Shown here piece after piece: positions 1-64,000 of a DNA stretch of 64,000 nt. The DNA is from Streptomyces sp. WZ-12 (GTDB lineage Bacteria; Actinomycetota; Actinomycetes; Streptomycetales; Streptomycetaceae). The DNA lies in the NCBI RefSeq assembly GCF_028898845.1, contig NZ_CP118574.1, positions 1,798,001 to 1,862,000 of the forward strand, written 5' to 3'. Made by a program: the position numbers and the translations under genes. The first letter of the stretch is position 1, and the number at the start of each line of letters is the position of its first letter. Under the pieces are notes generated by a model. It worked only from the letters and a program-made list of their open reading frames with translations. It was not told where the DNA came from and made no database searches.

Positions 1-759
1 CTACCGTTGCCCCACGGGGCGTTGGTGGCCGCTGGAACGGGCGACAACATGGCGGCGGCGCTCGGCCTGGGCCTGCGCCCCGGGCAGCCGGTGCTGAGCC
101 TGGGCACCTCCGGCACCGTCTACGCGGTCAGCACCCGCCGGCCCGCCGACCCCACCGGCACGGTCGCGGGCTTCGCCGACGCCCGAGGCGACTGGCTCCC
201 CCTGGCCTGCACGCTCAACTGCACGCTCGCCGTGGACCGGGTGGCCGCGCTGCTCGGCCGCGACCGGGAGGCCGTCGAGCCGGGCGGCGACGCCGTGTTG
301 CTGCCCTTCCTGGACGGCGAGCGGACCCCGAATCTGCCGCACGCCTCGGGCCTGCTGCACGGCCTGCGCCACGACACCACCGCCGGCCAACTGCTCCAAG
401 CCGCCTATGACGGCGCGGTGTTCGCGCTGCTGCGGGCGCTGGACGAGCTGCCGGGGACGGACGCCGCGCCCGGCGCGCCGCTGCTGCTGATCGGCGGCGG
501 GGCCCGGGGCGACGCCTGGCGGGAGACCGTGCGCCGGCTCTCCGGCCGGCCGGTGGTGGTGCCCGACGCCGACGAGCTCGCCGCACTGGGGGCGGCGGCG
601 CAGGCGGCCGGGCTGCTACTGGAGGAGGATCCGGCGGCGGTGGCGCGCCGTTGGGGCACGGCCCGCGGCGCGGAATACCCGGCCCGGGAGCAAGACACCG
701 CCACCTGGGGGAGATTGACTGCCACACTGAGCAACGCGGCGCTCCTGTGGGGCAGTTGA
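1..759 (+). CDS. xylB: Xylulokinase, C-terminal part (5' end outside window), likely encapsulin cargo
   Basis: The open frame runs in from the window edge, so only the last 252 residues are visible. They match the C-terminal half of FGGY kinases of the xylulokinase type: the GTGDNMAAALG and LSLGTSGTVYA phosphate-binding stretches, a FLDGERTPN segment, and the IGGGARGDAWRE adenosine-binding loop near the end. The enzyme phosphorylates D-xylulose to xylulose 5-phosphate with ATP in the cytosol. Two family 2B encapsulin shell genes follow on the same strand 205 bp downstream. Xylulose kinases are one of the recognised cargo classes of family 2B encapsulins, so this enzyme is probably packaged in the shell. 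The expected disordered N-terminal cargo-loading extension would lie before base 1 and cannot be checked here. Confidence 0.85.
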   Translation, partial: LPLPHGALVAAGTGDNMAAALGLGLRPGQPVLSLGTSGTVYAVSTRRPADPTGTVAGFADARGDWLPLACTLNCTLAVDRVAALLGRDREAVEPGGDAVLLPFLDGERTPNLPHASGLLHGLRHDTTAGQLLQAAYDGAVFALLRALDELPGTDAAPGAPLLLIGGGARGDAWRETVRRLSGRPVVVPDADELAALGAAAQAAGLLLEEDPAAVARRWGTARGAEYPAREQDTATWGRLTATLSNAALLWGS

Positions 760-813
760 CCGACGGGGCAATCACCCCGGCACACCGTGCCCACATCGAA
801 AAAACGCTAAACC

Positions 814-827
814 CTTTCCAGGGAAAG
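814..827. promoter_or_regulatory. Short palindrome upstream of the first shell gene
   Basis: CTTTCC-AG-GGAAAG is a perfect 6-bp inverted repeat in the AT-richer 205-bp gap between xylB and the first shell gene. A related TTTCC-C-GGAAA palindrome lies upstream of the second shell gene (2458-2468). It could be an operator or part of an RNA structure; function is not shown. Confidence 0.35.
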
Positions 828-963
828 CATTTTCCATGCCACCCATTCGAGCGATTGTGCTGATAAAAACAGCACCACTATCTTCAAGGCGGCGGTGAGC
901 TGCCGGCGGACATTCCTGACTTTCCCCGGTGTACGGTGCCGCAGCCTCCACGAGATAGGTGAC

Positions 964-2376
964 ATGGTGACGATTGCCGGCGAAACGCTGTCCGGAAGCG
1001 CCGAAGAGAGCCAGATTTCCAGCCTGACCACCGCGGCCGCGCGGAATCTGGCGACGACCACCAAGACCGCGCCGCAGATGCAGGGCATCACGTCCCGCTG
1101 GCTGCTGCGGCTGCTGCCCTGGGTGCAGGTCTCCGGCGGCACCTACCGCGTCAACCGGCGGCTGGCGTACACCGTCGGCGACGGGCGGATCGACTTCGAC
1201 ATCAACGGCACCTCGGTCTCGATCATCCCCGACGAGCTGCGCGAACTCCCCGTCCTCCAGGACTTCACCGACACCCAGGTGCTCGCCGCGCTTGGCGAAA
1301 GGTTCACTCAACACGAGTACGCGCCGGGCGAGGTGATCGCCCAGGCCGGCACCCCGCACGACCGCCTGGTTCTGATCGCGCACGGCCGCGTCGACCGGAT
1401 CGGCACCGGAAAATACGGTGACGAGGCCGTCCTCGAAGCGCTGGCCGGCGGCGACCACCTCGGTGACGCCCCGCTCAACGCCGCCGACGGCCAATGGGAG
1501 TTCAGCTACCGGGCGGTGACCCGGGTGACGGTGATGGCCCTGGCGCGGCAGGACGCCCAGGAGGTCATCGGCCGCTCCCCGGCCCTGCGCGACCACCTCG
1601 CGACGGACCCGAGTGGCGACGGCCGACCGGCCAACGCCAGCGGCGAGTCCGAGGTCGCGCTCGCCTCCGGCCACCACGGCGAGCCCGCCCTGCCCAGCAC
1701 CTTCGTCGACTACGAGCCGGCCCCGCGGGAGTACGAACTCAGCGTCGCGCAGACCGTCCTGCGCACCCACACCCGCGTCGGCGACCTCTACAGCGACCCG
1801 ATGAACCAGGTCGAGGAGCAGCTCAAGCTCACCGTGCAGGCGCTGCGCGAGCGCCAGGAGCACGAGATGATCAACAACCCCGGCTTCGGGCTGCTCCACA
1901 ACACCGACCTCAAGCAGCGCATCCACCCCCGCAGCGGCCCACCCACCCCCGACGACCTGGACGAACTCCTCGCGACGGTGTGGAAGGACCCCAGCTTCCT
2001 GCTGGCCCACCCCAAGGTGATCGCCGCGATCGGCCGGGAGTGCAGCGCCCGCGGCCTCTACCCGGACGCGGTCGACTTCATGGGCCACTCGGTGCCGTCC
2101 TGGCGCGGCGTGCCGATCTTCCCCTGCAACAAGATCCCGGTGACGAAGGAGGGCACCAGCTCGGTGCTGGTACTGCGCACCGGCGAGGAGAAGCAGGGTG
2201 TCGTGGGGCTACACCGCAGCGGAATTCCCGATGAATACGAACCGAGCCTTTCGGTGCGTTTCATGGGCATCGACGACAAGGCCATCGCCAACTACCTCGT
2301 CAGCGCCTACTATTCGGCGGCCATTCTCGTACCCGACGCGGTGGGACTCCTCCAGGACGTGGAAATCGGGCACTGA
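964..2376 (+). CDS. Family 2B encapsulin nanocompartment shell protein (shell 1)
   Basis: Structural protein expected to self-assemble into an icosahedral HK97-fold shell around a cargo enzyme. The order is a short variable N-arm (1-20), a conserved block beginning [11 protein letters not shown] with the [12 protein letters not shown] stretch (about 22-100), a cyclic-nucleotide-binding-like insertion (about 100-215, with [18 protein letters not shown]), then the remaining HK97 core (about 245-470) with [26 protein letters not shown] and a [13 protein letters not shown] segment. The cNMP-like insertion is what defines family 2B. I chose ATG 964 (470 aa) because it matches the start and length of the paralogue downstream (471 aa); a GTG at 895 would add 23 poorly conserved residues but has a purine-rich AAGGCGG before it. 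It probably forms one operon with xylB and shell 2. Confidence 0.88.
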
Positions 2377-2457
2377 GCGGACGAACAGGAGGGACAACTG
2401 CCGCCCGCAACGGGCCAGTAGAAACCCTCCGCACCCAACTCCCCCGCTTTCCGGTGC

Positions 2458-2468
2458 TTTCCCGGAAA
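2458..2468. promoter_or_regulatory. Short palindrome between the two shell genes
   Basis: TTTCC-C-GGAAA lies 50 bp before the second shell start, in the 141-bp gap. It resembles the CTTTCC/GGAAAG palindrome before shell 1. It may be a shared operator or an RNA processing/attenuation hairpin that tunes the ratio of the two shell proteins; this is inference. Confidence 0.3.
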
Positions 2469-2517
2469 TCTCCGCAGCGACGTTTCACGCACCGAACGGA
2501 ACAGGTGACTTCCCGTC

Positions 2518-3933
2518 ATGACCACATCCGTGGACCCCACGTCCGGCCCGCAGACCGACGGCACCGAGCAGCTCCGGTCCAGCCTGGACCCCACGGCCGC
2601 CCGCAACTTGGCGACCACCACCAAGACCCCGCCGCAGATGCAGGGCATCTCCTCGCGCTGGCTGCTGCGCATCCTGCCCTGGGTACAGGTCTCCGGCGGC
2701 ACGTACCGCGTCAACCGGCGGCTGACCCACACCCTCGGCGACGGCGAGGTGGAGTTCATCACCGAGGGCTCCGAAGTCCGGGTGATCCCCCAGGAGTTGC
2801 GGGAGCTCCCCCCGCTGCGCGGCCTCACCGACGACGCCACCCTCCAGGAGCTCGCCGGGCGCTTCGTCCAGCGCGACATCGTCCCCGGAGACGTGCTCGC
2901 CGAGCGGGGTGCGACGACCGACCAGATCATCCTCATCGCGCACGGCAAGTTCGAGCGCATCGGCACCGGCAAGTACGGCGACGAGCGGGTGCTCGGCGTC
3001 CTCGCCGGCGGCGGGGCGGCCGGCGAGGCGGCACTGCTCGCGCCGGACGCGGAATGGGAGTTCACCCTGCGCGCCGCCACCCGCGGCACCATCCTCACCC
3101 TCTCCCGCGGCGACTACGAGGAGGTGCTCGGCCGTTCCGCGGCGCTCCGCGCGCACATCGAGGGCGTCCGCACGGCCCTGGTCCCGGCGCAGAACAAGCA
3201 CGGCGAGGCCGCCATCGAACTGGCCGCCGGCCACAGCGGCGAGCCCGAACTGCCGGGCACGTTCGTGGACTACGAGCGAGCGCCGCGGGAGTACTCGCTC
3301 AGCGTCGCGCAGACCGTGCTGAAGATCCACTCCCGGGTCGCCGACCTCTACAACGACCCGATGAACCAGCTCGACCAGCAGTTGCGGCTCACGGTGGAGG
3401 CGCTGCGCGAGCGCCAGGAGCACGAGCTGGTCAACAACCGGGAGTTCGGCCTGCTGTACAACGCCGACCTCAAGCAGCGCATCCACACCCACAGCGGCCC
3501 GCCCACCCCCGACGACCTGGACGAGCTGATCTCCAGGCGCCGCAAGACCCAGTTCCTGCTGGCGCACCCGCGGACCATCGCCGCCATCGGCCGCGAGTGG
3601 AACGCCCGCGGCATCTACCCGGCGACGGTGGACTTCGACGGCACACCCGTGCGCGCCTGGCGCGGCATCCCGCTGCTGCCCTGCAACAAGATCCCGATCA
3701 ACCCGGACCAGACCAGCTCGATCCTCGCGATGCGCGTCGGCGAGGAGAACCAGGGCGTCGTCGGCCTCCACCAGACCGGCATCCCCGACGAGTACCGCCC
3801 GGGCCTCTCGGTCCGCTTCATGGGCATCAACGACCAGGCCATCATCAAGTACCTGGTCAGCGCCTACCATTCGGCGGCGGTGCTGGTGCCGGACGCGCTG
3901 GGCATCCTGGAGGACGTCGAGATCGGCCGCTGA
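2518..3933 (+). CDS. Family 2B encapsulin nanocompartment shell protein (shell 2)
   Basis: 471-residue paralogue of the preceding shell protein, with identical domain order: N-arm, [11 protein letters not shown] block, cNMP-binding-like insertion (about 100-215), and HK97 core from [15 protein letters not shown] to the C-terminus [10 protein letters not shown]. By eye well over half of all positions are identical to shell 1, with the divergence concentrated in the N-arm, the nucleotide-domain loops and the linker around residues 215-240. That is what two co-assembling but distinct subunits would look like. ATG 2518 is preceded by AGGTGA at 9 nt. The two nucleotide pockets differ in sequence, so ligand binding may differ or be lost in one. 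A strong hairpin follows, closing the operon. Confidence 0.9.
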
Positions 3934-4255
3934 CCGACCGGGCCGGGGCACCGCCCCCGTCGACCGGACCGGAGACGTCACCACCCGGGTGCCGCCGCCG
4001 CACTGACGCCCCGTAAGGGGCCGGAGGTGCGGCGCGGCACCCGGGTGCGTTCGTGCGACCACCCCTGGAATCATTGGGGCGTTGGGCCGATCAGGGAACG
4101 TTGAGCGCTTTTGACCCGTCCCGGGCCTTCTTTGGTCAAGCCATTGACGCAACGGCCATTCCCTTGGCAGGACGCGCACTGTTGCGCATGATGAACGCAC
4201 CGGCATGTGCGTGACATGTACGCGACCACCCCCTCGGTCCTTGTCAGGAGTTCAC
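3934..4255. other. 322-bp gap between encapsulin operon and amidase gene
   Basis: It holds the terminator hairpin (3982-4047) and, further on, an AT-richer stretch with TTGACG at 4144 that could be a -35 element for the amidase gene. TTGACGCAACG here recurs exactly at 5156-5166, just before the phosphodiester glycosidase gene. No gene seen. Confidence 0.5.
3982..4047 (+). terminator. Large hairpin terminator after the encapsulin operon
   Basis: Two outward arms beginning and ending with CACCCGGGTG pair over about 30 bp (CACCCGGGTGCCGC against GCGGCACCCGGGTG, then CGCAC/GTGCG and GCCCC/GGGGC) around a GTAA loop. There is no T-run, as is usual for Streptomyces terminators. Confidence 0.75.
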
Positions 4256-4897
4256 ATGGAACCCGCCCAGCACTTCCCGGCCCGCCGGCGGCTGCTCACC
4301 AGCGCCGCCGCACTCGCCGCGGCCGCCGCGCTCACCCCCCTCACCCCGGCCGCCGCGGCCCCGCGCAAACGCTCCGCCCAGCCCGCCGACTACCCGCCCG
4401 TCCACTGGACCCCGGCCGACCCCGCCAACTACTCCGCCGCCGACCGCCCGGCGCAGTACGCCATCGACACCGTCATCATCCACGTGACCCAGGAGACCTT
4501 CCCGGACACCCTGCGGCTCTTCCAGGACTCCACCCACAAGGCCGCCGCCCACTACGTCGTCCGCTCCTCCGACGGCTTCACCGCCCAGTGCGTCCACGAA
4601 CGGGACGTCGCCTGGCACGCCGGCAACTGGAGCTACAACACCCGCAGCATCGGCATCGAGCACGAGGGCTGGATCGACGACCCGAAGTGGTTCACCGAGT
4701 CGCTCTACGCCCACTCCGCGATGCTCACCGCCGCCATCTGCGAGCGCTACGGCATCCCCAAGGACCGCAAGCACATCATCGGCCACGTCGAGGTCCCCGG
4801 AACCGACCACACCGACCCCGGCCAGTACTGGGACTGGGCCCACTACATGGAGCTGGTCAACGGCATGGCCTTCTGGGAAAACCTCCTGGACGCCTGA
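4256..4897 (+). CDS. Secreted N-acetylmuramoyl-L-alanine amidase (amidase_2, Tat signal)
   Basis: 213-residue peptidoglycan amidase that cleaves the bond between N-acetylmuramic acid and L-alanine outside the cell. The N-terminus has a twin-arginine style signal (ARRRLLTSAAALAAA, cleaved near AAAAAP at about 35). The mature part is an amidase_2/T7-lysozyme fold: zinc ligand His in TVIIHVTQ, the AHYVVRSSDG stretch, Trp-His in DVAWHAGNWSYN, and the HIIGHVEVPGTDHTDPG segment that carries the second zinc His and a final GTDHTDPG loop. ATG 4256 is chosen because AGGAG precedes it by 6 nt. No cell-wall-binding domain is visible, so it is a single-domain enzyme; the role may be wall turnover or recycling. 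Confidence 0.88.
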   Translation: MEPAQHFPARRRLLTSAAALAAAAALTPLTPAAAAPRKRSAQPADYPPVHWTPADPANYSAADRPAQYAIDTVIIHVTQETFPDTLRLFQDSTHKAAAHYVVRSSDGFTAQCVHERDVAWHAGNWSYNTRSIGIEHEGWIDDPKWFTESLYAHSAMLTAAICERYGIPKDRKHIIGHVEVPGTDHTDPGQYWDWAHYMELVNGMAFWENLLDA

Positions 4898-4994
4898 CCC
4901 GACCACCTGACGCCTCATAGGGCAACCAGGCCCGGACCCGCCCACACCCGCCGAACCGCCCCACGCACCACACCCCAACCACCCGCCCCAGATA

Positions 4995-5027
4995 ACACCG
5001 GGCGACACCGGGCGACATCGGGCGACA
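4995..5027. repeat. 10-bp tandem repeat, three copies
   Basis: ACACCGGGCG is repeated three times (third copy with one change, ACATCGGGCG) plus a partial fourth, in the gap between the amidase and the glycosidase genes. One unit is one helical turn. It could be slippage sequence or a stacked protein-binding site; no function can be assigned. Confidence 0.6.
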
Positions 5028-5179
5028 CAACATCATCACCCAGCTCACCCGCCCCATCCGCCGCCCGCTTCCCCCTCACCCCGCTACACCGTTCCGCGGA
5101 TGTTCGGCACTCCGCCATCCGCGGGCCACAGCACCACCGCCACCGCCTGGGACAGTTGACGCAACGTCAGGGGGCTGAT

Positions 5180-6424
5180 GTGAAACAGCGGTTGAGCAAG
5201 GCCCGAACGGTGACGGCGGTCGCCGTCGCCTGGGGCGTCCTGGTCGGTGGCGCCGCCGCCGGCACGACACGGGCGAACGCCGCGGACGACGGCCTCACCC
5301 GATCCACCCCGTTGCGACTGGCGCCCGGGGTGACCTACACCGAATTCCGCATGCCACTGCCGCGCGGCCTCGTCCACGGGCACCTGCTGACCGTGGACCT
5401 GTCCGCTCCGGCGGTCACGGTGGACCTGCTCCACCCGGCCGCCGTCGCCGCCCGCACCCGGGTGTCCGAACTGGCCGGGGAGCGGGACGCGGTCGGGGCG
5501 GTCAACGGCGACTTCTTCAACATCTCCGAGGCCCAGCACCCCGGGGTCGAGGCCACCGGCTCCTCGGTCGGCCCCGCGGTGTCCTCCGGGCGGGAGCTCA
5601 AGGCCGCGGTCCCCAACGGCCAACGCTTCGGCCCCGCCCTTCCACCCGGCGCCACCACCGAGGACGTGCTCGGCGTCGGCTACGACCACCGCGCGCGCCT
5701 GGACCGACTGACACTGCACGGCACGATCCGCACCCCCCACGGCTCCTGGCCACTGCGCGGCCTGAACCAGTACGCGCTCCCGGAGGGCGGCATCGGCGCG
5801 TACACCGCCCAATGGGGCCAGGTGTCCCGGAAACGGGCGGTCTGCGGCACCGACACCGACCGCGCCGCCGGCTGCGACACCGACACCGCCGAGGTGACGG
5901 TCCGCAACGGCCGCGTGACGGAGACCGCCGAACGCCCCGGCGCCGGCGTGATCGAACCGGGCTCGGTCGTCCTGCTCGGCCGCGAGGCGGGCGCCCGTCG
6001 ACTGCGCACGCTCCACATCGGCCAACGGGTGCGCCTGGCCCACCGGCTCGCCCCCCGCCTGCCGGGCCGACTCCGCTGCGCCGTCGGCGGCTTCCCGGTC
6101 CTGCGCAACGGTCGCCCGGCGGGCGGCCTGGACACCGCCGCGGTGACGATGCGCACCTCCGCCGGCACCGCCCACCACGGCCGCACCCTGCTCCTGATGG
6201 CCCTGGACGGCGAGAAGGGCCAGCACCAGACCGGCCTCACCGTGCGCGAACTGGCCGACCTGATGGTCCGCCTCGGCGCCCGTGACGCGCTGGACCTCGA
6301 CGGCGGGGGCTCCTCGACCTTCGTCACCCGCGACCAGCACGATGAGGAGCAGGTCCGCAACCACCCCACGGACGGCAGGGAACGCCGGGTGGCCAACGCG
6401 GTGGGCGTTTTCTCCACCGGCTGA
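5180..6424 (+). CDS. Secreted phosphodiester glycosidase family protein (NAGPA-like)
   Basis: 414 residues with an N-terminal secretion signal (MKQRLSKARTVTAVAVAWG..., cleavage near TRANA-ADD at about 36). The rest fits the phosphodiester glycosidase/NAGPA domain, which hydrolyses sugar-phosphodiester linkages: VGAVNGDFFNI in the first third and the hallmark DALDLDGGGSSTF near the C-terminus. It is likely to act on phosphodiester sugars of wall polymers or exopolysaccharide. GTG 5180 is preceded by AGGGGG; a TTG at 5156 in the same frame would sit inside the TTGACGCAACG element and was rejected. The substrate is unknown. Confidence 0.82.
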   Translation: MKQRLSKARTVTAVAVAWGVLVGGAAAGTTRANAADDGLTRSTPLRLAPGVTYTEFRMPLPRGLVHGHLLTVDLSAPAVTVDLLHPAAVAARTRVSELAGERDAVGAVNGDFFNISEAQHPGVEATGSSVGPAVSSGRELKAAVPNGQRFGPALPPGATTEDVLGVGYDHRARLDRLTLHGTIRTPHGSWPLRGLNQYALPEGGIGAYTAQWGQVSRKRAVCGTDTDRAAGCDTDTAEVTVRNGRVTETAERPGAGVIEPGSVVLLGREAGARRLRTLHIGQRVRLAHRLAPRLPGRLRCAVGGFPVLRNGRPAGGLDTAAVTMRTSAGTAHHGRTLLLMALDGEKGQHQTGLTVRELADLMVRLGARDALDLDGGGSSTFVTRDQHDEEQVRNHPTDGRERRVANAVGVFSTG

Positions 6425-6730
6425 GGCGTCGGCCCCGCCGGTGGAGTCGGCCACCGAGGCGCCCACCGAGGCGGCGGCGCGGGGCGTTGGGCGGCGCGGG
6501 GCGGAAGGCGAGCCCGATGCGGCGGCGCGGTGGACCGGTGATGGGTCAGGGCAGGTGAGATGGGCCAGGACAGGTGAGGCGAGATGAGCGGGGCGAGACG
6601 GGCGGGTGCCTGCCGGGTGTCCGTGCCGGCCGCCGCTTGCTCTTCCTTGTTTCGGCAACGATTACGGAGAGTCGTTCGTTCCTGGACTTTGCTACCTAGG
6701 GTGATTATCGGGGGTGAGTCAGGGGAGCAC
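6425..6730. other. 306-bp gap between convergent genes
   Basis: The space after the glycosidase and before the stop of the small membrane gene is GC-rich with repetitive GGCGCGGGGCGG-type sequence, then an AT-richer patch (6640-6720). I see no convincing gene or perfect hairpin. Confidence 0.4.
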
Positions 6731-6931
6731 CTAGGGGCGGACGCTGCTGACGACCTCGGCGGCGCCGGCGAGGCCGTGGTGGATGTCCGGGGCGAGGCTG
6801 CTGCCCGCGAGGTAGAAGCCGAGCAGTCCGCACACGACGGCGTGCGAGATCTTCAGCTTTCCGCTGCGCAGGAAGATCACGATCAGGACCACCAACAAGA
6901 GGATGACGGAGACGGAGACGGCCACGGACAC
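6731..6931 (-). CDS. Small membrane protein of unknown function (66 aa)
   Basis: A 66-residue protein with a hydrophobic N-terminal helix (SVILLLVVLIVIFLRSGKLK), a second hydrophobic segment (HAVVCGLLGFYLAGSSLA) and a short tail APDIHHGLAGAAEVVSSVRP. GTG 6931 is preceded by AGGAGG at 4 nt; another GTG two codons on is also possible. I recognise the pattern as a small membrane protein common in Streptomyces, with no assigned function. It is transcribed away from the lipoprotein/lysX genes. Confidence 0.72.
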   Translation of the reverse strand: MSVAVSVSVILLLVVLIVIFLRSGKLKISHAVVCGLLGFYLAGSSLAPDIHHGLAGAAEVVSSVRP

Positions 6932-7262
6932 AACACCTCCTCGACCAGCGCCCGAACGGGCGGCGAGCGGTGGCCAGTTTGGCGCATTTCGGGGTATGTG
7001 CGGTTCGCGGCGTGGTGCTCCTAATGGGTGATCACTGCGGGTTACGGGGCGGGGTGGCGCCGGGGCGCGACGGCGGCGTTCGGGGCGGGGACTGCGGGCC
7101 GGCTCAACTTCCGCACCGGAGCGCCACGTTCGAGGGGTTTCTCGACCGCCGGTAAAGAAGTGGCATGGATCACCCCACCCCTCGCAACGTGGTGCGGCGA
7201 TTGACCGTCTTAGCGGCCGACATTGCCGCCGCTCCCGTACCCCCCGACGGAAAGCCCGCCCC
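6932..7262. other. Divergent intergenic region (331 bp)
   Basis: Separates the small membrane gene (minus) from the lipoprotein gene (plus), so it must hold both promoters. It is GC-rich, with no clear -35/-10 pair or strong inverted repeat that I could pick out. Confidence 0.4.
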
Positions 7263-8084
7263 ATGAGCCTGAGCCACGCCCGGTCGTTGAGGCCGTCCCG
7301 GTCGCTGTGCGTCGCCCTCGTGCTGATGCCGGTGCTCGGCGTCGGCACGCTCGCGGCGTGCGACGCGGCCCGGGCCTCGGCGAGCCAGGAGCGGCCGGTG
7401 CGGGTGGGGCTGGGTTCGGCCGACGGGCAGCCGACGGTACAGGCCGGCGACCGTTTGCAGGTGAGCGCGCAGGGTGGGGTGCTGACCGAGGTCACGGTGA
7501 CCGATCCGCGCGGGCGGCAGTTGGTCGGCGGGTTCAGTCAGGGCGGGACGGTGTGGACGTCGCGGGCCAAGGCCGCGCCGGACACCAAGTACTCCGTGCT
7601 CGCCCGGACCAGGAGCCCGCAGGGCGGGACGAGCGAGGCCAAGGAGTCGTTGACGACCGGGAAGGTGGTCAAGCGGAACCGGTTGACGATCAGCCCGCGC
7701 CCGCACGGCGAGGTGGTCGACGCCGACGATCCGATCACGCTGACCTTCGCCTTCCCGGTGCGCAACCGGGCGGCGGTGGAGCGGCGACTGGAGGTGACCA
7801 CGGACAACGGCACCGAAGGCGGGTGGACGTGGGAGACCTCCCGCGGCGGTCGGGACCGGATCATCTGGCGTCCGGAGCAGGCGTGGAAGCCGGGCACCGC
7901 GGTGACCCTGCGGGCCGAGCTGAATGGCGTGGACTCCGGCGGCGGGCGGTTCTTCACCAAGGACTACGGGCTGCGGTTCACCGTGGGTCGGAGTCCGGCC
8001 GTCCGGGCGGACCTCGATTCTGACGCGTACATCACACCCGGACTCGGACTTACGCCGGCTTTATGGCAAGGTCCAGGTGGGTGA
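7263..8084 (+). pseudogene. L,D-transpeptidase-like lipoprotein lacking the YkuD catalytic domain
   Basis: 273 residues. The N-terminus is a lipoprotein signal with lipobox LAAC (Cys33). Two Ig-like domains follow, as in the N-terminal half of actinobacterial L,D-transpeptidases (about 50-140 and 145-250, with PRPHGEVVDADDPITLTF typical of the second). In full-length family members the catalytic YkuD domain with its His/Cys motif begins right after the FTVGRS-type end of the second Ig domain. Here FTVGRSPAVRADLD is followed by about 20 unrelated residues and a stop, and the next 150 bp hold no YkuD remnant in any frame before lysX. The product cannot cross-link peptidoglycan. It is either a gene remnant after a deletion or a catalytically empty wall-binding lipoprotein. 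Confidence 0.65.
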
Positions 8085-8237
8085 CCCCGTGGCGGTCACC
8101 CGACCCTCCTCGCGAGGGACAGACAACGCAGGGGGCGGGGCCGGCGGGTCGGCCGGTCGCAGTGGCAGTGGAACGGAGGCGGGGAGCTCGCGCCTCGTGT
8201 TGGACTGCCGACCCCTTTCAGAGCCTAATGTGACGGA

Positions 8238-11200
8238 ATGAGCACCGTGCAGGACCAGGATCAACTCACGGGGTGGCGACGCTTCCGGCGCCGCGTCCCC
8301 AATGGCTTTGCCATCATCTTCAGCTTGCTGGGGCTCTTCTGTGCCCTGACAGCGCTGATCGGGCCCCTTCGGCGCGCTCTCCACTCAGTGATCTACTGGC
8401 TGGACACGCTCACCATCCCGGTGGCGCCGAACTTCGCCTACGCCGCGTTCCTCTTCCTCCTGGCCGCGGCGATGACCGCCCGGAAACGGGTGGCCCTGTG
8501 GTTCGTGGCCGCGTACATGGTGTTGAACGTCCTCGCTGACGCGCTGTTCCTGGCCGCCGGGTACTGGGAGTTCGGCTTCTCCCTGGTGCTGTGCGCCGGG
8601 GCGCTGGTGCTGTTGGTGGTGTCGCACCGGGAGTTCTACGCGATCACCCGGCGCGGGGCGTTCCTGCGGGCCGCGTTGGTGCTCGTCGGCGGTCTGGTGA
8701 CCGCGGTGCTGATCGGCTGGGGCCTGGTGTCGCTGGTGCCCGGTTCGCTGGAGCACGGCGGCGGCAACCGGCTGCTGTGGGCGGCCAATCGCGTCTGCGG
8801 TGGGCTGGTCGGCGGCCGGATCGTCGAGGGGCACCCGCCGCACTGGATCGGCACCCTGCTCGGTCTGCTGGGCGCGCTGGCGCTGCTCAACGCCGCCGCC
8901 GCACTGTTCCGTTCGCAGCGGATGGAAGCCGCGCTGCACGGTGACGAGGAGGCCCGGATCCGGGCGCTGCTGTCGAAGTACGGCAGTCAGGACTCGCTCG
9001 GCTACTTCGCCACGCGTCGCGACAAGGCCGTGGTCTTCTCCCCCAGCGGCAAGGCCGCGGTCACGTATCGGGTCGAGGCCGGTGTCTGTCTGGCCAGTGG
9101 TGACCCGGTCGGTGACCGGGAGGCGTGGGGTCCGGCCATTGATGCGTGGCTGGAAGTCGCCGGTCGGTACGGCTGGCAGCCGGCGGTCATGGGGGCGAGC
9201 GAGGACGGCGCGAAGGCGTTCGCGCGCGCCGGGCTGGGTGCGTTGCAGCTCGGTGACGAGGCGATCCTGCAGGTGACGAACTTCGATCTGGACGGCCGGG
9301 ACATGCGGGTCACCCGCCAGGCCGTCAACCGCGTCCAGCGGACCGGTGCGACGTTCCGGGTGCGGCGTCACGCGGAGCTGACCGACGCGGAGATGCAGGA
9401 GGTCATCCACCGGGCGGACGCGTGGCGGGACACCGAGACCGAGCGTGGCTTCTCGATGGCGCTGGACCGGCTCGGGGACGGGCAGGACGGTGACTGTCTG
9501 CTGGCGGAGGCGTTCGACAGCGACGGCAGGATGATCGCGCTGCTGTCGTTCGTGCCGTGGGGCAAGGACGGCATCTCGCTGGATCTGATGCGGCGCGACC
9601 GCAGTGCGCCGAACGGCGTGATGGAGTACATGGTCGCGCAGGTGTGTGCGCAGGCCGGGGCGCTGGGAGTGCGCCGGATCTCGCTGAACTTCGCGGTGTT
9701 CCGGTCCGCCTTCGAGGAGGGTTCCCGGATCGGTGCCGGGCCGGTGTTGAAGGTCTGGCGGCGGCTGCTGCTGTTCTTCTCCCGTTGGTGGCAGTTGGAG
9801 GCGCTGTACCGCTCGAACTCGAAGTACCACCCGGAGTGGTACCCGCGGTTCCTGTGCTACGCGGATGCCGGTGCGCTGGCGCGGATCGGTATGGCCTCGG
9901 GTATCGCCGAGGGCTTCGTGGCGGTGCCGAGCCTGGGCAAGCTGTGGGGCAAGGGGCACAAGAAGCGGGTGTTGGCCCCGGCGAGCACGGCGGGTCTGCC
10001 GTCGCTCGACGAGTTGGGTCTGGTGGCGTCCGAGCCGGCCACCGAAGAGGAGCGGCGCGCGCAGGAGTTGGCGGCGCTGCCGGAGCAGGTGCGGGTGCGG
10101 CACCAGAAGTTGGAGCGGCTGCGGGAGACGGGCGTCGACCCGTATCCGGTGGGCGTGCAGCGGACGCACACGCTGGGTCAGGTGCGCGAGGAGCACCGGG
10201 GGCTGGCGGCCGGGGAGCGCACCGGCAAGACCGTGACGGTGGCCGGGCGGGTGTTGCTGGTCCGGGATCACGGCGGGGTGCTGTTCGCGGAGTTGCGGGA
10301 CTGGTCGGGCGATCTGCAGATCGCGCTGACGCGGGACGCCGGTGAGTTGCTGGACCGTTTCGGTACGGATGTGGATCTCGGTGACCATGTGGAGGCCGAG
10401 GGCGAGGTCGGGGCCAGTGACCGCGGCGAGTTGACGGTGTTCGTCACCGGGTGGCGGCTGACGGCGAAGTGTCTGCGTCCGCTGCCGGACAAGCGGCGGG
10501 GGCTGTCCGACCCGGAGGCGCGGGTCCGTCAGCGGTATGTGGACCTGGTGGTCTCGTCGGAGGCGCGGGAGACCGTGCGGGCGCGCAGCACGGCGGTGCA
10601 GGCGCTGCGGCAGGGGCTGATCGACCGGGGTTACCTGGAGGTCGAGACGCCGATGCTCCAGCAGATCCACGGTGGTGCCAACGCCCGGCCGTTCCACACC
10701 CACATCAACGCCTACGACCTGGACCTGTATCTGCGGATCGCGCCGGAGCTGTATCTGAAGCGGCTCTGTGTGGGCGGTATGGAGAAGGTCTTCGAGATGG
10801 GGCGGACGTTCCGGAACGAGGGCATCTCGTACAAGCACAACCCCGAGTTCACGATGTTGGAGGCGTACCAGGCGTTCGCCGACTATGACGTGATGCTCAA
10901 TCTGACCCGGGAGTTGATCCAGGGTGCGGCGGTCGCCGCGTTCGGGAGCGCCACCGCTCGTAAGGCGGACAAGAACGGGCGGTTGGTCGAGCACGACATC
11001 TCGGGCGTCTGGCCGGTGAAGACGGTGTACGGCGCGATCTCCGAGGCGCTCGGGGAAGAGGTGACGGCCGATACCGAGCCGGATGTGCTGCGGAGGCTGT
11101 GTCTGGGCGCTTCGGTGCCGGTGACCCCGGAGATGGGTCGGGGCGACGTGGTGTTGGAGATGTACGAGCGGCTGGTGGAGGAGAAGACCACGCTGCCGAC

Positions 11201-11549
11201 GTTCTACAAGGACTTCCCCACGGACGTCTCGCCGTTGACGCGTCAGCACCGGGTGGATCCGCGGTTGGCGGAGCGTTGGGACCTGGTGGCGTTCGGCACC
11301 GAGTTGGGCACCGCGTACTCGGAGTTGACCGATCCGGTCGAGCAGCGGCGGCGGTTGACCGCGCAGTCGCTGTTGGCGGCCGGCGGGGACCCGGAGGCGA
11401 TGGAGTTGGACGAGGACTTCCTCCAGGCGCTGGAGTACGCGATGCCGCCGACCGGTGGTCTGGGCATCGGCGTGGACCGGCTGGTGATGTTCCTGACGGG
11501 TCTGTCGATCCGGGAGACGCTGCCGTTCCCGTTGGTGCGTAAGCGCTGA
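8238..11549 (+). CDS. lysX: Bifunctional lysylphosphatidylglycerol synthase / lysyl-tRNA synthetase LysX
   Basis: 1103-residue fusion. The N-terminal part (about 30-230) has several membrane segments, then an MprF-type flippase/GNAT-like cytosolic domain (about 230-590) that transfers lysine from Lys-tRNA to phosphatidylglycerol. The C-terminal part (about 620-1103) is a class II lysyl-tRNA synthetase: OB-fold anticodon domain, motif 2 in [21 protein letters not shown], and motif 3 in [16 protein letters not shown] at the end. The product makes cationic membrane lipid, giving resistance to cationic peptides, and supplies its own Lys-tRNA. It is longer than either component alone, as expected for the actinobacterial LysX fusion. 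ATG 8238 lies after a leader of about 150 bp. A strong hairpin follows the stop. Confidence 0.95.
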
Positions 11550-11617
11550 TCGCGCGGGGCGCCGGCGTCCGGGCGGTTCGGTCCGGACGCACGGGGCTCC
11601 GCCCGGAGTTGGTCCTC

Positions 11618-11661
11618 AAGCGCCGGACGGGCTGGATTTTCCTCCAGCCCGTCCGGCGCTT
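11618..11661. terminator. Bidirectional hairpin terminator between convergent genes
   Basis: Two perfect 19-bp arms (AAGCGCCGGACGGGCTGGA and its complement) flank TTTTCC. The arm sequence is a motif seen after many Streptomyces genes. It serves lysX and the minus-strand dehydrogenase operon. Confidence 0.92.
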
Positions 11662-11676
11662 TCGTTCGCGTGGGTG

Positions 11677-12702
11677 TTAGGCGTTGGCCTGGTGGCGGAG
11701 GGGTTCGCCGCGGAGGTAGCGGCCGACCTCGGCGGCGGCGATGTCGGCGGCCTTGTGGGCGACTTGTTGGCTGCCGCCGGCGATGTGCGGGGTGAGGACG
11801 ACGCCGGGGGCGGTGAGGAGGCGGGAGTCGGCGGGGACGGGCTCTTCGGGGAAGACGTCGAAGCCGGCGCCGGCGAGTTGGCCGGAGGCGAGGGCGTCGC
11901 AGACCGCGTCGTAGTCGAGGAGGGCGCCGCGGGCGCAGTTGACGAGGATCGAGCCGCGGGGCATCGCGGCGATCTGGGCGCGGCCGATCATGCCGGTGGT
12001 CTCGGGGGTGACCCGGGCGTGCAGGGAGACGATGCGGGAGCGGGTGAGGAGTTCGTCGAGGGGGACCTGTTCGGCGAGGCTGGCGAGGGCCTCGGGGCGG
12101 ATATAGGGGTCATGGACGAGGACGTGGGCGCCCATGGCGCGCAGGACCTTGGCGACGCGGCTGCCGATGGCGCCGAAGCCGATCAGGCCGATGGTGGTGC
12201 CGTCGATCTCGATGCCGCAGTTGTCGTAGTCGTAGTAGTCGCCGCGCCAGACGCCGCGGCGGAGGTCGGTGTGGGTGTCGCCGACGCCGCGGGCGGCGGC
12301 CAGCAGCAGGGTGAGGGTGTGTTCGGCGGTGGCGGTGGCGTTGCGGCCGGGGGCGTTGCAGACGGCGACGCCGTGGCGGGTGGCGGCTTCGAGGTTGGCG
12401 TTGACGGGGCCGCCTCGGCTGGTGCAGAAGAGCTTGAGGTCGGGGCAGTTGGCGAGGATGCGGGCGGTGAGGGGGCCGTGTTCGGTGACGCAGATCTCGA
12501 CGCCCTGGAGGGCCTCGATCATGTCGTCCTCGGTGCCGGATGCCTCGATGACCTCGGCGACGGGTCCGAACGGGGTGTGTGGCCAGCCGAATTGGAGCTC
12601 GCGTATCGCGAGGGGGGTGTCCCCGGCCGCCTTGCGGACGGCGGCGCTGAAGAGGCCGGGGCGGATGAAGTGGTTGCCGGCGGCGAGGACGGTGGTGGTC
12701 AT
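11677..12702 (-). CDS. D-isomer-specific 2-hydroxyacid dehydrogenase (NAD-dependent)
   Basis: 341 residues of the phosphoglycerate-dehydrogenase-like family. The Rossmann fold is TIGLIGFGAIGSRVAKVL (mid-protein), and the catalytic trio is Arg in NCARGALLDY, Glu in FDVFPEEPVP and His in LTPHIAGGS. It interconverts a 2-oxo acid or ketose-derived acid and the D-hydroxy acid using NAD(P)H in the cytosol. It is the last gene of the polyol operon, 59 bp after the phosphatase gene; AGGAGAAG precedes the ATG. The actual substrate is unknown; a tetronate/pentonate or its phosphate fits the company of two sugar kinases. Confidence 0.85.
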   Translation of the reverse strand: MTTTVLAAGNHFIRPGLFSAAVRKAAGDTPLAIRELQFGWPHTPFGPVAEVIEASGTEDDMIEALQGVEICVTEHGPLTARILANCPDLKLFCTSRGGPVNANLEAATRHGVAVCNAPGRNATATAEHTLTLLLAAARGVGDTHTDLRRGVWRGDYYDYDNCGIEIDGTTIGLIGFGAIGSRVAKVLRAMGAHVLVHDPYIRPEALASLAEQVPLDELLTRSRIVSLHARVTPETTGMIGRAQIAAMPRGSILVNCARGALLDYDAVCDALASGQLAGAGFDVFPEEPVPADSRLLTAPGVVLTPHIAGGSQQVAHKAADIAAAEVGRYLRGEPLRHQANA

Positions 12703-12761
12703 GCGGGGTTCTTCTCCTGCGATCGGTGGGGTTGTTGGGGTGGTGAGGGGTGTGGTGGTCG

Positions 12762-13388
12762 TCAGGGCAGGGCGGGGGCCGCGGTGAGGGCGGGGGCGTT
12801 GAGGCGGAGCAGGGCGGTGTGTTCGTCCTCGATGCGGATCTCGGTGAGGGCGCCGTTGTGGAGTTGGGGGAAGGTGCGGCGGTAGGCGGCGAGCGGGATG
12901 CCCAGCAGGTGGCAGAGGAGGAGCCGGAGGAGGGTGGAGTGGGCGACGATCAGGATGCGGCCGTGGGGGTGGTCGCGGGCGAGGTCGGCGAGGCAGGCGG
13001 CGGCGCGTTCGGCGGCGTGGCGGGGGTGTTCGCCGCCGGGGAGGTGGTGGTCGGCGGGGTCGGTGAGGAAGGCGGCCAGGTGGTGGGGGAAGCGCCCGCG
13101 CATCTCGTCGCGGGTGAGGCCCTCGCCCTGGCCGAAGTCGAGTTCGTAGAGCCGTTCGTCGATGTGGAGGGGGAGGTCGCAGGCGTCGGCGGCGGGGGCG
13201 GCGGTGAGGCGGGCGCGGGAGAGGGGGGAGCTCCAGATGGCGGTGAGGTGGGCGGTGGTGGCCCAGTGGGCGAGGGTGCGGGCCTGTTCGCGGCCGCGGT
13301 CGGTGAGCGGGACGTCGGTGCGGCCGGCGTAGCGGTTCTCGGCGTGCCAGATGGTTTCGCCGTGGCGGACGAGGAGGAAGTCGGTCAC
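12762..13388 (-). CDS. Histidine phosphatase family protein (phosphoglycerate-mutase-like)
   Basis: 208 residues starting with FLLVRHGETIWHAENRYAGRTDVPLT: the RHG motif carries the phospho-accepting His, and the second catalytic His is in RILIVAHSTLLRLLL. The YELDFGQGEGLTRDEM segment places it with small-molecule phosphatases rather than true mutases. GTG 13388 overlaps the stop of the kinase upstream by GTGA and is preceded by AGGAAGG. In this operon it probably dephosphorylates a sugar-acid or pentulose phosphate intermediate; no more specific role can be read from the sequence. Confidence 0.85.
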   Translation of the reverse strand: MTDFLLVRHGETIWHAENRYAGRTDVPLTDRGREQARTLAHWATTAHLTAIWSSPLSRARLTAAPAADACDLPLHIDERLYELDFGQGEGLTRDEMRGRFPHHLAAFLTDPADHHLPGGEHPRHAAERAAACLADLARDHPHGRILIVAHSTLLRLLLCHLLGIPLAAYRRTFPQLHNGALTEIRIEDEHTALLRLNAPALTAAPALP

Positions 13389-14902
13389 AAGGTGGCCTTC
13401 CTGAGGGCGTGGTCGGCGACGGCGGGGTCGAGCCAGCCGCGGTGGGTGAGCTCGTCGACGAAGCGGCGGTAGGTGGGCAGGTGGCGGGTGGTGCGGTCGG
13501 GGGCGGGGCGGATCTCGGTGCCGGGGCGGACCATGGCGGCGGCGGCCTCGGCGAGGGTGGCGCCGGAGGAGGTGGCGGCGAGGACGGCCATGCCGAGGGC
13601 GCCTTCGGCGTGTTCGGGGACGTGGACGGTGCGGCCGAGGACTTCGGCGCGCAGGCGGCACCAGTAGGCGTTACGGGCGCCGCCGCCGGTGAAGGTGAGG
13701 GGGCCGTCGGTGGGGGCGCCGAGGTGGTCGAGGTAGTCGAAGCAGAGGCGTTCGAGGCAGGCGACGCCGAGGAGGTAGGCGTGGAACTCGGTGGCGCGGT
13801 TGGGGATGTCGCCGAGGAGGAAGGGTTCGGCTTCGGGGGCGTGGAAGGGGAAGCGTTCGCCGCCGGTGGAGACCAGGGGGTAGGCGACGGCGTCGGGGTC
13901 GAGGGCGGCGGCCTGGTCGGTGAGGACGTCGAGGTTCTCGCCGTGGAAGTACTGGGAGATGACGCCGGCGCCGCTGCCGGAGGCGCCGCCGGGGAGCCAG
14001 GTGGCGTCGGGGCCGCGGTGGCAGTAGACGACGCCGGCGGGGTCGCGGACGAGGTGGTCGCTGCTGCCTTTGAGGACGAGGGTGGTGCCGAGGACGGAGT
14101 TCCAGGCGCCGGGGGTGAGGGCGCCGGCGCCGATCTGGGCGGCGCAGCCGTCGGTCATGCCGGCGACGATGGTGGTGCCGGTGGGGATGCCGGTGGCGTG
14201 GGCGGCGTCGGCGTGCACGGTGCCGAGGGCGGTGCCGGGGCGGACGACGTCGGGCAGCAGGTCGGCGGGGATGCCGAGGGGGTCGGTGACGTCGTGGGGC
14301 CAGCGTTCGGCGATGAGGTGGTAGCCGGTCTTGAGGGCGTGGCTGGCGTCGCTGGGGAGTTGACGGCCGGCCAGTTTCCAGGTGATGAGGTCGACTTGGT
14401 GCAGGAGGCGGGTGCCGGTGCGCAGGGTGGGGTCGTGCTCCAGGAGCCAGCGGAGTTTGGGCAGGGCCCAGGAGGGCGGCATGGTGCGGTAGCCGAGTTC
14501 CTGCCAGACGGCGGCGCCGGCGGCGTTGATGGCGTCGGTCTGGTCGGTGGCGCGGCCGTCGTCGTACATCAGGCCGGGGGTGAGGGGGGTGCCGTGGGGG
14601 TCGGTGAGGAGGAGGGTGCCGGAGGTGCCGTCGATCGCCAGGGCCCGGATCCGGCTGGTGTCGAGGCCGGTGAGGGCCTCGCGGCAGGCGTCGGCGAGGG
14701 CGGTCCACCACTCGGTGGGGTCCTGTTCGTGGCGGTTGCCGGTGCGTTTGCTGGTGAGCGGGCGGGTGGCGGTGGCCAGGAGGGTGCCGGTGCCGTCGAC
14801 GGCGAGGCAACGGGCGCTCTGGGTGCCGAGGTCGAGGCCGAGCCAGATGTCGTCGGGGGCGGGTCCTGGGCCGGTGGGACCGGGGGCGTGCGGGTCAGAC
14901 AC
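13385..14902 (-). CDS. FGGY-family carbohydrate kinase, ribulo-/xylulokinase-like
   Basis: 505 residues. The N-terminal ATPase motif is IWLGLDLGTQSARCLAVDG, followed by ALAIDGTSGTLLL, DDGRATDQ, VVAGMTDG-type Asp (IVAGMTDGCAAQIGAG) that acts as catalytic base, NSVLGTTLVLKG, and FTGGGARNAYWC near the end. The enzyme phosphorylates a ketopentose or related polyol with ATP. GTG 14902 follows AGGAGG and overlaps the preceding kinase gene by 8 bp, so the two kinases are translated together. It resembles ribulose- or xylulose-type kinases more than erythritol kinases, but the exact substrate cannot be told from sequence. Confidence 0.88.
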   Translation of the reverse strand: MSDPHAPGPTGPGPAPDDIWLGLDLGTQSARCLAVDGTGTLLATATRPLTSKRTGNRHEQDPTEWWTALADACREALTGLDTSRIRALAIDGTSGTLLLTDPHGTPLTPGLMYDDGRATDQTDAINAAGAAVWQELGYRTMPPSWALPKLRWLLEHDPTLRTGTRLLHQVDLITWKLAGRQLPSDASHALKTGYHLIAERWPHDVTDPLGIPADLLPDVVRPGTALGTVHADAAHATGIPTGTTIVAGMTDGCAAQIGAGALTPGAWNSVLGTTLVLKGSSDHLVRDPAGVVYCHRGPDATWLPGGASGSGAGVISQYFHGENLDVLTDQAAALDPDAVAYPLVSTGGERFPFHAPEAEPFLLGDIPNRATEFHAYLLGVACLERLCFDYLDHLGAPTDGPLTFTGGGARNAYWCRLRAEVLGRTVHVPEHAEGALGMAVLAATSSGATLAEAAAAMVRPGTEIRPAPDRTTRHLPTYRRFVDELTHRGWLDPAVADHALRKATL

Positions 14903-16454
14903 GGATGCCTCCTGGGGCGGGGGTCTCGGCGGGGTGGTGGGTGCGGTCGGTGCGGTGGGCGGTGGGGCGCGGGCGGCGGGTGGCGGCGCCCTGCCAGCCG
15001 GCGGTGCGGGCCAGGTCGCGCCAGGCGAGGAAGTCGTCGTGCAGGGCGGCGTAGAAGGCGGCGCGTTCGGGGTCGGGTTGCCAGGTGCGCTGCATGCGGA
15101 CGTAGGTGTCGGCGGCGCGGTGCATGCTGCTGGCGGCGCCGGTGCGGACCAGGCCGGTGAGGAACGCTCCCTTGGCGCCGATCTCGGTGTCGCCGGAGCG
15201 GGCGGTGGGCACGCCGGTGGCGTCGGCGATGAGGGCGCACCAGGCGTCGCTGTTGGCGCCGCCACCGCACAGCCGTAGTTCGGTTGTGTCGGTGCGGGCG
15301 GCGGTCAGGCAGTCGCGCAGCACGAGGGAGAGTCCGTCGAAGACGGCGCGGGCGAGGTCGGCGGGGGTGTGTTCGAGGGTCAGGCCCCAGAAGGAGCCGC
15401 GGGCGCCGGGGTCGAGGAAGGGGGCGCGTTCGCCGGCGGGTGAGAGGTAGGGCAGGAACATCAGGCCGTGGGCGCCGGGTTCGGATTCGAAGGCGAGCCG
15501 GGCGAGTTCGGGCGGGCCGGGGAGGTGGAGGAGGCGGGCGGCCCAGCCGAGGACCTCGGCGCCGTTGAGGGTGGGGAAGGCGCGCAGGACGCGTTCGCGG
15601 CCACGGTAGGCGATGTGGACGCCGGAGGGTTCGCCGCTGGTGTCGATGCCGGTGCGGACGATCTCGGTGCACAGGGTGGTGCCGAGGATGCTGCATGCCT
15701 GGCCGGGGTTGACGACGCCGACGCCGCGGGCGGTGGCGGCGATGTCGTAGGGGGCCATGACGACGGGGAGGCCGGCGGGCAGGCCGAGTTGGGCGGCGGC
15801 GTCGGTGGTGAGCTCGGCGATGCGCTGGTCCTCGGCGAGGACGGTGGGGAGCAGCCGGGCGTGTGCGGTGAGGCCGAAGAGTTCCAGGATGGCGGGGTCG
15901 TACTGGCCGGTGGTGTGGTCGAGGAAGGGGGCGGAGGCGTCGGATTCGTCGGTGGCGCGGACGCCGGTGAGGCGGAGGAAGAGCCAGCCGGCGGCGGTGA
16001 GGGAGGTGGTGGAGCGGGCGAGCCGGTCGGGGTCGTGGGCGGCGAGCCAGGCGAAGAGGGCGTTGGGCATGCCGGCGCAGGTCAGTGAGCCGTTGCGGCG
16101 GAAGGCGGCTTCGAGGAGGCCGTCGCGCTGCCAGGTGGTGAGCAGGTCGCCGGCGCGGCCGTCGGACCAGAGGATGGCGGGGCCGGTGGGGCGGCCGTGG
16201 TCGTCGACCAGCCAGGCGCCGTCGCCCTGGGCGGTGAACGAGACCAGCCAGACGGGGTCGTTGAGGTCGGTGAGGACCTCGCGGACGGTGCGGACGACGG
16301 CCTGCCAGACGGCGTCCATGTCCTGTTCGGCCCAGCCGGGGTGGGGGCGGGTGACGTGGGTGGCGACGCGGGAGACGGCGATCTCGTTGCCCTGGTCGTC
16401 GAAGACGACGGACTTGATGACGGTGGTGCCGGCGTCGATGGTGAGTACGGACAT
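14895..16454 (-). CDS. FGGY-family carbohydrate kinase, EryA/LyxK-like
   Basis: 519 residues. Motifs in order: MSVLTIDAGTTVIKSVVFD (ATP/sugar site), SFTAQGDGAWLVD, PAILWSDGRAGD, the LGTTLCTEIV phosphate loop, FLPYLSPAGERAPF, and the RLCGGGANSDAWCAL adenosine loop. The length and AQGDGAWLVD pattern fit erythritol kinase (EryA) and L-xylulose/3-keto-gulonate kinases (LyxK) better than xylulokinase. It is the first kinase after the polyol permease gene and is 13 bp from it, so it likely phosphorylates the imported polyol or its ketose. The last 35 residues are low-complexity and rich in Arg, His and Pro. Start ATG 16454. The substrate is inferred only. Confidence 0.85.
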   Translation of the reverse strand: MSVLTIDAGTTVIKSVVFDDQGNEIAVSRVATHVTRPHPGWAEQDMDAVWQAVVRTVREVLTDLNDPVWLVSFTAQGDGAWLVDDHGRPTGPAILWSDGRAGDLLTTWQRDGLLEAAFRRNGSLTCAGMPNALFAWLAAHDPDRLARSTTSLTAAGWLFLRLTGVRATDESDASAPFLDHTTGQYDPAILELFGLTAHARLLPTVLAEDQRIAELTTDAAAQLGLPAGLPVVMAPYDIAATARGVGVVNPGQACSILGTTLCTEIVRTGIDTSGEPSGVHIAYRGRERVLRAFPTLNGAEVLGWAARLLHLPGPPELARLAFESEPGAHGLMFLPYLSPAGERAPFLDPGARGSFWGLTLEHTPADLARAVFDGLSLVLRDCLTAARTDTTELRLCGGGANSDAWCALIADATGVPTARSGDTEIGAKGAFLTGLVRTGAASSMHRAADTYVRMQRTWQPDPERAAFYAALHDDFLAWRDLARTAGWQGAATRRPRPTAHRTDRTHHPAETPAPGGIRV

Positions 16455-16467
16455 CAGCGGGGTCCTT

Positions 16468-17772
16468 TCACGCCGAGGCCGGGTGGGTGTGCGGTGCGGC
16501 GGCGTGGTCGGCCGCCGCCGGTTCCGGCCCGTCCGGCAGTTTCAGGAAGAGGGTGAGGACGCAACTCACCGCGTACATCCCCGCGAAGATCCAGACCACC
16601 CCTTCGACGCCGAGTGGCCCGACGAAGGCGGCGACGACGGCGGGTCCGACGAAGGTGCTGGCGCCGGCGCCGAGGTTGAGGGCCGCCAGTGCCTGTCCCT
16701 TGTGCCGCGGCTCCAGGGAGGGCATCAACGCTGATATCGGTACGTATCCCGCCAGAGTAGCGCCGTAGCACGCGGCGACCAGGAGGGCGAGCGGGAAGTT
16801 CGGGCCAGCCGTAGTGGGGACGTAGAACAGCAGGAGGGTGCTCAGGGTGCAGCCGGCGCCGCCGCACCAGGCGATGGTGGCGCGCCAGCCGATGCGGTCA
16901 CCGAGCGCGCCGAACGCGAGGTTGGCGACGATGTTGGTGGCGAACATCGCGCTGAGCAGGTGCAGCCACTGGGTGAGGGAGAACCCCACGGTCTTGGTGA
17001 AGTACACCGGCAGGATGACGAAGAAGCCGAACTGGGAGGCGGTGTTGACGACCCGGACCAGTGCGCCGGCGCCGACCCGGGGGTTGCGCCACAGGACGGT
17101 GACGCTGCCGACGAGGGTGGCCAGCGGGCCCTCGCCCGCGCCGCGCGGCCGCGGGGCGCCCTGTTCGTCGCGGACCAGCAGGAGGGCGAGCAGTCCGCCG
17201 GCGGCCACCAGCACCAGGGCGGACCAGAGGGTGGCGTAGGCGCCGATGTGCGGGATCAGGGCGCTGGCGACGAGGGAGCCGAGGGTGGGCAGGCCGCCGG
17301 TGAAGGCGAACCAGAACCAGCCCATGGCGGTGCCGAGGCGGGCGCGGGGTGCGACGCCGGCGATCCAGACGAGGAAGCCGTAGGCGAAGAGCGGGTAGCC
17401 CAGGCCGCGCAGGCCGTAGCCGAGGAGCATCAGCGGGTAGCTGCTGAGCGGCAGGGCGGCGGTGAGGAAGAGGAGTTGGAAGGCGGCCCAGAGGGCGAGG
17501 CCGGTCCACATCACGCGGCGCGGTCCCCACAGGTCGGCGAGGACGCCGGAGAGCCAGGCGGCGAGGGCGGCGGCGATGCCGTAGACGGTGAAGAGGAGCG
17601 CGACGCGGGGTTCGGGGACGCCGCGGTCGATGAGGTACGGGGAGAGGTATCCGGACTCGACGCCGTCGCCGATCATGAAGAGGAGCAGGCCGAGGTAGCC
17701 CCAGGCGAGCGTCGGGGGGATGCCCAGGCGGGTCAGGAGCGCGCGGGGCGCGGGCAGCGGAGGGTTCGTCAT
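16468..17772 (-). CDS. MFS polyol permease (RbtT/DalT/CsbX type)
   Basis: 434-residue major facilitator with about 12 membrane segments. FMIGDGVESGYLSPYLIDRGV in the first helix pair is characteristic of the ribitol/D-arabinitol/CsbX polyol permease group; LADLWGPRRVMWTG is the loop 2-3 MFS signature and RIGWRATIAW its mirror in the second half. It imports a sugar alcohol by proton symport. ATG 17772 has AGGGGAG upstream. It is the first gene of the operon, divergent from the DeoR regulator across 287 bp. This makes a pentitol or tetritol the most likely substrate of the whole operon. Confidence 0.82.
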   Translation of the reverse strand: MTNPPLPAPRALLTRLGIPPTLAWGYLGLLLFMIGDGVESGYLSPYLIDRGVPEPRVALLFTVYGIAAALAAWLSGVLADLWGPRRVMWTGLALWAAFQLLFLTAALPLSSYPLMLLGYGLRGLGYPLFAYGFLVWIAGVAPRARLGTAMGWFWFAFTGGLPTLGSLVASALIPHIGAYATLWSALVLVAAGGLLALLLVRDEQGAPRPRGAGEGPLATLVGSVTVLWRNPRVGAGALVRVVNTASQFGFFVILPVYFTKTVGFSLTQWLHLLSAMFATNIVANLAFGALGDRIGWRATIAWCGGAGCTLSTLLLFYVPTTAGPNFPLALLVAACYGATLAGYVPISALMPSLEPRHKGQALAALNLGAGASTFVGPAVVAAFVGPLGVEGVVWIFAGMYAVSCVLTLFLKLPDGPEPAAADHAAAPHTHPASA

Positions 17773-17993
17773 CGAAGCTCCCCTTCTTCTGCGGCGGGAC
17801 GGGTGCGGGTGGGTCCGGGCCGGCGGGGGGTGCGGTGGGGCGCGCGGCCGGTGGACGACGCGGTGATGCAACCGCCCGCGTAAAAGGGGCGTCAAGGGTG
17901 ACCGGAATCTTCCCATTGCCGGGGCGACCTGCCGTGATGCGTCGGTGCGGAACCGCCCTCGGCGGGCACGCGGGCCCGTGGCGCCGCGTTACA

Positions 17994-18043
17994 TTCGTGC
18001 GAACATCACGCGGCGCCTTCACTCGGGTGACCGCGGTGCGAAC
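17994..18043. promoter_or_regulatory. Candidate DeoR operator sites
   Basis: In the 287-bp gap between the permease and regulator genes, GTGCGAAC occurs twice (17997-18004 and 18036-18043), the first inside the palindrome TTCG-TG-CGAA (17994-18003). A third near-match, GTGCGGAAC, lies at about 17945. Repeated sites in a divergent gap fit binding by the adjacent DeoR protein; not proven. Confidence 0.4.
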
Positions 18044-18059
18044 CGGAGGGAACGGGGCG

Positions 18060-18842
18060 ATGGACCGGATAGAGGCCCAGGAGGAACGGCGGCGCCACAT
18101 CCGGGAGTCGGTGATCTCGCGGGGGTTCGTGCGGACCTCGGAGCTGGCCGCCGAGTTCGGGGTCAGTCTGATGACCGCCCATCGGGATCTGGACGCGCTC
18201 CAGGCGCAGGGGTGGTTGCGGAAGGTGCGGGGCGGGGCGACGGGACTGCCGTCGGCACAGTTCCACGGGACGGTCGCGGAGCGCATGGCGACCATGGCGG
18301 CGACCAAGCAGCAGTTGGCGCGGTCCGCCGCCGAGCTGCTGGTGCCGGGGCAGACGGTGATGCTGGACGACAGCACGACGTGTCTGATGCTGGCGCACCA
18401 GATGCCCGAGCACGCGCCGTTGACCGTGCTGACCAATTCGCTGCCGGCGATCACCACGCTGGCCAAGGAGCCGGGGATCTCGCTGATCACGCTGGGCGGG
18501 GCGTACTTCCCGGCGTATGACGCGTTCATGGGGCTGCACACCGCGGACGCGGTCCGGGCGTACCGGGCCGATGTGCTGTTCCTGTCGACGACGGCCGTCG
18601 CCAAGGGCCGTTGCTATCACACCTCGCCGGAGACGGTGCTGGTCAAGCGGGCGATGATGGCGAGCGCGGCGCGCCGGGTGCTGGTCGCCGACCACACCAA
18701 GTTCCGCAAGGACGGCCTGTACGCGCTGGCGCCGCTGACCGACTTCGACCTGTTGATCACCGATGACGGCCTGCCGGCGGACCAGATCCGGGCGGTCCGG
18801 GCGGCGGGTACGGAGGTGCGGGTGGTGGAGCAGCGGGGGTGA
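18060..18842 (+). CDS. DeoR/GlpR family transcriptional regulator
   Basis: 260 residues. The N-terminal winged helix-turn-helix (about 5-58) has TSELAAEFGVSLMTAHRDLDALQAQGWLRKVRGGA, the DeoR signature. The C-terminal DeoRC sensor (about 75-240) has LVPGQTVMLDDSTTCLMLA and the TTAVAKGRCYHTSPETVLVKRAM segment that binds a phosphorylated sugar. It probably represses the divergent polyol operon until a kinase product accumulates. ATG 18060 has GGAGGG at 12 nt. Confidence 0.9.
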   Translation: MDRIEAQEERRRHIRESVISRGFVRTSELAAEFGVSLMTAHRDLDALQAQGWLRKVRGGATGLPSAQFHGTVAERMATMAATKQQLARSAAELLVPGQTVMLDDSTTCLMLAHQMPEHAPLTVLTNSLPAITTLAKEPGISLITLGGAYFPAYDAFMGLHTADAVRAYRADVLFLSTTAVAKGRCYHTSPETVLVKRAMMASAARRVLVADHTKFRKDGLYALAPLTDFDLLITDDGLPADQIRAVRAAGTEVRVVEQRG

Positions 18843-18990
18843 GGGACGGGCTCGGCCCCTGCCGCGCTCCTGTGTGGTGTCGCGACGGGAATACCCCGCC
18901 CCCGCCCGGCCGTTGATGGCCCCGAGGGGGCCCGCGCACCCCCTACGGGATCCGTTCGCCGCTCCCCCAGGGGCCTTCCCGGAGCCGCCC

Positions 18991-19470
18991 CTACTCCTCC
19001 GCCAGCCCCAACACCCCGGGGTGCGTGGCCAGTTCGCGCAGGGTCGCCCGCGGGTCGGTGACGAGGTGGCGCTCGGTGAGGTCCAGGAGTCCGCAGACGG
19101 CGCTGATCTCGGCGGAGAGGGTGCCGTCGGCCTTGCGCACGCTCTGCTCGATCACGAAGGTCTTGCCTCGGGCCTTGCCGCCGCGCCAGATGAACGCGCA
19201 GGAGACGTCGACCTCGTCGCCGGCGCGCAGTTCCCTGCGGTAGCGGATGGTGGTCTCCAGGGTCACCGGGCCGATGCCGCGGGCGACCAGCGTGCTCTGC
19301 GGGACGCCGGCGGCCTGGAGGGCGGACCAGCGGGCGTGCTCGGCGTACTGGAGGTAGACGCTCTGGTTGAGGTGCCCCTGGGTGTCGGTCTCGTAGCCGC
19401 GGACGGTGATCGGCACGGTGAAGGGCCCGTCCGCGCCCGCCGCCGTCGTCACAGGTGCCACTTCGGTCAC
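18991..19470 (-). CDS. Acyl-CoA thioesterase, hot-dog fold
   Basis: 159 residues with the single hot-dog domain of 4-hydroxybenzoyl-CoA-type thioesterases: VRGYETDTQGHLNQSVYLQYAEHARW contains the catalytic Asp/Gly-His stretch (kept here only as its position, about residues 22-47), and VTLETTIRYRRELRAGDEV the second strand set. It hydrolyses a fatty or aromatic acyl-CoA to free acid and CoA in the cytosol. GTG 19470 has AGGAG 8 nt upstream. It is downstream of the ABC importer operon by 54 bp, but no functional link is evident. Confidence 0.8.
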   Translation of the reverse strand: MTEVAPVTTAAGADGPFTVPITVRGYETDTQGHLNQSVYLQYAEHARWSALQAAGVPQSTLVARGIGPVTLETTIRYRRELRAGDEVDVSCAFIWRGGKARGKTFVIEQSVRKADGTLSAEISAVCGLLDLTERHLVTDPRATLRELATHPGVLGLAEE

Positions 19471-19524
19471 GATCGCTCCTGTCTCCCCAGGGACCACATG
19501 CCGGCCCATCGTAGGGGGGAACGC

Positions 19525-20205
19525 TCAGCCGGTGCCCGGCATTCCGCCCTCCGTGCCGAGTTCCGCCCAGCTCACGACGCGGTCGCACCAGCGCCGGAGC
19601 AGCATCCGGTCGTGGCCGACGGCGAGCAGTCCGGCGCCGCTGCGCGCACGGTAGGACTCGACGACGGCGACGAGCGCGGCGGTGGTGGAGGCGTCCAGCA
19701 TCGCGGTCATCTCGTCGCAGATCAGCCAGCGGGGGCGGAGGACCAGGGCGCGGGCCAGGCAGGCGCGTTGCAACTGCCCGTCGCTGACCTCGTGCGGGCG
19801 GCGGGCGAGCAGGTCGTCGGTGAGGCCGACGTCGGGCGCCAACTCCCGCAGGCGGTCTTGGACTTCGGCCTTGCGGCCGGTGGCGCGGAGCGGTTCGGCG
19901 ATGAGGTCGGCGAGGCGCAGGCGGGGGTCGGCGGAGAGCCGGGGCTGTTGGAAGACGACGCCGAAGGCGGTGCGTTGGGCGCGGGGGGCGCGGTGCCGCC
20001 AGCCGGCGGCGGGGGTGCCGTCCAGAAGGACGGTGCCGGCGTCGGGGCGGTGCAGCAGGGCGGCGACCCGGGCGAGGGTGGACTTGCCGCAGCCGCTGGG
20101 GCCGAGCAGGCCGACCGCCTCGCCCGGGGCGAGGGTCAGGGACGCGCCGCGGACGACGGGGGCGCCGCGGTCGTATCCCGCGGTGATGTCGCGCAGTTCG
20201 AGCAC
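19525..20205 (-). CDS. ABC transporter ATP-binding protein (DppF/NikE type)
   Basis: 226-residue single ATPase domain: Walker A GPSGCGKSTLAR, Q-loop VVFQQPRLSADPR, signature VSDGQLQRACLARAL (Asp where the usual motif has Gly), Walker B WLICDEMTAMLD, and switch His in AVGHDRML. It energises the importer whose permeases and binding protein lie upstream in the same operon. It is short because it lacks the C-terminal oligopeptide tail seen in the sister ATPase. GTG 20205 begins two bases after the TGA of that gene. Confidence 0.88.
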   Translation of the reverse strand: MLELRDITAGYDRGAPVVRGASLTLAPGEAVGLLGPSGCGKSTLARVAALLHRPDAGTVLLDGTPAAGWRHRAPRAQRTAFGVVFQQPRLSADPRLRLADLIAEPLRATGRKAEVQDRLRELAPDVGLTDDLLARRPHEVSDGQLQRACLARALVLRPRWLICDEMTAMLDASTTAALVAVVESYRARSGAGLLAVGHDRMLLRRWCDRVVSWAELGTEGGMPGTG

Positions 20206-20207
20206 GG

Positions 20208-21263
20208 TCAGCTCTCTCTCCCGGGCGGCACCGGGGCCGCCGGCGGCAGCGGGTGGTGGCAGGCGACGCCGTCGCGCGGCGCGGGGAGCGTCGCGCAGGT
20301 GTCGGTGGCGCGGTCGCAGCGGGCGGCGAACGCGCAGCCGGCCGGCAGGTCGCCGAGTGCGGGCGGCATCCCGGGGATGGGGGTGAAGGCGCGGTCGGGC
20401 AGCGCGTCCAGCAGGCCGCGGGCGTAGGGGTGGCGGGGGCCGGGGGCGCCGAAGAACCGTCGGGCGTCGGCGAGTTCGACGATCCGGCCGGCGTACATCA
20501 CGGCGACCCGGTCGGCGATCCGCTCGGCCGCCCGGAGGTCGTGGGTGATCATCAGCAGCGCGCGGCCGGCGCCGGTGGGGGCGGACGGGGCGGGTCGTGA
20601 CGGTGCGGCGAGGTGGCGGCGGAGTTCGTCGACGGTGCGGTCGACCAGGTCGCGGTCGAGGCCGGTGGTCGGTTCGTCGGCGAGCAGGAGCGGGGCGTCG
20701 CCGGACAGCGCGAGCGCGGTGGCGGCGCGCTGGGCGAGGCCGCCGGAGAGCTGGTGCGGATGGCGGTCGAGGTGGTCGGCGGGGAAGGCGGCGCGTTCCG
20801 CGGCCCGTTCGGCGGCCGCGCGCAGCTCGGGGCCGCGCGGGGCTCCGGTCAACTCCCGTACGGTCTCCTCCAGTTGGGAACGGACGGTGCGGACGGGGGT
20901 GAGGTGGGCGGCCGGGCTCTGCGGGATCAGGCCGATCCGGCGGCCGCGGACGGACCGGGCGAGCTCGGCCTCGGAGGCGGCGAGCAGGTCGGTCGGGCCG
21001 TGGGCGTCGGCGAGGTGCGCGGTCCCGGTTGCCTCGGCGTTGCCGGGCAGCAGTCCGAGGAGCGCGGAGGCCAGGACGGACTTGCCGCAGCCGCTCTCGC
21101 CGACGAGGACCAGGCATTCGCCCGGCGCCAGGTCGAAGGCGGCGTCGGTGACCGCGGCGACGGAGCGGCCGCCGGACATCCGGAAGCGCACGGTCAGCCC
21201 GCGCACCGAGAGGAGCGGCGCCTCGGTGACGTCGGTCTCCGGCGGAATCCCGTTGGCGTTCAC
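20208..21263 (-). CDS. ABC transporter ATP-binding protein (DppD/NikD type)
   Basis: 351 residues. Walker A GESGCGKSVLASAL, signature LSGGLAQRAATALAL, Walker B LLLADEPTTGLD, H-loop ITHDLRAAE, then the oligopeptide/nickel C-terminal extension (PYARGLLDALPDR, GCAFAARCDRATDTCATLP with two Cys). GTG 21263 overlaps the upstream permease stop by GTGA. Confidence 0.9.
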   Translation of the reverse strand: MNANGIPPETDVTEAPLLSVRGLTVRFRMSGGRSVAAVTDAAFDLAPGECLVLVGESGCGKSVLASALLGLLPGNAEATGTAHLADAHGPTDLLAASEAELARSVRGRRIGLIPQSPAAHLTPVRTVRSQLEETVRELTGAPRGPELRAAAERAAERAAFPADHLDRHPHQLSGGLAQRAATALALSGDAPLLLADEPTTGLDRDLVDRTVDELRRHLAAPSRPAPSAPTGAGRALLMITHDLRAAERIADRVAVMYAGRIVELADARRFFGAPGPRHPYARGLLDALPDRAFTPIPGMPPALGDLPAGCAFAARCDRATDTCATLPAPRDGVACHHPLPPAAPVPPGRES

Positions 21264-22153
21264 AGCATCAACTCCGATCGGCGGCGCGGGTTGAGCCGTT
21301 CCCGCCAGGCGCCGGCCAGGCCCGCGACGGCGAGGGTGGGGACGATGATGAACAGGCCGGGGAAGAGGGTGGGCCACCAGTCGCCGGCCAGCAGGGAGCT
21401 GCGGGCGGCGTTGGCCATGATGCCCAGGCTCGCCTCGTGGGCGGGCAGCCCGAGGCCGAGGAACGACAGGGCGGACTCGTGCCAGATGGCGTGCGGCACC
21501 ATCAGGACGGCGGCCAGGCCGGCCTGTGGCAGTACGCCGGGTAGGAGGTGACGGGTCGTCACCCGCCAGCGGGAGGCGCCGCCGGACAGGGCGGCGTCGA
21601 GGTAGGGCCGGGAGCGCAGCGAGAGCACCTCGGCGCGGACGATCCGGGCGGTGGAGAGCCAGTGGGTGAGCGCCACCGAGATGATCACCGGCCAGACGCC
21701 GGGCCGGAACATGGCGACGATGAAGATGCCGAGCAGCAGGTGCGGCACCGAGGAGAAGAGGTCGACCAGGCGCATCACGGTGCGGTCGACCCACCCGCCG
21801 AGTGCGCCGGCCAGTGCGCCGACGGCGGTGCCGATGACGGTGGCGACCAGCGCGGCCACCACGCCGACGAGCAGCGAGACCCGCAGTCCGTAGACGCAGC
21901 GGAGCAGCAGGTCGCGGCCGACCTCGTCGGTGCCGAACGGGTGGGCGGCGGACGGCGGTTGGAGCTTGGCGGCCAGGTCCACGGCCTGCCGGTCCAGGGG
22001 GAACAGCAGCGGCACGAGGACGACGACGAGGACGATCACGGCGAGCAGCGCGAGGCAGGCGCGGAGCCGGCGGGCGTGCCGCGGCGCGGTGTCGCGGCGG
22101 CGCGCCGCCTTGGTCGACGTGGCGGACGTGCTGGACGTGGTGGTGCTAGCCAT
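21260..22153 (-). CDS. ABC transporter permease (DppC/NikC type)
   Basis: 297-residue inner-membrane permease. A basic Ser/Thr-rich N-tail precedes the first helix (ACLALLAVIVLVVVLVPLLF), then HPFGTDEVGRDLLLRCVYG, five further helices, and the EAA-like ATPase contact loop DAALSGGASRWRVTTRHLLPG. HESALSFLGLGLPAHEASLG is the conserved end of this family. It overlaps the partner permease gene by 8 bp. Confidence 0.9.
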   Translation of the reverse strand: MASTTTSSTSATSTKAARRRDTAPRHARRLRACLALLAVIVLVVVLVPLLFPLDRQAVDLAAKLQPPSAAHPFGTDEVGRDLLLRCVYGLRVSLLVGVVAALVATVIGTAVGALAGALGGWVDRTVMRLVDLFSSVPHLLLGIFIVAMFRPGVWPVIISVALTHWLSTARIVRAEVLSLRSRPYLDAALSGGASRWRVTTRHLLPGVLPQAGLAAVLMVPHAIWHESALSFLGLGLPAHEASLGIMANAARSSLLAGDWWPTLFPGLFIIVPTLAVAGLAGAWRERLNPRRRSELML

Positions 22154-23111
22154 CGAATCCCACCCTCGGGTCGGCCAGTCCGTAGAGCAGGTCGGAGAGC
22201 AGGTTGCCGGCGAGGACGGCGGCGGTGGCGAGCACCGTGAGCGCGGCCAGCAGGGGGAAGTCGACGCTGGTGGCGGCCTGGACGGTGGCGGCGGCGATGC
22301 CGGGCCAGCTGAAGACGGTCTCCACCAGGAGCGCGCCGGTGATGAGTTCGGGCACCCGGGAGCCGATGAGGGTGAGGACGGGGAGCAGGCCGGAGCGCAG
22401 GGCGTGGTGGAGCAGGACGGTGCGCTCGCGCAGCCCGCGGGCGCGGGCGCCGCGCACCGGGTCCTCGTCGAGCGCGTCGCCGACGCCCTGGCGGACGTAG
22501 AGCACGAACCACGGGAGTTGGGAGACGGCCAGCACCACGGTCGGCAGCGCGAGGTGGCGGGCTATCTGGTCGGCGGTGACGAGTTGGCTGCCGGTGTCGG
22601 TGAGGCCGCCGGCCGGGAGGACGCCCAGCTTGAGCGCGCAGAGCCAGACCACGAGCAGGCCGAGCCAGTACGGCGGGGCGGCCTCCAGGACGTAGGCGAC
22701 GGAGGTGACGGCGCGGTCGAAGGCGCCGCCGCGGCGCCGGGCGGCCAGTACGCCGAGGACGGTGCCGGCGAGCACCGCGAGGGCGAAGGCCAGCGCGCAC
22801 AACAGCAGGGACCAGCCCAGGCGTTCGCCGATGACCTGGGAGACGGGGGCGCGCAGGCTGGTGGAGTCGCCGAGGTCGCCGGTGAGGGCGTGGGTGAGCC
22901 AGTGCCACCAACGGGTCAGCAGGGGTTGGTCGACGCCCAGGTTGTGGCGGAGTTGGTCGAGGTTCTCCTGGGAGGCGGTGAGCCCGGCGCCGCCGGCGTA
23001 GGCGCGCACCGGGTCGAAGGGTGAGGCCGCGGCGATCGCGAACACCCCGAGGGTGACGGCGAGGAGGACGGGCACGGCGGTCAGCGCCCGCCGTGCCGTC
23101 ATCCGCGCCAT
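22146..23111 (-). CDS. ABC transporter permease (DppB/NikB type)
   Basis: 321-residue permease with six membrane segments, the DPVRAYAG loop after the first helix, NLGVDQPLLTRWWHWL, and RVPELITGALLVETVFSWPG near the end. ATG 23111 has GGGGG before it; a GTG at 23147, overlapping the stop of the binding-protein gene by GTGA, would add 12 residues and is possible. It forms the pore with the DppC-type partner. Confidence 0.88.
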   Translation of the reverse strand: MARMTARRALTAVPVLLAVTLGVFAIAAASPFDPVRAYAGGAGLTASQENLDQLRHNLGVDQPLLTRWWHWLTHALTGDLGDSTSLRAPVSQVIGERLGWSLLLCALAFALAVLAGTVLGVLAARRRGGAFDRAVTSVAYVLEAAPPYWLGLLVVWLCALKLGVLPAGGLTDTGSQLVTADQIARHLALPTVVLAVSQLPWFVLYVRQGVGDALDEDPVRGARARGLRERTVLLHHALRSGLLPVLTLIGSRVPELITGALLVETVFSWPGIAAATVQAATSVDFPLLAALTVLATAAVLAGNLLSDLLYGLADPRVGFDG

Positions 23112-23143
23112 CGGCCCCCAGGGCAAGGGGCGGTGGCGCGTGG

Positions 23144-24739
23144 TCACTTGGTGGGCTGCCAGTCCTCGACGTTCCACCAGGGGCCGGAGGCCAGGCCGTG
23201 GTCGTGCGGTTCGACCTGGGTGGTGAGGTCCTTCCAGCGCTTGTCGGTCACGTAGACGTGGTCGACGTGGGTGAGGAAGACGTAGGCCGGGTCCTTGGCG
23301 AGTTCGCGCTGGACGGCGTCGTAGGCGGCCTTGCGGGCCTGGCGGTCGTCGGTGCGGCGGGCCGCGACGAGTTGGTCGTCGACGGTCTTGTTGGCGTACC
23401 GGGACATGTTGTTGAAGCCGTCGCCGGCGAGCGAGGAGTGCAGCAGCAGGTACTGGTCGAAGTCGGGGTCGGCGGGGCTGCCGCCGCCGGCGAGGACGGC
23501 GTCCTGCTTCATGTTGGGCTCGATGGCCTCCCAGGTGCCGGACTCGACCTTGGCCTCGATGCCGGCCTTCTTGGCGTCGGAGGCGAAGGCGAGGGCGTGC
23601 TCCTGGCGGAGCTTGTCGCCGGAGAGGTACCAGAGGGTGAAGGAGGCGCGCTTCCCGTCCTTGGCACGGATGCCGTCGGGGCCCTTCTTCCAGCCGGCGT
23701 CGTCGAGGAGTTGCTGGGCCTTGGCGAGGTCGTGGGGGCGCTCGGTGCCCTTGGCGAACCAGGGGCTGTCGGTGGGGACCGGCCCGTAGGCGGGCTTGCC
23801 GGCGCCGCTGAGGATGCCCTTGACCATGGCCTGGCGGTCGACGGCGAGGTCCAGTGCGCGGCGCACGGCCAGGTCGCCGGTGACGGGGTTGGCGGTGGGG
23901 AGGGTGACGTTGCGGTAGTCGAAGGTCTTGGCGGCGAGGGTGGTGCGGTTCTTGTCGCCCTTGAAGGTGGCGGCGAGTTCGGGCGGCAGGATGGCGCCGT
24001 CGAGGTCGCCGGAGCGCAGCCTGGTGGCGCGGATGTCGTCGTCCTTGATGACCGCCATGGTGAGGTGCTTCACCTTGGGCGCGCCGCCCCAGTAGTGGGG
24101 GTTGGCGGTGAAGGTGAGCTTCTCGCCCTTGGACCACTTGGTGAGGACGTAGGGGCCGGTGCCGACGGGGTGGGTGGTGAAGTCGCCGGTGTTGACGTCC
24201 TGTTGGCCGGCGATGTGCTGCGGCGCGATGGGCAGGACGGTGCGCTCGGCGAACGGTGCGTAGGGGTACTTCAGGTGGAAGACGACGGTCCGGTCGTCCT
24301 TCTTCTCGACCTTGTCCAGGGCGTCGAGTTCGGCCTTGGAGGCGTTGTTGGTCTTCTCGTCGAGGATGGTGGCGTAGGTGAAGACCACGTCGTCGGCGGT
24401 GAGGGGCTTGCCGTCGCTGAACTTCACGCCCTGGCGGAGGGCGTAGGTGTAGGTCTTCCCGCCGTCGGTGACCTTGGGCAGTTCGGCGGCGAGCGCGGGC
24501 GTCAGGCGCATGTCGGCGTCGTGGGTGAGCAGCCCGTCGAAGATCTTGGAGTTGCCGTCCTTGCCGTAGCCCAGCAGCGGGCTGAGCGTCTCCGGCTCGA
24601 AGGCGATGCCGACGACCGCGGTGTCGGTGGGCTTGCCGCTGCCCCGGCCCTCGTCCGGAGCGGCGCAGGCCGCCGCGGTGAGCGCCATCGTGGCCGCCAG
24701 CGCCGTGGCGGCCACTCGCCGTATGGACCGGGAGGTCAT
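23144..24739 (-). CDS. ABC transporter substrate-binding lipoprotein, family 5 (peptide/nickel type)
   Basis: 531 residues. The lipoprotein signal ends at lipobox LTAAAC (Cys at about 25). The mature part is an SBP_bac_5 fold: GIAFEPETLSPLLGYGKDGN, YALRQGVKFSDGKPLTADDVVFTY, VGTGPYVLTKWSKGEKL and the AVRRALDLAVDRQAMVKGIL stretch. It captures a peptide, nickel chelate or similar ligand outside the membrane. It is the first gene of the five-gene importer operon. ATG 24739 follows AGAGGGG; a GTG two codons earlier is also in frame. The upstream element resembling a Nur box makes nickel uptake a real option. Confidence 0.9.
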   Translation of the reverse strand: MTSRSIRRVAATALAATMALTAAACAAPDEGRGSGKPTDTAVVGIAFEPETLSPLLGYGKDGNSKIFDGLLTHDADMRLTPALAAELPKVTDGGKTYTYALRQGVKFSDGKPLTADDVVFTYATILDEKTNNASKAELDALDKVEKKDDRTVVFHLKYPYAPFAERTVLPIAPQHIAGQQDVNTGDFTTHPVGTGPYVLTKWSKGEKLTFTANPHYWGGAPKVKHLTMAVIKDDDIRATRLRSGDLDGAILPPELAATFKGDKNRTTLAAKTFDYRNVTLPTANPVTGDLAVRRALDLAVDRQAMVKGILSGAGKPAYGPVPTDSPWFAKGTERPHDLAKAQQLLDDAGWKKGPDGIRAKDGKRASFTLWYLSGDKLRQEHALAFASDAKKAGIEAKVESGTWEAIEPNMKQDAVLAGGGSPADPDFDQYLLLHSSLAGDGFNNMSRYANKTVDDQLVAARRTDDRQARKAAYDAVQRELAKDPAYVFLTHVDHVYVTDKRWKDLTTQVEPHDHGLASGPWWNVEDWQPTK

Positions 24740-24769
24740 GCCCACACCCCTCTTGGAGATCGACTGTTG

Positions 24770-24786
24770 TTGCGAATGGCTCGCAT
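24770..24786. promoter_or_regulatory. Nur-box-like inverted repeat before the ABC importer operon
   Basis: TTGCGA-N5-TCGCAT, with perfect TGCGA/TCGCA arms, lies about 30 bp upstream of the start. It matches most positions of the Streptomyces nickel regulator (Nur) consensus tTGCaa-N5-ttGCAa as I remember it. It is nested in a longer symmetric stretch (AATGGC 24775-24780 and GCCATT 24797-24802). Confidence 0.45.
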
Positions 24787-24887
24787 TTGTGCGGTTGCCA
24801 TTAAAGCAGTCGTAAAAGCGGGGTCATGAATCGGTCCCCGGTGGCTGGAAAATGACGGTGTTGGCCGGGGCGGGGCGGGGCGGGGCG

Positions 24888-26117
24888 TCAGGAGGTGCCG
24901 GTCACCAGTCTCAGGTTCCACTTCCGGAGCGGCTTGTCGATGGGTTGGAAGATGGTGACGGTGTCTCCGCCGGTGTCGCAGGTCGCCGCGCCGCCGCCGG
25001 AGTGCACCCCGACGGCCTTCGGGGCGCCGGGCTGGGTGACGTAGGAACCGCCCGAATCCCCGGCCGCGGAGCAGGCGTTGGTGAACGAGAGCCCGGGGAT
25101 GACGGTGTTGCCGTAGTCGACGGTCTGGTCGGTGCGGGTGATCTCACCGCAGCGCCAGCCGCTGGTCTGGCCTGAGTGGCAGATCGACATCCCGACGATG
25201 CCCTGTTGGAAGCCGGTGATGGTGACCGGGCTGCCGCCCTCGCCGGCCACCGTGGGGCTCACCTTCCAGCCCGGCTGGTCGACCGCCACCAGGCCGAAGT
25301 CGCCCTCCTGCCCGTTGACGCTGTGGGTGCCCTGCGGGTTGGAGGTCCCCAGCCGGGTGCCGTCCTTGCCGAACGCGGGCTGGTTGGGCTTGAGGGTGCA
25401 GTGACCGGCCGTCACGAAGCCGCGGGCGCCGCGGGCGCCGGTCACCGAGAAGCCGATGGAGCAGATCCCGTCGGCGCCCGGCATCCAGCGCTCGCCGCCG
25501 ACGACGGTGCCGTTCTGCTGGCGCGGCGCCTGGTCGTCGCGCTCGACGGTGACCGGGACCCGCGAGCGGGCGGCGAGTTGCCGCACCGCGCTCTCGAAGC
25601 CGGCGGTGCGCAGGGTGCGCGTCGAGCGGTCGACCCGCACCGCCACCGCGTTGGCGCGCTCGTCGATGCCCCAGCCGGTGACGCCCGGGACGCCCCGGCC
25701 GGCCCGGTCGGCGATCTGCCGGACCACACCGAGGAGCGTCGCCCGGCTGTGCCGGACGGTCCGCGGCAGCGCGCCGGCGGCTCGCACCCGGCGGGCGTCG
25801 GCGGGGTCGGTGACGGCGACCACGAGGCGGCCGGCCACCTTGTCGAACCACATCCCGGCGGGCGGCGCGGCCAGCGCCCGGCGCACCGCGAGGGCGGCCT
25901 GCTGCGCCCGGGCCTCCTGCGCGAGCCGGGTCCTGGTCTGGGCCGACGACAGGCCGAGGTCCCGGCGCATCGCGTCGAGCATGCCGGCGCGCGAGGTGGG
26001 CCCAGGGCCGGGGTCGGAGTGCGGCAGGGCCCGTGCCGGGCCGGTGGGGACGACGGCCGCCAACACGGCGGCGGCCGCCGCGCTGACGAGTGCGGCCTGG
26101 GAGGTGCGGCGTTCCAT
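24888..26117 (-). CDS. Secreted serine protease S1, alpha-lytic/streptogrisin type with propeptide
   Basis: 409 residues: a signal peptide (1-38), an alpha-lytic-protease propeptide (about 40-200, with LVVAVTDPADARRVRAAGA and GVTGWGIDERANAVAVRV), and a mature chymotrypsin-like domain from about 215. The triad is His in TAGHCTL, Asp in EGDFGLVAV and Ser in SAAGDSGGSYV, with Cys pairs typical of streptogrisins (ICSIGF/GHC; ICHS/RCGE). It is exported unfolded, folds with help of the propeptide and cuts itself free outside the cell. ATG 26117 has AGGAG at 8 nt. No chitin-binding tail is present. Confidence 0.92.
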   Translation of the reverse strand: MERRTSQAALVSAAAAAVLAAVVPTGPARALPHSDPGPGPTSRAGMLDAMRRDLGLSSAQTRTRLAQEARAQQAALAVRRALAAPPAGMWFDKVAGRLVVAVTDPADARRVRAAGALPRTVRHSRATLLGVVRQIADRAGRGVPGVTGWGIDERANAVAVRVDRSTRTLRTAGFESAVRQLAARSRVPVTVERDDQAPRQQNGTVVGGERWMPGADGICSIGFSVTGARGARGFVTAGHCTLKPNQPAFGKDGTRLGTSNPQGTHSVNGQEGDFGLVAVDQPGWKVSPTVAGEGGSPVTITGFQQGIVGMSICHSGQTSGWRCGEITRTDQTVDYGNTVIPGLSFTNACSAAGDSGGSYVTQPGAPKAVGVHSGGGAATCDTGGDTVTIFQPIDKPLRKWNLRLVTGTS

Positions 26118-26131
26118 CGGGGTCTCCTCGC

Positions 26132-26187
26132 GGTGTCGAGTGCACGTCGGGCCCGGACTCGGACGTGCAACGAGACTCGTCGACACC
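26132..26187. promoter_or_regulatory. Nested inverted repeats upstream of the protease gene
   Basis: GGTGTCGA (26132-26139) pairs with TCGACACC (26180-26187), and inside it TGCACGTC (26141-26148) pairs with GACGTGCA (26162-26169). The structure ends 15 bp before the protease start, so it could be an operator pair or fold in the mRNA leader over the ribosome-binding region. Confidence 0.4.
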
Positions 26188-26426
26188 GTGGCGGGCAGCA
26201 CCAGGGAGCCGGTCGGCACCCATGCCCGCCGAGTTCCCCCGCGCGCCCTCAAGTCCCCGCCGTCCGCGGCCCGGTCTGGATCGACGCACCATCCGGGGCA
26301 CCGCGGAACGTCCCCTGCTCGGCCGCCCGCCATCTGGGAGCCGGGGCACCTGAATGTCCGTCATGCCAGGTGGCGGGGGCGCGCTGCGGCTGTGCCGGAG
26401 GGGCGGGGCGCCCGGGAGCCGCGAGG

Positions 26427-26454
26427 GCGCTGCCGGGGTCTTACCCGGCAGCGC
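26427..26454 (-). terminator. Hairpin terminator after the glycine-rich membrane protein gene
   Basis: Perfect 11-bp arms GCGCTGCCGGG and CCCGGCAGCGC around a 6-nt loop, 36 bp beyond the stop at 26491. Confidence 0.8.
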
Positions 26455-26490
26455 TGGCGGGACGGGTGGGAACGGGCCGGGGTGGGCCGC

Positions 26491-27834
26491 TCAGAAGTCC
26501 CCGCCGAAGCCCCCGTCTCCCCCGCCGCCGAAGTCGCCGCCGCCGAAACCGCCCCCGAAGTCACCGGGGTCGAAGTCGGCACCCGTGACGTCGCCGCCCT
26601 CGGCGCCGCCGTAGCCGCCGAAGTCGGCGCCGTAGGCGGGGGTGGTCATCATCATGTGGCCGAGCGCGGTGCCGACGAGGAGGCCGGGGAGCAGGCCGCC
26701 GCCGAAGTAGCCGCCGGCCCAGGGGGCGTAGGCGGGGCCCGCGTCCCAGTAGGGGCGGTCGCCCTGCGGGGTGCGGACCGTACGGGCCAGCGGTTCGAGG
26801 CCGTCCGCCAGGCGGCTCTGGTCGGCGGCGCATACCGGGACGGTGCGCGGGGCGCCGCCGGGCGGGGCCCAGGTGGCGTCGGCGATCGACGGGCCGTGCC
26901 GGGGGTCGAAGAAGCACGGCAGCCGGCGCTCGGGCAGTGGCCGGCCCTCGCGGCGGGCGGCGAGGGTGGCGAGGGCGAACCGGCCCTCGTCCAGTTCCTT
27001 GGTCACCGCCTGGACGTCGCCGGGGTGTTCGGCCGAGGCCATCGCCGACTTGGCGTCCTCGTAGGCGTCCAGGGCGTGGGCGTAGTCGGCGCGCATCGCG
27101 TCGTCGGCGCCGGGCTCGCCCGGGTCGAAGTCCAGCCGGTCCAGCTCCTCGCCGAAGGCGGTGATGTCCTCGTCGACCACGACCCGCAGGTCTTCGAGGG
27201 CGGCGCGCTCCTCCTCGGCCCGCTTGCGGCGGTTGCGGCGGGCGATGGCGTAGGCGCCACCGCCGCCGATGGCGATCAGCGCGCCGAGGCCGACGACGGT
27301 GCCGGTGTCGATGCCGCCGCCGGTGCCGCCCCAGGAGGCCGGGGCGCGACCGCGGGCCTCGGTGGTGGCGGTGTCGACGAAGCTGTTGAGGCGCTCGGAG
27401 ACGGTGGGGTACTGGGAGCGCTTGACGGCGCCGACGAGGTTCTGGACGGCGGTGCGCGGCATCACGCGGGGGTCGGCGCCGGCGTTGAAGCCGTCGCCGA
27501 ACTCCACGGCGTAGACGCCGCTGATGCCGACCTTGGTGCGCAGGTCCTGGAGCAGCGTGGACGGCTGGTAGTCGGAGGTGCGGGGCAGGACGGCGACGAA
27601 GACCGGTTTGCCGGAGTCCTTGATCTTCTTGGCCAGGGCGTCCGCCTGGCTGGCCGAAAACTGACCCGAGGCGCGGGGGTCGACGTAGACCGGGCCCTTC
27701 CGCAGGGCGGCGGCCGCCTCGTCCAGTCCACCTGCGGCGTGTGCACCGGGTGCGGCCGCGGTGACCATCGCGAGGAGGGCGGCCAGCAGCAGGAGCACCG
27801 GTCCGATCAGCACACGGCGGGAGGCGGTCTTCAT
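26491..27834 (-). CDS. Membrane protein with extracytoplasmic domain and glycine-rich C-terminus
   Basis: 447 residues: a signal or anchor helix (1-33), an extracytoplasmic alpha/beta domain (about 35-165, DEAAAALRKGPVYVDPRA and VFVAVLPRTSDYQP), a membrane helix (about 175-195), a basic stop and charged coiled helical region (RRNRRKRAEEERAALEDL; about 197-300), and a C-terminus with a double Met-Met-Met patch and many FGG/GGD repeats (about 400-447). The first domain weakly recalls TPM-type domains. The function is unknown; the glycine/aspartate tail is likely flexible and may bind a partner or metal. Confidence 0.75.
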   Translation of the reverse strand: MKTASRRVLIGPVLLLLAALLAMVTAAAPGAHAAGGLDEAAAALRKGPVYVDPRASGQFSASQADALAKKIKDSGKPVFVAVLPRTSDYQPSTLLQDLRTKVGISGVYAVEFGDGFNAGADPRVMPRTAVQNLVGAVKRSQYPTVSERLNSFVDTATTEARGRAPASWGGTGGGIDTGTVVGLGALIAIGGGGAYAIARRNRRKRAEEERAALEDLRVVVDEDITAFGEELDRLDFDPGEPGADDAMRADYAHALDAYEDAKSAMASAEHPGDVQAVTKELDEGRFALATLAARREGRPLPERRLPCFFDPRHGPSIADATWAPPGGAPRTVPVCAADQSRLADGLEPLARTVRTPQGDRPYWDAGPAYAPWAGGYFGGGLLPGLLVGTALGHMMMTTPAYGADFGGYGGAEGGDVTGADFDPGDFGGGFGGGDFGGGGDGGFGGDF

Positions 27835-28047
27835 GGCTCCGACGCTACCTGAACCGCACTTTCAAGACACCCTCGCCAATTTACGGATTCTTTACTGATC
27901 GTCGCGCTGCGGCGCTGAGTATCCCGCCCCGCGCGGACCCTGTCGCGCCGGAACTGCCCATGCAGGTGGTCGCCGGGCGCGGCTTTTTGATGATCAAGGT
28001 CGCCGGGGATGCTCCGGCTCGCCCCTCCCCGAGGAAAGGAGGACACC

Positions 28048-28608
28048 ATGAGCAGGGTCGCCGAGGCGGCGAACTCCCTCGCCATCGCCGTCGCCGCCAC
28101 CGCGGTCGGCTGCACGCTGGTCCTCGAACTGGCCCCCGCACACCACCCCGGCATCGGACAGCCCGCCGCCCCCGGCCGCGCCAACACCGCCGTCGCCCAC
28201 GACGGGGCACAGCGCCCCGTCGGACCCGGCGGGGCGGCGGCGGCCCGGGCCGCGACCGCCGCGCTCGGGCGCCGCACCGGCCCCCGGCCCGGTGCGGCGC
28301 CCCCCGGCGCCGGCCGGATCCGGATCACCGCGCCGGCCGGCCCGATGAGCCTGCGGCCCAACGGCAGCTTCCCGGTGACCTGGACCAACACCACCGGCAC
28401 CGAGGTGGACGTCTGGCTCAGCGCCGCCGCCGGCCACGGCCGCATACAGCGACTGGCCCTGGTCTCCCCCAAGGCCGGCGCCGCACCGGCGGGCGAGGCC
28501 CTGGTGACGCTCCCCGCGGTCCCGCCCGGATCGAAGTACGCCCTGGAGGTGGCCGCCGGGAACGACACCACGCGCGCCTTCAGCCGGCCGTTCGCCATCA
28601 CCAAGTGA
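28048..28608 (+). CDS. Small secreted or anchored protein with Ig-like domain
   Basis: 186 residues. The N-terminal hydrophobic helix (about 8-28) is a signal or anchor; residues 35-95 are low-complexity Ala/Gly/Pro/Arg; the C-terminal 85 residues (IRITAPAGPMSLRPNGSFPV to the end) look like an Ig-like beta-sandwich of the Kre9/KNH N-terminal kind found in secreted bacterial proteins. AAGGAGG precedes ATG 28048. It is transcribed divergently from the glycine-rich membrane protein and ends at a perfect terminator. The domain call is tentative. Confidence 0.7.
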   Translation: MSRVAEAANSLAIAVAATAVGCTLVLELAPAHHPGIGQPAAPGRANTAVAHDGAQRPVGPGGAAAARAATAALGRRTGPRPGAAPPGAGRIRITAPAGPMSLRPNGSFPVTWTNTTGTEVDVWLSAAAGHGRIQRLALVSPKAGAAPAGEALVTLPAVPPGSKYALEVAAGNDTTRAFSRPFAITK

Positions 28609-28646
28609 GGGAACGCGGAAGGGAGTTGGCGGGGAGATCCGCTCAG

Positions 28647-28686
28647 CCACGGCGTGGCCGGACCGGTCGGTCCGGCCACGCCGTGG
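28647..28686 (+). terminator. Perfect 19-bp hairpin terminator
   Basis: CCACGGCGTGGCCGGACCG and its exact complement are separated by GT, 38 bp after the small secreted protein gene. It also lies downstream of the acyl-CoA dehydrogenase operon on the other strand. Confidence 0.92.
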
Positions 28687-28819
28687 CGTGTTGGTCTCGG
28701 CGCACCGGGGCCAACCGGCCGGGTGGGAGCGGAAGTCACCACCCCGCGGGCGCCCCGGTGGCGGGCGTCCGGTGCGCCCGGCGCCGGCCGGCCCCTTCCC
28801 TCTCCCCCTCTTACGGCTC

Positions 28820-29965
28820 TTACGGCGCCGCCAAGTCCACCAGTCCTGCCAGCGTCTCCCGGTGGCGTCCCGGTGTGCCGAGGGCGAGTTCGTCGGCCTT
28901 GGCGCGCTTGAGGTAGAGATGGGCCGGGTGTTCCCAGGTCATGCCGAGGCCGCCGTGGAGTTGGATGCACTCCTCGGCGGCGCGGACGGCCACCGGGGCA
29001 CAGAAGGACTGGGCCACGGCGACCGCCAGTGGCGCCTCGGGGTCGTTGCCGGACAGGGCGTCGGCGGAGTTGCGGGCCGCGGCCCGGGCCGAGGCGACGT
29101 CGAGCCAGAGGGCGGCCATGCGGTGTTTGAGGGCCTGGAACGAGCCTACGGGGCGGCCGAATTGGGTGCGCTCGCCGGTGTACCGCACGGTTTCGGTCAG
29201 GCACCAGTCGGCGAGGCCGAGTTGTTCCGAGGCGAGGAGTCCGGCGCCGGTGAGCAGCGCGCGGTCGAGCGCGGCGCGGGCCCGGTCGCCGCGGGCCAGT
29301 GGGCGGCCGGCGGCGGCGTCGAGGGTGAGGTGCCCCAGGGGGCGGGTGAGGTCGAGCGGGGTGACCGGCTCGGTGCGCACCCCGTCCGCGGTGGCGTCGA
29401 CCGCGTGCAGCTCCGGGCCGCCGGGGCCCTCGGCCGGGACGAGCAGCAGCCCGGCGCCGGCGACGTCCGCGACCGAGGTGACGCGCCCGGTGAGCCGGCC
29501 GGCGGCGTCCGCCCGTACGGGGGCCGGGCCGGTGTCGCCTGGCGCTGTGGTCAGCGGGACGGCGAGCGCCCCGAGCGTGCGGCCCTCGGCGAGCGCGGCC
29601 AGGGAGTCGGCGACCTCCGCACGGTCGGTTTCGCAGCCGAGGAGCGCGGTGACCGCGAGGATCGCGCTGGTGAGGTACGGCACGGGGGCCATGGCGCGGC
29701 CCAGTTCTTCGAGGACGACGGCGGCCTCGCGGGCGGTCGCGCCGGCGCCGCCGAGCCCTTCCGGGACCAGCAGGCCGGTGACGCCGATCTCGGTGGCCAA
29801 CGCCCGCCACAGGCCCGGGTCGTGGGGCCGGCCGCTCTCCAGGCCGGCGAGCACGGTGGCCGGATCGCAGCGGTCGGCGAGCAGGGCCCGTACGGCGGCG
29901 CGCAGGGCGTCCTCCTCCGCGGAGTAGAGGAGGTCGGGCTCGGGCTCGGGGGTCGTGAGGGTCAT
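28820..29965 (-). CDS. Acyl-CoA dehydrogenase family protein
   Basis: 381-residue flavoprotein of the acyl-CoA dehydrogenase fold: an N-terminal helical domain, a middle beta domain, and a C-terminal helical bundle with TVRYTGERTQFGRPVGSFQALKHRMA and QLHGGLGMTWEHPAHLYLKRAKAD. It lacks the acidic catalytic Glu context of classical straight-chain enzymes in a form I can be sure of, as in the smaller subunits of two-component actinobacterial dehydrogenases. The ATG overlaps the stop of the next dehydrogenase gene by ATGA, so the two probably form a heteromeric enzyme that introduces a double bond into an acyl-CoA, passing electrons via ETF. Confidence 0.85.
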   Translation of the reverse strand: MTLTTPEPEPDLLYSAEEDALRAAVRALLADRCDPATVLAGLESGRPHDPGLWRALATEIGVTGLLVPEGLGGAGATAREAAVVLEELGRAMAPVPYLTSAILAVTALLGCETDRAEVADSLAALAEGRTLGALAVPLTTAPGDTGPAPVRADAAGRLTGRVTSVADVAGAGLLLVPAEGPGGPELHAVDATADGVRTEPVTPLDLTRPLGHLTLDAAAGRPLARGDRARAALDRALLTGAGLLASEQLGLADWCLTETVRYTGERTQFGRPVGSFQALKHRMAALWLDVASARAAARNSADALSGNDPEAPLAVAVAQSFCAPVAVRAAEECIQLHGGLGMTWEHPAHLYLKRAKADELALGTPGRHRETLAGLVDLAAP

Positions 29966-31182
29966 CGGGGGAGGTCCTTCCACGCGATGTCCTTGTCGGT
30001 GCGCGGTTCGGGCGGGAGGCCGAGGACGCGCTCGGCGACGATGTTGAGCAGCACTTCGGAGGTGCCTCCCTCAATGGAGTTCCCCTTGGCGCGCAGGTAG
30101 CGGTAGCCGGCCTCGCGGCCGGTGAAGTCGACGCCCTCCGGGCGGCGCAGCGTCCAGTCGTCGTAGGTGAGGCCCGCCTCGCCGCGGAACTCCACCTCCC
30201 AGCCGCTGATCTGCTGGGCGAGGCGGGCGAAGGCCAGCTTCATGCCGCTGCCTTCGGGGCCGGGTTGGCCCAGGGGGGTACCTCCCGCTCGAACGGAGTT
30301 GAGAGTGGGGGACAGTTGCTGGCGCAGCCGTTCGCCGGTGAGGCGGGCGACCTCGGCGTCCACCCAGAGTTTCAGCAGGCGTTGGTGGAGGTCGTGGGTG
30401 CGCAGTTCGGGGTGGTCGCGCCAGGCGGTCGACGCCACCTGGATCATCCCGCCCTCGCGCGGGGTGCGGGCGCCGCCGATGGCGACCCGTTCGTTCATCA
30501 GCGTGGTCCGGGCGACCTGCCAGCCGTCGCCGACCGCGCCGAGGCGGTGGGCGTCGGGGATGCGGACGCCGGTGAGGAAGACCTCGTTGAACTCCGCCTC
30601 GCCGGTGATCTGGCGCAGCGGGCGCACCTCGACGCCGGGGTCGGTCATGTCGCAGACGAAGTACGTCAGTCCGCGGTGCTTGGGCACGGCCGGGTCGGTG
30701 CGGGCGACCAGGATCGCCCAACGCGCCAGGTGGGCACTGGAGGTCCAGACCTTCTGGCCGTCGACCAACCAGTTCCCGTCCGCGTCCCGGACGGCGCGGG
30801 TGGCGAGCGCGGCGAGGTCGGAGCCGGCGCCGGGCTCGCTGAACAGTTGGCACCACACCTCCTCGCCGGTCCACAGCGGCCGCAGGAAGCGCCGTTTCTG
30901 CTCCTCGGTGCCGTAGCGGAGGATCGTCGGCGCGGCCATGCCGAGGCCGATGCCGATCCGGCCGGGGTCGTTGTCCGGGGCGTCGACGGCCGCCAACTCG
31001 GCGTCCACGACGGCCTGGAGGGCGCGCGGGGCGTCCAGGCCGCCGAGCCCCTGGGGGAAGTGGACCCAGGCGAGGCCGGCGTCGAAGCGGGCGCGGAGGA
31101 AGTCCAACCGGTCGGTGGTGCCCGGAGTGTGGGCGGCGAGCAGGTCGGCGGTGCGGCGGCGCAGGTCGGCGGCGTCGGTCAT
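29962..31182 (-). CDS. Acyl-CoA dehydrogenase family protein with a repeat-derived insert
   Basis: 406 residues. Recognisable are WCQLFSEPGAGSDLA (FAD/substrate site), VDGQKVWTSSAHLARWAILVART, FNEVFLTGVRIPDAHRLG, and the C-terminal KGNSIEGGTSEVLLNIVAERVLG with the catalytic-region Glu/Gly pattern. An in-frame insert around residues 290-303 (SPTLNSVRAGGTPLGQPGPE) is encoded by a common Streptomyces dispersed repeat (30273-30312). It lies between two helices, in a place that tolerates a loop. ATG 31182 overlaps the oxidoreductase stop by ATGA. It likely works with the smaller dehydrogenase next to it. Confidence 0.88.
   Translation of the reverse strand: MTDAADLRRRTADLLAAHTPGTTDRLDFLRARFDAGLAWVHFPQGLGGLDAPRALQAVVDAELAAVDAPDNDPGRIGIGLGMAAPTILRYGTEEQKRRFLRPLWTGEEVWCQLFSEPGAGSDLAALATRAVRDADGNWLVDGQKVWTSSAHLARWAILVARTDPAVPKHRGLTYFVCDMTDPGVEVRPLRQITGEAEFNEVFLTGVRIPDAHRLGAVGDGWQVARTTLMNERVAIGGARTPREGGMIQVASTAWRDHPELRTHDLHQRLLKLWVDAEVARLTGERLRQQLSPTLNSVRAGGTPLGQPGPEGSGMKLAFARLAQQISGWEVEFRGEAGLTYDDWTLRRPEGVDFTGREAGYRYLRAKGNSIEGGTSEVLLNIVAERVLGLPPEPRTDKDIAWKDLPR
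30273..30312. repeat. Streptomyces dispersed palindromic repeat inside a coding sequence
   Basis: A 40-bp stretch beginning GGGGGGTACCTCCCGCTCGA and ending GAGAGTGGGGGA. I know this family of sequence (GGTACCTCCC...GTGGGGGA) from many intergenic regions of Streptomyces genomes. Here it sits in frame within the larger acyl-CoA dehydrogenase gene, coding a Pro/Gly/Thr loop. Confidence 0.65.
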
Positions 31183-32177
31183 CGGGGCTCCCCCGTTCCG
31201 GGGACCACCACGAGGCGGCCGACGGAGTCCCCGTCGGCGACCCGCTGGACGGCGTCGGCGGCCTCGGCCAGCGGCACCCGCCCGCCGATCAGCGGCTTGA
31301 TCGCGCCCTGGGCCGCCAGCTTGGTCAGCTCCTCGTGGCAGGCGTCGACGGCGGCCGGGTCCTTGGTGTTGTAGAGCCCCCAATGCAGGCCCAGGATCGC
31401 GTAGTTCTTGACCAGGGCGTGGTTGAGGCCGGGGGTGGGGATGGCGCCGCCGGCGAAGCCGACGACGACGATCCGGCCCTCGAAGGCGATGCACTTGGTG
31501 GACTTGGCGTAGGCGTCGCCGCCCACCGGGTCGTAGACCACGTCGGCGCCGCGCCCGTCGGTGGCGTCCTTGACCGCGGCGACGAGGTCGTCGGTGCGCC
31601 GGTCGAGCACCAGGTCGCAGCCCAACGCGCGGGCGGCACGGGCCTTTTCGGGGCCGCCGACGACGCCGATGACCCGGGCGCCGGTGGCCTTGCCGAGTTG
31701 GACGGCGGCGCTGCCGACGCCCCCGGCGGCGGCGTGCACCAGCAGCGTCTCGCCCGCCTGGAGCCGGGCCCGGCGGTGCAGGCCGAACCAGCCCGTCTGG
31801 TAGCCGATGTGCAGCGCGGCGGCCTCGGCGTCGTCCAGCGCCTCGGGGGCCGGCCGGACGGTCACGGCGTCGACCACCGCCAGCTCCGCGAAACCGCCGC
31901 CGGGCAGCGCCGGTTGGGCCAGCACCCGCGCGCCGATCTCGCCGGCCGCGCCCTCGCCCGCGGCCAGCACCTCGCCGCAGATCTCCACGCCGGGGGTGAA
32001 CGGGAGCGGCGGCCGGACCTGGTACTGGCCCCGGCACAGCAGCGCATCGGGGAAGTTGACGCCGGCGGCCCGTACCCGCAGCAGCAGTTGGCCCGGGCCC
32101 GGCTGCGGATCGGGCACCTCCTCCAGCCGCATCACCGCTCGCGGCTCCCCGTTCGCGTGCACGCGCCATGCCTTCAC
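31179..32177 (-). CDS. NADPH:quinone oxidoreductase-type dehydrogenase (MDR superfamily, zinc-free)
   Basis: 332 residues. GVNFPDALLCRGQYQVRPPLPFTPGVEICGEV is the quinone oxidoreductase N-domain (about 30-60) and LLVHAAAGGVGSAAVQLGKATGA the NADPH-binding AAxGGVG motif (about 140-165). No zinc-binding cysteines are present. It reduces quinones or enoyl/enone compounds with NADPH. It is the first gene of a three-gene operon with the two acyl-CoA dehydrogenases; GTG 32177 has GGAGG at 6 nt. Confidence 0.87.
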   Translation of the reverse strand: MKAWRVHANGEPRAVMRLEEVPDPQPGPGQLLLRVRAAGVNFPDALLCRGQYQVRPPLPFTPGVEICGEVLAAGEGAAGEIGARVLAQPALPGGGFAELAVVDAVTVRPAPEALDDAEAAALHIGYQTGWFGLHRRARLQAGETLLVHAAAGGVGSAAVQLGKATGARVIGVVGGPEKARAARALGCDLVLDRRTDDLVAAVKDATDGRGADVVYDPVGGDAYAKSTKCIAFEGRIVVVGFAGGAIPTPGLNHALVKNYAILGLHWGLYNTKDPAAVDACHEELTKLAAQGAIKPLIGGRVPLAEAADAVQRVADGDSVGRLVVVPGTGEPR

Positions 32178-32245
32178 CTGATGCCTCCACAGATGGTGGG
32201 TCGACCGGGCCGGTGCGGGGTCGGATCCGACCCTCGCCACGGGGC

Positions 32246-32263
32246 ATACTAAGCGGTCGGTAT
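32246..32263. promoter_or_regulatory. Imperfect palindrome upstream of the oxidoreductase/dehydrogenase operon
   Basis: ATACTAAGCGGTCGGTAT lies about 70 bp before the start, with ATAC/GTAT arms and CG centre. The CGGTCGGTA half resembles operators bound by TetR-type regulators of acyl-CoA metabolism. No regulator gene is adjacent, so the protein would act from elsewhere. Confidence 0.4.
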
Positions 32264-32369
32264 CGGTGAAGGAACAGTTCCGGCCGGACCCTTCGCGGGC
32301 GCACCTCCCCACCCCGGGGGCGGGTGGCTGCCCTTGGCGGGGACGGGCATCCCGGCCGCCGCGCCACGC

Positions 32370-33431
32370 CTACTCGCCGCGGAAGACCTCCCAGACGCCC
32401 GGGTCCTCGAACCCGAGCGCCCACAGCCCCCTCCCCCGCACCCCGTACGCCGCCAGCAGCGGCAGTTGGGCCCGTACGCCGCGGGCGTCCTGGTACCAGA
32501 CCTCGTGGTGCGCGCCGCCTTGTTCGTAGGAGAAGTGCGGGGTGCCGGAGGCCGCGTCGAAGGTGTAGGGGGCGCCCACCCGCTTGCGCAGCGCCTCGGC
32601 CTCCCACCAGGTCCGGTGCGTGGCGCGCCGGCCGCTGCCGGGCACCCAGTCCCAGCCGTAGCCCGGGAAGGCCAACTCGATCCGGTCGCGGGGGATGTCG
32701 GCGGTGGCCTGTCGCAGGATCTGCGCGTACCAGTCCTTCGAGGACAACGGTCCCGGCTCGCCCATGGACCAGTGCAGGTCGTAGCCCATGTACCGCACGG
32801 TGTCGGCGAGCGCGCCCAACCGGCCGTAGTCGAAGGCCGGGTGCGAGGGCATCACCGTCACCACGCACGTCTTGCCGCGCCGGTGCAGCCGGGCGCAGAG
32901 CTCGCCGACGAGCGCGACGTAGCCGCTGCGCACCCGTTCCCGGGTCGCCGCGTCCCCGGTGACGGCCATGGTTTCGTAGTCCAGGTCGATGCCGTCGTAG
33001 TCCTGGCTGCGGACCACCGCCAGCAGCGCGTCGACGTGGGCCCGGCGGCGGGTCGGGTCGTGCAGCAGGGCCGCCATGGTCGGGGCGTCCGGCGTCTCGG
33101 TCACCGTCGGCACGACGGCGAGGCCGGCGCGGCGCAGCCCCGCCACGAAGTCCGGCCGGACGGCGCCGGGTCGGCCGGTGACCGCGCGCCCGGAGGTGGT
33201 CTCGTACCAGAAGGGGCTGACGGTGCGTAGCTGATCGGCGTGCGCCAGCGCGTCCCGGTAGGCACCGTCGACGTCGCCCCAGAACGGCAACCAGGCCGAC
33301 ATCCGCGGCCGCCGCTCGCCCGGCCGGGCCGCCCCGACCGCCGCGGACGACGGCACCGCGCCCGCCACCAACACCGCGGCCAACAGCCACGCCCCGCCGG
33401 ACCGCCCCAGGAACCGCCATCCTCGTCTCAT
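32370..33431 (-). CDS. Secreted glycoside hydrolase family 18 protein (chitinase-like)
   Basis: 353 residues with a Tat- or Sec-type N-terminus (MRRGWRFLGRSGGAWLLAAVLVAG). The catalytic barrel contains the GH18 motif YDGIDLDYETM (DxxDxDxE; the last Glu is the acid), preceded by VPTVTETPDAPTMAALLHD and followed by YMGYDLHWSMGEPG and the GIWALGFED-like end GLWALGFEDPGVWEV. It is likely to act on chitin, peptidoglycan or another GlcNAc polymer; no binding module is present. The ATG at 33431 has GGGAG very close, so the start could lie slightly elsewhere. Confidence 0.83.
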   Translation of the reverse strand: MRRGWRFLGRSGGAWLLAAVLVAGAVPSSAAVGAARPGERRPRMSAWLPFWGDVDGAYRDALAHADQLRTVSPFWYETTSGRAVTGRPGAVRPDFVAGLRRAGLAVVPTVTETPDAPTMAALLHDPTRRRAHVDALLAVVRSQDYDGIDLDYETMAVTGDAATRERVRSGYVALVGELCARLHRRGKTCVVTVMPSHPAFDYGRLGALADTVRYMGYDLHWSMGEPGPLSSKDWYAQILRQATADIPRDRIELAFPGYGWDWVPGSGRRATHRTWWEAEALRKRVGAPYTFDAASGTPHFSYEQGGAHHEVWYQDARGVRAQLPLLAAYGVRGRGLWALGFEDPGVWEVFRGE

Positions 33432-33573
33432 CTCCCGAGCGTGGCCCGGGGCGGCGACCGGTGCGCCGCCTACGGGGCCGAATGGCGGGCCGGGTGGGCC
33501 CGTTGGGGAGGCCCTCGGCGTATTGCCCCGCACCGTCGCCGTCGAGCGGGCGACGGAGTCGGTGGGCCGCCGG

Positions 33574-34218
33574 TCAGGCGGTGGCGGGGGCCGCGGTGTG
33601 GTCGTCCGGGTGGGACTGGTCGATCCAGCCGGCGGCCAGGGCCTCGGCGAGCGAGAAGCGGTCGTGGGCGAGGGCGGCACAGGTGGCGGCGGTCATGCGC
33701 AGGGCGGTGTCGGGGTGGGGGGCGGGGCCGTCGGCGTAGTGGCCGGCGGTCGGGTCGTCCGGGTCCAGGACGATGTGGAAGGCGCCCTCGTCCAGGGCGA
33801 TGTCGATGACCCGCACCGGTGCGTCGGCGAAGTACCGGGCGAGGCGGGCCAGAAGTGGGACGGCGAACCAGTGGGCGCGGACCGCGTCGGTGGGGCGCTG
33901 CTCGTCGAGCGCGGGGGCGCCCCAGTCGGCGAGCGCGGCGAGGACGGGGAGCAACGCCCGGCCGCGCGCGGTGAGTTCGTAGACCGAGGCGGTGCCGGGC
34001 CGGGGGAGCCGGCGGCGGGTCAACAGGTCGTCGCGCTCCATGTCCTTCAGGCGGGAGGCGAGCATGTCCGTACTGACGCCCGGGAGGTCGGCGTGGAGGT
34101 CGGTGTAGCGCCGGGGGCCGCCGAGCAGCTCCCGGGCGATCAGCAGCGTCCACCGGTCGCCCACGGCGTCCAGGGCCCGGGCGACGGCGCAGTACTGGTC
34201 ATAACTTCGGCGCGGCAT
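33574..34218 (-). CDS. HxlR-type winged-helix regulator with C-terminal SCP2-like region
   Basis: 214 residues. The HxlR winged helix is at 1-105 (CAVARALDAVGDRWTLLIARELLGGPRRYTDL, then SRLKDMERDDLL and the wing RPGTASVYELTARGR). The second half (about 115-205) is a small sterol-carrier-like domain (VRVIDIALDEGAFHIVLDP), seen in many Streptomyces HxlR proteins. It probably controls the divergent aminotransferase gene and itself. Confidence 0.87.
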   Translation of the reverse strand: MPRRSYDQYCAVARALDAVGDRWTLLIARELLGGPRRYTDLHADLPGVSTDMLASRLKDMERDDLLTRRRLPRPGTASVYELTARGRALLPVLAALADWGAPALDEQRPTDAVRAHWFAVPLLARLARYFADAPVRVIDIALDEGAFHIVLDPDDPTAGHYADGPAPHPDTALRMTAATCAALAHDRFSLAEALAAGWIDQSHPDDHTAAPATA

Positions 34219-34241
34219 GACACCAGCATAGACATGTGATT

Positions 34242-34272
34242 GGATTTTCCAAGTGAGAAATTGGGAAAACCA
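34242..34272. promoter_or_regulatory. Candidate operator in the HxlR/aminotransferase gap
   Basis: In the 113-bp divergent gap, GGATTTTCC and GGGAAAACC form an inverted pair about 12 nt apart, and the surrounding sequence is the most AT-rich of the area. This fits HxlR binding; unproven. Confidence 0.4.
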
Positions 34273-34331
34273 AGTACGGTGTCGAGTGCTACCGCGACCG
34301 GCGGTGGGCGCAGGAAGTGGGAGGCCGCCGC

Positions 34332-35543
34332 ATGCAGTTCAAGCAGTCCAGCAAGATGTCCGACGTCTGCTACGAGATCCGCGGGCCGGTGATCGAGCAC
34401 GCGGACGCGCTGGAGGAGGCCGGCCACAGCGTGCTGCGGCTGAACACCGGCAACCCGGCGCTGTTCGGCTTCGAGTGTCCCGAGGAGATCCTCCAGGACG
34501 TGATGCGCAACCTCTCCCGCGCACACGGCTACACGGAATCCCGGGGCATCCTCTCCGCCCGCCGCGCGGTGGCCCAGCGCTACCAGGACGCCGGGCTGAC
34601 GGACGTGGACGTCGATGACATCTACCTCGGCAACGGCGTCTCGGAGCTGATCTCCATGGCCGTGCAGGCGCTGCTGGAGGACGGGGACGAAGTCCTCATC
34701 CCCGCGCCGGACTTCCCGCTGTGGACGGCGGTCACCTCGCTCGCCGGCGGGAAGCCGGTGCACTACGTGTGCGACGAGTCCGCCGACTGGCTGCCGGACC
34801 TGGACGACCTGGCCTCCAAGATCACCGACCGGACCCGCGCGCTGGTCATCATCAACCCCAACAACCCCACCGGCGCGGTCTATCCGCGCGAGGTGCTGGA
34901 GGGCATGCTCGACCTGGCCCGCCGCCACCAACTGATGGTCTTCGCCGACGAGATCTACGACCGGATCGTCTACGACGACGCGGTCCACCACCACGCCGCG
35001 GTCCTCGCCCCGGACGTGGTCTGCCTGACCTTCAGCGGTCTGTCCAAGGCGTACCGGGTGGCCGGGTTCCGCTCCGGTTGGCTCGTGGTCTCCGGCCCCA
35101 AGGAGCACGCGGCGGACTACCTGGAGGGGCTGGGCACCCTCGCCTCCATGCGGCTGTGCCCCAACGCCCCTGCGCAGTACGCCATTCAGGCCGCGCTCGG
35201 CGGCCGGCAGACCATCACGGACCTGGTGCTCCCCGGCGGCCGGCTGTGCGAGCAGCGCGACCGGGCCTGGGAGCGCCTCAACGAGATCCCGGGCGTGAGC
35301 TGCGTCAAGCCCAAGGGCGCGCTCTACGCCTTCCCGCGCCTGGACCCGGCGGTCCACAAGATCCACGACGACGAGAAGTTCGTCCTCGACCTGCTGCTGC
35401 GGGAGAAGATCCAGGTCGTCCAGGGCACCGGCTTCAACTGGCCGCGCCCGGACCACTTCCGCATCCTCACCCTGCCGCGCGCCGACGACCTCGACGCGGC
35501 GATCAGCCGGATCGGGCGCTTCCTCGCCGGGTACCGGCAGTAG
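34332..35543 (+). CDS. Pyridoxal-phosphate aminotransferase, class I/II (AlaT-like)
   Basis: 403 residues. PLP site Lys239 is in FSGLSKAYRVAGFRSGW; other anchors are YLGNGVSELISMA, IPAPDFPLWTA, INPNNPTGAVYP and FADEIYDRIVYDD. The pattern is that of the alanine aminotransferase AlaT-like group, which moves an amino group between alanine or another donor and 2-oxoglutarate. ATG 34332 has GGGAGG at 7 nt. It sits divergent from HxlR and 220 bp before the ergothioneine genes. It does not carry the features of the desulphurising EgtE, so it is not that missing enzyme. Confidence 0.88.
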   Translation: MQFKQSSKMSDVCYEIRGPVIEHADALEEAGHSVLRLNTGNPALFGFECPEEILQDVMRNLSRAHGYTESRGILSARRAVAQRYQDAGLTDVDVDDIYLGNGVSELISMAVQALLEDGDEVLIPAPDFPLWTAVTSLAGGKPVHYVCDESADWLPDLDDLASKITDRTRALVIINPNNPTGAVYPREVLEGMLDLARRHQLMVFADEIYDRIVYDDAVHHHAAVLAPDVVCLTFSGLSKAYRVAGFRSGWLVVSGPKEHAADYLEGLGTLASMRLCPNAPAQYAIQAALGGRQTITDLVLPGGRLCEQRDRAWERLNEIPGVSCVKPKGALYAFPRLDPAVHKIHDDEKFVLDLLLREKIQVVQGTGFNWPRPDHFRILTLPRADDLDAAISRIGRFLAGYRQ

Positions 35544-35663
35544 CGGCGACCCCGCGGCCGGGAGGGCGGGCGCAAACCCCCGGCCGCGACCCCGCGACAC
35601 TCGAACGGGCGTACCGTTTTCCCCGGCCGCCCGCCCCCTCCCCACCTGGCCGGTCCCCCGCCC

Positions 35664-35706
35664 CGGGCGGTCCGCCGCGGGCAGGCGCTCTTGAGCGGAC
35701 CGCCCG
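35664..35706. terminator. Hairpin between aminotransferase and egtA
   Basis: 12-bp arms CGGGCGGTCCGC and GCGGACCGCCCG around a 19-nt loop. It may terminate the aminotransferase transcript or form part of the egtA leader. TTGAGC at 35691 and TTAGGT at 35714 (17 bp apart) may be the -35/-10 of the egt promoter and overlap the second arm. Confidence 0.5.
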
Positions 35707-35763
35707 CAAGGGCTTAGGTGGAGGGCGGCAATCCAGCCGCCGCCCCAAAGGGGAAGGGAAGCG

Positions 35764-37092
35764 ATGCCCGTACGACCGGCAGTGTCGGAAGCGGAACTTG
35801 AGGCCCACCTGCGCGGGATCTGTTTCAAAACGGGTCCCCCGCGCCGCATAGGCGTCGAGATCGAGCTTCTGGTGCACGACGCCCGCAACCCCCGATGTCC
35901 GGTCCCACCGACCCGGATGCACGCCGCGCAAGACGCCCTGCGCGCCCTGCCGCTGCACTCCGCCCTCACCTTCGAACCCGGCGGCCAGCTGGAGCTCAGC
36001 TCGCTGCCCGCCGCCTCCCTCACCGCCTGCGTCGAGGCGGTGAGGGCCGATCTCGCCCGGGTCCGCCCCGTCCTGCGGGAGTGGGGCCTGGAACTCTCGG
36101 GCCACGGGCACAACCCCTGGCACCCCCCGCGGCGGGTGCTCCTCGCTCCCCGTTACGACGCCATGGAGGCGTACTTCGACCGGCGCGGCCCGGCGGGGCG
36201 GTCCATGATGTGCGGCACCGCCTCCGTCCAGGTCTGCCTGGACGCCGGCCATGAGGAGCCCGGGCCGCTGGGGTTCGGCCGGCGCTGGCTGCTGGCGCAC
36301 CTGTTGGGCGCGGTGCTGGCCGCCGCGTTCGCCAACTCCCCGCTCGCCGAGGGGTGTCCGACCGGCTACCGCACCACCCGCCAGGCCATCTGGGCGCAGC
36401 TCGACCCGGGCCGCACGCTCGCCCCGCCCCAGGACGCCGACCCGCGCGCCGCGTGGGCCCGTTACGTGCTGGACGCCCCGGTGATGTGCGTCCGGCGTCC
36501 GGACGGCCCGTGGGACGCGCCGGAGGGGCTGACCTTCCGCGAGTGGCTGCGCACCGGCGTGCCGCGTCCGCCGACCCGGGAGGACCTGGACTACCACGTC
36601 ACCACCCTCTTCCCGCCGGTGCGGCCGCGCGGTCATCTGGAGCTGCGGATGATCGACGCGCAGCCGGGGCCGGACGGGTGGATCGTGCCGTTGGCCGTCA
36701 CGGCCGCGCTGTTCGACGATCCGGCGGCCGCCGAGTTCGCCTACCGCACCGTCAAACCGCTTGCGGAGACGGCCGGTTGGCGTCCGGCGCCGGGGAATCC
36801 GCTGTGGCGGAAAGCGGCCCGGGCCGGGTTGACCGACCCCGAGCTGCACGCGGCCGCGGTGGCCTGCTTCGCCGCCGCGCAGGAGGCGCTGCCCCGGCTC
36901 GGCGCCACCCCCGGAATCCGGGCGGCGGTCGCGGAGTTCGTCGAACGCCATGTGGCGCGCGGCCGGTGCCCCGCCGACGACCAGCTCGACACGCTGGCCG
37001 CGGCGGACGCCGGCGGCGGCCCGGACCCGGCCGGCGAGGCGCCCGGCACCGCGGCCAGGGGCCGCCCCCTCCTCGGGAAGGACAGCCAGTGA
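35764..37092 (+). CDS. egtA: Glutamate-cysteine ligase EgtA (ergothioneine pathway)
   Basis: 442 residues of the GCS2-type glutamate-cysteine ligase family: GVEIELLVHDA and EPGGQLELSSLPA carry the metal/substrate Glu residues, PWHPPRRVLLAPRYDAMEAYF is a typical central stretch, HLELRMIDAQPG ends the active site. It makes gamma-glutamylcysteine, the sulphur donor used by EgtB. ATG 35764 has GGGAAGG upstream and a small GGCGGC/GCCGCC hairpin in the leader. The stop overlaps egtB by GTGA. Confidence 0.93.
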   Translation: MPVRPAVSEAELEAHLRGICFKTGPPRRIGVEIELLVHDARNPRCPVPPTRMHAAQDALRALPLHSALTFEPGGQLELSSLPAASLTACVEAVRADLARVRPVLREWGLELSGHGHNPWHPPRRVLLAPRYDAMEAYFDRRGPAGRSMMCGTASVQVCLDAGHEEPGPLGFGRRWLLAHLLGAVLAAAFANSPLAEGCPTGYRTTRQAIWAQLDPGRTLAPPQDADPRAAWARYVLDAPVMCVRRPDGPWDAPEGLTFREWLRTGVPRPPTREDLDYHVTTLFPPVRPRGHLELRMIDAQPGPDGWIVPLAVTAALFDDPAAAEFAYRTVKPLAETAGWRPAPGNPLWRKAARAGLTDPELHAAAVACFAAAQEALPRLGATPGIRAAVAEFVERHVARGRCPADDQLDTLAAADAGGGPDPAGEAPGTAARGRPLLGKDSQ

Positions 37093-38414
37093 CCATCGAC
37101 CCCGAGCCGTTCCGGGAGCGGGCCGCGGCGGCACTGCTCGCCGCCCGCGACCGCACCCGCCTGCTGACCACCAGCGTCGAGGACCCCGATCTGGTCGCCC
37201 AGCACTCCCCGTTGATGTCGCCCCTGGTGTGGGACCTGGCGCACATCGGCAATCAGGAGGAGCAGTGGCTGCTGCGCGCCGTCGGCGGCCGCGACCCGCT
37301 GCGCCCGGACATCGACTCCCTCTACGACGCCTTCGAGCACCCGCGCGCCGAGCGTCCCACGCTGCCGCTGCTGGGCCCGGCCGAGGCCCGCGGCTATGTC
37401 GCCGAGGTGCGCGGCCGGGTGCTGGACGTCCTGGAGCGCACCGCGCTGCACGGCGGCCCGCTGCGCTCCGCCGGCTTCGCCTTCGGGATGATCGCGCAGC
37501 ACGAACAGCAGCACGACGAAACGATGTTGATCACCCATCAGTTGCGGAAGGGCCCGCCGGTGCTGAGCGCGCCCGAGCCGCCGCCCGCGCCCGACGGTCC
37601 GCTGCCGGCCGAGGTCCTCGTCCCCGGCGGCCCGTTCCTGATGGGCACCTCCACCGAGCCGTGGGCGCTGGACAACGAGCGCCCCGCGCACGAGCGGACG
37701 GTGTCGCCCTTCTTCCTCGACACCACCCCGGTCAGCAACGCCGCCTACCAGCGCTTCATCGACGACGGCGGCTACGAGGAGCCGCGTTGGTGGGCGCCGG
37801 AGGGCTGGGCCCAGGTGCGCGAACACCGGCTGCGGGCCCCGCTGTTCTGGCGCCGCGAGGGCCGGCAGTGGCTGCGCCGCCGGTTCGGGGTGACCGAGCC
37901 GGTGCCGCCGGACGAGCCGGTGCTGCACGTCAGTTGGTACGAGGCGGACGCCTACGCGCGGTGGGCCGGCCGGCGGCTGCCCACCGAGGCCGAGTGGGAG
38001 AAGGCCGCCCGCCACGACCCGGACTCCGGGCGGGCGAGGCGCTACCCCTGGGGCGACGCGGACCCGACCCCGGAGCACGCCAACCTCGGCCAGCGGCACC
38101 TGCGGCCGGCCCCGGTCGGCAGCTACCCCGAAGGCGCCTCGCCGCTCGGCGTCCGCCAACTCATCGGCGATGTCTGGGAGTGGACGGCCAGCGACTTCCT
38201 GCCCTATCCCGGCTTCGCCGCCTTCCCCTACCGCGAGTACTCCGAGGTGTTCTTCGGCGGCCCGTACAAGGTGCTGCGCGGCGGCTCGTTCGGCGTCGAC
38301 CCGGTCGCCTGCCGCGGCACCTTCCGCAACTGGGACCTCCCGGTGCGGCGGCAGATCTTCTCCGGGTTCCGCACCGCCCGGGACGCCGATCCGGCGCTCG
38401 GGGGCGGTGCCTGA
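37089..38414 (+). CDS. egtB: Ergothioneine biosynthesis protein EgtB (iron-dependent sulphoxide synthase)
   Basis: 441 residues. DinB-like N-domain has the iron ligands His52 (DLAHIGNQEEQW) and His138/His142 (QHEQQHDETM); the FGE-sulphatase-like C-domain has LVPGGPFLMGTSTEPWALDNE, WYEADAYARWAGRRLPTEAEWE, DVWEWTASDF and a GGSFGVDPVACRGTFRNW end. It joins gamma-glutamylcysteine to hercynine (hercynyl sulphoxide). Start GTG 37089 with GGAAGGA; egtC follows with a 1-bp overlap. Confidence 0.95.
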   Translation: MTIDPEPFRERAAAALLAARDRTRLLTTSVEDPDLVAQHSPLMSPLVWDLAHIGNQEEQWLLRAVGGRDPLRPDIDSLYDAFEHPRAERPTLPLLGPAEARGYVAEVRGRVLDVLERTALHGGPLRSAGFAFGMIAQHEQQHDETMLITHQLRKGPPVLSAPEPPPAPDGPLPAEVLVPGGPFLMGTSTEPWALDNERPAHERTVSPFFLDTTPVSNAAYQRFIDDGGYEEPRWWAPEGWAQVREHRLRAPLFWRREGRQWLRRRFGVTEPVPPDEPVLHVSWYEADAYARWAGRRLPTEAEWEKAARHDPDSGRARRYPWGDADPTPEHANLGQRHLRPAPVGSYPEGASPLGVRQLIGDVWEWTASDFLPYPGFAAFPYREYSEVFFGGPYKVLRGGSFGVDPVACRGTFRNWDLPVRRQIFSGFRTARDADPALGGGA

Positions 38415-39169
38415 TGTGCCGTCATCTGGCGTATCTGGGACCTCAGATCCCGTTCGGACAGGTGGTCCTGGAGCCGCCGCACGGCCTGTACCGGCAGTCC
38501 TGGGCGCCGCGCCACCAGCGGCACGGCACGGTCAACGCGGACGGCTTCGGCATCGGCTGGTACGCGCCCGACGACCCGCTACCGGCCCGCTACCGGCGGG
38601 CCGGCCCGATGTGGGCCGACGAGCAACTGCCCGATCTGGGGCGGGTGATCCGCTCCGGGGCGCTGCTGGCCGCCGTCCGGGACGCCACCGTGGCCGGGGC
38701 GGACGCCGAGGCGGCCGCCGCGCCGTTCGCGGCCGGGCGGTACCTCTTCAGCCACAACGGCGCGGTGGCCGGCTGGCCGGACACCATGGCGCCGCTGGCC
38801 GCCGGGCTGCCCGCGCGGGAGCTGCTGCGGTTGGCGGCCCGCAACGACACCGCGTTCCTGTGGGCCCTGGTGCAGCACCGGTTGGCCCGCGGCGACGACC
38901 CGGGCGAGGCGCTGGCCGAGACCGTCCGGGAGGTCGCCGCGGCCGCGCCCGGCTCCCGACTGAACCTGCTGCTGACGGACGGCACCGGCATCGCCGCCAC
39001 CACCTGGGGCGACACCCTGTTCCACCTGGCCCTCCCCGACGGCGGCCGGGTCGTCGCCTCCGAGCCCTATGACACCTCCCCCCACTGGACCGAGGTCCCC
39101 GACCGCACGCTGCTGCGCGCCACCCGCGCCGAGGTCCACCTCACCCCGCTCAAGGAGCCCGCAACGTGA
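38414..39169 (+). CDS. egtC: Ergothioneine biosynthesis amidohydrolase EgtC
   Basis: 251-residue class II glutamine-amidotransferase fold with nucleophile Cys2 (MCRHLAYLGP). NADGFGIGWYA, LFSHNGAVAGW and RNDTAFLWALV are family signatures. It removes the glutamyl group from the EgtB product. The TGATG junction with egtB gives translational coupling. Confidence 0.94.
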   Translation: MCRHLAYLGPQIPFGQVVLEPPHGLYRQSWAPRHQRHGTVNADGFGIGWYAPDDPLPARYRRAGPMWADEQLPDLGRVIRSGALLAAVRDATVAGADAEAAAAPFAAGRYLFSHNGAVAGWPDTMAPLAAGLPARELLRLAARNDTAFLWALVQHRLARGDDPGEALAETVREVAAAAPGSRLNLLLTDGTGIAATTWGDTLFHLALPDGGRVVASEPYDTSPHWTEVPDRTLLRATRAEVHLTPLKEPAT

Positions 39170-40128
39170 GCCCCCTCAGCATCACTCGCACCCTGCCCCC
39201 CGATGCCACCGCGGCCGCGCTGCGCGCCGACGTCACCGAGGGGCTGTCCCGCACGCCCAAGCACCTGCCGCCGAAGTGGTTCTACGACGCCCGCGGCAGC
39301 GAGCTGTTCGACGAGATCACCACGCTTCCCGAGTACTACCCGACCCGCGCCGAGCGCGAGATCCTGCGCGCCACCGCGGACCGGATCGCCGCCGCCACCG
39401 GCGCCCGCACCCTGATCGAGCTGGGCTCCGGCTCGTCCGACAAGACCCGCCACCTGCTGCGCGCCCTGACCGGGTTGCAGACGTATCTGCCCGTCGACGT
39501 CAGCGAGTCGGCGCTACGGGCGGCCGGGGAGGCGCTGTTGACCGAGCACCCGGGGCTGACCGTGCACGCCCTGGTCGCCGACTTCCAGCGGGGCCTGACG
39601 CTGCCAAAGACGCCCGGGCCGCGGCTGCTGGCGTTCCTCGGCGGCACCATCGGCAACCTGCTGCCGGCGGAACGGGCCGCGTTCCTGGACTCGGTGCACG
39701 CGTTGCTCTCTCCCGGGGACGCCCTGCTGCTCGGCACCGACCTGGTCAAGGACGAGGCCACGCTGGTCGCCGCGTACGACGACGCCCGCGGGGTGACCGC
39801 CGCCTTCAACAAGAACGTCCTGGAGGTCATCAACCGCGAGTTGGGCGGCGACTTCGACCCGGCGGACTTCGACCACGTCGCGCGGTGGAACGCGGAGCGG
39901 GAGTGGATCGAGATGCGGCTGCGGGCCCGGGACGACCTGACCGTCAAGATCCCCGGCGTCGATCTGGCCGTGCCGTTCGCGGCCGGCGAGGAGCTGCGCA
40001 CCGAGGTCTCCGCGAAGTTCCGGGAAGACGGGGTGCGCTCCGAACTCGCCGCGTCCGGACTGAAGTTGACGGAGTGGTGGACGGACAGTGCCGGGCGGTT
40101 CGCCCTGTCGCTGGCGCTTCGGCTCTGA
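39166..40128 (+). CDS. egtD: L-histidine N-alpha-methyltransferase EgtD
   Basis: 320 residues. SAM-binding loop LIELGSGSSDKTRHLL, LPVDVSESALRAAG, LLAFLGGTIGNLLPAE, and ELGGDFDPADFDHVARW. It trimethylates histidine to hercynine, the pathway's first step. Start GTG 39166 overlaps egtC. No egtE follows; the final C-S lyase is not in the window. Confidence 0.95.
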   Translation: MSPLSITRTLPPDATAAALRADVTEGLSRTPKHLPPKWFYDARGSELFDEITTLPEYYPTRAEREILRATADRIAAATGARTLIELGSGSSDKTRHLLRALTGLQTYLPVDVSESALRAAGEALLTEHPGLTVHALVADFQRGLTLPKTPGPRLLAFLGGTIGNLLPAERAAFLDSVHALLSPGDALLLGTDLVKDEATLVAAYDDARGVTAAFNKNVLEVINRELGGDFDPADFDHVARWNAEREWIEMRLRARDDLTVKIPGVDLAVPFAAGEELRTEVSAKFREDGVRSELAASGLKLTEWWTDSAGRFALSLALRL

Positions 40129-40257
40129 CCGTTTCCGCCCGCCGGGTGCCCACCTCCCCGCCGATGTGGTTCGATGCCCCGATCGCACATCCGTACGCGT
40201 AGCCGGGCGCGCCCCGCCGCGTGCGGGACCGGACGGGCTCGACGACAGGGGCAGGGC

Positions 40258-41187
40258 ATGGGCACGGCGCTGGATCGGCGGAGTTTCCTCAGGGGCGCGG
40301 CGGGGCTGTCCGCCGCCGGGGTGTTGGCGGGCCTCGGCGGCGGGGGCACCGCGGTGGCCGCGGCACCGGCCGCGGTCACCGCGCAGGACTGGATGTCCGC
40401 GCTCGGCGACGCCACGCCGGTGCAGCGGCTGACCGTCCCCGGCACCCACGATTCCGGCGCCCGGATCGGCGGCCCCTGGGTGGCCTGCCAGAACACCTCG
40501 ATCGCCGAGCAACTGGCCTCCGGCATACGGTTCCTGGACGTCCGCTGCCGGGCCATCGACGGCGTCTTCGCGATCCACCACGGCGCGTTCTACCAGGAGT
40601 TGATGTTCGGCGACGTGCTCAACGCCTGCCGGGACTTCCTCCGGGCGCACCCGTCCGAGACCGTGTTGATGCGGGTCAAGCAGGAGTACTCGGAGGTCTC
40701 CGCCGAGGAGTTCCGCGGGATCTTCGGCACCTACCTGGACGCCAAGGGGTACCGCTCGCTGTTCCGGTTGGACGCGGGGCTGCCGACGCTGGGGCAGGCC
40801 CGGGGCCGGGTCGTGCTGCTGGCGGACGCCGACGGGCTGGGCGGGGTGCGGTACGCCGACCCGGCGCTCTTCGACATCCAGGACGACTACATGACCGAGC
40901 CGATCGGGAAGTACCCCAAGGTCGAGGCGGAGTTCCGCAAGGCGGTCGACCAGCCGGGCAAGCTGTTCGTCAACTACGTCTCCACCGCCGCCCTGCTGCC
41001 GCCGCGCTCCAACGCCGACCGTCTCAACCCACGCGTCAAGGGCCTGCTGGAGGGCGCGGGCAGCGCCTGGCGGGGGCTGGGCATCGTCCCGATGGACTTC
41101 CCCAACGAGTTCGGGATGGCCGGGACGCTGATCGGGCACAACCTGGCCGGGCGCGGCGTCACCCTGGTGGCCCAGCCGGGCACGTGA
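40258..41187 (+). CDS. Secreted PI-specific phospholipase C-like protein (Tat signal)
   Basis: 309 residues. Tat signal LDRRSFLRGAAGLSAAG (about 5-22). The PLC X-like domain has VPGTHDSG (first catalytic His) and VFAIHHGAFYQELMF (second His), plus MRVKQEYSE and VVLLADAD. It cleaves phosphatidylinositol or a related phosphodiester in the membrane outer face or substrate lipid. ATG 40258 follows GCAGGG. A second, unrelated-looking PLC-like gene lies 1.2 kb on. Confidence 0.82.
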   Translation: MGTALDRRSFLRGAAGLSAAGVLAGLGGGGTAVAAAPAAVTAQDWMSALGDATPVQRLTVPGTHDSGARIGGPWVACQNTSIAEQLASGIRFLDVRCRAIDGVFAIHHGAFYQELMFGDVLNACRDFLRAHPSETVLMRVKQEYSEVSAEEFRGIFGTYLDAKGYRSLFRLDAGLPTLGQARGRVVLLADADGLGGVRYADPALFDIQDDYMTEPIGKYPKVEAEFRKAVDQPGKLFVNYVSTAALLPPRSNADRLNPRVKGLLEGAGSAWRGLGIVPMDFPNEFGMAGTLIGHNLAGRGVTLVAQPGT

Positions 41188-41238
41188 TCGGCCGTCGGAC
41201 CGAACCTGCGCGGGCCGTCGTGCATCAGACTGGTTGAA

Positions 41239-42354
41239 ATGTCTGGTTCCGGCGTCGCCCCCGTCGTCCCGTCCCGCGGTGCGCGGGCAGGCGGTGCCGG
41301 CTTGAGTCGAGGCAAGGCGGCACTGGTGGAGACGAGCGAACGCGGGCCCGAGGCGGCGGATCAGGAGGAGGCGTCCGGGGCGGCGCCGGACGCGTCCGGC
41401 GGGCCGGTCCGCACCGGGCGGGCCCGGGCCGGCGTGCCGCTGCGGGTGACCGCGGTGCTCGGGGCGCTGACGGTCGTCGTGGGCGGCGCGGCGCTGGCGT
41501 TGAAGGCCGCCCGGCAGGACCCGTTCCTGGCGCCCGGGGACCCGGTGACCGGGACCTATCTGGCGTCCCGGACCAACGGTGACCGGGCGGCGGCCGCGGT
41601 ACTGGCCGGCCCCTACCGGGAGTTGCCGGGCGCGGCGATGGCCGTGGCGCGTCCCGCCGGCGGTACTCCGGCCCCGCTGCCCGCCTCCCGCCCCCTGATG
41701 GCCAGCCCGGCGACGCCCGCGCCGCCGGTCGGTGCGCTGTTCTCGCCCGGCGACGACGGCGCCGCCACGCACTACTGCACCGCGAGCGTGGTGCACTCCC
41801 CCGCCGGCAACCTCATCGCCACCGCCGCGCACTGCGTCCACGACGGCGGCTTCCGCACCCGGCTGGTCTTCGCGCCCGGCCTGCACGACGGGCTCGCGCC
41901 GTACGGGCTGTGGGTGCCGACCCGGATCGACGTGGACCCGCGCTGGATCAGCGACCGGGACCCGAACCACGACGTGGCGTTCCTCCGGGTGCGTCGGCAC
42001 GGCAGCACCGAGCAGCGGATCGAGGACGTCACGGGCGCCGAGCGAATCCGGTTCGACGCCCCGCCGGGCCGGCCGGCGCAGTTGACCGGCTATCCCGGGG
42101 ACAGCGACACCCCGGTCGGCTGCCGGCACACCGCGGAGGCCGAGGGACCGAACCAGGTCCGCTTCCCCTGCGCCGGCTTCCCGGCCGGGACCAGTGGCGG
42201 CCCGCTGCTCACCGACGTCGACCAGGTGACCGGCACCGGCTCGCTGATCGGGGTGATCGGCGGCCAGGACGAGGGCGGCGACGACGCCACGTCGTACAGC
42301 AGCCGCTTCGGGGCGGACGTGGCGGCGCTGTACCGGCGGGCCACCCGGGGGTGA
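41239..42354 (+). CDS. Membrane-anchored or secreted trypsin-like (V8/Glu-endopeptidase-like) serine protease
   Basis: 371 residues. A cytoplasmic-looking N-tail (1-65) precedes a hydrophobic helix (about 68-90), then a Pro-rich linker, then an S1 domain with triad His in IATAAHCVHD, Asp in PNHDVAFLRV and Ser in FPAGTSGGPLLTD. Cys residues CTAS/AHC and GCRH/PCAG probably form disulphides. A type II membrane anchor is likely. There is no clear ribosome-binding site before ATG 41239; a CAGACT 10 bp upstream suggests a leaderless or near-leaderless start. Confidence 0.8.
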   Translation: MSGSGVAPVVPSRGARAGGAGLSRGKAALVETSERGPEAADQEEASGAAPDASGGPVRTGRARAGVPLRVTAVLGALTVVVGGAALALKAARQDPFLAPGDPVTGTYLASRTNGDRAAAAVLAGPYRELPGAAMAVARPAGGTPAPLPASRPLMASPATPAPPVGALFSPGDDGAATHYCTASVVHSPAGNLIATAAHCVHDGGFRTRLVFAPGLHDGLAPYGLWVPTRIDVDPRWISDRDPNHDVAFLRVRRHGSTEQRIEDVTGAERIRFDAPPGRPAQLTGYPGDSDTPVGCRHTAEAEGPNQVRFPCAGFPAGTSGGPLLTDVDQVTGTGSLIGVIGGQDEGGDDATSYSSRFGADVAALYRRATRG

Positions 42355-42375
42355 CCGGGCGGGCCCGCCGGTCGG

Positions 42376-43425
42376 TCAGGCGCCGCCGCGCGGCAGCACG
42401 GTGCGCAGGACGGCCGGCAGCGGGTACCAGTCGGCGGTGGCGAAGCTGGCGTGCGCGGCGGCGAGTTGCGCGACCCGGGCGCGGGCCTCGGCCTCGGTGG
42501 GGTGGGTGGCGTCCAGGGCCGGCGGGACCTTGTGGGCGTCGGTCATGATGAGCAGGTAGTGGCGGGTGTCGTACCAGGACGTGTCGATGGTGCCGCCCAG
42601 GTAGGTGGCCGCGTCGCCGTCGAAGACCACGAACCAGGGGCGCAGGGCGGGGTCGGCGTAGCGCTCCCGGGGGTCGCCGGGGGCGGCGCCGTGTACGGCG
42701 GGGAACGCGGTGGCTCGCCTCAACTCGCCCCGCGCGGCGAGGTCCTTGAGGTGGCCGGCGTATTCGACGTCGGTCCACAGCCGGTCGAGCGGGTTGTGCT
42801 CCTCGACGGTGCCCGGTATGAGCTCGAAGAGGAAGGTGCCGGTCAGGTCGGCGCGGGACGGCCAGCCGCCGGACCGGACCGCCTCGTCCAGGGTGGCGTG
42901 GCCGGCCGCGAGGTCGCCGGGCCCGTAGACGGCGTCCCCCAGCTTGTCGCGGACCAGCGCGTCGAACTCGGCCGGGCCGCGGCCCTTCTTGGCGTTGAAG
43001 CCGTCCTTCATCTCGACCTTGATGAGGATCGGGCGGTGGCCGGGGTGCGCGTCGTGCCAGGCGCGGAGGTCGGCGAGGCAGCCGGCGAAGTCCTGGTTGC
43101 GGTCCTTGGTGCGCAGTTCGGCGGCGGTGCCGGCGCCCACGCAGTTGCTGTAGTTCCCCATCGGGTTGCTGTGCGAGACGCGCCAGGTGCCGCCCAGGCC
43201 GTTGGTCCACACGTCCACCTCGATGAGCGCGGCGCCGGAGTCCAACGCGTCGGCGAAGTAGGGGTACTTGGCCTTCTCGTAGGCGTTGTGGACGCCGACG
43301 GCGGTGCTGGTGCCGTAGCCGGTGGAGGTCGTCGTGGCGGTCGTCTCGGCGCCTGCCGCGCCGGGTGCCGCGATCATCGCCGCCGCCGCCACGGCGACCG
43401 TTCCCGCACACCGCTTCCGGTTCAT
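42376..43425 (-). CDS. Secreted PI-PLC domain-containing protein (phosphodiesterase-like)
   Basis: 349 residues. Signal peptide 1-26 (MNRKRCAGTVAVAAAAMIAAPGA). GVHNAYEKAKYPYFADALDSGAALIEVDV and RVSHSNPMGNYSNCVG contain the His pair expected of PLC-X-type phosphodiesterases, and RPILIKVEMKDGF the acidic metal site. It likely hydrolyses a phosphodiester or glycerophosphodiester outside the cell. Convergent with the protease gene, 21 bp apart. Confidence 0.8.
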   Translation of the reverse strand: MNRKRCAGTVAVAAAAMIAAPGAAGAETTATTTSTGYGTSTAVGVHNAYEKAKYPYFADALDSGAALIEVDVWTNGLGGTWRVSHSNPMGNYSNCVGAGTAAELRTKDRNQDFAGCLADLRAWHDAHPGHRPILIKVEMKDGFNAKKGRGPAEFDALVRDKLGDAVYGPGDLAAGHATLDEAVRSGGWPSRADLTGTFLFELIPGTVEEHNPLDRLWTDVEYAGHLKDLAARGELRRATAFPAVHGAAPGDPRERYADPALRPWFVVFDGDAATYLGGTIDTSWYDTRHYLLIMTDAHKVPPALDATHPTEAEARARVAQLAAAHASFATADWYPLPAVLRTVLPRGGA

Positions 43426-43565
43426 GTTCCCCGCTTCCCCTCGCGTCCTGCCTGGTCAGTCAGGAGCGTACGGGAGTTGACGGCGCGGCAGGAGGTGCGG
43501 AGCGGACACCGGAACGGACGCGATACGGTCGGCGTCGCGAACCACCGAAACGAAAGGATGTACGG

Positions 43566-44120
43566 ATGCGGAACCGGGGGAACGGCGGGACGGGGTCGGG
43601 CGGACTGTCATGGGCGGCGGTGGTGTTGACGGGGATCGTCGCGCTCTACATCGCGCTGGTCGCCTTCGGCAACATCACCGACTTCGGAACCAATCAGGCA
43701 TATGTCCGCCATGTCCTGGCGATGGACACCACCTTCAAGGACCCGGACCTGATGTGGCGGGCCATCACCTCGCACTCGGTGCAGGACGCCGCCTACGTGG
43801 GCATCATCGCCTGGGAGTCGGTGGCGGCGCTGGTGGCGGCGACGGCGGTGGGGGTGCTCCGCCGGGGATCCGGTGACGCGGCGGCGCGGCGGCTGGCCAC
43901 CACCGGGCTGCTGATGATGATGCTGCTGTTCGGCGCCGGGTTCTGGGCGATCGGCGGCGAGTGGTTCGCGATGTGGCAGTCGAAGGCGTGGAACGGGGTG
44001 GAGGCCGCGGTCCGCAACTTCCTGATGACCGGCGTGGTGTTGCTGGTGGTGCAGTTGTCGGGGAAGTCGGCGCCGGCGCCGGCGGCCCGCTCCGGGAAGT
44101 CCGGGAAGTCGGGCAAGTGA
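43566..44120 (+). CDS. DUF2165 family small integral membrane protein
   Basis: 184 residues with four membrane helices (WAAVVLTGIVALYIALVAF first) and the family signatures NITDFGTNQAYVRHVLAMD and EWFAMWQSKAWNG. The tail is Ser/Gly/Lys-rich (APAARSGKSGKSGK). Function unknown. ATG 43566 follows AAAGGA. Confidence 0.88.
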   Translation: MRNRGNGGTGSGGLSWAAVVLTGIVALYIALVAFGNITDFGTNQAYVRHVLAMDTTFKDPDLMWRAITSHSVQDAAYVGIIAWESVAALVAATAVGVLRRGSGDAAARRLATTGLLMMMLLFGAGFWAIGGEWFAMWQSKAWNGVEAAVRNFLMTGVVLLVVQLSGKSAPAPAARSGKSGKSGK

Positions 44121-44122
44121 GG

Positions 44123-44159
44123 CGGCGGCGGGTGCGGGGTGGTCCCGCGCCCGCCGCCG
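44123..44159. terminator. Bidirectional hairpin terminator
   Basis: 16-bp arms (CGGCGGCGGGTGCGGG with one G-T pair) around a 5-nt loop, between the DUF2165 gene and the convergent P450 fusion gene. Confidence 0.8.
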
Positions 44160-44174
44160 GGGTGTGACCGGGCG

Positions 44175-47100
44175 TCAGCCGGCCGCGTAGACGTCCTCGA
44201 TGTAGCGGCCGGCGGCGGTCAGTTCGCGCAGCCACGCCTCGGACTCCCGCTCCGAGGCGCCGGTGGCGGCCCGGTGCACCGCGCGGAAGGCGTCCCGCAC
44301 GCCGGGCGCCATCCGGCTGCCGTCGCCGCAGACGTAGACCCGGGCGCCGGCCCGCAGCAGCTCCCACACCTCCTCGGCCTCGGCCGCGATCCGGTGCTGG
44401 ACGAAGCGGTGGCCGTTCTCGGGGCGGGCGCTGAAGACGGGGTGGACGGCGACCGCACCGGCCCGCTCGGCGGCGGCGAACTCGGCGGCGTGCAGGAAGT
44501 CGCCTTCGGGGTCGTCGCAGCCGAAGTAGAGCCGGGCCGGGCCCCGTTGGCCGGCGGCCACGCGGTCGGCGACGGCGCCGCGGAACGGCGCCAGTCCGGT
44601 GCCGGCGGCGACCATGATGACCGGGGTGTCGTCGGCCGGGTCGAGCCGGAACGCCTCCCGGCACGGCTGGACCCGGGCCAGCAGGACGTCACCGGGGCGC
44701 ACTGCGTGCAGATGCGTGGAGCCGGTGCCGCCGGGCAGCAACGAGACCATCAGCTCGGCGTGCCGGGGGTCGGCGGCGGGCGACGAGGACAGCGAGTAGT
44801 GCCGCGGGCGCAGCGGGGGCAGCAGTTCCAGCACCGCCGGCCAGGGCAGCGCGCCGCGCAGCGCCGGGTGCGCCTCGATCAGCTCGACGACGGTGCGCGG
44901 GTCGTCCTCGGGGAGGCGTTCCAGGGCGTGCCGCTCGGGCGGGCAGGGGTTGTGCGCGGCGAGCAGCGCCACCTGCTCGCGGCCCGGACGCGATCCCAAC
45001 TCGACATGATGCGTGAGGAGTTGGCGCACCGTCAGAGGACGGTCGACGGGGAGGGTGGCGCGGGTCGGGCGGCCCGTGGGCGGGCGGAGCGACAGCAGGG
45101 TGTCGAGGTCGACGCCGAGCGCCCGGGCGGCGCGGTCCACCGCCTCGGGGGTGTTGACCGGCAGCACGGCGAGGTGGTCGGCGGTGCGGTAGGTGACGCC
45201 GTCGGGGAAGGCCAGCCGCAGGAAGCGCTTGGGACGGGGCCAGCCCTCGGCGGTCAGGTCGTGCGCCTCGGTGACGACCATCGGGACGAGGCCGTGGCGG
45301 GCGGCGAGCGCGTCGAGCGGGCCGCCGGTGAGCTCGGTGACGGCGTAGCCGGGGTCGGCGGCTTCGCTTCCGGTGCCGTCGGGGGCGCCGGCGGTCGCCG
45401 GGTCGCCGTAGCGGGTCAGCAGCTCGGTGCGGAGCGCGGCGGCGAACTGCGCGACGGCGGTGGCCAGTTCGCCGGAGGCGTCGGCCTCGGCGCGGGGCAG
45501 CAGCCGCTCGCCGCCGAGCGCGGCCAGCCGGTCGTCGAGCAGGGTGGGGACCTGCTGGTAGGTGGCGGCCCAGTTGCGGTCGCCGACGCCCAGCACGGCG
45601 AAGTGGACGCCGGCGGTGGATCCCTCGGGGGCGGCGGTGAGCCAGGCGGTGAACGCGGCGGCGTCGTCGGTCGGTTGGCCGTTGTAGGAGGCGGCGACGA
45701 GGACGATCGGGCGGTCGGTGGGCAGGCCGCCGGCGTGCGCGTCCAGCGGCGCGACCTCGGGGGCGAAGCCCAGGCCGGTGGCCTCGTCGGCGAGCCGCTC
45801 GGCGAACTCCCGGCAGGTGCCGTAGTTGCTGCCGTGCAGCAGGAGCAGCCCGGTGTCCTGCGGGACGCGGGTGGGCAGGCCGTCGTCGGGCGCGGCGCCG
45901 GGGGCGGCCCGGTCGACCGGGCCGCCGGGCAGCACGGCGAGCGCGGCGCGGACCGCGGCCCGGTCGGCGGGGGTGCGCGGGGCCAGGGCGAGGGTGAAGC
46001 CGTCGGGCTTGAGGGTGAGGGTCTCCTTGATGCGGAGCCGGTAGTCGGCGTGGTCGACCAGCCGGTAGCGGTGCACCAGCAGGGCCAGCAGCATGGTGGC
46101 CTCGTGCAGCGCGAACTGCCGCCCGATGCAGGCGCGTTCACCGGTGCCGAACGGCTTGTAGGCGTGCGGGGAGCGGGCCGCCTCGGCCTCCGGGGTGAAG
46201 CGGAACGGGTCGAACGCGTCGGGGTTGTCGCCCCAGACCGGGTCGCGGTGCAGCATCGGCGTGAGCACGGTGACCAGTTGGCCGGCGGCGATCGGGTAGC
46301 GGCCGCCGAGGACGGTGTCGGTGCGGGCCTGGCGGGTGAAGGCGGCGGCGGTGGGCCACAGCCGCAGCGCCTCGCCCAGCACCTGGCGGGTGAAGGGGAG
46401 CCTGCCGATGTCCTCGAAGGTGGGGTCCGGGTCCGGGTCGTCGCCCCAGAGTTCGTCCGCCTCGCGCTGCGCCAGCCGCAGCGCGAGCGGGTCCTTCAGC
46501 AGGTGGTACAGGGCGAACGAGAGGGCGCCGGAGGTGGTTTCGTGGCCGGCGATCAGGAAGGTGATGACCTGGTTGCGGATGTTGGCGAGGTCCAGGACCG
46601 GCCCCTGGTGCGCGCCGCCGGCCTCCGTGGCGGCGAGCATCAGGCCCAGCAGGTCGTCGTCGCGGCGCTCCCCACCGGCCGTGCGGGCGGCGATCACCTC
46701 GTCGACGACGGAGGCGAGGTAGTCGGCGTCCGCGCGGAACGCCGCGTCGGCGGCGGAGTGGTCGCCGCCGGGCGTGCGGGCGAACTTGGCCATGCTCCAC
46801 TGGAGGCAGCGGACCATCGCCTCGACGAAGGGATGCGGGGTGTCCCGGGAGAACGACTCGAAGTCGAAGCCGAATCCGGCCAGTCCGATGGTGTCCAGCG
46901 TCATCCGGGTCATGTCCTCGGCGACCTCGACCGGGCGGCCCTCGGCCAGCCGTCGGTCCCAGGCCGCCGTCACCCGACGGGCGACCCTCAGCATCGCCGG
47001 GTGGTACGTCCGCATCGAGCCCAACGCGAAGGCCGGCATCAGGACCTCGTGGGCGCGGGCCCAGTTCGGCTCCTCGTTGTAGGCGGTGAACAGACCGTCA

Positions 47101-47372
47101 CCGGCGAACTCCCGGACGTCCTCCAGCACCACCGAGACGCCCTTGGCGAAGCGGGTCTCGTCGGAGACCTCGGTGACTAGGTCGAGGGAGGAGAGGAACA
47201 GCGTCTCGCGGGCGCCGAACTTGCGCAGATACGCCGGGCCGTGGACCCGGGCCAGCTCCATGGCCTGCTGGATGGGCGTGTTGCTGATCCCGGTCGTCGT
47301 GAGGTCGGCGACCGGGAGGCTCGCGGCGGCGGTGGCGCGGTCGCCCGTCTGGGGCGCGATGGTGTCGGTCAT
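44175..47372 (-). CDS. CYP102-type cytochrome P450/NADPH-P450 reductase fusion
   Basis: 1065 residues, self-sufficient fatty-acid-type hydroxylase of the P450-BM3 class. P450 domain (1-470): I-helix FLIAGHETTSGALSF, K-helix ExxR in LGEALRLWP, heme loop FGTGERACIGRQF (Cys ligand). Then FMN/flavodoxin-like domain (about 500-660, LLLHGSNYGTCREFAE) and FAD/NADPH reductase (about 690-1065, HYSLSSSP, GTGLAPFRG). Electrons pass from NADPH via FAD and FMN to heme in one chain. Length matches the family (about 1050). Divergent from a PAS-LuxR gene across 144 bp, so that protein likely controls it. Confidence 0.95.
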   Translation of the reverse strand: MTDTIAPQTGDRATAAASLPVADLTTTGISNTPIQQAMELARVHGPAYLRKFGARETLFLSSLDLVTEVSDETRFAKGVSVVLEDVREFAGDGLFTAYNEEPNWARAHEVLMPAFALGSMRTYHPAMLRVARRVTAAWDRRLAEGRPVEVAEDMTRMTLDTIGLAGFGFDFESFSRDTPHPFVEAMVRCLQWSMAKFARTPGGDHSAADAAFRADADYLASVVDEVIAARTAGGERRDDDLLGLMLAATEAGGAHQGPVLDLANIRNQVITFLIAGHETTSGALSFALYHLLKDPLALRLAQREADELWGDDPDPDPTFEDIGRLPFTRQVLGEALRLWPTAAAFTRQARTDTVLGGRYPIAAGQLVTVLTPMLHRDPVWGDNPDAFDPFRFTPEAEAARSPHAYKPFGTGERACIGRQFALHEATMLLALLVHRYRLVDHADYRLRIKETLTLKPDGFTLALAPRTPADRAAVRAALAVLPGGPVDRAAPGAAPDDGLPTRVPQDTGLLLLHGSNYGTCREFAERLADEATGLGFAPEVAPLDAHAGGLPTDRPIVLVAASYNGQPTDDAAAFTAWLTAAPEGSTAGVHFAVLGVGDRNWAATYQQVPTLLDDRLAALGGERLLPRAEADASGELATAVAQFAAALRTELLTRYGDPATAGAPDGTGSEAADPGYAVTELTGGPLDALAARHGLVPMVVTEAHDLTAEGWPRPKRFLRLAFPDGVTYRTADHLAVLPVNTPEAVDRAARALGVDLDTLLSLRPPTGRPTRATLPVDRPLTVRQLLTHHVELGSRPGREQVALLAAHNPCPPERHALERLPEDDPRTVVELIEAHPALRGALPWPAVLELLPPLRPRHYSLSSSPAADPRHAELMVSLLPGGTGSTHLHAVRPGDVLLARVQPCREAFRLDPADDTPVIMVAAGTGLAPFRGAVADRVAAGQRGPARLYFGCDDPEGDFLHAAEFAAAERAGAVAVHPVFSARPENGHRFVQHRIAAEAEEVWELLRAGARVYVCGDGSRMAPGVRDAFRAVHRAATGASERESEAWLRELTAAGRYIEDVYAAG

Positions 47373-47416
47373 GACTCCAGCGTGACCGGCCCGATGACCG
47401 TCCCTTACCCGGCGAA

Positions 47417-47432
47417 CTGCATGATTGTGCAG
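47417..47432. promoter_or_regulatory. Candidate operator between P450 fusion and PAS-LuxR genes
   Basis: CTGCA-TGATTG-TGCAG inverted repeat in the 144-bp divergent gap, about 45 bp from the P450 start and 85 bp from the regulator start. A likely site for the adjacent LuxR-type protein; untested. Confidence 0.4.
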
Positions 47433-47516
47433 TGGTTCCTCGCCCGGCACCCTTGCGCCCGCGGCGGGGATGCGCAAGGGCGACCGGTGTACGGGAGAAG
47501 GGACGGAAACCGGGCG

Positions 47517-48254
47517 ATGGACAGGGCGACGGGCGGTGGTGCCCGGGAGGACGACGGGGGCGCGGCGGCGGAGTGCTCCCGGCCGCCGGGCCCGTCCCCG
47601 GTGAACCCGTTCCGGGACTACTTCGTGATGCTGCTGTACCGCATCCCCACCCCGATCGCGGTGTGCCGGGCCGACGGTGAGGTGCTGATCGCCAATCCGG
47701 CGATGGCCGCGCAGTGGGGCGCGGTCCCCGGCCAACTCCGCGGCCGCAACCTGCTCGACCGCTTCCGGCCCCGCGACCCGGCGCAGATCGTCCGGATCAT
47801 GGAGGCGCTGCGGCTGGGCCGCCGGTCCCGCTATCCGGTGCGGGTGCGCTGGCGGACCGCGCCCGGGGAACCGGAGCGGCACGGGGAGCTGACGATCGAT
47901 CCGGTCGGCGACCCGTCCGCCGAACCGCCGGCGCTGCTGGCCCTGTTGTGGGAGGAGACCGGGTCCGCGGCCGCCGCCCCGCCGCCCGCGCCGCGCGCCG
48001 CCACCAGCCCCGTGGAGGCCCGGATCCTGGCGCTGGCGGCGGGCGGCGCCACCACCGCGGCGATCGGCAGTGCCCTGGGGCTGACGGTGGACGGGGTCAA
48101 CTACCACCTGACCCGGCTGGCCCGCCGCTGGCGCGTCCAGGGCCGCACCGCGCTGGTCGCCAGGGCGTACGTGCTGGGGGTGCTCGACCCGGGCCGCTGG
48201 CCGCCCGCGCCCGCCGCGCCGGAGGGCGGCGACGCCCAACTCCCCGGCCCCTGA
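47517..48254 (+). CDS. PAS-LuxR type transcriptional regulator
   Basis: 245 residues. PAS domain (about 30-140: YRIPTPIAVCRADGEVLIANPAMAAQWG, then LLDRFRPRDP) senses a small ligand, and a C-terminal LuxR-like helix-turn-helix (about 165-225: SPVEARILALAAGGATTAAIGSALGLTVDGVNYHL). PAS-LuxR proteins regulate by ligand binding. ATG 47517 is chosen as the first with coding-like sequence; the ribosome-binding site is weak. Divergent from the CYP102 gene. Confidence 0.85.
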   Translation: MDRATGGGAREDDGGAAAECSRPPGPSPVNPFRDYFVMLLYRIPTPIAVCRADGEVLIANPAMAAQWGAVPGQLRGRNLLDRFRPRDPAQIVRIMEALRLGRRSRYPVRVRWRTAPGEPERHGELTIDPVGDPSAEPPALLALLWEETGSAAAAPPPAPRAATSPVEARILALAAGGATTAAIGSALGLTVDGVNYHLTRLARRWRVQGRTALVARAYVLGVLDPGRWPPAPAAPEGGDAQLPGP

Positions 48255-48290
48255 ACCCGACAGCACGCGTGTGCGGATAACCTCGCAGGT

Positions 48291-48752
48291 GTGGAGGACA
48301 ACGCAGCCGCGCCTTTCGAGCGCGGAACGGACGGCCCGAAGGTCATCGTCGTCGGCGTCGACGGCTCCGACTCGTCCTGGCGCGCCGCGGCGTACGCGGC
48401 CGGGCTGGCCAGGCGGCAGGGGTCGAAGCTGGTGATGGTCTACGTCCAGCCGGTGCTGGCGACCGGCGCCGCGATGGGCGCGCCGGTGATGGACGCCACC
48501 AACGAGGTCGCCGAGGAACTGATGGCCGAGATCCGCGAGGCCACCGAGCGCATCGACGGGATATACCACCTGCGGTGGGAGTTCCACACCCTGCGCGGCG
48601 ACCCGTACAACGGCATGGTGCAGATGGCCGACGAGCTGAAGGCGGACGCGGTGGTGGTCGGCGCCTCGGAGTCGGCCGGGCACCGCATCATGGGGTCGGT
48701 CGCGGTGCGGCTGGTCAAGGCCGGGCGGTGGCCGGTCACGGTCGTGCCGTAG
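48291..48752 (+). CDS. Universal stress protein (UspA family)
   Basis: 153 residues. VIVVGVDGSDSSWRAAAYAAGLA (N-terminal nucleotide loop) and VVVGASESAGHRIMGSVAVRLVKAG (ATP-binding G-2x-G-9x-G(S)-type motif, with Ser replacing part of the loop). Cytosolic stress protein. GTG 48291. Followed by a dodecin gene 101 bp on. Confidence 0.88.
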   Translation: MEDNAAAPFERGTDGPKVIVVGVDGSDSSWRAAAYAAGLARRQGSKLVMVYVQPVLATGAAMGAPVMDATNEVAEELMAEIREATERIDGIYHLRWEFHTLRGDPYNGMVQMADELKADAVVVGASESAGHRIMGSVAVRLVKAGRWPVTVVP

Positions 48753-48853
48753 GTCGCCGGCCGGCCCGTTCCGGCTCCGCTGGTGGGCCGGGCCGGGCTG
48801 AGGCACGGTGGAGGGTGGACGGGCGGAGCGCCGCCCCGGCGAGGGAGACCACC

Positions 48854-49069
48854 GTGACCGACCGCACGTACCGCGTGACCGAGATCGTGGGGACGTCCCA
48901 GCAGAGCGTGGACGCCGCGATCCAGAACGGCATCAGGCGCGCCTCGGGCACCCTGCGCAACCTCGACTGGTTCGAGATCACGCAGGTCCGCGGCCACATC
49001 GTCGAGGGCCGGATCGACCACTACCAGGTCGGTCTGAAGGTCGGCTTCCGGCTGGAGGGCGCCGACTAG
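48854..49069 (+). CDS. Dodecin family flavin-binding protein
   Basis: 71 residues: YRVTEIVGTSQQSVDAAIQNGIRRA, LRNLDWFEITQVRGHI and the strand VGLKVGFRLEG. The Trp and Gln in that middle stretch are those that stack FMN in bacterial dodecins. It assembles to a hollow dodecamer storing flavin. GTG 48854 has GGGAG before it. Confidence 0.93.
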   Translation: MTDRTYRVTEIVGTSQQSVDAAIQNGIRRASGTLRNLDWFEITQVRGHIVEGRIDHYQVGLKVGFRLEGAD

Positions 49070-49190
49070 GAGGCCCCGGGGCCGATTGGCTCCCCCGCCG
49101 CCGCGCCGCCTTCGTCCGGCCCCGCCGGCAGTCCATGATGATCCGCCGTCGCACCACGACGGAACGCACCGAGCGTACGGAGGATCATCC

Positions 49191-50624
49191 ATGGCACGCC
49201 TGTTGCGCGCGGGTCAGGGCGTATGGCGCCGCAAGCCCATCGAGCACATCGAGGAGCCGGAGGGCGGCGCCGCCCAGCAACTCACCCGCGAGCTGGGGCT
49301 GTGGCAACTCACCGCGATCGGCGTCGGCGGCATCATCGGCGCCGGCATCTTCACCCTGGCCGGCACCGTCGCGCACGAGAAGGCCGGCCCGGCGGTCCTG
49401 GTCTCCTTCCTCATCGCGGGCGTGGCCAGCGCCGCCGCGGCCTTCTCCTACGCCGAGTTCGCCGGGCTGATCCCGAAGGCGGGCTCGGCCTACACCTATG
49501 GCTATGCGGTGCTCGGCGAGCTCGCCGGCTGGTTCATCGGCTGGGACCTGCTGCTGGAGTACACCGCGATCGTCGCGGTGGTGGCGATCGGCATCTCCGG
49601 CTACTTCGCCTTCCTGCTCGGCGAGTTGGGGCTACGGCTGCCGGCCTGGATGCTCGGCGCACCCGGCACCGGACCCGGGCACCGGGTGGACCTCTTCGCC
49701 TCGGTGCTCTGCCTGTTGATCGCCTATCTGCTGACCCTGGGCATCAAGAACGCCGCCCGCTTCGAGACGGTCGTGGTCGGGCTGAAGGTGCTGGTGGTGC
49801 TGCTGGTGATCGCGGTCGGCTTCCTCCACATCGACACCGCCAACTACCGCCCGTTCTTCCCGTTCGGGGTGGGCGGCGCGTTCACCGGCGCGGCCACCGT
49901 CTTCTTCGCGGTCTTCGGCTACGACGCGATGAGCACCGCGGCCGAGGAGTCCCGGGACGCGCAGCGCCACATGCCCAGGGCGATCATGTACTCGCTGGCC
50001 ATCTCGATGGTGCTGTACGTGCTGGCCTGCCTGGTGTTGACGGGCATGCAGGACTACCGGCACATCGACCCGGAGAGCGGCTTCTCGACCGCGTTCAAGT
50101 CGGTCGGGCTGGACGCGCTGGCGGACGTGATCGCGGTCGGCGCGATCATCGGCATCCTCACGGTCATGTTCACCTTCATGTTGGGAGTCACCCGGGTGTG
50201 GTTCTCGATGAGCCGGGACGGGCTGCTGCCGAAGTGGTTCGCCAAGACCAGCGCCACCCACCACGTGCCGGTCCGGGTCACCTGGATCGTCGGGGTCGCC
50301 TCCGCGCTGATCGCCGGCTTCCTGCCGATCGGGGAGGCCGCCGAACTGACCAACATCGGCATCCTGTTGGCGTTCGTGGTGGTGTGCGTCTCGGTGATCG
50401 TGCTGCGCTACAAGCGCCCGGAGCTGCCGCGGACGTTCCGCACGCCGGGCATGCCGGTGGTGCCGGCGCTCGGGGTGTGCTTCTCGCTGTGGCTGATCAC
50501 GTTCCTGGAGTGGCAGACCTGGGTGCGGTTCGTGGTGTGGTTCCTGCTCGGCCTGGTCATCTACTTCTCGTACTCCTACCGGAAGTCGGAGCTGGCCAAC
50601 GCGCCGGATTCGGGGCGCATCTGA
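49191..50624 (+). CDS. APC-superfamily amino acid permease (CAT/YfnA-like)
   Basis: 477 residues with about 12 membrane helices; GLWQLTAIGVGGIIGAGIFTL is the family's first-helix substrate loop and FFAVFGYDAMSTAAEESRD the central helix. It imports amino acids, probably by proton symport. ATG 49191 follows GGAGGATCATCC. Confidence 0.9.
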   Translation: MARLLRAGQGVWRRKPIEHIEEPEGGAAQQLTRELGLWQLTAIGVGGIIGAGIFTLAGTVAHEKAGPAVLVSFLIAGVASAAAAFSYAEFAGLIPKAGSAYTYGYAVLGELAGWFIGWDLLLEYTAIVAVVAIGISGYFAFLLGELGLRLPAWMLGAPGTGPGHRVDLFASVLCLLIAYLLTLGIKNAARFETVVVGLKVLVVLLVIAVGFLHIDTANYRPFFPFGVGGAFTGAATVFFAVFGYDAMSTAAEESRDAQRHMPRAIMYSLAISMVLYVLACLVLTGMQDYRHIDPESGFSTAFKSVGLDALADVIAVGAIIGILTVMFTFMLGVTRVWFSMSRDGLLPKWFAKTSATHHVPVRVTWIVGVASALIAGFLPIGEAAELTNIGILLAFVVVCVSVIVLRYKRPELPRTFRTPGMPVVPALGVCFSLWLITFLEWQTWVRFVVWFLLGLVIYFSYSYRKSELANAPDSGRI

Positions 50625-50692
50625 CGCTCTGCCGGGCCACCCGGGACCCTCTCGACGCGTCGGAGTGCGGGCCCGAGGATGAGCCCGCCAGC

Positions 50693-50718
50693 CGCCGCCG
50701 GTGGGGACGCCGGCGGCG
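50693..50718. terminator. Weak hairpin after the permease gene
   Basis: 9-bp arms CGCCGCCGG and CCGGCGGCG around an 8-nt loop, 69 bp after the permease stop, before the convergent UvrA-like gene. Confidence 0.45.
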
Positions 50719-50865
50719 CTCGCCTCAGCCGCGCAGCAGCGGGGCGACGGCGGGCGCTGAGGTCACCGCGGCGGAGACCAGGGCGGTGCTGGTCCGGCCG
50801 CGCGGGCCGGTCAGCGCCCGCCCCAGGGCGGCCCCGCCGGCGCGGAGCCCCGGCCTGAGGTCCGG

Positions 50866-53358
50866 TCACTGGCGTCCGTCGTGGCGCGACCGCCGGGGCG
50901 CGTCTCCCCGGTGGCGGGCGAGGTATCCGGCGGTGCGGCTGTCGGGGGACGCGGCGACCTCGGCGGGGGTGCCGGCGGCGACGATCCGGCCGCCCTCGGC
51001 CCCGCCGCCGGGGCCGAGGTCGATGACGTGGTCGGCGCCCGCCACCACGCCCATGTCGTGCTCCACGACCACGACGGTGTTGCCCGCGTCGACCAGGCCG
51101 TGCAACTGGCGCAGCAACACCTCGGTGTCGGCGGGGTGCAGGCCGGTGGTGGGCTCGTCGAGGAGGTAGAGGGTGTGGCCGCGGCGGGCCCGCTGGAGTT
51201 CGGTGGCGAGCTTGATGCGCTGGGCCTCGCCGCCGGAGAGTTCGGTGGCGGGCTGGCCGAGCCGGAGGTAGCCGAGGCCGACGTCCTTCAGGGTGCGCAG
51301 GCTGCGGGCGGCGGCGGGGACGTCGGCGAGGAACTCCGCGGCGTCGTCGACGGTGAGGGCCAGGACGTCGGCGATGGTGCGGCCGCGGTGGGTGATCTGG
51401 AGGGTCTCGGGGTTGTAGCGGGCGCCGCGGCAGTTGGCGCAGGGGGCGTAGGTGCCGGGCAGGAAGAGGAGTTCGACGGCGGTGAAGCCCTCGCCCTGGC
51501 AGGTCTCGCAGCGGCCGGCGGGCACGTTGAAGGAGAACCGGCCGGCGGTGTAGCCGCGGGCGCGGGCCTCGTCGGTGGCGGCGAAGACCTTGCGGACGGC
51601 GTCGAACAGACCGGTGTAGGTGGCGAGGTTGGAGCGCGGGGTGCGGCCGATGGGCTTCTGGTCGACGCGGACCAGCCGGTCCACGGCGTCCAGGCCGGTG
51701 GCGTCGGCGAGTTGGGCGCGGGCCGCGGGTGCGGGGGCGTCCGCGTCGGTGCCGTCCGGCTCGTCGGCGCCCGGGCGGGCGTCCGCGGTGCCCAGGCGGT
51801 CCTGGACGGCCTCCGCGAGGACCCGGGTGACCAAGGTGGACTTGCCGGAACCGGAGACGCCGGTGACGGCGGTGAAGACGCCGAGCGGGAACGTCGCGTC
51901 CAGGTCGCGGAGGTTGTGGAGGGTGACGCCGTGCAGGGCGAGGGTGCCGGTGGGGGCGCGCGGGGTGCGGGCGGGGGGCGGTTCGGCGGCGAAGAGGAAG
52001 CGGCGGGTGGCGGAGTGCTCGGCGTCCGCGAGGGCGGCGACCGGGCCGCTGTGCAGGACCCGGCCGCCGTGTTCGCCGGCGCGCGGGCCGATGTCCACGA
52101 GCCAGTCGGCGCGCCGGACCACGTCCATGTCGTGCTCGACGACGAAGAGGGTGTTGCCGGCCTCCTTGAGGCGGCCGAGCACGGTGAGCAGCGCCTCGGT
52201 GTCGGCGGGGTGCAGGCCGGCGGAGGGTTCGTCCAGGACGTAGACCACGCCGAAGAGGCCGGAGCGCAACTGGGTGGCCAGGCGCAGGCGTTGGAGTTCG
52301 CCGGCGGAGAGGGTGGGCGCCGGGCGGTCCATGCTGAGGTAGCCCAGGCCGAGTTCGGTGAGGACCTCGATGCGGGCGAGGAGGTCGCGGGCGAGTGTGG
52401 GGGCGGGGTCGTCGCCGGGGCGGTCCGCGGTGGGGCGAAGAAGCGCGGCGAGGGTGCTGAGCGGGAGGCCGGCGAGGGCGGCGATGTCCCGGCCCTCGAA
52501 GGTGACCGCCAGCGCCTCCGGGCGCAGCCGGCGGCCGTCGCACACCGGGCACGGCTCGGCGGTCATGAACTGGCGGACGCGCTTGCGCAGGGTCTCGCTC
52601 TTGGAGTCGGCGAAGGTGTGCAGGACGTAACGCCGGGCGCTCATGTACTGGCCCTGGTAGGGGCGTTGGATGCGGCCGGCCTCGCGTACCGGGTGGACGG
52701 TGACGACGGGTTGTTCGTCGGTGAACAGGATCCACTCGCGGTCGGCGGCCGGGAGCTCGCGCCAGGGGCGGTCGATGTCATGGCCGAGGGTGGCGAGGAT
52801 GTCGCGGAGGTTCTTGCCCTGCCAGGCGCCGGGCCAGGCGGCGACGGCGCCGTCGCGGACGGAGAGCGACGGGTCGGGAACGAGGGAGTCCTCGGTGACG
52901 CGGTGGACGGTGCCGAGCCCGTGGCACTCCGGGCAGGCGCCGGCGGCGGTGTTGGGCGAGAAGGCGTCGGAGTCGAGCCGTTCGGTGCTGCCCCGCGGGT
53001 AGTCGCCGGCGCGGGAGTAGAGCATCCGCAGGGTGTTGGAGAGGGTGGTGACGGTGCCGACCGAGGAGCGGGAGGTGGGCGCGGAGCGGCGCTGCTCCAG
53101 GGCGACGGCCGGCGGCAGTCCGCTGATCTCCTCGACCTTGGGCGCGCCGACCTGGTGGATCAGCCGCCGGGCGTAGGGGGCGACCGACTCGAAGTAGCGG
53201 CGCTGCGCCTCGGCGTAGAGGGTGCCGAAGGCGAGCGAGGACTTGCCCGATCCGGACACCCCGGTGAACGCGACCAGCGCGTCCCTCGGGATGTCCACAT
53301 CGATGCCGCGGAGATTGTGCTCACGGGCGCCGCGCACCCGCACGTACGAGTCGGTCAT
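50866..53358 (-). CDS. UvrA2-like ABC ATPase (excinuclease subunit A paralogue)
   Basis: 830 residues, shorter than UvrA proper (about 950), consistent with lacking the UvrB-interacting region. Two nucleotide domains: Walker A GVSGSGKSSLAFG and GVSGSGKSTLVTR; signatures LSAGELQRLRLATQL and LSGGEAQRIKLATEL; Zn-finger CPECHGLGTVH and CETCQGEGF/CANCRGARYN. In Streptomyces such proteins often protect against DNA-binding drugs. ATG 53358 is preceded by GGAGAG; a GTG at 53376 is also possible. Convergent with the permease; a resistance role is inference. Confidence 0.87.
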   Translation of the reverse strand: MTDSYVRVRGAREHNLRGIDVDIPRDALVAFTGVSGSGKSSLAFGTLYAEAQRRYFESVAPYARRLIHQVGAPKVEEISGLPPAVALEQRRSAPTSRSSVGTVTTLSNTLRMLYSRAGDYPRGSTERLDSDAFSPNTAAGACPECHGLGTVHRVTEDSLVPDPSLSVRDGAVAAWPGAWQGKNLRDILATLGHDIDRPWRELPAADREWILFTDEQPVVTVHPVREAGRIQRPYQGQYMSARRYVLHTFADSKSETLRKRVRQFMTAEPCPVCDGRRLRPEALAVTFEGRDIAALAGLPLSTLAALLRPTADRPGDDPAPTLARDLLARIEVLTELGLGYLSMDRPAPTLSAGELQRLRLATQLRSGLFGVVYVLDEPSAGLHPADTEALLTVLGRLKEAGNTLFVVEHDMDVVRRADWLVDIGPRAGEHGGRVLHSGPVAALADAEHSATRRFLFAAEPPPARTPRAPTGTLALHGVTLHNLRDLDATFPLGVFTAVTGVSGSGKSTLVTRVLAEAVQDRLGTADARPGADEPDGTDADAPAPAARAQLADATGLDAVDRLVRVDQKPIGRTPRSNLATYTGLFDAVRKVFAATDEARARGYTAGRFSFNVPAGRCETCQGEGFTAVELLFLPGTYAPCANCRGARYNPETLQITHRGRTIADVLALTVDDAAEFLADVPAAARSLRTLKDVGLGYLRLGQPATELSGGEAQRIKLATELQRARRGHTLYLLDEPTTGLHPADTEVLLRQLHGLVDAGNTVVVVEHDMGVVAGADHVIDLGPGGGAEGGRIVAAGTPAEVAASPDSRTAGYLARHRGDAPRRSRHDGRQ

Positions 53359-53606
53359 CTCTCCATGATCGGACACCGTGCGGGGTGCCGGGGCTGGGCG
53401 CTGCGCCCGTCGGCGCGCCCACTCTCCGCCGACGCCCACCCGGCGTCCGCTTCGTGGGCGCCGGACGGCCGACGGGGGGGTGCCGTCCGGCCCCAAGACG
53501 ACGGTGATCCGCGGCCGGTGGGCGGCAGCCGGCGAACCGCAGCCGCTGAGGCAACTGGCGGCGAGCAACGTTACTGACCAGCGGCTGCTGAGCAACTGCC
53601 GGGCCG

Positions 53607-54902
53607 TTAGCCGGCGGTGGTGGCCTCCCGGACCCGCTCGCGCGCCTCCTCCCAGGGGACGGGGGTGGCGACCACGGCGCGCAGGGCCCGTATCTGGCGC
53701 GGCGGCAGGGCGCAGGCCAGCACGCCGACGGCCAGGCCGTCCCGGCCGAAGAGCGCGACGGCGCGGCGGGCGTCGTGCTCCAGGACGGTGGTCTCGACCT
53801 GGTCGGCGCCGGCGGTCAGCCCGTACGCCTGGAGCTTGAGGCCGTACTGGTCGGACCAGAAGTACGGCACGGGGGCGAACGGGCGGCGCTCGGGCCGTTC
53901 CGCACCCTCGCCCGTGCCGTCGTCCTCGGCGGCGCGCTCGGCGGTCAGCTCGGCGACGAGGTTGCGGGCGGCGGCCATGGCCTGCTCGGTGGCGTTCATC
54001 CGGTGCTCGAAGCGGAGCGGGCGGCCGTGCAGCGGGTGCTCCCAGCGGGCCACGTCGCCGGCGGCGTAGATGCCGGGGGCGGCGGCGCAGTAGGCGTCGC
54101 AGCCGAGGCCGTCGGTGGTGTCCAGCGCCGGGTCGGCGAGCCAGCCCACGGCGGGCTCGGAGCCGATGGCGAGCAGCACCAGATCGGCCGGGAGCCGGCT
54201 GCCGTCGGCCAGCCGGACGCCGCCGATCTGCGCCGGCGCTCCCGGCGCGGGATCGCTCGCGGCCTCGAACTCGGCGACCTCACCGGTCAGCAACCGGACG
54301 CCGCGGGCCGTGTGCTCCTCGGCGAGCAGCTCGCCGATTCCCGGGCCGACGGCGGCGACCATCGGCACCGGCTGGCGGCCGATCAGGGTAACGTCGTGCC
54401 CCAACTCCCGGGCGACCGCGGCGGCTTCGCAGCCCAGGACGCCGTTGCCGACCACGACCAGGCGGCGGGCGCCGCCGGACAGCCGGTCGCGCAGCGCCAG
54501 TGCGTCGTCCAGGGTGCGCAGGGTGAAGACCCCGGCGAGGCCGTCGGCGGCGGGCAGCGTGCGGGCCGCCACGCCGGTGGCGATGATCACGCCGGCGCAG
54601 GCGAGGCGCTCGCCGTCGTCGAGGGTGAGGGTGCGGGTGGCGACGTCGAGGCCGGTGGCCCGGGTGCCGAGCCGCAACTCCAGGCCGAGCGGGTCGATCT
54701 GCTCCTTGCTGCGCAGCAGCAGGCGCTCCGGCTCCCAGGCGCCGTGCAGCAGTTGCTTGGACAGCGGCGGCCGGTCGTACGGGAGGTGGGGCTCGTCGCC
54801 GATCAGGGTCAGCGGGCCCTCCCAGCCGGCCCGGCGCAGGGCCTCGGCGGCGGTGATCCCGGCCGCCGAGGCGCCGACCACCGCGATCGGGCGGGCGGTC
54901 AT
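53607..54902 (-). CDS. NAD(P)H-dependent FAD ferredoxin reductase
   Basis: 431 residues. FAD loop IAVVGASAAGITAAEALRRAGW, NAD loop RLVVVGNGVLGCEAAAVARELG, and GIYAAGDVARWEHP (FAD-contacting Asp). Transfers electrons from NAD(P)H to ferredoxin. Its ATG overlaps the ferredoxin stop by ATGA, and the P450 gene is upstream, so this is a complete P450 electron chain. The 50-residue stretch around 320-345 is low-complexity and acidic. Confidence 0.9.
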   Translation of the reverse strand: MTARPIAVVGASAAGITAAEALRRAGWEGPLTLIGDEPHLPYDRPPLSKQLLHGAWEPERLLLRSKEQIDPLGLELRLGTRATGLDVATRTLTLDDGERLACAGVIIATGVAARTLPAADGLAGVFTLRTLDDALALRDRLSGGARRLVVVGNGVLGCEAAAVARELGHDVTLIGRQPVPMVAAVGPGIGELLAEEHTARGVRLLTGEVAEFEAASDPAPGAPAQIGGVRLADGSRLPADLVLLAIGSEPAVGWLADPALDTTDGLGCDAYCAAAPGIYAAGDVARWEHPLHGRPLRFEHRMNATEQAMAAARNLVAELTAERAAEDDGTGEGAERPERRPFAPVPYFWSDQYGLKLQAYGLTAGADQVETTVLEHDARRAVALFGRDGLAVGVLACALPPRQIRALRAVVATPVPWEEARERVREATTAG

Positions 54903-55093
54903 TCCTGGACCTCGATCACGGCGGCGGGGCAGATGGCGGCCGCCTCGCGGACCGCGTCGTGCTGCTCGGCCGGCGGCTCGGCGTCCAGCAGGACGACCAC
55001 GCCGTCCTCGTCGCGCTGGTCGAAGACCTCGGGCGCGACCAGCACGCACTGGCCGGCGGCGCAGCACTTCTCGGCATCGATGGTGATCTTCAT
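54899..55093 (-). CDS. Ferredoxin, 3Fe-4S type
   Basis: 64 residues: KCCAAGQCVLVAPEVF and AAAICPAAVIEVQE. Cys spacing (C-x5-C ... C-P) is that of Streptomyces 3Fe-4S ferredoxins that pair with P450s. ATG 55093; 77 bp after the P450 stop. Confidence 0.92.
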   Translation of the reverse strand: MKITIDAEKCCAAGQCVLVAPEVFDQRDEDGVVVLLDAEPPAEQHDAVREAAAICPAAVIEVQE

Positions 55094-55134
55094 GGGGTGG
55101 CTCCGTGGGGGTCGGTCGACGGGTGGTGGGACGG

Positions 55135-55161
55135 TCGGTGCGATCGGTGCGATCGGTGCGG
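55135..55161. repeat. 9-bp tandem repeat, three copies
   Basis: TCGGTGCGA repeated three times (last copy one change) in the gap between the P450 and ferredoxin genes. Confidence 0.6.
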
Positions 55162-55169
55162 CCGGTCGG

Positions 55170-56399
55170 TCACCAGGTGACGGGCAGGGAGTGGCAGCCG
55201 TAGATGGCCATGTCGGTGCGGAACGGGATCTCGTCCAGGGGCACGGCGGGCCGCATGGTGGGGAAGCGTCGGAGCAGGGTGGCTATGACCACCTGGAGCT
55301 CGACGCGGGCCAGGGCCTGGCCCAGACACTGGTGGATGCCGTAGCCGAAGGCGACGTGGTGCTGGGAGTTGGGCCGGGCGATGTCGAGGCGGTCGGGGGC
55401 TTCGAAGACCGTCGCGTCGCGGTTGCCGGACGGGACGGCCACCACGACGCCCTCGCCGGCGCGGATGAGCCGGCCGCCGATCTCGATGTCGGTGGTGGCG
55501 ACCCGGCGCGGGCCGTTGCGGATGATGCTGTGGAAGCGCAGCAGTTCCTCGACGGCACCGCGGATCAGGCCCGGTTCCCTGCGGAGCCGCTCGGCGGTCT
55601 CCGGGGAGCGCATCAGCGTCAGGGCGCTGAGGCCGATCATGTTGGCGGTGGTCTCGTGGCCGGCGACCAGGAGCAGGGCGGCGAACGCGGCGACCTCGTC
55701 GTGGGTGATCTCGCCGGTCTGCTGCTGCTCGACGATCAGCCGGCCGAGGATGTCGTCACCCGGCTCCTTCTCCTTGGCGGTGACCAACTGGTCGAGGTAG
55801 TCGCGGAGTTCGCCCCGGGCGGCCTCGCGCTCGTCCTCGGCGATGGTGCGGGAGAGCAGCTTGCCGGTGAGTCGCTGGAAGACATCGTGGTCGTCGTAGG
55901 GGACGCCCAGCAGCAGGCTGATGACGAGCGAGGGGACGGGCAGCGCGAGCGCCTCGACCAGGTCCACCGGCTCGCCGGCCCGGCGCTCCAGCGCGTCGCA
56001 CAGCTCGTCGGTGAGGCGCTGGATCTCCGGCCGCAGCGCCTCGACGCGCTTGACCATGAACTCGCGGGTGACCATCCGGCGGAGCCGGGTGTGCTCCGGC
56101 GGGTCCATGCGGATGAAGCCGCGGTTCTTGGTGCTGGCGCCGCCGGTCATGCCGCTGAGTGGGTAGCCATGGAGGGTGGTGTCGGAGCTGAAGCGGGTGT
56201 CGCCGAGGATCGCGCGGATGTCGGCGTAGCGGGTGGCCAGCCAGGACCAACTGCCGTCGGGGAGCGAGATCCTGGAGATCGGCTCCTCGGCGCGCAGGGT
56301 GCCGAACTCGGTCGGGGGGTCGAAGGGGCAGCCGCTCGGGGGCTGGACGGGCAACGGCGCCGGGGCCGCGGGAACTGTGGTGTCGATCATCTCGGTCAT
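55170..56399 (-). CDS. Cytochrome P450 (CYP105-like group)
   Basis: 409 residues. I-helix ALLLVAGHETTANMIGL, ExxR in AVEELLRFH, heme loop FGYGIHQCLGQALARVEL. Monooxygenase that receives electrons from the ferredoxin downstream. ATG 56399 has AGGAGCG at 7 nt; residues before it (MRTRSE) are unlikely. The TetR operator lies 60-71 bp upstream. Substrate unknown; could be xenobiotic or a secondary metabolite. Confidence 0.92.
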   Translation of the reverse strand: MTEMIDTTVPAAPAPLPVQPPSGCPFDPPTEFGTLRAEEPISRISLPDGSWSWLATRYADIRAILGDTRFSSDTTLHGYPLSGMTGGASTKNRGFIRMDPPEHTRLRRMVTREFMVKRVEALRPEIQRLTDELCDALERRAGEPVDLVEALALPVPSLVISLLLGVPYDDHDVFQRLTGKLLSRTIAEDEREAARGELRDYLDQLVTAKEKEPGDDILGRLIVEQQQTGEITHDEVAAFAALLLVAGHETTANMIGLSALTLMRSPETAERLRREPGLIRGAVEELLRFHSIIRNGPRRVATTDIEIGGRLIRAGEGVVVAVPSGNRDATVFEAPDRLDIARPNSQHHVAFGYGIHQCLGQALARVELQVVIATLLRRFPTMRPAVPLDEIPFRTDMAIYGCHSLPVTW

Positions 56400-56458
56400 C
56401 TCGCTCCTCGTGCGCACATCGCGGGGTGTGCGCCATGAGTCATCCTTCGCCTAACGAC

Positions 56459-56470
56459 TGTAAACTTACA
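56459..56470. promoter_or_regulatory. TetR-type operator upstream of P450 gene
   Basis: TGTAA-AC-TTACA is a perfect inverted repeat within AT-rich promoter sequence, 60 bp before the P450 start. The nearest regulator is the TetR gene at 56662-57282. Confidence 0.55.
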
Positions 56471-56564
56471 CACGTAATGATCGGGTAAACGCCCCGGGGT
56501 TTCCGTCGAAACGTGAGGAAGGGAACACCCGGCGACGCCCGGCAGAGGGCGGACGCACAGCACG

Positions 56565-56598
56565 AAGGCCCCGGCCGGAAGAGAACGGCCAGGGCCTT
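56565..56598 (-). terminator. Hairpin terminator after tetR
   Basis: AAGGCCCCGGCCG and CGGCCAGGGCCTT pair around GAAGAGAA, with one mismatch on each side, 64 bp after the regulator stop. Confidence 0.75.
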
Positions 56599-56661
56599 GC
56601 GGCGCCACGGGCGGAGGAGAGGGGGAAGAGGAGAAGCGGGCGGTCGGCCTCGAAGCCCGGC

Positions 56662-57282
56662 TCAGCGCTCCAGCAGCAGCTCGATGAGCTCCTCCACGAA
56701 CCCGTCCAGCCGGCTGGTGTCCTTGCGGCTCGGCATGACCTGCCAGATCATCACCCGGCCGTGCACCGCCGACCACAGCAGGTACGGCGCCTCGGCGCGC
56801 GAGCCGCGCACCCGCCAGCCGGCCTCCTCGCAGGCGGTCAGCGCGTGGTGCCAGCTGCGCACCAGGAGTCCGGCCGGGTGGCCGGCGAGCCGCTCGGGAC
56901 CGACCGGGGTCTGCCGGGTCTCGTAGAGCAGCCGGTAGTTGGCCGGGTGCTCTATGGCGTAGCGGCAGTAGGCGCGGAGCTGGGCGCGCAGCCGGGCCAC
57001 CGGGTCGCCGTCGTCGGCCTGCGCGGCGGCGTCGGTCATGGCGTGCGCCAGCCGCTCGTAGCTGATCTCCAGGGTGGCCCAGACCAGTTCGGTCTTGTCG
57101 GCGAAGTGCCGGTAGATGCTCGGCGCCGCCACACCGGCCTCGCGGGCCACCGCGCGCAGCGACAGCGCGTCCTCGCTGCCGACCTCCTCCAGGAGGCGTT
57201 CGGTCGCCCGCAGCAGCTCCTCGCGCAGGCGCTCACCCTGTCCGCGCGGGTTACGGGGCCGGACGGCCGCACTCTCGCTCAC
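56662..57282 (-). CDS. TetR family transcriptional regulator
   Basis: 206 residues. HTH at about 30-65 (LSLRAVAREAGVAAPSIYRHFADKTELVWA). A large helical C-domain senses a ligand. GTG 57282 follows GGAGGG. Located just upstream of the P450-ferredoxin-reductase operon, same strand, so it is a likely local repressor of it. Confidence 0.88.
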   Translation of the reverse strand: MSESAAVRPRNPRGQGERLREELLRATERLLEEVGSEDALSLRAVAREAGVAAPSIYRHFADKTELVWATLEISYERLAHAMTDAAAQADDGDPVARLRAQLRAYCRYAIEHPANYRLLYETRQTPVGPERLAGHPAGLLVRSWHHALTACEEAGWRVRGSRAEAPYLLWSAVHGRVMIWQVMPSRKDTSRLDGFVEELIELLLER

Positions 57283-57689
57283 TGCCCTCCGGTCCTTTCC
57301 TGGGCTGCCGCACTGACGGTCGGCGGGGCACTACTCCTTCACCAGGGTTTCACACCCCGAGGGCGGACCGTACCGGAGGATCGCGGTCCGCTCGTCCCGC
57401 GACCCGGCGGGCGCCCCCGGAAGCCAGGCGGGGACTCGGGCCGGGAACCAGGGGCGATCACCATCCGTGAACGCGCGCGGCGCCCCGGTGACGCCCCCTC
57501 GCGGCACCCGACCGCCCGCCCGGCGGCCCGGCACGCACCCGGCAACGGCACACGGCACACCCGCCCCCGTCACATGTACCACCAACTCGACTGCCCCGTA
57601 AGCCGGTTACGACACCCATTCTGGCAACACTCCCCGCTCCCCGGCCTGTTGGCGCCCCCTTGGGGGAGCCCGCACCTAGGGTGCCCGGC
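57283..57689. other. 407-bp gap upstream of tetR and the small gene
   Basis: Contains the tetR promoter region and, near 57651-57668, a GCCCCC-TT-GGGGGA element common in Streptomyces intergenic DNA. No gene is convincing. Confidence 0.4.
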
Positions 57690-57836
57690 ATGGACGGGGA
57701 ACCGCCGCATGTGACGGTGTGGGACGAGGGGCTGCCCGGGGCGCTGCTGGTGCGGGTGCCGGACGCCGACCACGCCTCGCACCAGGACCGGCCCGAGGTG
57801 GTCAACGAGGTGCTGACCCGGCTGTGGCAGAGCTGA
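57690..57836 (+). CDS. Small uncharacterised gene (48 aa)
   Basis: Codons 1-48 are almost all G/C-ending (only two exceptions), unlike the gap before. The peptide runs from MDGEPPHVTVWDEG through LLVRVPDADHASHQ to VVNEVLTRLWQS; no known family is recognised. The ribosome-binding site is weak. It converges with the TerD fusion gene, ending 20 bp from its stop. Confidence 0.55.
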   Translation: MDGEPPHVTVWDEGLPGALLVRVPDADHASHQDRPEVVNEVLTRLWQS

Positions 57837-57855
57837 CCGGCGGTGGCGGCCGGTC

Positions 57856-59943
57856 TCAGCTCACCTCGATGCCGAAGTCGCCCACCAGGGCGGCCAGTCC
57901 ACCGGGATAGCCCTTGCCGCCGAGGACGAAGTCCCAGTCATCGGCGGTGCGGCGGCGGAACGAGCCGAGTACCAGGGCCCGTTCGCCGGGCCGCCCGTCG
58001 GAGACCGGGAGCCGGTCCAACTCGGCGCCCGCGGTGTCCAGCAGCCGGATCCGGGCGTCGGTGAAGCCGCCGAGGTCGCCGTCCGGGTCGGTCTCCTGGT
58101 CGACCGCGGCGACCAGGACCAGCCGGTCGGCGGCGGGCGGCAGCGTGTCGAAGCGCACCCGCAGCGCGGCGCGGTCCTCCGTCACCCCGGACAGCATCCG
58201 CACCGAACCGTCCGGTGTGGCCGGGTTGTTGAAGAAGACGAAGTGGTCGTCGTCGAGCACCGCGGCGCCCTTGCAGACCAGGGCGCAGACGTCGAGGGCG
58301 GCCGCGCCGGACCAGTTCATGGCGAGGGTGACGTGCTCGGGCGCCGCGTCGACGGGCGCCGGTGCGCCGGCGCCCGCGTCGTCGGGTCCGAGGCGGCCGC
58401 GCAGCCCGTACCGGCCGAGCAGGTCGACGAGTTCGGGGCCGGCGATCAGGGTGAGCGGCTTCCCCTGGGCGAAGCGGTGGGCGCCGGGCCCGAATTGGGA
58501 GGTCGTCACCAGGACGCCCTTGTTGGCGCCCTCGGACTGGACGGTCCCGTAGAGGTCGCGGACCGCGGTGGGCGGGACGGTGTTGCGGTAGCGCTTGACC
58601 TGTACGACGATCTTGCCGCCGCGGATCGGGTCCGGGTCCAGGGCGTCCACGTCGATCCCGCCGTCGCCCGAGCGCTGGGTGGTGACGGCCTGCATGCCCA
58701 TCGCGCGGAACAGCTCGGCGACCAACTGCTCGAAGGCGAGCGGGTCCATCGCGTGCAGATCGGCCTCGCCGTCGGTGCCGTGCGAGACCACCGCACCACC
58801 GGCGACGTCGTCCGGCCGCCGGCCGGGGCGCACCTGGGTGCACTGGTCGGGGCGGGCGGAGAGCTGGCCGCGGAGCCCGTCGGTGAGGCAGTCCGGGGCG
58901 CTGACCTGGGCCAGGTGGTAGGAGTCCAGGGCGCTGCGGGGGGCCAGGACGGTGGCGAGGAAGAGGGTGGCGGGGCGTCCGGTGACCGGGTCGACGTCGT
59001 CGACGAAGCCGTTGAGCGCCACCGAGTCCAGGGCGCCGAAGATGTCCGCGGCGAACAGGTCGTGCAGGACCAGCAGCATGCTCTGGGCGATGACCTCGCG
59101 GTAGAGGGCCCGGCGTTGGGCGGCCGGGCGGGCGGTCTCCCGCTCCTCGTCCGGGGTGGGCAGGTAGCGGACGGCCTTGACGGCGGGGACGACGTCGTAG
59201 CCGGGCAGTTCCCAGTCGAGGACCAGTTGGCGGGCGGCGGTGTCGTAGCCGGCGCTGAGTTGGCGGGGGAAGCCCTCGGGCCAGGAGGTGCCGGCGTAGA
59301 GGGCGGCGGAGAAGTATTCGACGACGGCGTCGGCGTCGCCGGCGCGCAGGCCGTCGAGCAGCTCCCGGACGCCGGCGTTGTGCCGGCGTATCCCGTCGAG
59401 GGCGCCGGCCGCCCACTGGTCGTACTGCTGGCGGTAGGCGGCCAGTTGGGACTGGCGCTGGGCCTCGGCGGACTGGGCGGCGTACCAGTCCTGTTCGAAG
59501 CGGGCGCGGGCCTCCTGCCGGTCGCGGTCGCGGCGGACGCCGGAGCGCAGCCCGCCGGTCGGCGCCTGGTAGCGGGCCGGGTCGGGCATGGCCACCGGGG
59601 TGGCGAGGGCGCCGGGGGCGAAGGGTTCGACGCGCTCGGGGCGGAGCAGGGCGTCGGCGGTGAAGGCGGGGGCCCGGCAGCCGTCGGCGAGCAGGTCGGT
59701 GAGGGCGGTGACGCGGGCGTCGAGTTCCTCGGTGCGGCGGCGGGCGTCGGCCTCGCGCTGCCGGCGGTAGGCGGTCTGCCGCTCGCGGTGCATGCGGGCC
59801 ATGGCGCGCTCGGCGGCGCGGGCCTGCCGTTCCTGTTCCCGTTGCTGCTGCACGCGGGCGCGGTGCTCGGCCTCCGTCCGGCGTTGCTGCTGGCGCTGCG
59901 CCTCGGCCCAGATGCCGAGTAATCCCTGGGAACGGCGGCTCAT
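57856..59943 (-). CDS. Coiled-coil / Mrr-type endonuclease / TerD fusion protein
   Basis: 695 residues. N-terminal coiled-coil (about 10-75, QRQQQRRTEAEHRARVQQQR), a second charged helix (about 140-185), an unknown domain (about 190-380), an Mrr-like restriction-endonuclease domain (about 395-510, with AMDPLAFEQLVAELFRAMGM, the catalytic Asp in GGIDVDALDP and the QVKRY Gln-x-Lys), and a C-terminal TerD domain (about 530-695, with VTLAMNWSG, DDDHFVFFNNPATPDGSVRML). TerD domains bind calcium and belong to stress/tellurium systems; here it is joined to a nuclease. Start ATG 59943 is downstream of GGAGGA. Confidence 0.85.
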   Translation of the reverse strand: MSRRSQGLLGIWAEAQRQQQRRTEAEHRARVQQQREQERQARAAERAMARMHRERQTAYRRQREADARRRTEELDARVTALTDLLADGCRAPAFTADALLRPERVEPFAPGALATPVAMPDPARYQAPTGGLRSGVRRDRDRQEARARFEQDWYAAQSAEAQRQSQLAAYRQQYDQWAAGALDGIRRHNAGVRELLDGLRAGDADAVVEYFSAALYAGTSWPEGFPRQLSAGYDTAARQLVLDWELPGYDVVPAVKAVRYLPTPDEERETARPAAQRRALYREVIAQSMLLVLHDLFAADIFGALDSVALNGFVDDVDPVTGRPATLFLATVLAPRSALDSYHLAQVSAPDCLTDGLRGQLSARPDQCTQVRPGRRPDDVAGGAVVSHGTDGEADLHAMDPLAFEQLVAELFRAMGMQAVTTQRSGDGGIDVDALDPDPIRGGKIVVQVKRYRNTVPPTAVRDLYGTVQSEGANKGVLVTTSQFGPGAHRFAQGKPLTLIAGPELVDLLGRYGLRGRLGPDDAGAGAPAPVDAAPEHVTLAMNWSGAAALDVCALVCKGAAVLDDDHFVFFNNPATPDGSVRMLSGVTEDRAALRVRFDTLPPAADRLVLVAAVDQETDPDGDLGGFTDARIRLLDTAGAELDRLPVSDGRPGERALVLGSFRRRTADDWDFVLGGKGYPGGLAALVGDFGIEVS

Positions 59944-60150
59944 TTCGCGGTTCGTCCTCCCCCCGGGGCAGCGGCCCCCGGAACGTGCGGCAGCGGTGGC
60001 GTCTGTGCCGGTCTGCCCTGGTCTGCTGTGGTGAGGCGACTTTATCGGGGGCGTGCGCCGGCGATCAGAGGGCGGGTGAGTCTCGGCCGGGAGGCGCCGG
60101 CGGTAGGGGCGACGGCCGACCCCGAGGGGCCCAAAAATCACAGACATCTC

Positions 60151-60182
60151 GTGAAGTTCACGTCTTGATTTGAGAACTTCAC
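60151..60182. promoter_or_regulatory. 9-bp inverted repeat, operator of the isomerase/dehydrogenase operon
   Basis: GTGAAGTTC and GAACTTCAC are exact complements 14 nt apart, 23 bp before the TIM-like gene. The first arm continues to GTGAAGTTCAC, itself palindromic. No regulator is next to it within the window. Confidence 0.6.
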
Positions 60183-60204
60183 ATGTGCTTCTGTTGGAAA
60201 CATC

Positions 60205-61005
60205 ATGAGCGACGTGATTCCTGAGGCCGTGCTTCCGCACCACGCGGCGGACGCCGACGCCGCGCCCCGCCCGGTGGTGGGCGTCTCGCTGAAGCTGTAC
60301 TTCGGGCTGGCGCAGACCCGGGCCTGGCTCGGCGAAGTCGCCACCCTCGCCCCGGTGTTGGCCCGCCTCCCCCGCCCCGTCGACCTCTTCGTCCTGCCGT
60401 CCTTCCCGGCCCTGGCGGACGCCCGGGAGCTGCTGTCCGGCACCGGCATCGGCTACGGCGCGCAGGACGTGCACTGGGCCGAACACGGCGCCTGGACCGG
60501 CGAGGTCTCGGCCGGAATGCTCGCCGAGACCGGCGCCCGCTACGTCGAGGTCGGCCACGCCGAGCGCCGCCGGCACTTCGGCGAGACCGACGAGACGGTG
60601 GCCGCCAAGACCCGGGCCGCCACCGCGGCCGGCCTGGTCCCGGTGATCTGCGCCGGCGAGCACCGCGCCGCGGACCCGACCGCGGCCGCCGAGGAGACCC
60701 TGACCCAGGTGCGGGCCGCGCTGGCCGGTGCCGCACCCGGCAGCGAGGTGATCGTCGCCTACGAGCCGGTGTGGGCGATCGGCGCCCGCGAACCGGCGCC
60801 CGCCGGGCACGTCCGCGCGATCGCCGCGGCGATCCGGGGCGCGCTGCACGACCACGACGTGCGCGGCCGGCTGATCTACGGCGGGACCGCGGGCCCCGGC
60901 ACCTACGGCGAGCTGGCCGGTGCCGTCGACGGGCTCTTCCTGGGCCGGCTCGCCCACGACCCCGAGGGCCTGCGCAGGGTCCTCGAAGAGATCTCCAGCC
61001 GCTGA
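60205..61005 (+). CDS. Triosephosphate isomerase-like sugar-phosphate isomerase (EryH/LerI type)
   Basis: 266 residues. TIM-barrel residues are present: Lys30 in GVSLKLYF (where glycolytic TIM has GNWKMN), His118 in EVGHAERRRHF, and Glu187 in AYEPVWAIG. The N-terminal extension and LKLY variant fit the tetrulose-phosphate isomerases EryH/LerI of erythritol/L-threitol pathways. It likely interconverts L-erythrulose 1-phosphate and D-erythrulose 4-phosphate. First gene of a four-gene operon. ATG 60205 has no strong Shine-Dalgarno. Confidence 0.85.
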   Translation: MSDVIPEAVLPHHAADADAAPRPVVGVSLKLYFGLAQTRAWLGEVATLAPVLARLPRPVDLFVLPSFPALADARELLSGTGIGYGAQDVHWAEHGAWTGEVSAGMLAETGARYVEVGHAERRRHFGETDETVAAKTRAATAAGLVPVICAGEHRAADPTAAAEETLTQVRAALAGAAPGSEVIVAYEPVWAIGAREPAPAGHVRAIAAAIRGALHDHDVRGRLIYGGTAGPGTYGELAGAVDGLFLGRLAHDPEGLRRVLEEISSR

Positions 61006-61034
61006 CCCGTCCATCCCGTCCCGAGGAGCCCACC

Positions 61035-61496
61035 GTGACCCGCACCCCTCCGATCGCGCTCGGCGCCGACGACGCCGCCACCGCCATGAAGGACGCGATC
61101 GCCGCCTACCTCACCGAGCACGGCTATCCCGTCACGGACCTGAGCGCCACCGCCGACGAGGACTACCCCGACGTCGCCGAGCGGGTCGCGCGCAGCGTGG
61201 CCCGCGGCGAGCACGAGCGCGCGGTGCTGATCTGCGGCACCGGCATCGGCATGGCGATCGCCGCCAACAAGGTCCCCGGCATCCGGGCCGCGCAGATCCC
61301 CGACAGCTACAGCGCCGAACGGGCCCGCAAGTCCAACGACGCCCAGATCGCCTGCTTCGGCAGCCGCACGATGGGCGTGGAGGCGGCGCTGGTGTGCCTG
61401 CGGCACTGGCTGGACTCCGACTTCGCCGGCGGCCGTTCGGCCCCCAAGGTGGAGAAGATCAAGCAGGTCGAGTCGCGCAACCTGCGCGCGGCATAA
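61035..61496 (+). CDS. RpiB-type sugar-phosphate isomerase (EryI/DerI type)
   Basis: 153 residues. The RpiB barrel is IALGADDAA at the N-terminus (canonical SDHAG is changed), Cys67 in LICGTGIGMAIAANKVPGIRAA, and NDAQIACFGSRTMG. In tetritol pathways this enzyme turns D-erythrulose 4-phosphate to D-erythrose 4-phosphate, so it fits the TIM-like partner. GTG 61035 follows GAGGAGCC. Confidence 0.85.
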   Translation: MTRTPPIALGADDAATAMKDAIAAYLTEHGYPVTDLSATADEDYPDVAERVARSVARGEHERAVLICGTGIGMAIAANKVPGIRAAQIPDSYSAERARKSNDAQIACFGSRTMGVEAALVCLRHWLDSDFAGGRSAPKVEKIKQVESRNLRAA

Positions 61497-61563
61497 GACC
61501 CGCTCCCCCGCGCTCCCCTCCTCGGCTCCCCAACCTCCCTCTCCCGAAAGGCGGTCACGGTCC

Positions 61564-62577
61564 ATGCGCGCAGTAGTCATCGAGGAACCGCACCGGCTCA
61601 ACGTCACCACCGTCCCGGATCCGACGCCCGGCCCCGACGAGGTGGTCGTCAAGGTCGCGGCGGCGGGCCTGTGCGGAACCGATGTGCACATGCTGGCGGG
61701 CGAGTTCGGGCCGACCCGCTATCCGGTCGTCCCCGGGCACGAGTTCGCCGGCGAGGTGGTCGCGGTGGGCGCCGAGGTCACCGGGTTCGCCGCGGGCGAC
61801 GCGGTCGCGGCCGACCCGGCGATCTACTGCGGGGCCTGTCACTACTGTTCCATCGGCCACGGCAACCTCTGCGAGCGCTGGGGCACCATCGGCATCACCG
61901 TCGACGGCGCCTGCGCCGAGTACGTCTCGGTGCCGGTCCGCAACTGCTACCGGCTGCCCGAGGGCCTGTCGCTGGCGCACGCCCCGCTGATCGAGCCGCT
62001 GTCGACCATCGTGCGCGGCTTCGACATCGTCGCCCCCAAACTGGGCGACAACTTCCTGATCTACGGCGCCGGCACCATGGGCCTGCTCTACCTCCAGGTC
62101 GCCCAGCGCTCCGGCGCCGCCTCGGTCTCGGTGGTGGACCTCAACGAGGACCGGCTGGCGGTGGCCCGGCAGTTGGGCGCGGACGCCGTCGCCACCAGCG
62201 CCGACGCGCTGGCCGACGCCCACCCGCGCGGCTGGGAGGTGGTCACCGACTGCACCGGCAACGTCCGGGCCATCGAGGACGGGCTGACCCGGCCGGCCCG
62301 CGGCGGCACCTTCCAGCAGTTCGGCTGCGCGCCCGACCAGGAGTCCGCGCGGTTCTCGCCGTTCCGGATCTACAACGACGAGATCCGGATCGTCGGCAGC
62401 ATGGCGATCCTGCACAGCTACGGGCGCGCGGTGGAGCTGCTCGGCAAGGGCGTCATCGACTGCGAGACCATGATCACCCACCGGTTCGGACTCGACGCGT
62501 ACGCCGCCGCCCTGGAGACCTTCCAGAAGGGCACCGGACGCAAGCTGCAGATCGTCCCGAGCGGACCGGCGGCGTGA
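61564..62577 (+). CDS. Zinc-dependent polyol/alcohol dehydrogenase 1
   Basis: 337 residues. Catalytic zinc ligands CGTDVH and GHEFAGE, four-Cys structural zinc site YCGACHYCSIGHGNLC, and NAD loop LIYGAGTMGLLYLQVA. D-arabinitol/threitol dehydrogenase-like. Oxidises a sugar alcohol to ketose. ATG 61564 follows AAAGG; overlaps next dehydrogenase gene by GTGA. Confidence 0.88.
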   Translation: MRAVVIEEPHRLNVTTVPDPTPGPDEVVVKVAAAGLCGTDVHMLAGEFGPTRYPVVPGHEFAGEVVAVGAEVTGFAAGDAVAADPAIYCGACHYCSIGHGNLCERWGTIGITVDGACAEYVSVPVRNCYRLPEGLSLAHAPLIEPLSTIVRGFDIVAPKLGDNFLIYGAGTMGLLYLQVAQRSGAASVSVVDLNEDRLAVARQLGADAVATSADALADAHPRGWEVVTDCTGNVRAIEDGLTRPARGGTFQQFGCAPDQESARFSPFRIYNDEIRIVGSMAILHSYGRAVELLGKGVIDCETMITHRFGLDAYAAALETFQKGTGRKLQIVPSGPAA

Positions 62578-63626
62578 CGGCCGCGGCGGGCCGGGCGGTC
62601 CCGGCCACCATGCGCGCCGCCGTCCAGCGCGGCCCCCGTCAACTCGCCGTCGAGGAGGTCCCGGTCCCCGTGCCGGGCCCGGGCCAACTCCTGGTGCGCG
62701 TCCTGGCGGTCGGCACCTGCGGCTCCGACGTGCACTTCTACGAGCACGGCGAGTTGGGCGGCTTCCGGGCGGACGGGCCGCTGATCCTGGGCCACGAGCC
62801 CAGCGGCGTGATCGTCGCGACCGGCCCGGGATCGACCCGGCGCTCCCTGAACGAGCGCGTTTCCATCGAGCCGGGCACCTGCTGCGGCCGCTGCGAACAG
62901 TGCCGCGCCGGCCGGTACAACCTCTGCCCGGCGATGCACTTCTACGCCGTTCCCGGGCAGGCCGACGGCGCGTTCGCCGAATACGTGCTGGCCCACGAGG
63001 ACTTCGTGCATCCGGTGCCGGACGGCGTCTCCGACGAGGCCGCGGCGCTGCTGGAACCGCTGTCGGTGGCCGTCTGGGCCTGCCGCAAGGCGCGGGTCGC
63101 CCCCGGCGACCGGGTGCTGGTGACCGGCGCCGGCCCGATCGGTCTGGTGGCGCTGCAGAGCGCGCGGGCCTTCGGCGCCCAGGAGGTCGTCGTCAGCGAC
63201 GTCAATCCGCACCGGCTGGCACTGGCCCGGGAGTTGGGCGCCACCGAGGTGGTCAACGTGGCCGAACGGCCGCTGGCCGAGGCCGGTTTCGCGCCCGACG
63301 TGCTGCTGGAGTGCTCCGGCTCGGGCGCGGCGACCACCGAGGCGGTCCACCAGGTGGCGCGGGCCGGCCGGGTCGTCCTGGTGGGCATGGGCGGCGACGA
63401 GGTCACCCTCCCGCTCGCCCGCCTCCAGAACTACGAGTTGGAGGTCACCGGCACCTTCCGCTACGCCCGGACCTGGCCAACCGCGCTCGCCCTGGTCACC
63501 TCCGGCACGGTCGACCTGGACCGACTGGTCACCCACCGCTACGGCCTCGCGGACGCCGAGCGCGCCCTGACCGCCGGCGCCCGCGAACCGGACGCCGTCA
63601 AGGCGGTGGTGCTGCCGCAGAAGTAG
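62574..63626 (+). CDS. Zinc-dependent polyol dehydrogenase 2 (sorbitol/xylitol dehydrogenase-like)
   Basis: 350 residues. TCGSDVHFYEHGELGG (catalytic zinc), GHEPSGVI, structural site CCGRCEQCRAGRYNLC, NAD loop VLVTGAGPIGLVALQSA. Closer to sorbitol/xylitol dehydrogenase than the preceding enzyme. GTG 62574 overlaps; an ATG at 62610 (MRAAVQ) is a possible alternative start. Confidence 0.88.
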   Translation: MTAAAGRAVPATMRAAVQRGPRQLAVEEVPVPVPGPGQLLVRVLAVGTCGSDVHFYEHGELGGFRADGPLILGHEPSGVIVATGPGSTRRSLNERVSIEPGTCCGRCEQCRAGRYNLCPAMHFYAVPGQADGAFAEYVLAHEDFVHPVPDGVSDEAAALLEPLSVAVWACRKARVAPGDRVLVTGAGPIGLVALQSARAFGAQEVVVSDVNPHRLALARELGATEVVNVAERPLAEAGFAPDVLLECSGSGAATTEAVHQVARAGRVVLVGMGGDEVTLPLARLQNYELEVTGTFRYARTWPTALALVTSGTVDLDRLVTHRYGLADAERALTAGAREPDAVKAVVLPQK

Positions 63627-63650
63627 CGGCCGACGGGCGGTGCGGGCCGC

Positions 63651-64000
63651 TCACACGCCGAGCGCGGCGAGCTCCGCGCCGGCCATCAGGAAGGCCCCCA
63701 CGCCGAAGTCGGCGGTGGAGTCACGGGTGACCGGCTGGCCCGACTCCGGCCGGTCACCGATGCCTTGGACGTAGCCCAGGAAGCCGTCGGGGCGCACGGC
63801 GGTGGCCACCATGCCCGCCCAGGCGCGCTCGGCCATCGGCAGATAGCCCTCGCGCGGCACCACGCCGGCGCGGATCGCGGCGGCGACGGCGTAGGCGAAC
63901 AGCGCGGTGCCGCTGGTCTCCGGGCCGGGCAGGTGCCGGGGGTCGGCGAGGTTGACGTTCCAGAAGCCGTCCGGGCGCTGCACGGCGCGCAGCGCGGCCA
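63651..64000 (-). CDS. Glycoside hydrolase family 88/105-like protein, C-terminal part
   Basis: Runs off the window; the visible 116 residues include VQRPDGFWNVNLADP, PETSGTALFAYAVAAAIRAGVV, LGYVQGIGDRPESGQPVT and TADFGVGAFLMAGAEL, the end of the (alpha/alpha)6 barrel of unsaturated rhamnogalacturonyl hydrolases (YesR-like). Convergent with polyol dehydrogenase 2. Confidence 0.78.
   Translation of the reverse strand, partial: AALRAVQRPDGFWNVNLADPRHLPGPETSGTALFAYAVAAAIRAGVVPREGYLPMAERAWAGMVATAVRPDGFLGYVQGIGDRPESGQPVTRDSTADFGVGAFLMAGAELAALGV

Follow-up and report, generated by a model that had tools for sequence, protein, structure and literature searches.

The encapsulin gene pair and its neighbours

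The window, a stretch of 64,000 nucleotides from Streptomyces sp. WZ-12, begins inside a gene for an FGGY xylulokinase (XK), with positions 1..759 (+ strand) holding its C-terminal 252 codons and stop. The full-length protein has 476 residues, and its gene begins 672 bp ahead of the window, at G000:C1:1797329; it contains PF00370 and PF02782, and its closest solved relatives are the xylulose kinases 3i8b, 5vm1, and 2itm. The kinase gene adjoins the shell genes, the first of which starts at 964. Two intact reading frames for Family 2B encapsulin shell proteins follow on the same strand, i.e., Enc1 (964..2376, +, 470 aa) and Enc2 (2518..3933, +, 471 aa). Pfam profile searches assigned the SrpI-like HK97-fold domain PF19307 to Enc1 (E = 7.9e-132) and Enc2 (E = 6.8e-139), each a full-length Family 2B protein. 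Both also carry a PF00027 (cNMP-binding-like) insertion above the Pfam cut-off, at 1312..1572 (+; residues 117-203; E = 3.4e-11) in Enc1 and at 2878..3132 (+; residues 121-205; E = 1.8e-10) in Enc2. The two proteins share 62% identity overall, falling to 50% over the insertion and linker and rising to 70% over the C-terminal part.

The best solved relatives of Enc1 and Enc2 are 9bje (E = 2e-253) and 9bix (E = 1.6e-254), respectively, presumably the published shell pair of Streptomyces lydicus. Motif 1, read by eye in the window translations, is TVWK in Enc1 and RRRK in Enc2, as in the published diagnostic motifs. Two distinct shell genes at most 10 kb apart define a two-component system, and Enc1 and Enc2 are such a pair; the window locus is a further example of an already known two-shell encapsulin system. 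These results bear out the original prediction of a two-shell Family 2B locus, with diverged paralogues that each carry a cNMP-like insertion and a xylulokinase on the same strand. Its placement in the xylulose-kinase class of Family 2B was also right, this class being named in PMC8346489. By contrast, the disordered N-terminal extension that it had set as the test of cargo status is absent from XK, where only nine residues precede the FGGY_N match, which begins at residue 10 of 476. The N-termini of XKs at loci without shells are similarly short, and the XKs of the published class lack consistent disorder (PMC8346489).

A conserved promoter-like block lies upstream of Enc1 at ~807..886 (+), and its core is kept across clade A. 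In the mapped set, this core was present at 29/29 distinct clade A loci, including one without XK; the only occurrences beyond these were at two duplicate clade A loci, and it was never found upstream of XK. Its alignment comprises 21 of the loci. On this pattern, the block is probably a control region that belongs to the shell pair itself. We searched for it genome-wide in 11 clade A genomes, allowing up to two mismatches, for co-regulated cargo. Every genome had a single site at the shell locus, differing from the pattern at one position or none. Among sites away from the shells, one in the window genome (G000 C2:273590) had 1 mismatch and all others had 2, and a reversed-pattern control gave one site in 3/11 genomes. 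A regulon sharing the Enc1 block was rejected, given the weakness of the off-locus sites and the matches to the control.

Downstream of Enc2, the predicted closing hairpin was recovered as a G+C-rich structure without a T run at 3975..4054 (+), within a region (3934-4060) that folds at z = -4.94, with 0/200 shuffles as good. A terminator scan listed no + strand site in 600-5300, the hairpin included. Beyond it lie genes for an N-acetylmuramoyl-L-alanine amidase (4256..4897, +; PF01510, E = 4.3e-32), a phosphodiester glycosidase (NAGPA; 5210..6424, +; PF09992, E = 4.3e-30), and a small DUF2304-like protein (6731..6931, -), the last assigned from synteny and a PF10066 match below the cut-off (E = 0.0013). 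The N-termini of the amidase and NAGPA both look signal-like by eye. Judged by gene order, the three are inherited neighbours.

Distribution of the kinase and the shells across Streptomyces

We mapped loci with a simple gene caller followed by tblastn, which recovered XK in L100 and L102, where the caller had overlooked it. Gene order served to assign the clade letters by hand; the shell tree is weak at its deep nodes. Some mapped loci were hand-picked; NAGPA linkage was not counted from five of them (G009, G099, G026, G077, and G087) because these had been chosen for NAGPA near XK, and L197, a repeat of G106, is omitted from the 29. Loci are described as without shells when no clade A, B, or C pair is present at the XK locus; some Family 2B shell occurs elsewhere in 118/121 genomes (E <= 1e-140). 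Shell labels across 392 genomes required E <= 1e-197, a threshold that may miss genomes with no more than a diverged Enc2.

Motif 1 of clade A Enc1 proteins was TVWK in 26/29 cases and RVWK in one, with two not parsed, and that of Enc2 was RRRK in 29/29. XK was present at 28/29 clade A and 5/5 clade C loci, counts that sit against seeing the shell pair as a unit of its own; it was found at 4/14 clade B and 0/11 clade D loci, some of which are cut by contig ends. Losses occurred on both sides. At L107 (S. celluloflavus), both shells are kept and XK is missing, with a 46% identical paralogue the only one in the genome. Conversely, in G349 XK is followed directly by the amidase and NAGPA, with no shell, promoter-like block, or xylose isomerase (XylA) at the locus and no Enc1 match genome-wide at E <= 1e-197. 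S. philanthi has a single apparent Enc1/Enc2 chimera at its XK locus, an apparent exception to the rule of always two shells.

Much of the neighbourhood also occurs without shells. XylA is adjacent in 27/29 XK loci without shells; the amidase lies downstream of XK in 23/29 of these loci and in 27/29 clade A loci, and NAGPA is present at 29/29 clade A loci. NAGPA was considered as an alternative cargo and rejected on two grounds, namely its signal-peptide-like N-terminus by eye and its frequency in genomes without a clade A, B, or C pair: kin were found in 92/121 genomes, 61 of these 92 at E <= 4.1e-98, and 50/61 have no such pair.

XK without xylose isomerase was more frequent beside these shells (7/30 genomes) than away from them (3/225 XK-bearing genomes), in counts uncorrected for kinship. 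The same test gave 3/11 versus 1/63 in the first 121 genomes, where adjacency was counted by eye, and 4/19 versus 2/162 in the other 271. Since the genomes are related, this enrichment reflects fewer events than genomes; parsimony places four changes of XylA at the locus within clade A when the outgroup is scored as XylA-positive. G303, which has a clade B pair without XK, lay outside the shell set of this test; moving it turned 7/13 and 3/42 into 7/14 and 3/41 and left 7/30 unchanged. Six genomes (G090, G175, G265, G366, G393, and G394) keep XK beside shells and have no genome-wide XylA match. That such retention proves a link is a claim weakened by G349, which has XK with neither XylA nor shells at the locus.

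The XKs at shell-linked loci without XylA are under purifying selection (median dN/dS 0.224, versus 0.151 at loci without shells). Five fixed differences separate clade A XKs from XKs at loci without shells. They were rejected as shell-specific residues, with 0/5 common to all shell-linked clade B and C XKs; one of them, K48, is common to 6/8 of these proteins. The persistence of XK beyond xylose isomerase beside shells, the purifying selection there, and K48 also sit against the view of the shells as their own unit.

The kinase as a candidate cargo

The comparison across Streptomyces suggests that XK is an inherited neighbour that can be retained or lost irrespective of the shells. Synteny and the losses on either side speak against an obligatory tie between kinase and shells, and XK retention without xylose isomerase speaks for one. 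On balance we favour, at a probability of about 0.55, the reading that the shell pair is its own unit in an old block, with XK a facultative partner at most and the main cargo probably elsewhere. The shells would sit in an old chromosomal block of xylA, XK, xylR, the amidase, NAGPA, and the DUF2304-like gene, and the pair would be transcribed from its own promoter, as the conserved block suggests. Other Streptomyces keep parts of this block without shells there, and XK would therefore be an inherited neighbour, with kinase and shells each losable alone. The true or main cargo would probably be encoded elsewhere; no such cargo was identified.

A more radical version, which we rate a little short of an even bet, holds that the xylulose-kinase class is a misreading of gene order: the shells would form an independent unit, XK would not be cargo, the real cargo would be encoded elsewhere or be no fixed enzyme, and the S. 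philanthi pair would have recombined into a chimera. The opposite case, that XK is a dedicated cargo, loaded through its folded surface or short N-terminus into a shell that controls the flux of ATP, xylulose, or product, we hold only tentatively. The published class assignment (PMC8346489), the near-constant presence of XK in clade A, its enrichment without XylA beside shells, and the six genomes devoid of any XylA match speak for it. It is opposed by the shells without XK in L107 and at most clade B loci, the XK without shells in G349, the separation of the shell promoter block from XK, the lack of an extension, and the relatedness behind the four XylA changes in clade A.

We consider it very improbable that the shell-linked kinase has left xylose use to make 1-deoxy-D-xylulose 5-phosphate for isoprenoids, which would match the terpene enzymes carried by other shells of Family 2B. 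In its favour, promiscuous phosphorylation of 1-deoxyxylulose by xylulose kinase is reported (PMC8791446), XK persists without xylose isomerase, and the window genome has three shells beside terpene synthases, one clustered with MEP-pathway genes. Against it, nothing ties the kinase directly to this pathway, 1-deoxyxylulose has no known source here, and G349 retains XK without shells at the locus.

If XK is not cargo, a named functional encapsulin class would need revision; if it is, its persistence in the absence of xylose isomerase suggests a role beyond xylose catabolism. Natural comparisons are available now in G349 (XK, no shells at the locus), S. celluloflavus (shells without an XK orthologue), and S. 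philanthi (one apparent chimera). The chimera, if it works, would indicate that the C-terminal half of Enc2 is enough for assembly.

Shell insertions and comparison with known systems

The original prediction had also proposed ligand-dependent mixed shells. Mixed composition agrees with the S. lydicus pair, in which Sl-Enc1 and Sl-Enc2 co-assemble (PMC12407261); dependence on a nucleotide is unsupported. A phosphate-binding pattern like PROSITE PS00889 matched 0/196 shells, the Enc1 and Enc2 insertions included, its sole positive control being one CRP fragment, which matches. PMC12407261 also reports that cyclic nucleotides are not bound by the insertion of Family 2B shells. It is thus highly implausible that the mixed shell is tuned through two insertions with distinct cyclic-nucleotide ligands, even though both match PF00027 and differ at half their positions with the linker; a ligand of another kind is still conceivable. 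By analogy with published orthologues, Enc1 and Enc2 would co-assemble into a single ~28 nm shell of 60 subunits in varying proportions. The cNMP-like domains would face outward above the two-fold pores, as in those orthologues, where they may act as gates that need no cyclic nucleotide.

Among known systems, the window locus most resembles the S. lydicus pair (PMC12407261), with which it shares two neighbouring shell genes in an XK system, the TVWK and RRRK motifs, and the best structural matches of Enc1 and Enc2. It is nonetheless a different locus, probably from a different species, and at the window locus XK stands directly before Enc1, without an intervening xylR and without xylA. The xylulose-kinase class of PMC8346489, where the search for cargo covered proteins up to 20 open reading frames away, likewise comprises two shells and an XK without consistent disorder in Streptomyces; here, in contrast, parts of the XK neighbourhood occur without shells, and shells without XK. 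Family 2A shells (SrpI 6x8m and 8t6r), which lack the insertion by definition (PMC8346489), align in the HK97-fold C-terminal part, with the best stretch beginning after the insertion. Closer are PDB 9bhu and related Family 2B entries, whose shell and PF00027-like insertion align almost full length at a lower score. We assume that 9bhu is built from a single shell component and houses a different kind of cargo.

Organization of the shell pair and its neighborhood

Two intact genes for Family 2B encapsulin shell proteins share a strand in the window: Enc1 (964-2376, +, 470 aa) and Enc2 (2518-3933, +, 471 aa), separated by 141 bp and each combining PF19307 with a PF00027 insertion. The xylulokinase (XK) just upstream, read from DNA flanking the window, is a 476-aa protein with FGGY_N starting at residue 10. 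The hairpin 3' of Enc2 is real (fold z -4.94) and has no T run.

Neighborhood maps were made by tblastn on 80 named loci and further genome regions, and shell pairs were sorted by gene order into clades A to D, the window pair belonging to clade A. XK loci that lack a shell pair of clade A, B or C (a description of this locus only, as some Family 2B shell occurs in 118/121 genomes) usually, with variation, follow the order SNF2 helicase, F5, <XylA (xylose isomerase), XK, XylR, N-acetylmuramoyl-L-alanine amidase, GAF regulator and aldehyde dehydrogenase, which some extend with phosphodiester glycosidase (NAGPA), <DUF2304-like and <GDPD. At such loci, the amidase lies downstream on the same strand in 23/29 and XylA is adjacent in 27/29. 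In clade A, the shell pair has XK (or XylR) on one side and the amidase or NAGPA on the other; all 29 loci have NAGPA, 28 XK, 27 the amidase and 13 XylA. Clade D pairs (L085-L089, L091) adjoin a beta-helix/AAA protein and, in some cases, also the regulator-aldehyde dehydrogenase pair that lies downstream of XK at many loci without shells.

An alignment of 21 clade A loci shows about 80 bp of conserved sequence upstream of Enc1. The core of this promoter-like block (807-886 in the window) occurs in 29/29 distinct clade A loci and two duplicates, about 125-217 bp ahead of the point where the mapped shell match begins, and has no match in any other mapped locus. It is present whether the preceding gene is XK, xylR or, in Streptomyces celluloflavus (L107), an acetylxylan esterase; no such block was found upstream of XK. 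From a conserved block upstream of Enc1 and none upstream of XK, we infer that the shell pair probably has its own promoter.

The window, at G000:C1:1798001-1862000, belongs to a 9.5 Mb genome with six PF19307 genes. A single Family 2B-like shell (L008, G000:C1:7338000-7354000) lies inside a cluster of DXP synthase, GcpE, terpene synthase, methyltransferase, polyprenyl synthetase, LytB and DXP reductoisomerase. L009 (G000:C1:1228000-1245000) and L010 (G000:C1:463000-480000) each have one single shell adjoining a terpene synthase, together with a protein similar, by eye, to the L008 methyltransferase. The shell at L011 (G000:C1:2454000-2471000) adjoins a class-V aminotransferase (cysteine desulfurase-like), with a Pfam match from residue 34.

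Association and separation of kinase and shells

Across 392 genomes with XylA scored genome-wide, XK was found without XylA in 7/30 XK-bearing genomes with shells of clade A, B or C vs 3/225 of the others (p = 1.5e-5, kinship ignored). The same score gave 3/11 vs 1/63 in the first 121 genomes (p = 0.009) and 4/19 vs 2/162 in the other 271 (p = 0.0012), kinship again ignored. For adjacent XylA only, a count by eye in the first 121 genomes found XK orthologues lacking it at 5/11 loci with a shell pair of clade A, B or C vs 3/63 elsewhere (Fisher p = 0.0013, kinship ignored). XylA-less genomes retained XK in 7/13 cases with these shells vs 3/42 without. The three cases of XK without XylA or such shells are G089, which has a D-type shell pair ~82 kb away, G121 and G349. 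Within clade A, XylA requires four parsimony changes when the outgroup is coded as XylA-bearing.

In the window genome, the sole xylose isomerase match (E <= 1e-20) lies at L212 (G000:C1:8242000-8260000), ~6.45 Mb from the shell-linked XK and with no XK beside it. A second xylulokinase-like gene at L217 (G000:C1:1149000-1165000), 55% identical to the shell-linked XK, neighbors a putative dehydrogenase of the alcohol or polyol type and a putative DeoR-type regulator (names by eye).

Kinase and shells can nevertheless be separated. The S. celluloflavus locus lacks XK but still has the block and both shells, and only a 46% XK paralogue occurs in that genome. In G349 (L218, G349:C46:304000-323000), 288 bp separate a clade-A-like XK, 82% identical to that of the window, from the amidase and NAGPA downstream; shell and block are absent from this N-free 19 kb stretch of a 347 kb contig, and G349 is outside the 42/392 genomes with an Enc1 match at E <= 1e-197. 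Its XK shows dN/dS of 0.16-0.23 against six relatives. XK is present at 4/14 clade B loci (L131 being cut just upstream of NAGPA), 5/5 clade C loci and 0/11 clade D loci, some of them short. Shell-linked XKs are not set apart as one clade in the XK phylogeny. XK as an obligate cargo is not supported; it may be a facultative one.

Inheritance of, and probable exchange between, the shell genes

In the shell tree, clade A Enc1 and Enc2 are each monophyletic (29 tips each; supports 1.0 and 0.993). Enc2 proteins of all four clades unite, including four first-position shells (58 tips, support 0.624), as do 26/30 Enc1 proteins of clades B, C and D (0.835), which join clade A Enc1 weakly (0.266). This topology is consistent with co-inheritance of a single pair, with poorly supported deep nodes.

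Two loci suggest exchange within pairs. S. philanthi bv. triangulum 23Af2 (L138, 10001-11404) has a single shell gene after NAGPA, where its relatives L120 and L208 have two. Its product is 95-98% identical to L120 Enc1 over alignment columns 0-200, 75% to Enc1 vs 48% to Enc2 over columns 200-240, 98-100% to both over columns 240-320 and 100% to Enc2 over columns 320-440. It therefore looks like a chimera with an Enc1-type N-terminal part and an Enc2-type C-terminal part, as expected of recombination between the two genes. RRRK occurs in 1/14 clade B first-position shells, which we take to be this chimera. At L120 itself, the identity of Enc1 to Enc2 is 98% over columns 240-320, against 48-91% in the remaining windows of 40 columns; in the shell tree, this Enc1 falls with Enc2. 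Both features point to likely local gene conversion.

Comparison with published encapsulins

Among open-licence full texts, the XK class of Family 2B encapsulins is treated in PMC8346489 and PMC12407261. Neither a natural loss of XK or of the shells nor an Enc1/Enc2 chimera is described in the parts of these papers and of PMC8791446 that were consulted. According to PMC12407261, only operons with XK invariably encode two shells; S. philanthi, with XK still present, looks like an exception at this locus. The same text, citing its reference 35, states that the Family 2B insertion binds no cyclic nucleotide. A PS00889-like pattern, which matches a CRP fragment as positive control, was found in 0/196 shells. 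Nucleotide control of the shell, as originally proposed, is hence unlikely.

The proposed mixed shell fares better. The top solved relatives of Enc1 and Enc2 are 9bje (E = 2e-253) and 9bix (E = 1.6e-254), which we take to be the Sl-Enc1/Sl-Enc2 pair described for S. lydicus (PMC12407261). Motif 1 reads TVWK and RRRK in the window pair; across clade A, Enc1 has TVWK in 26/29 (one RVWK, two not parsed) and Enc2 has RRRK in 29/29. The window locus is genuine, complete and closely related to the published system, and mixed shell composition is accordingly very likely.
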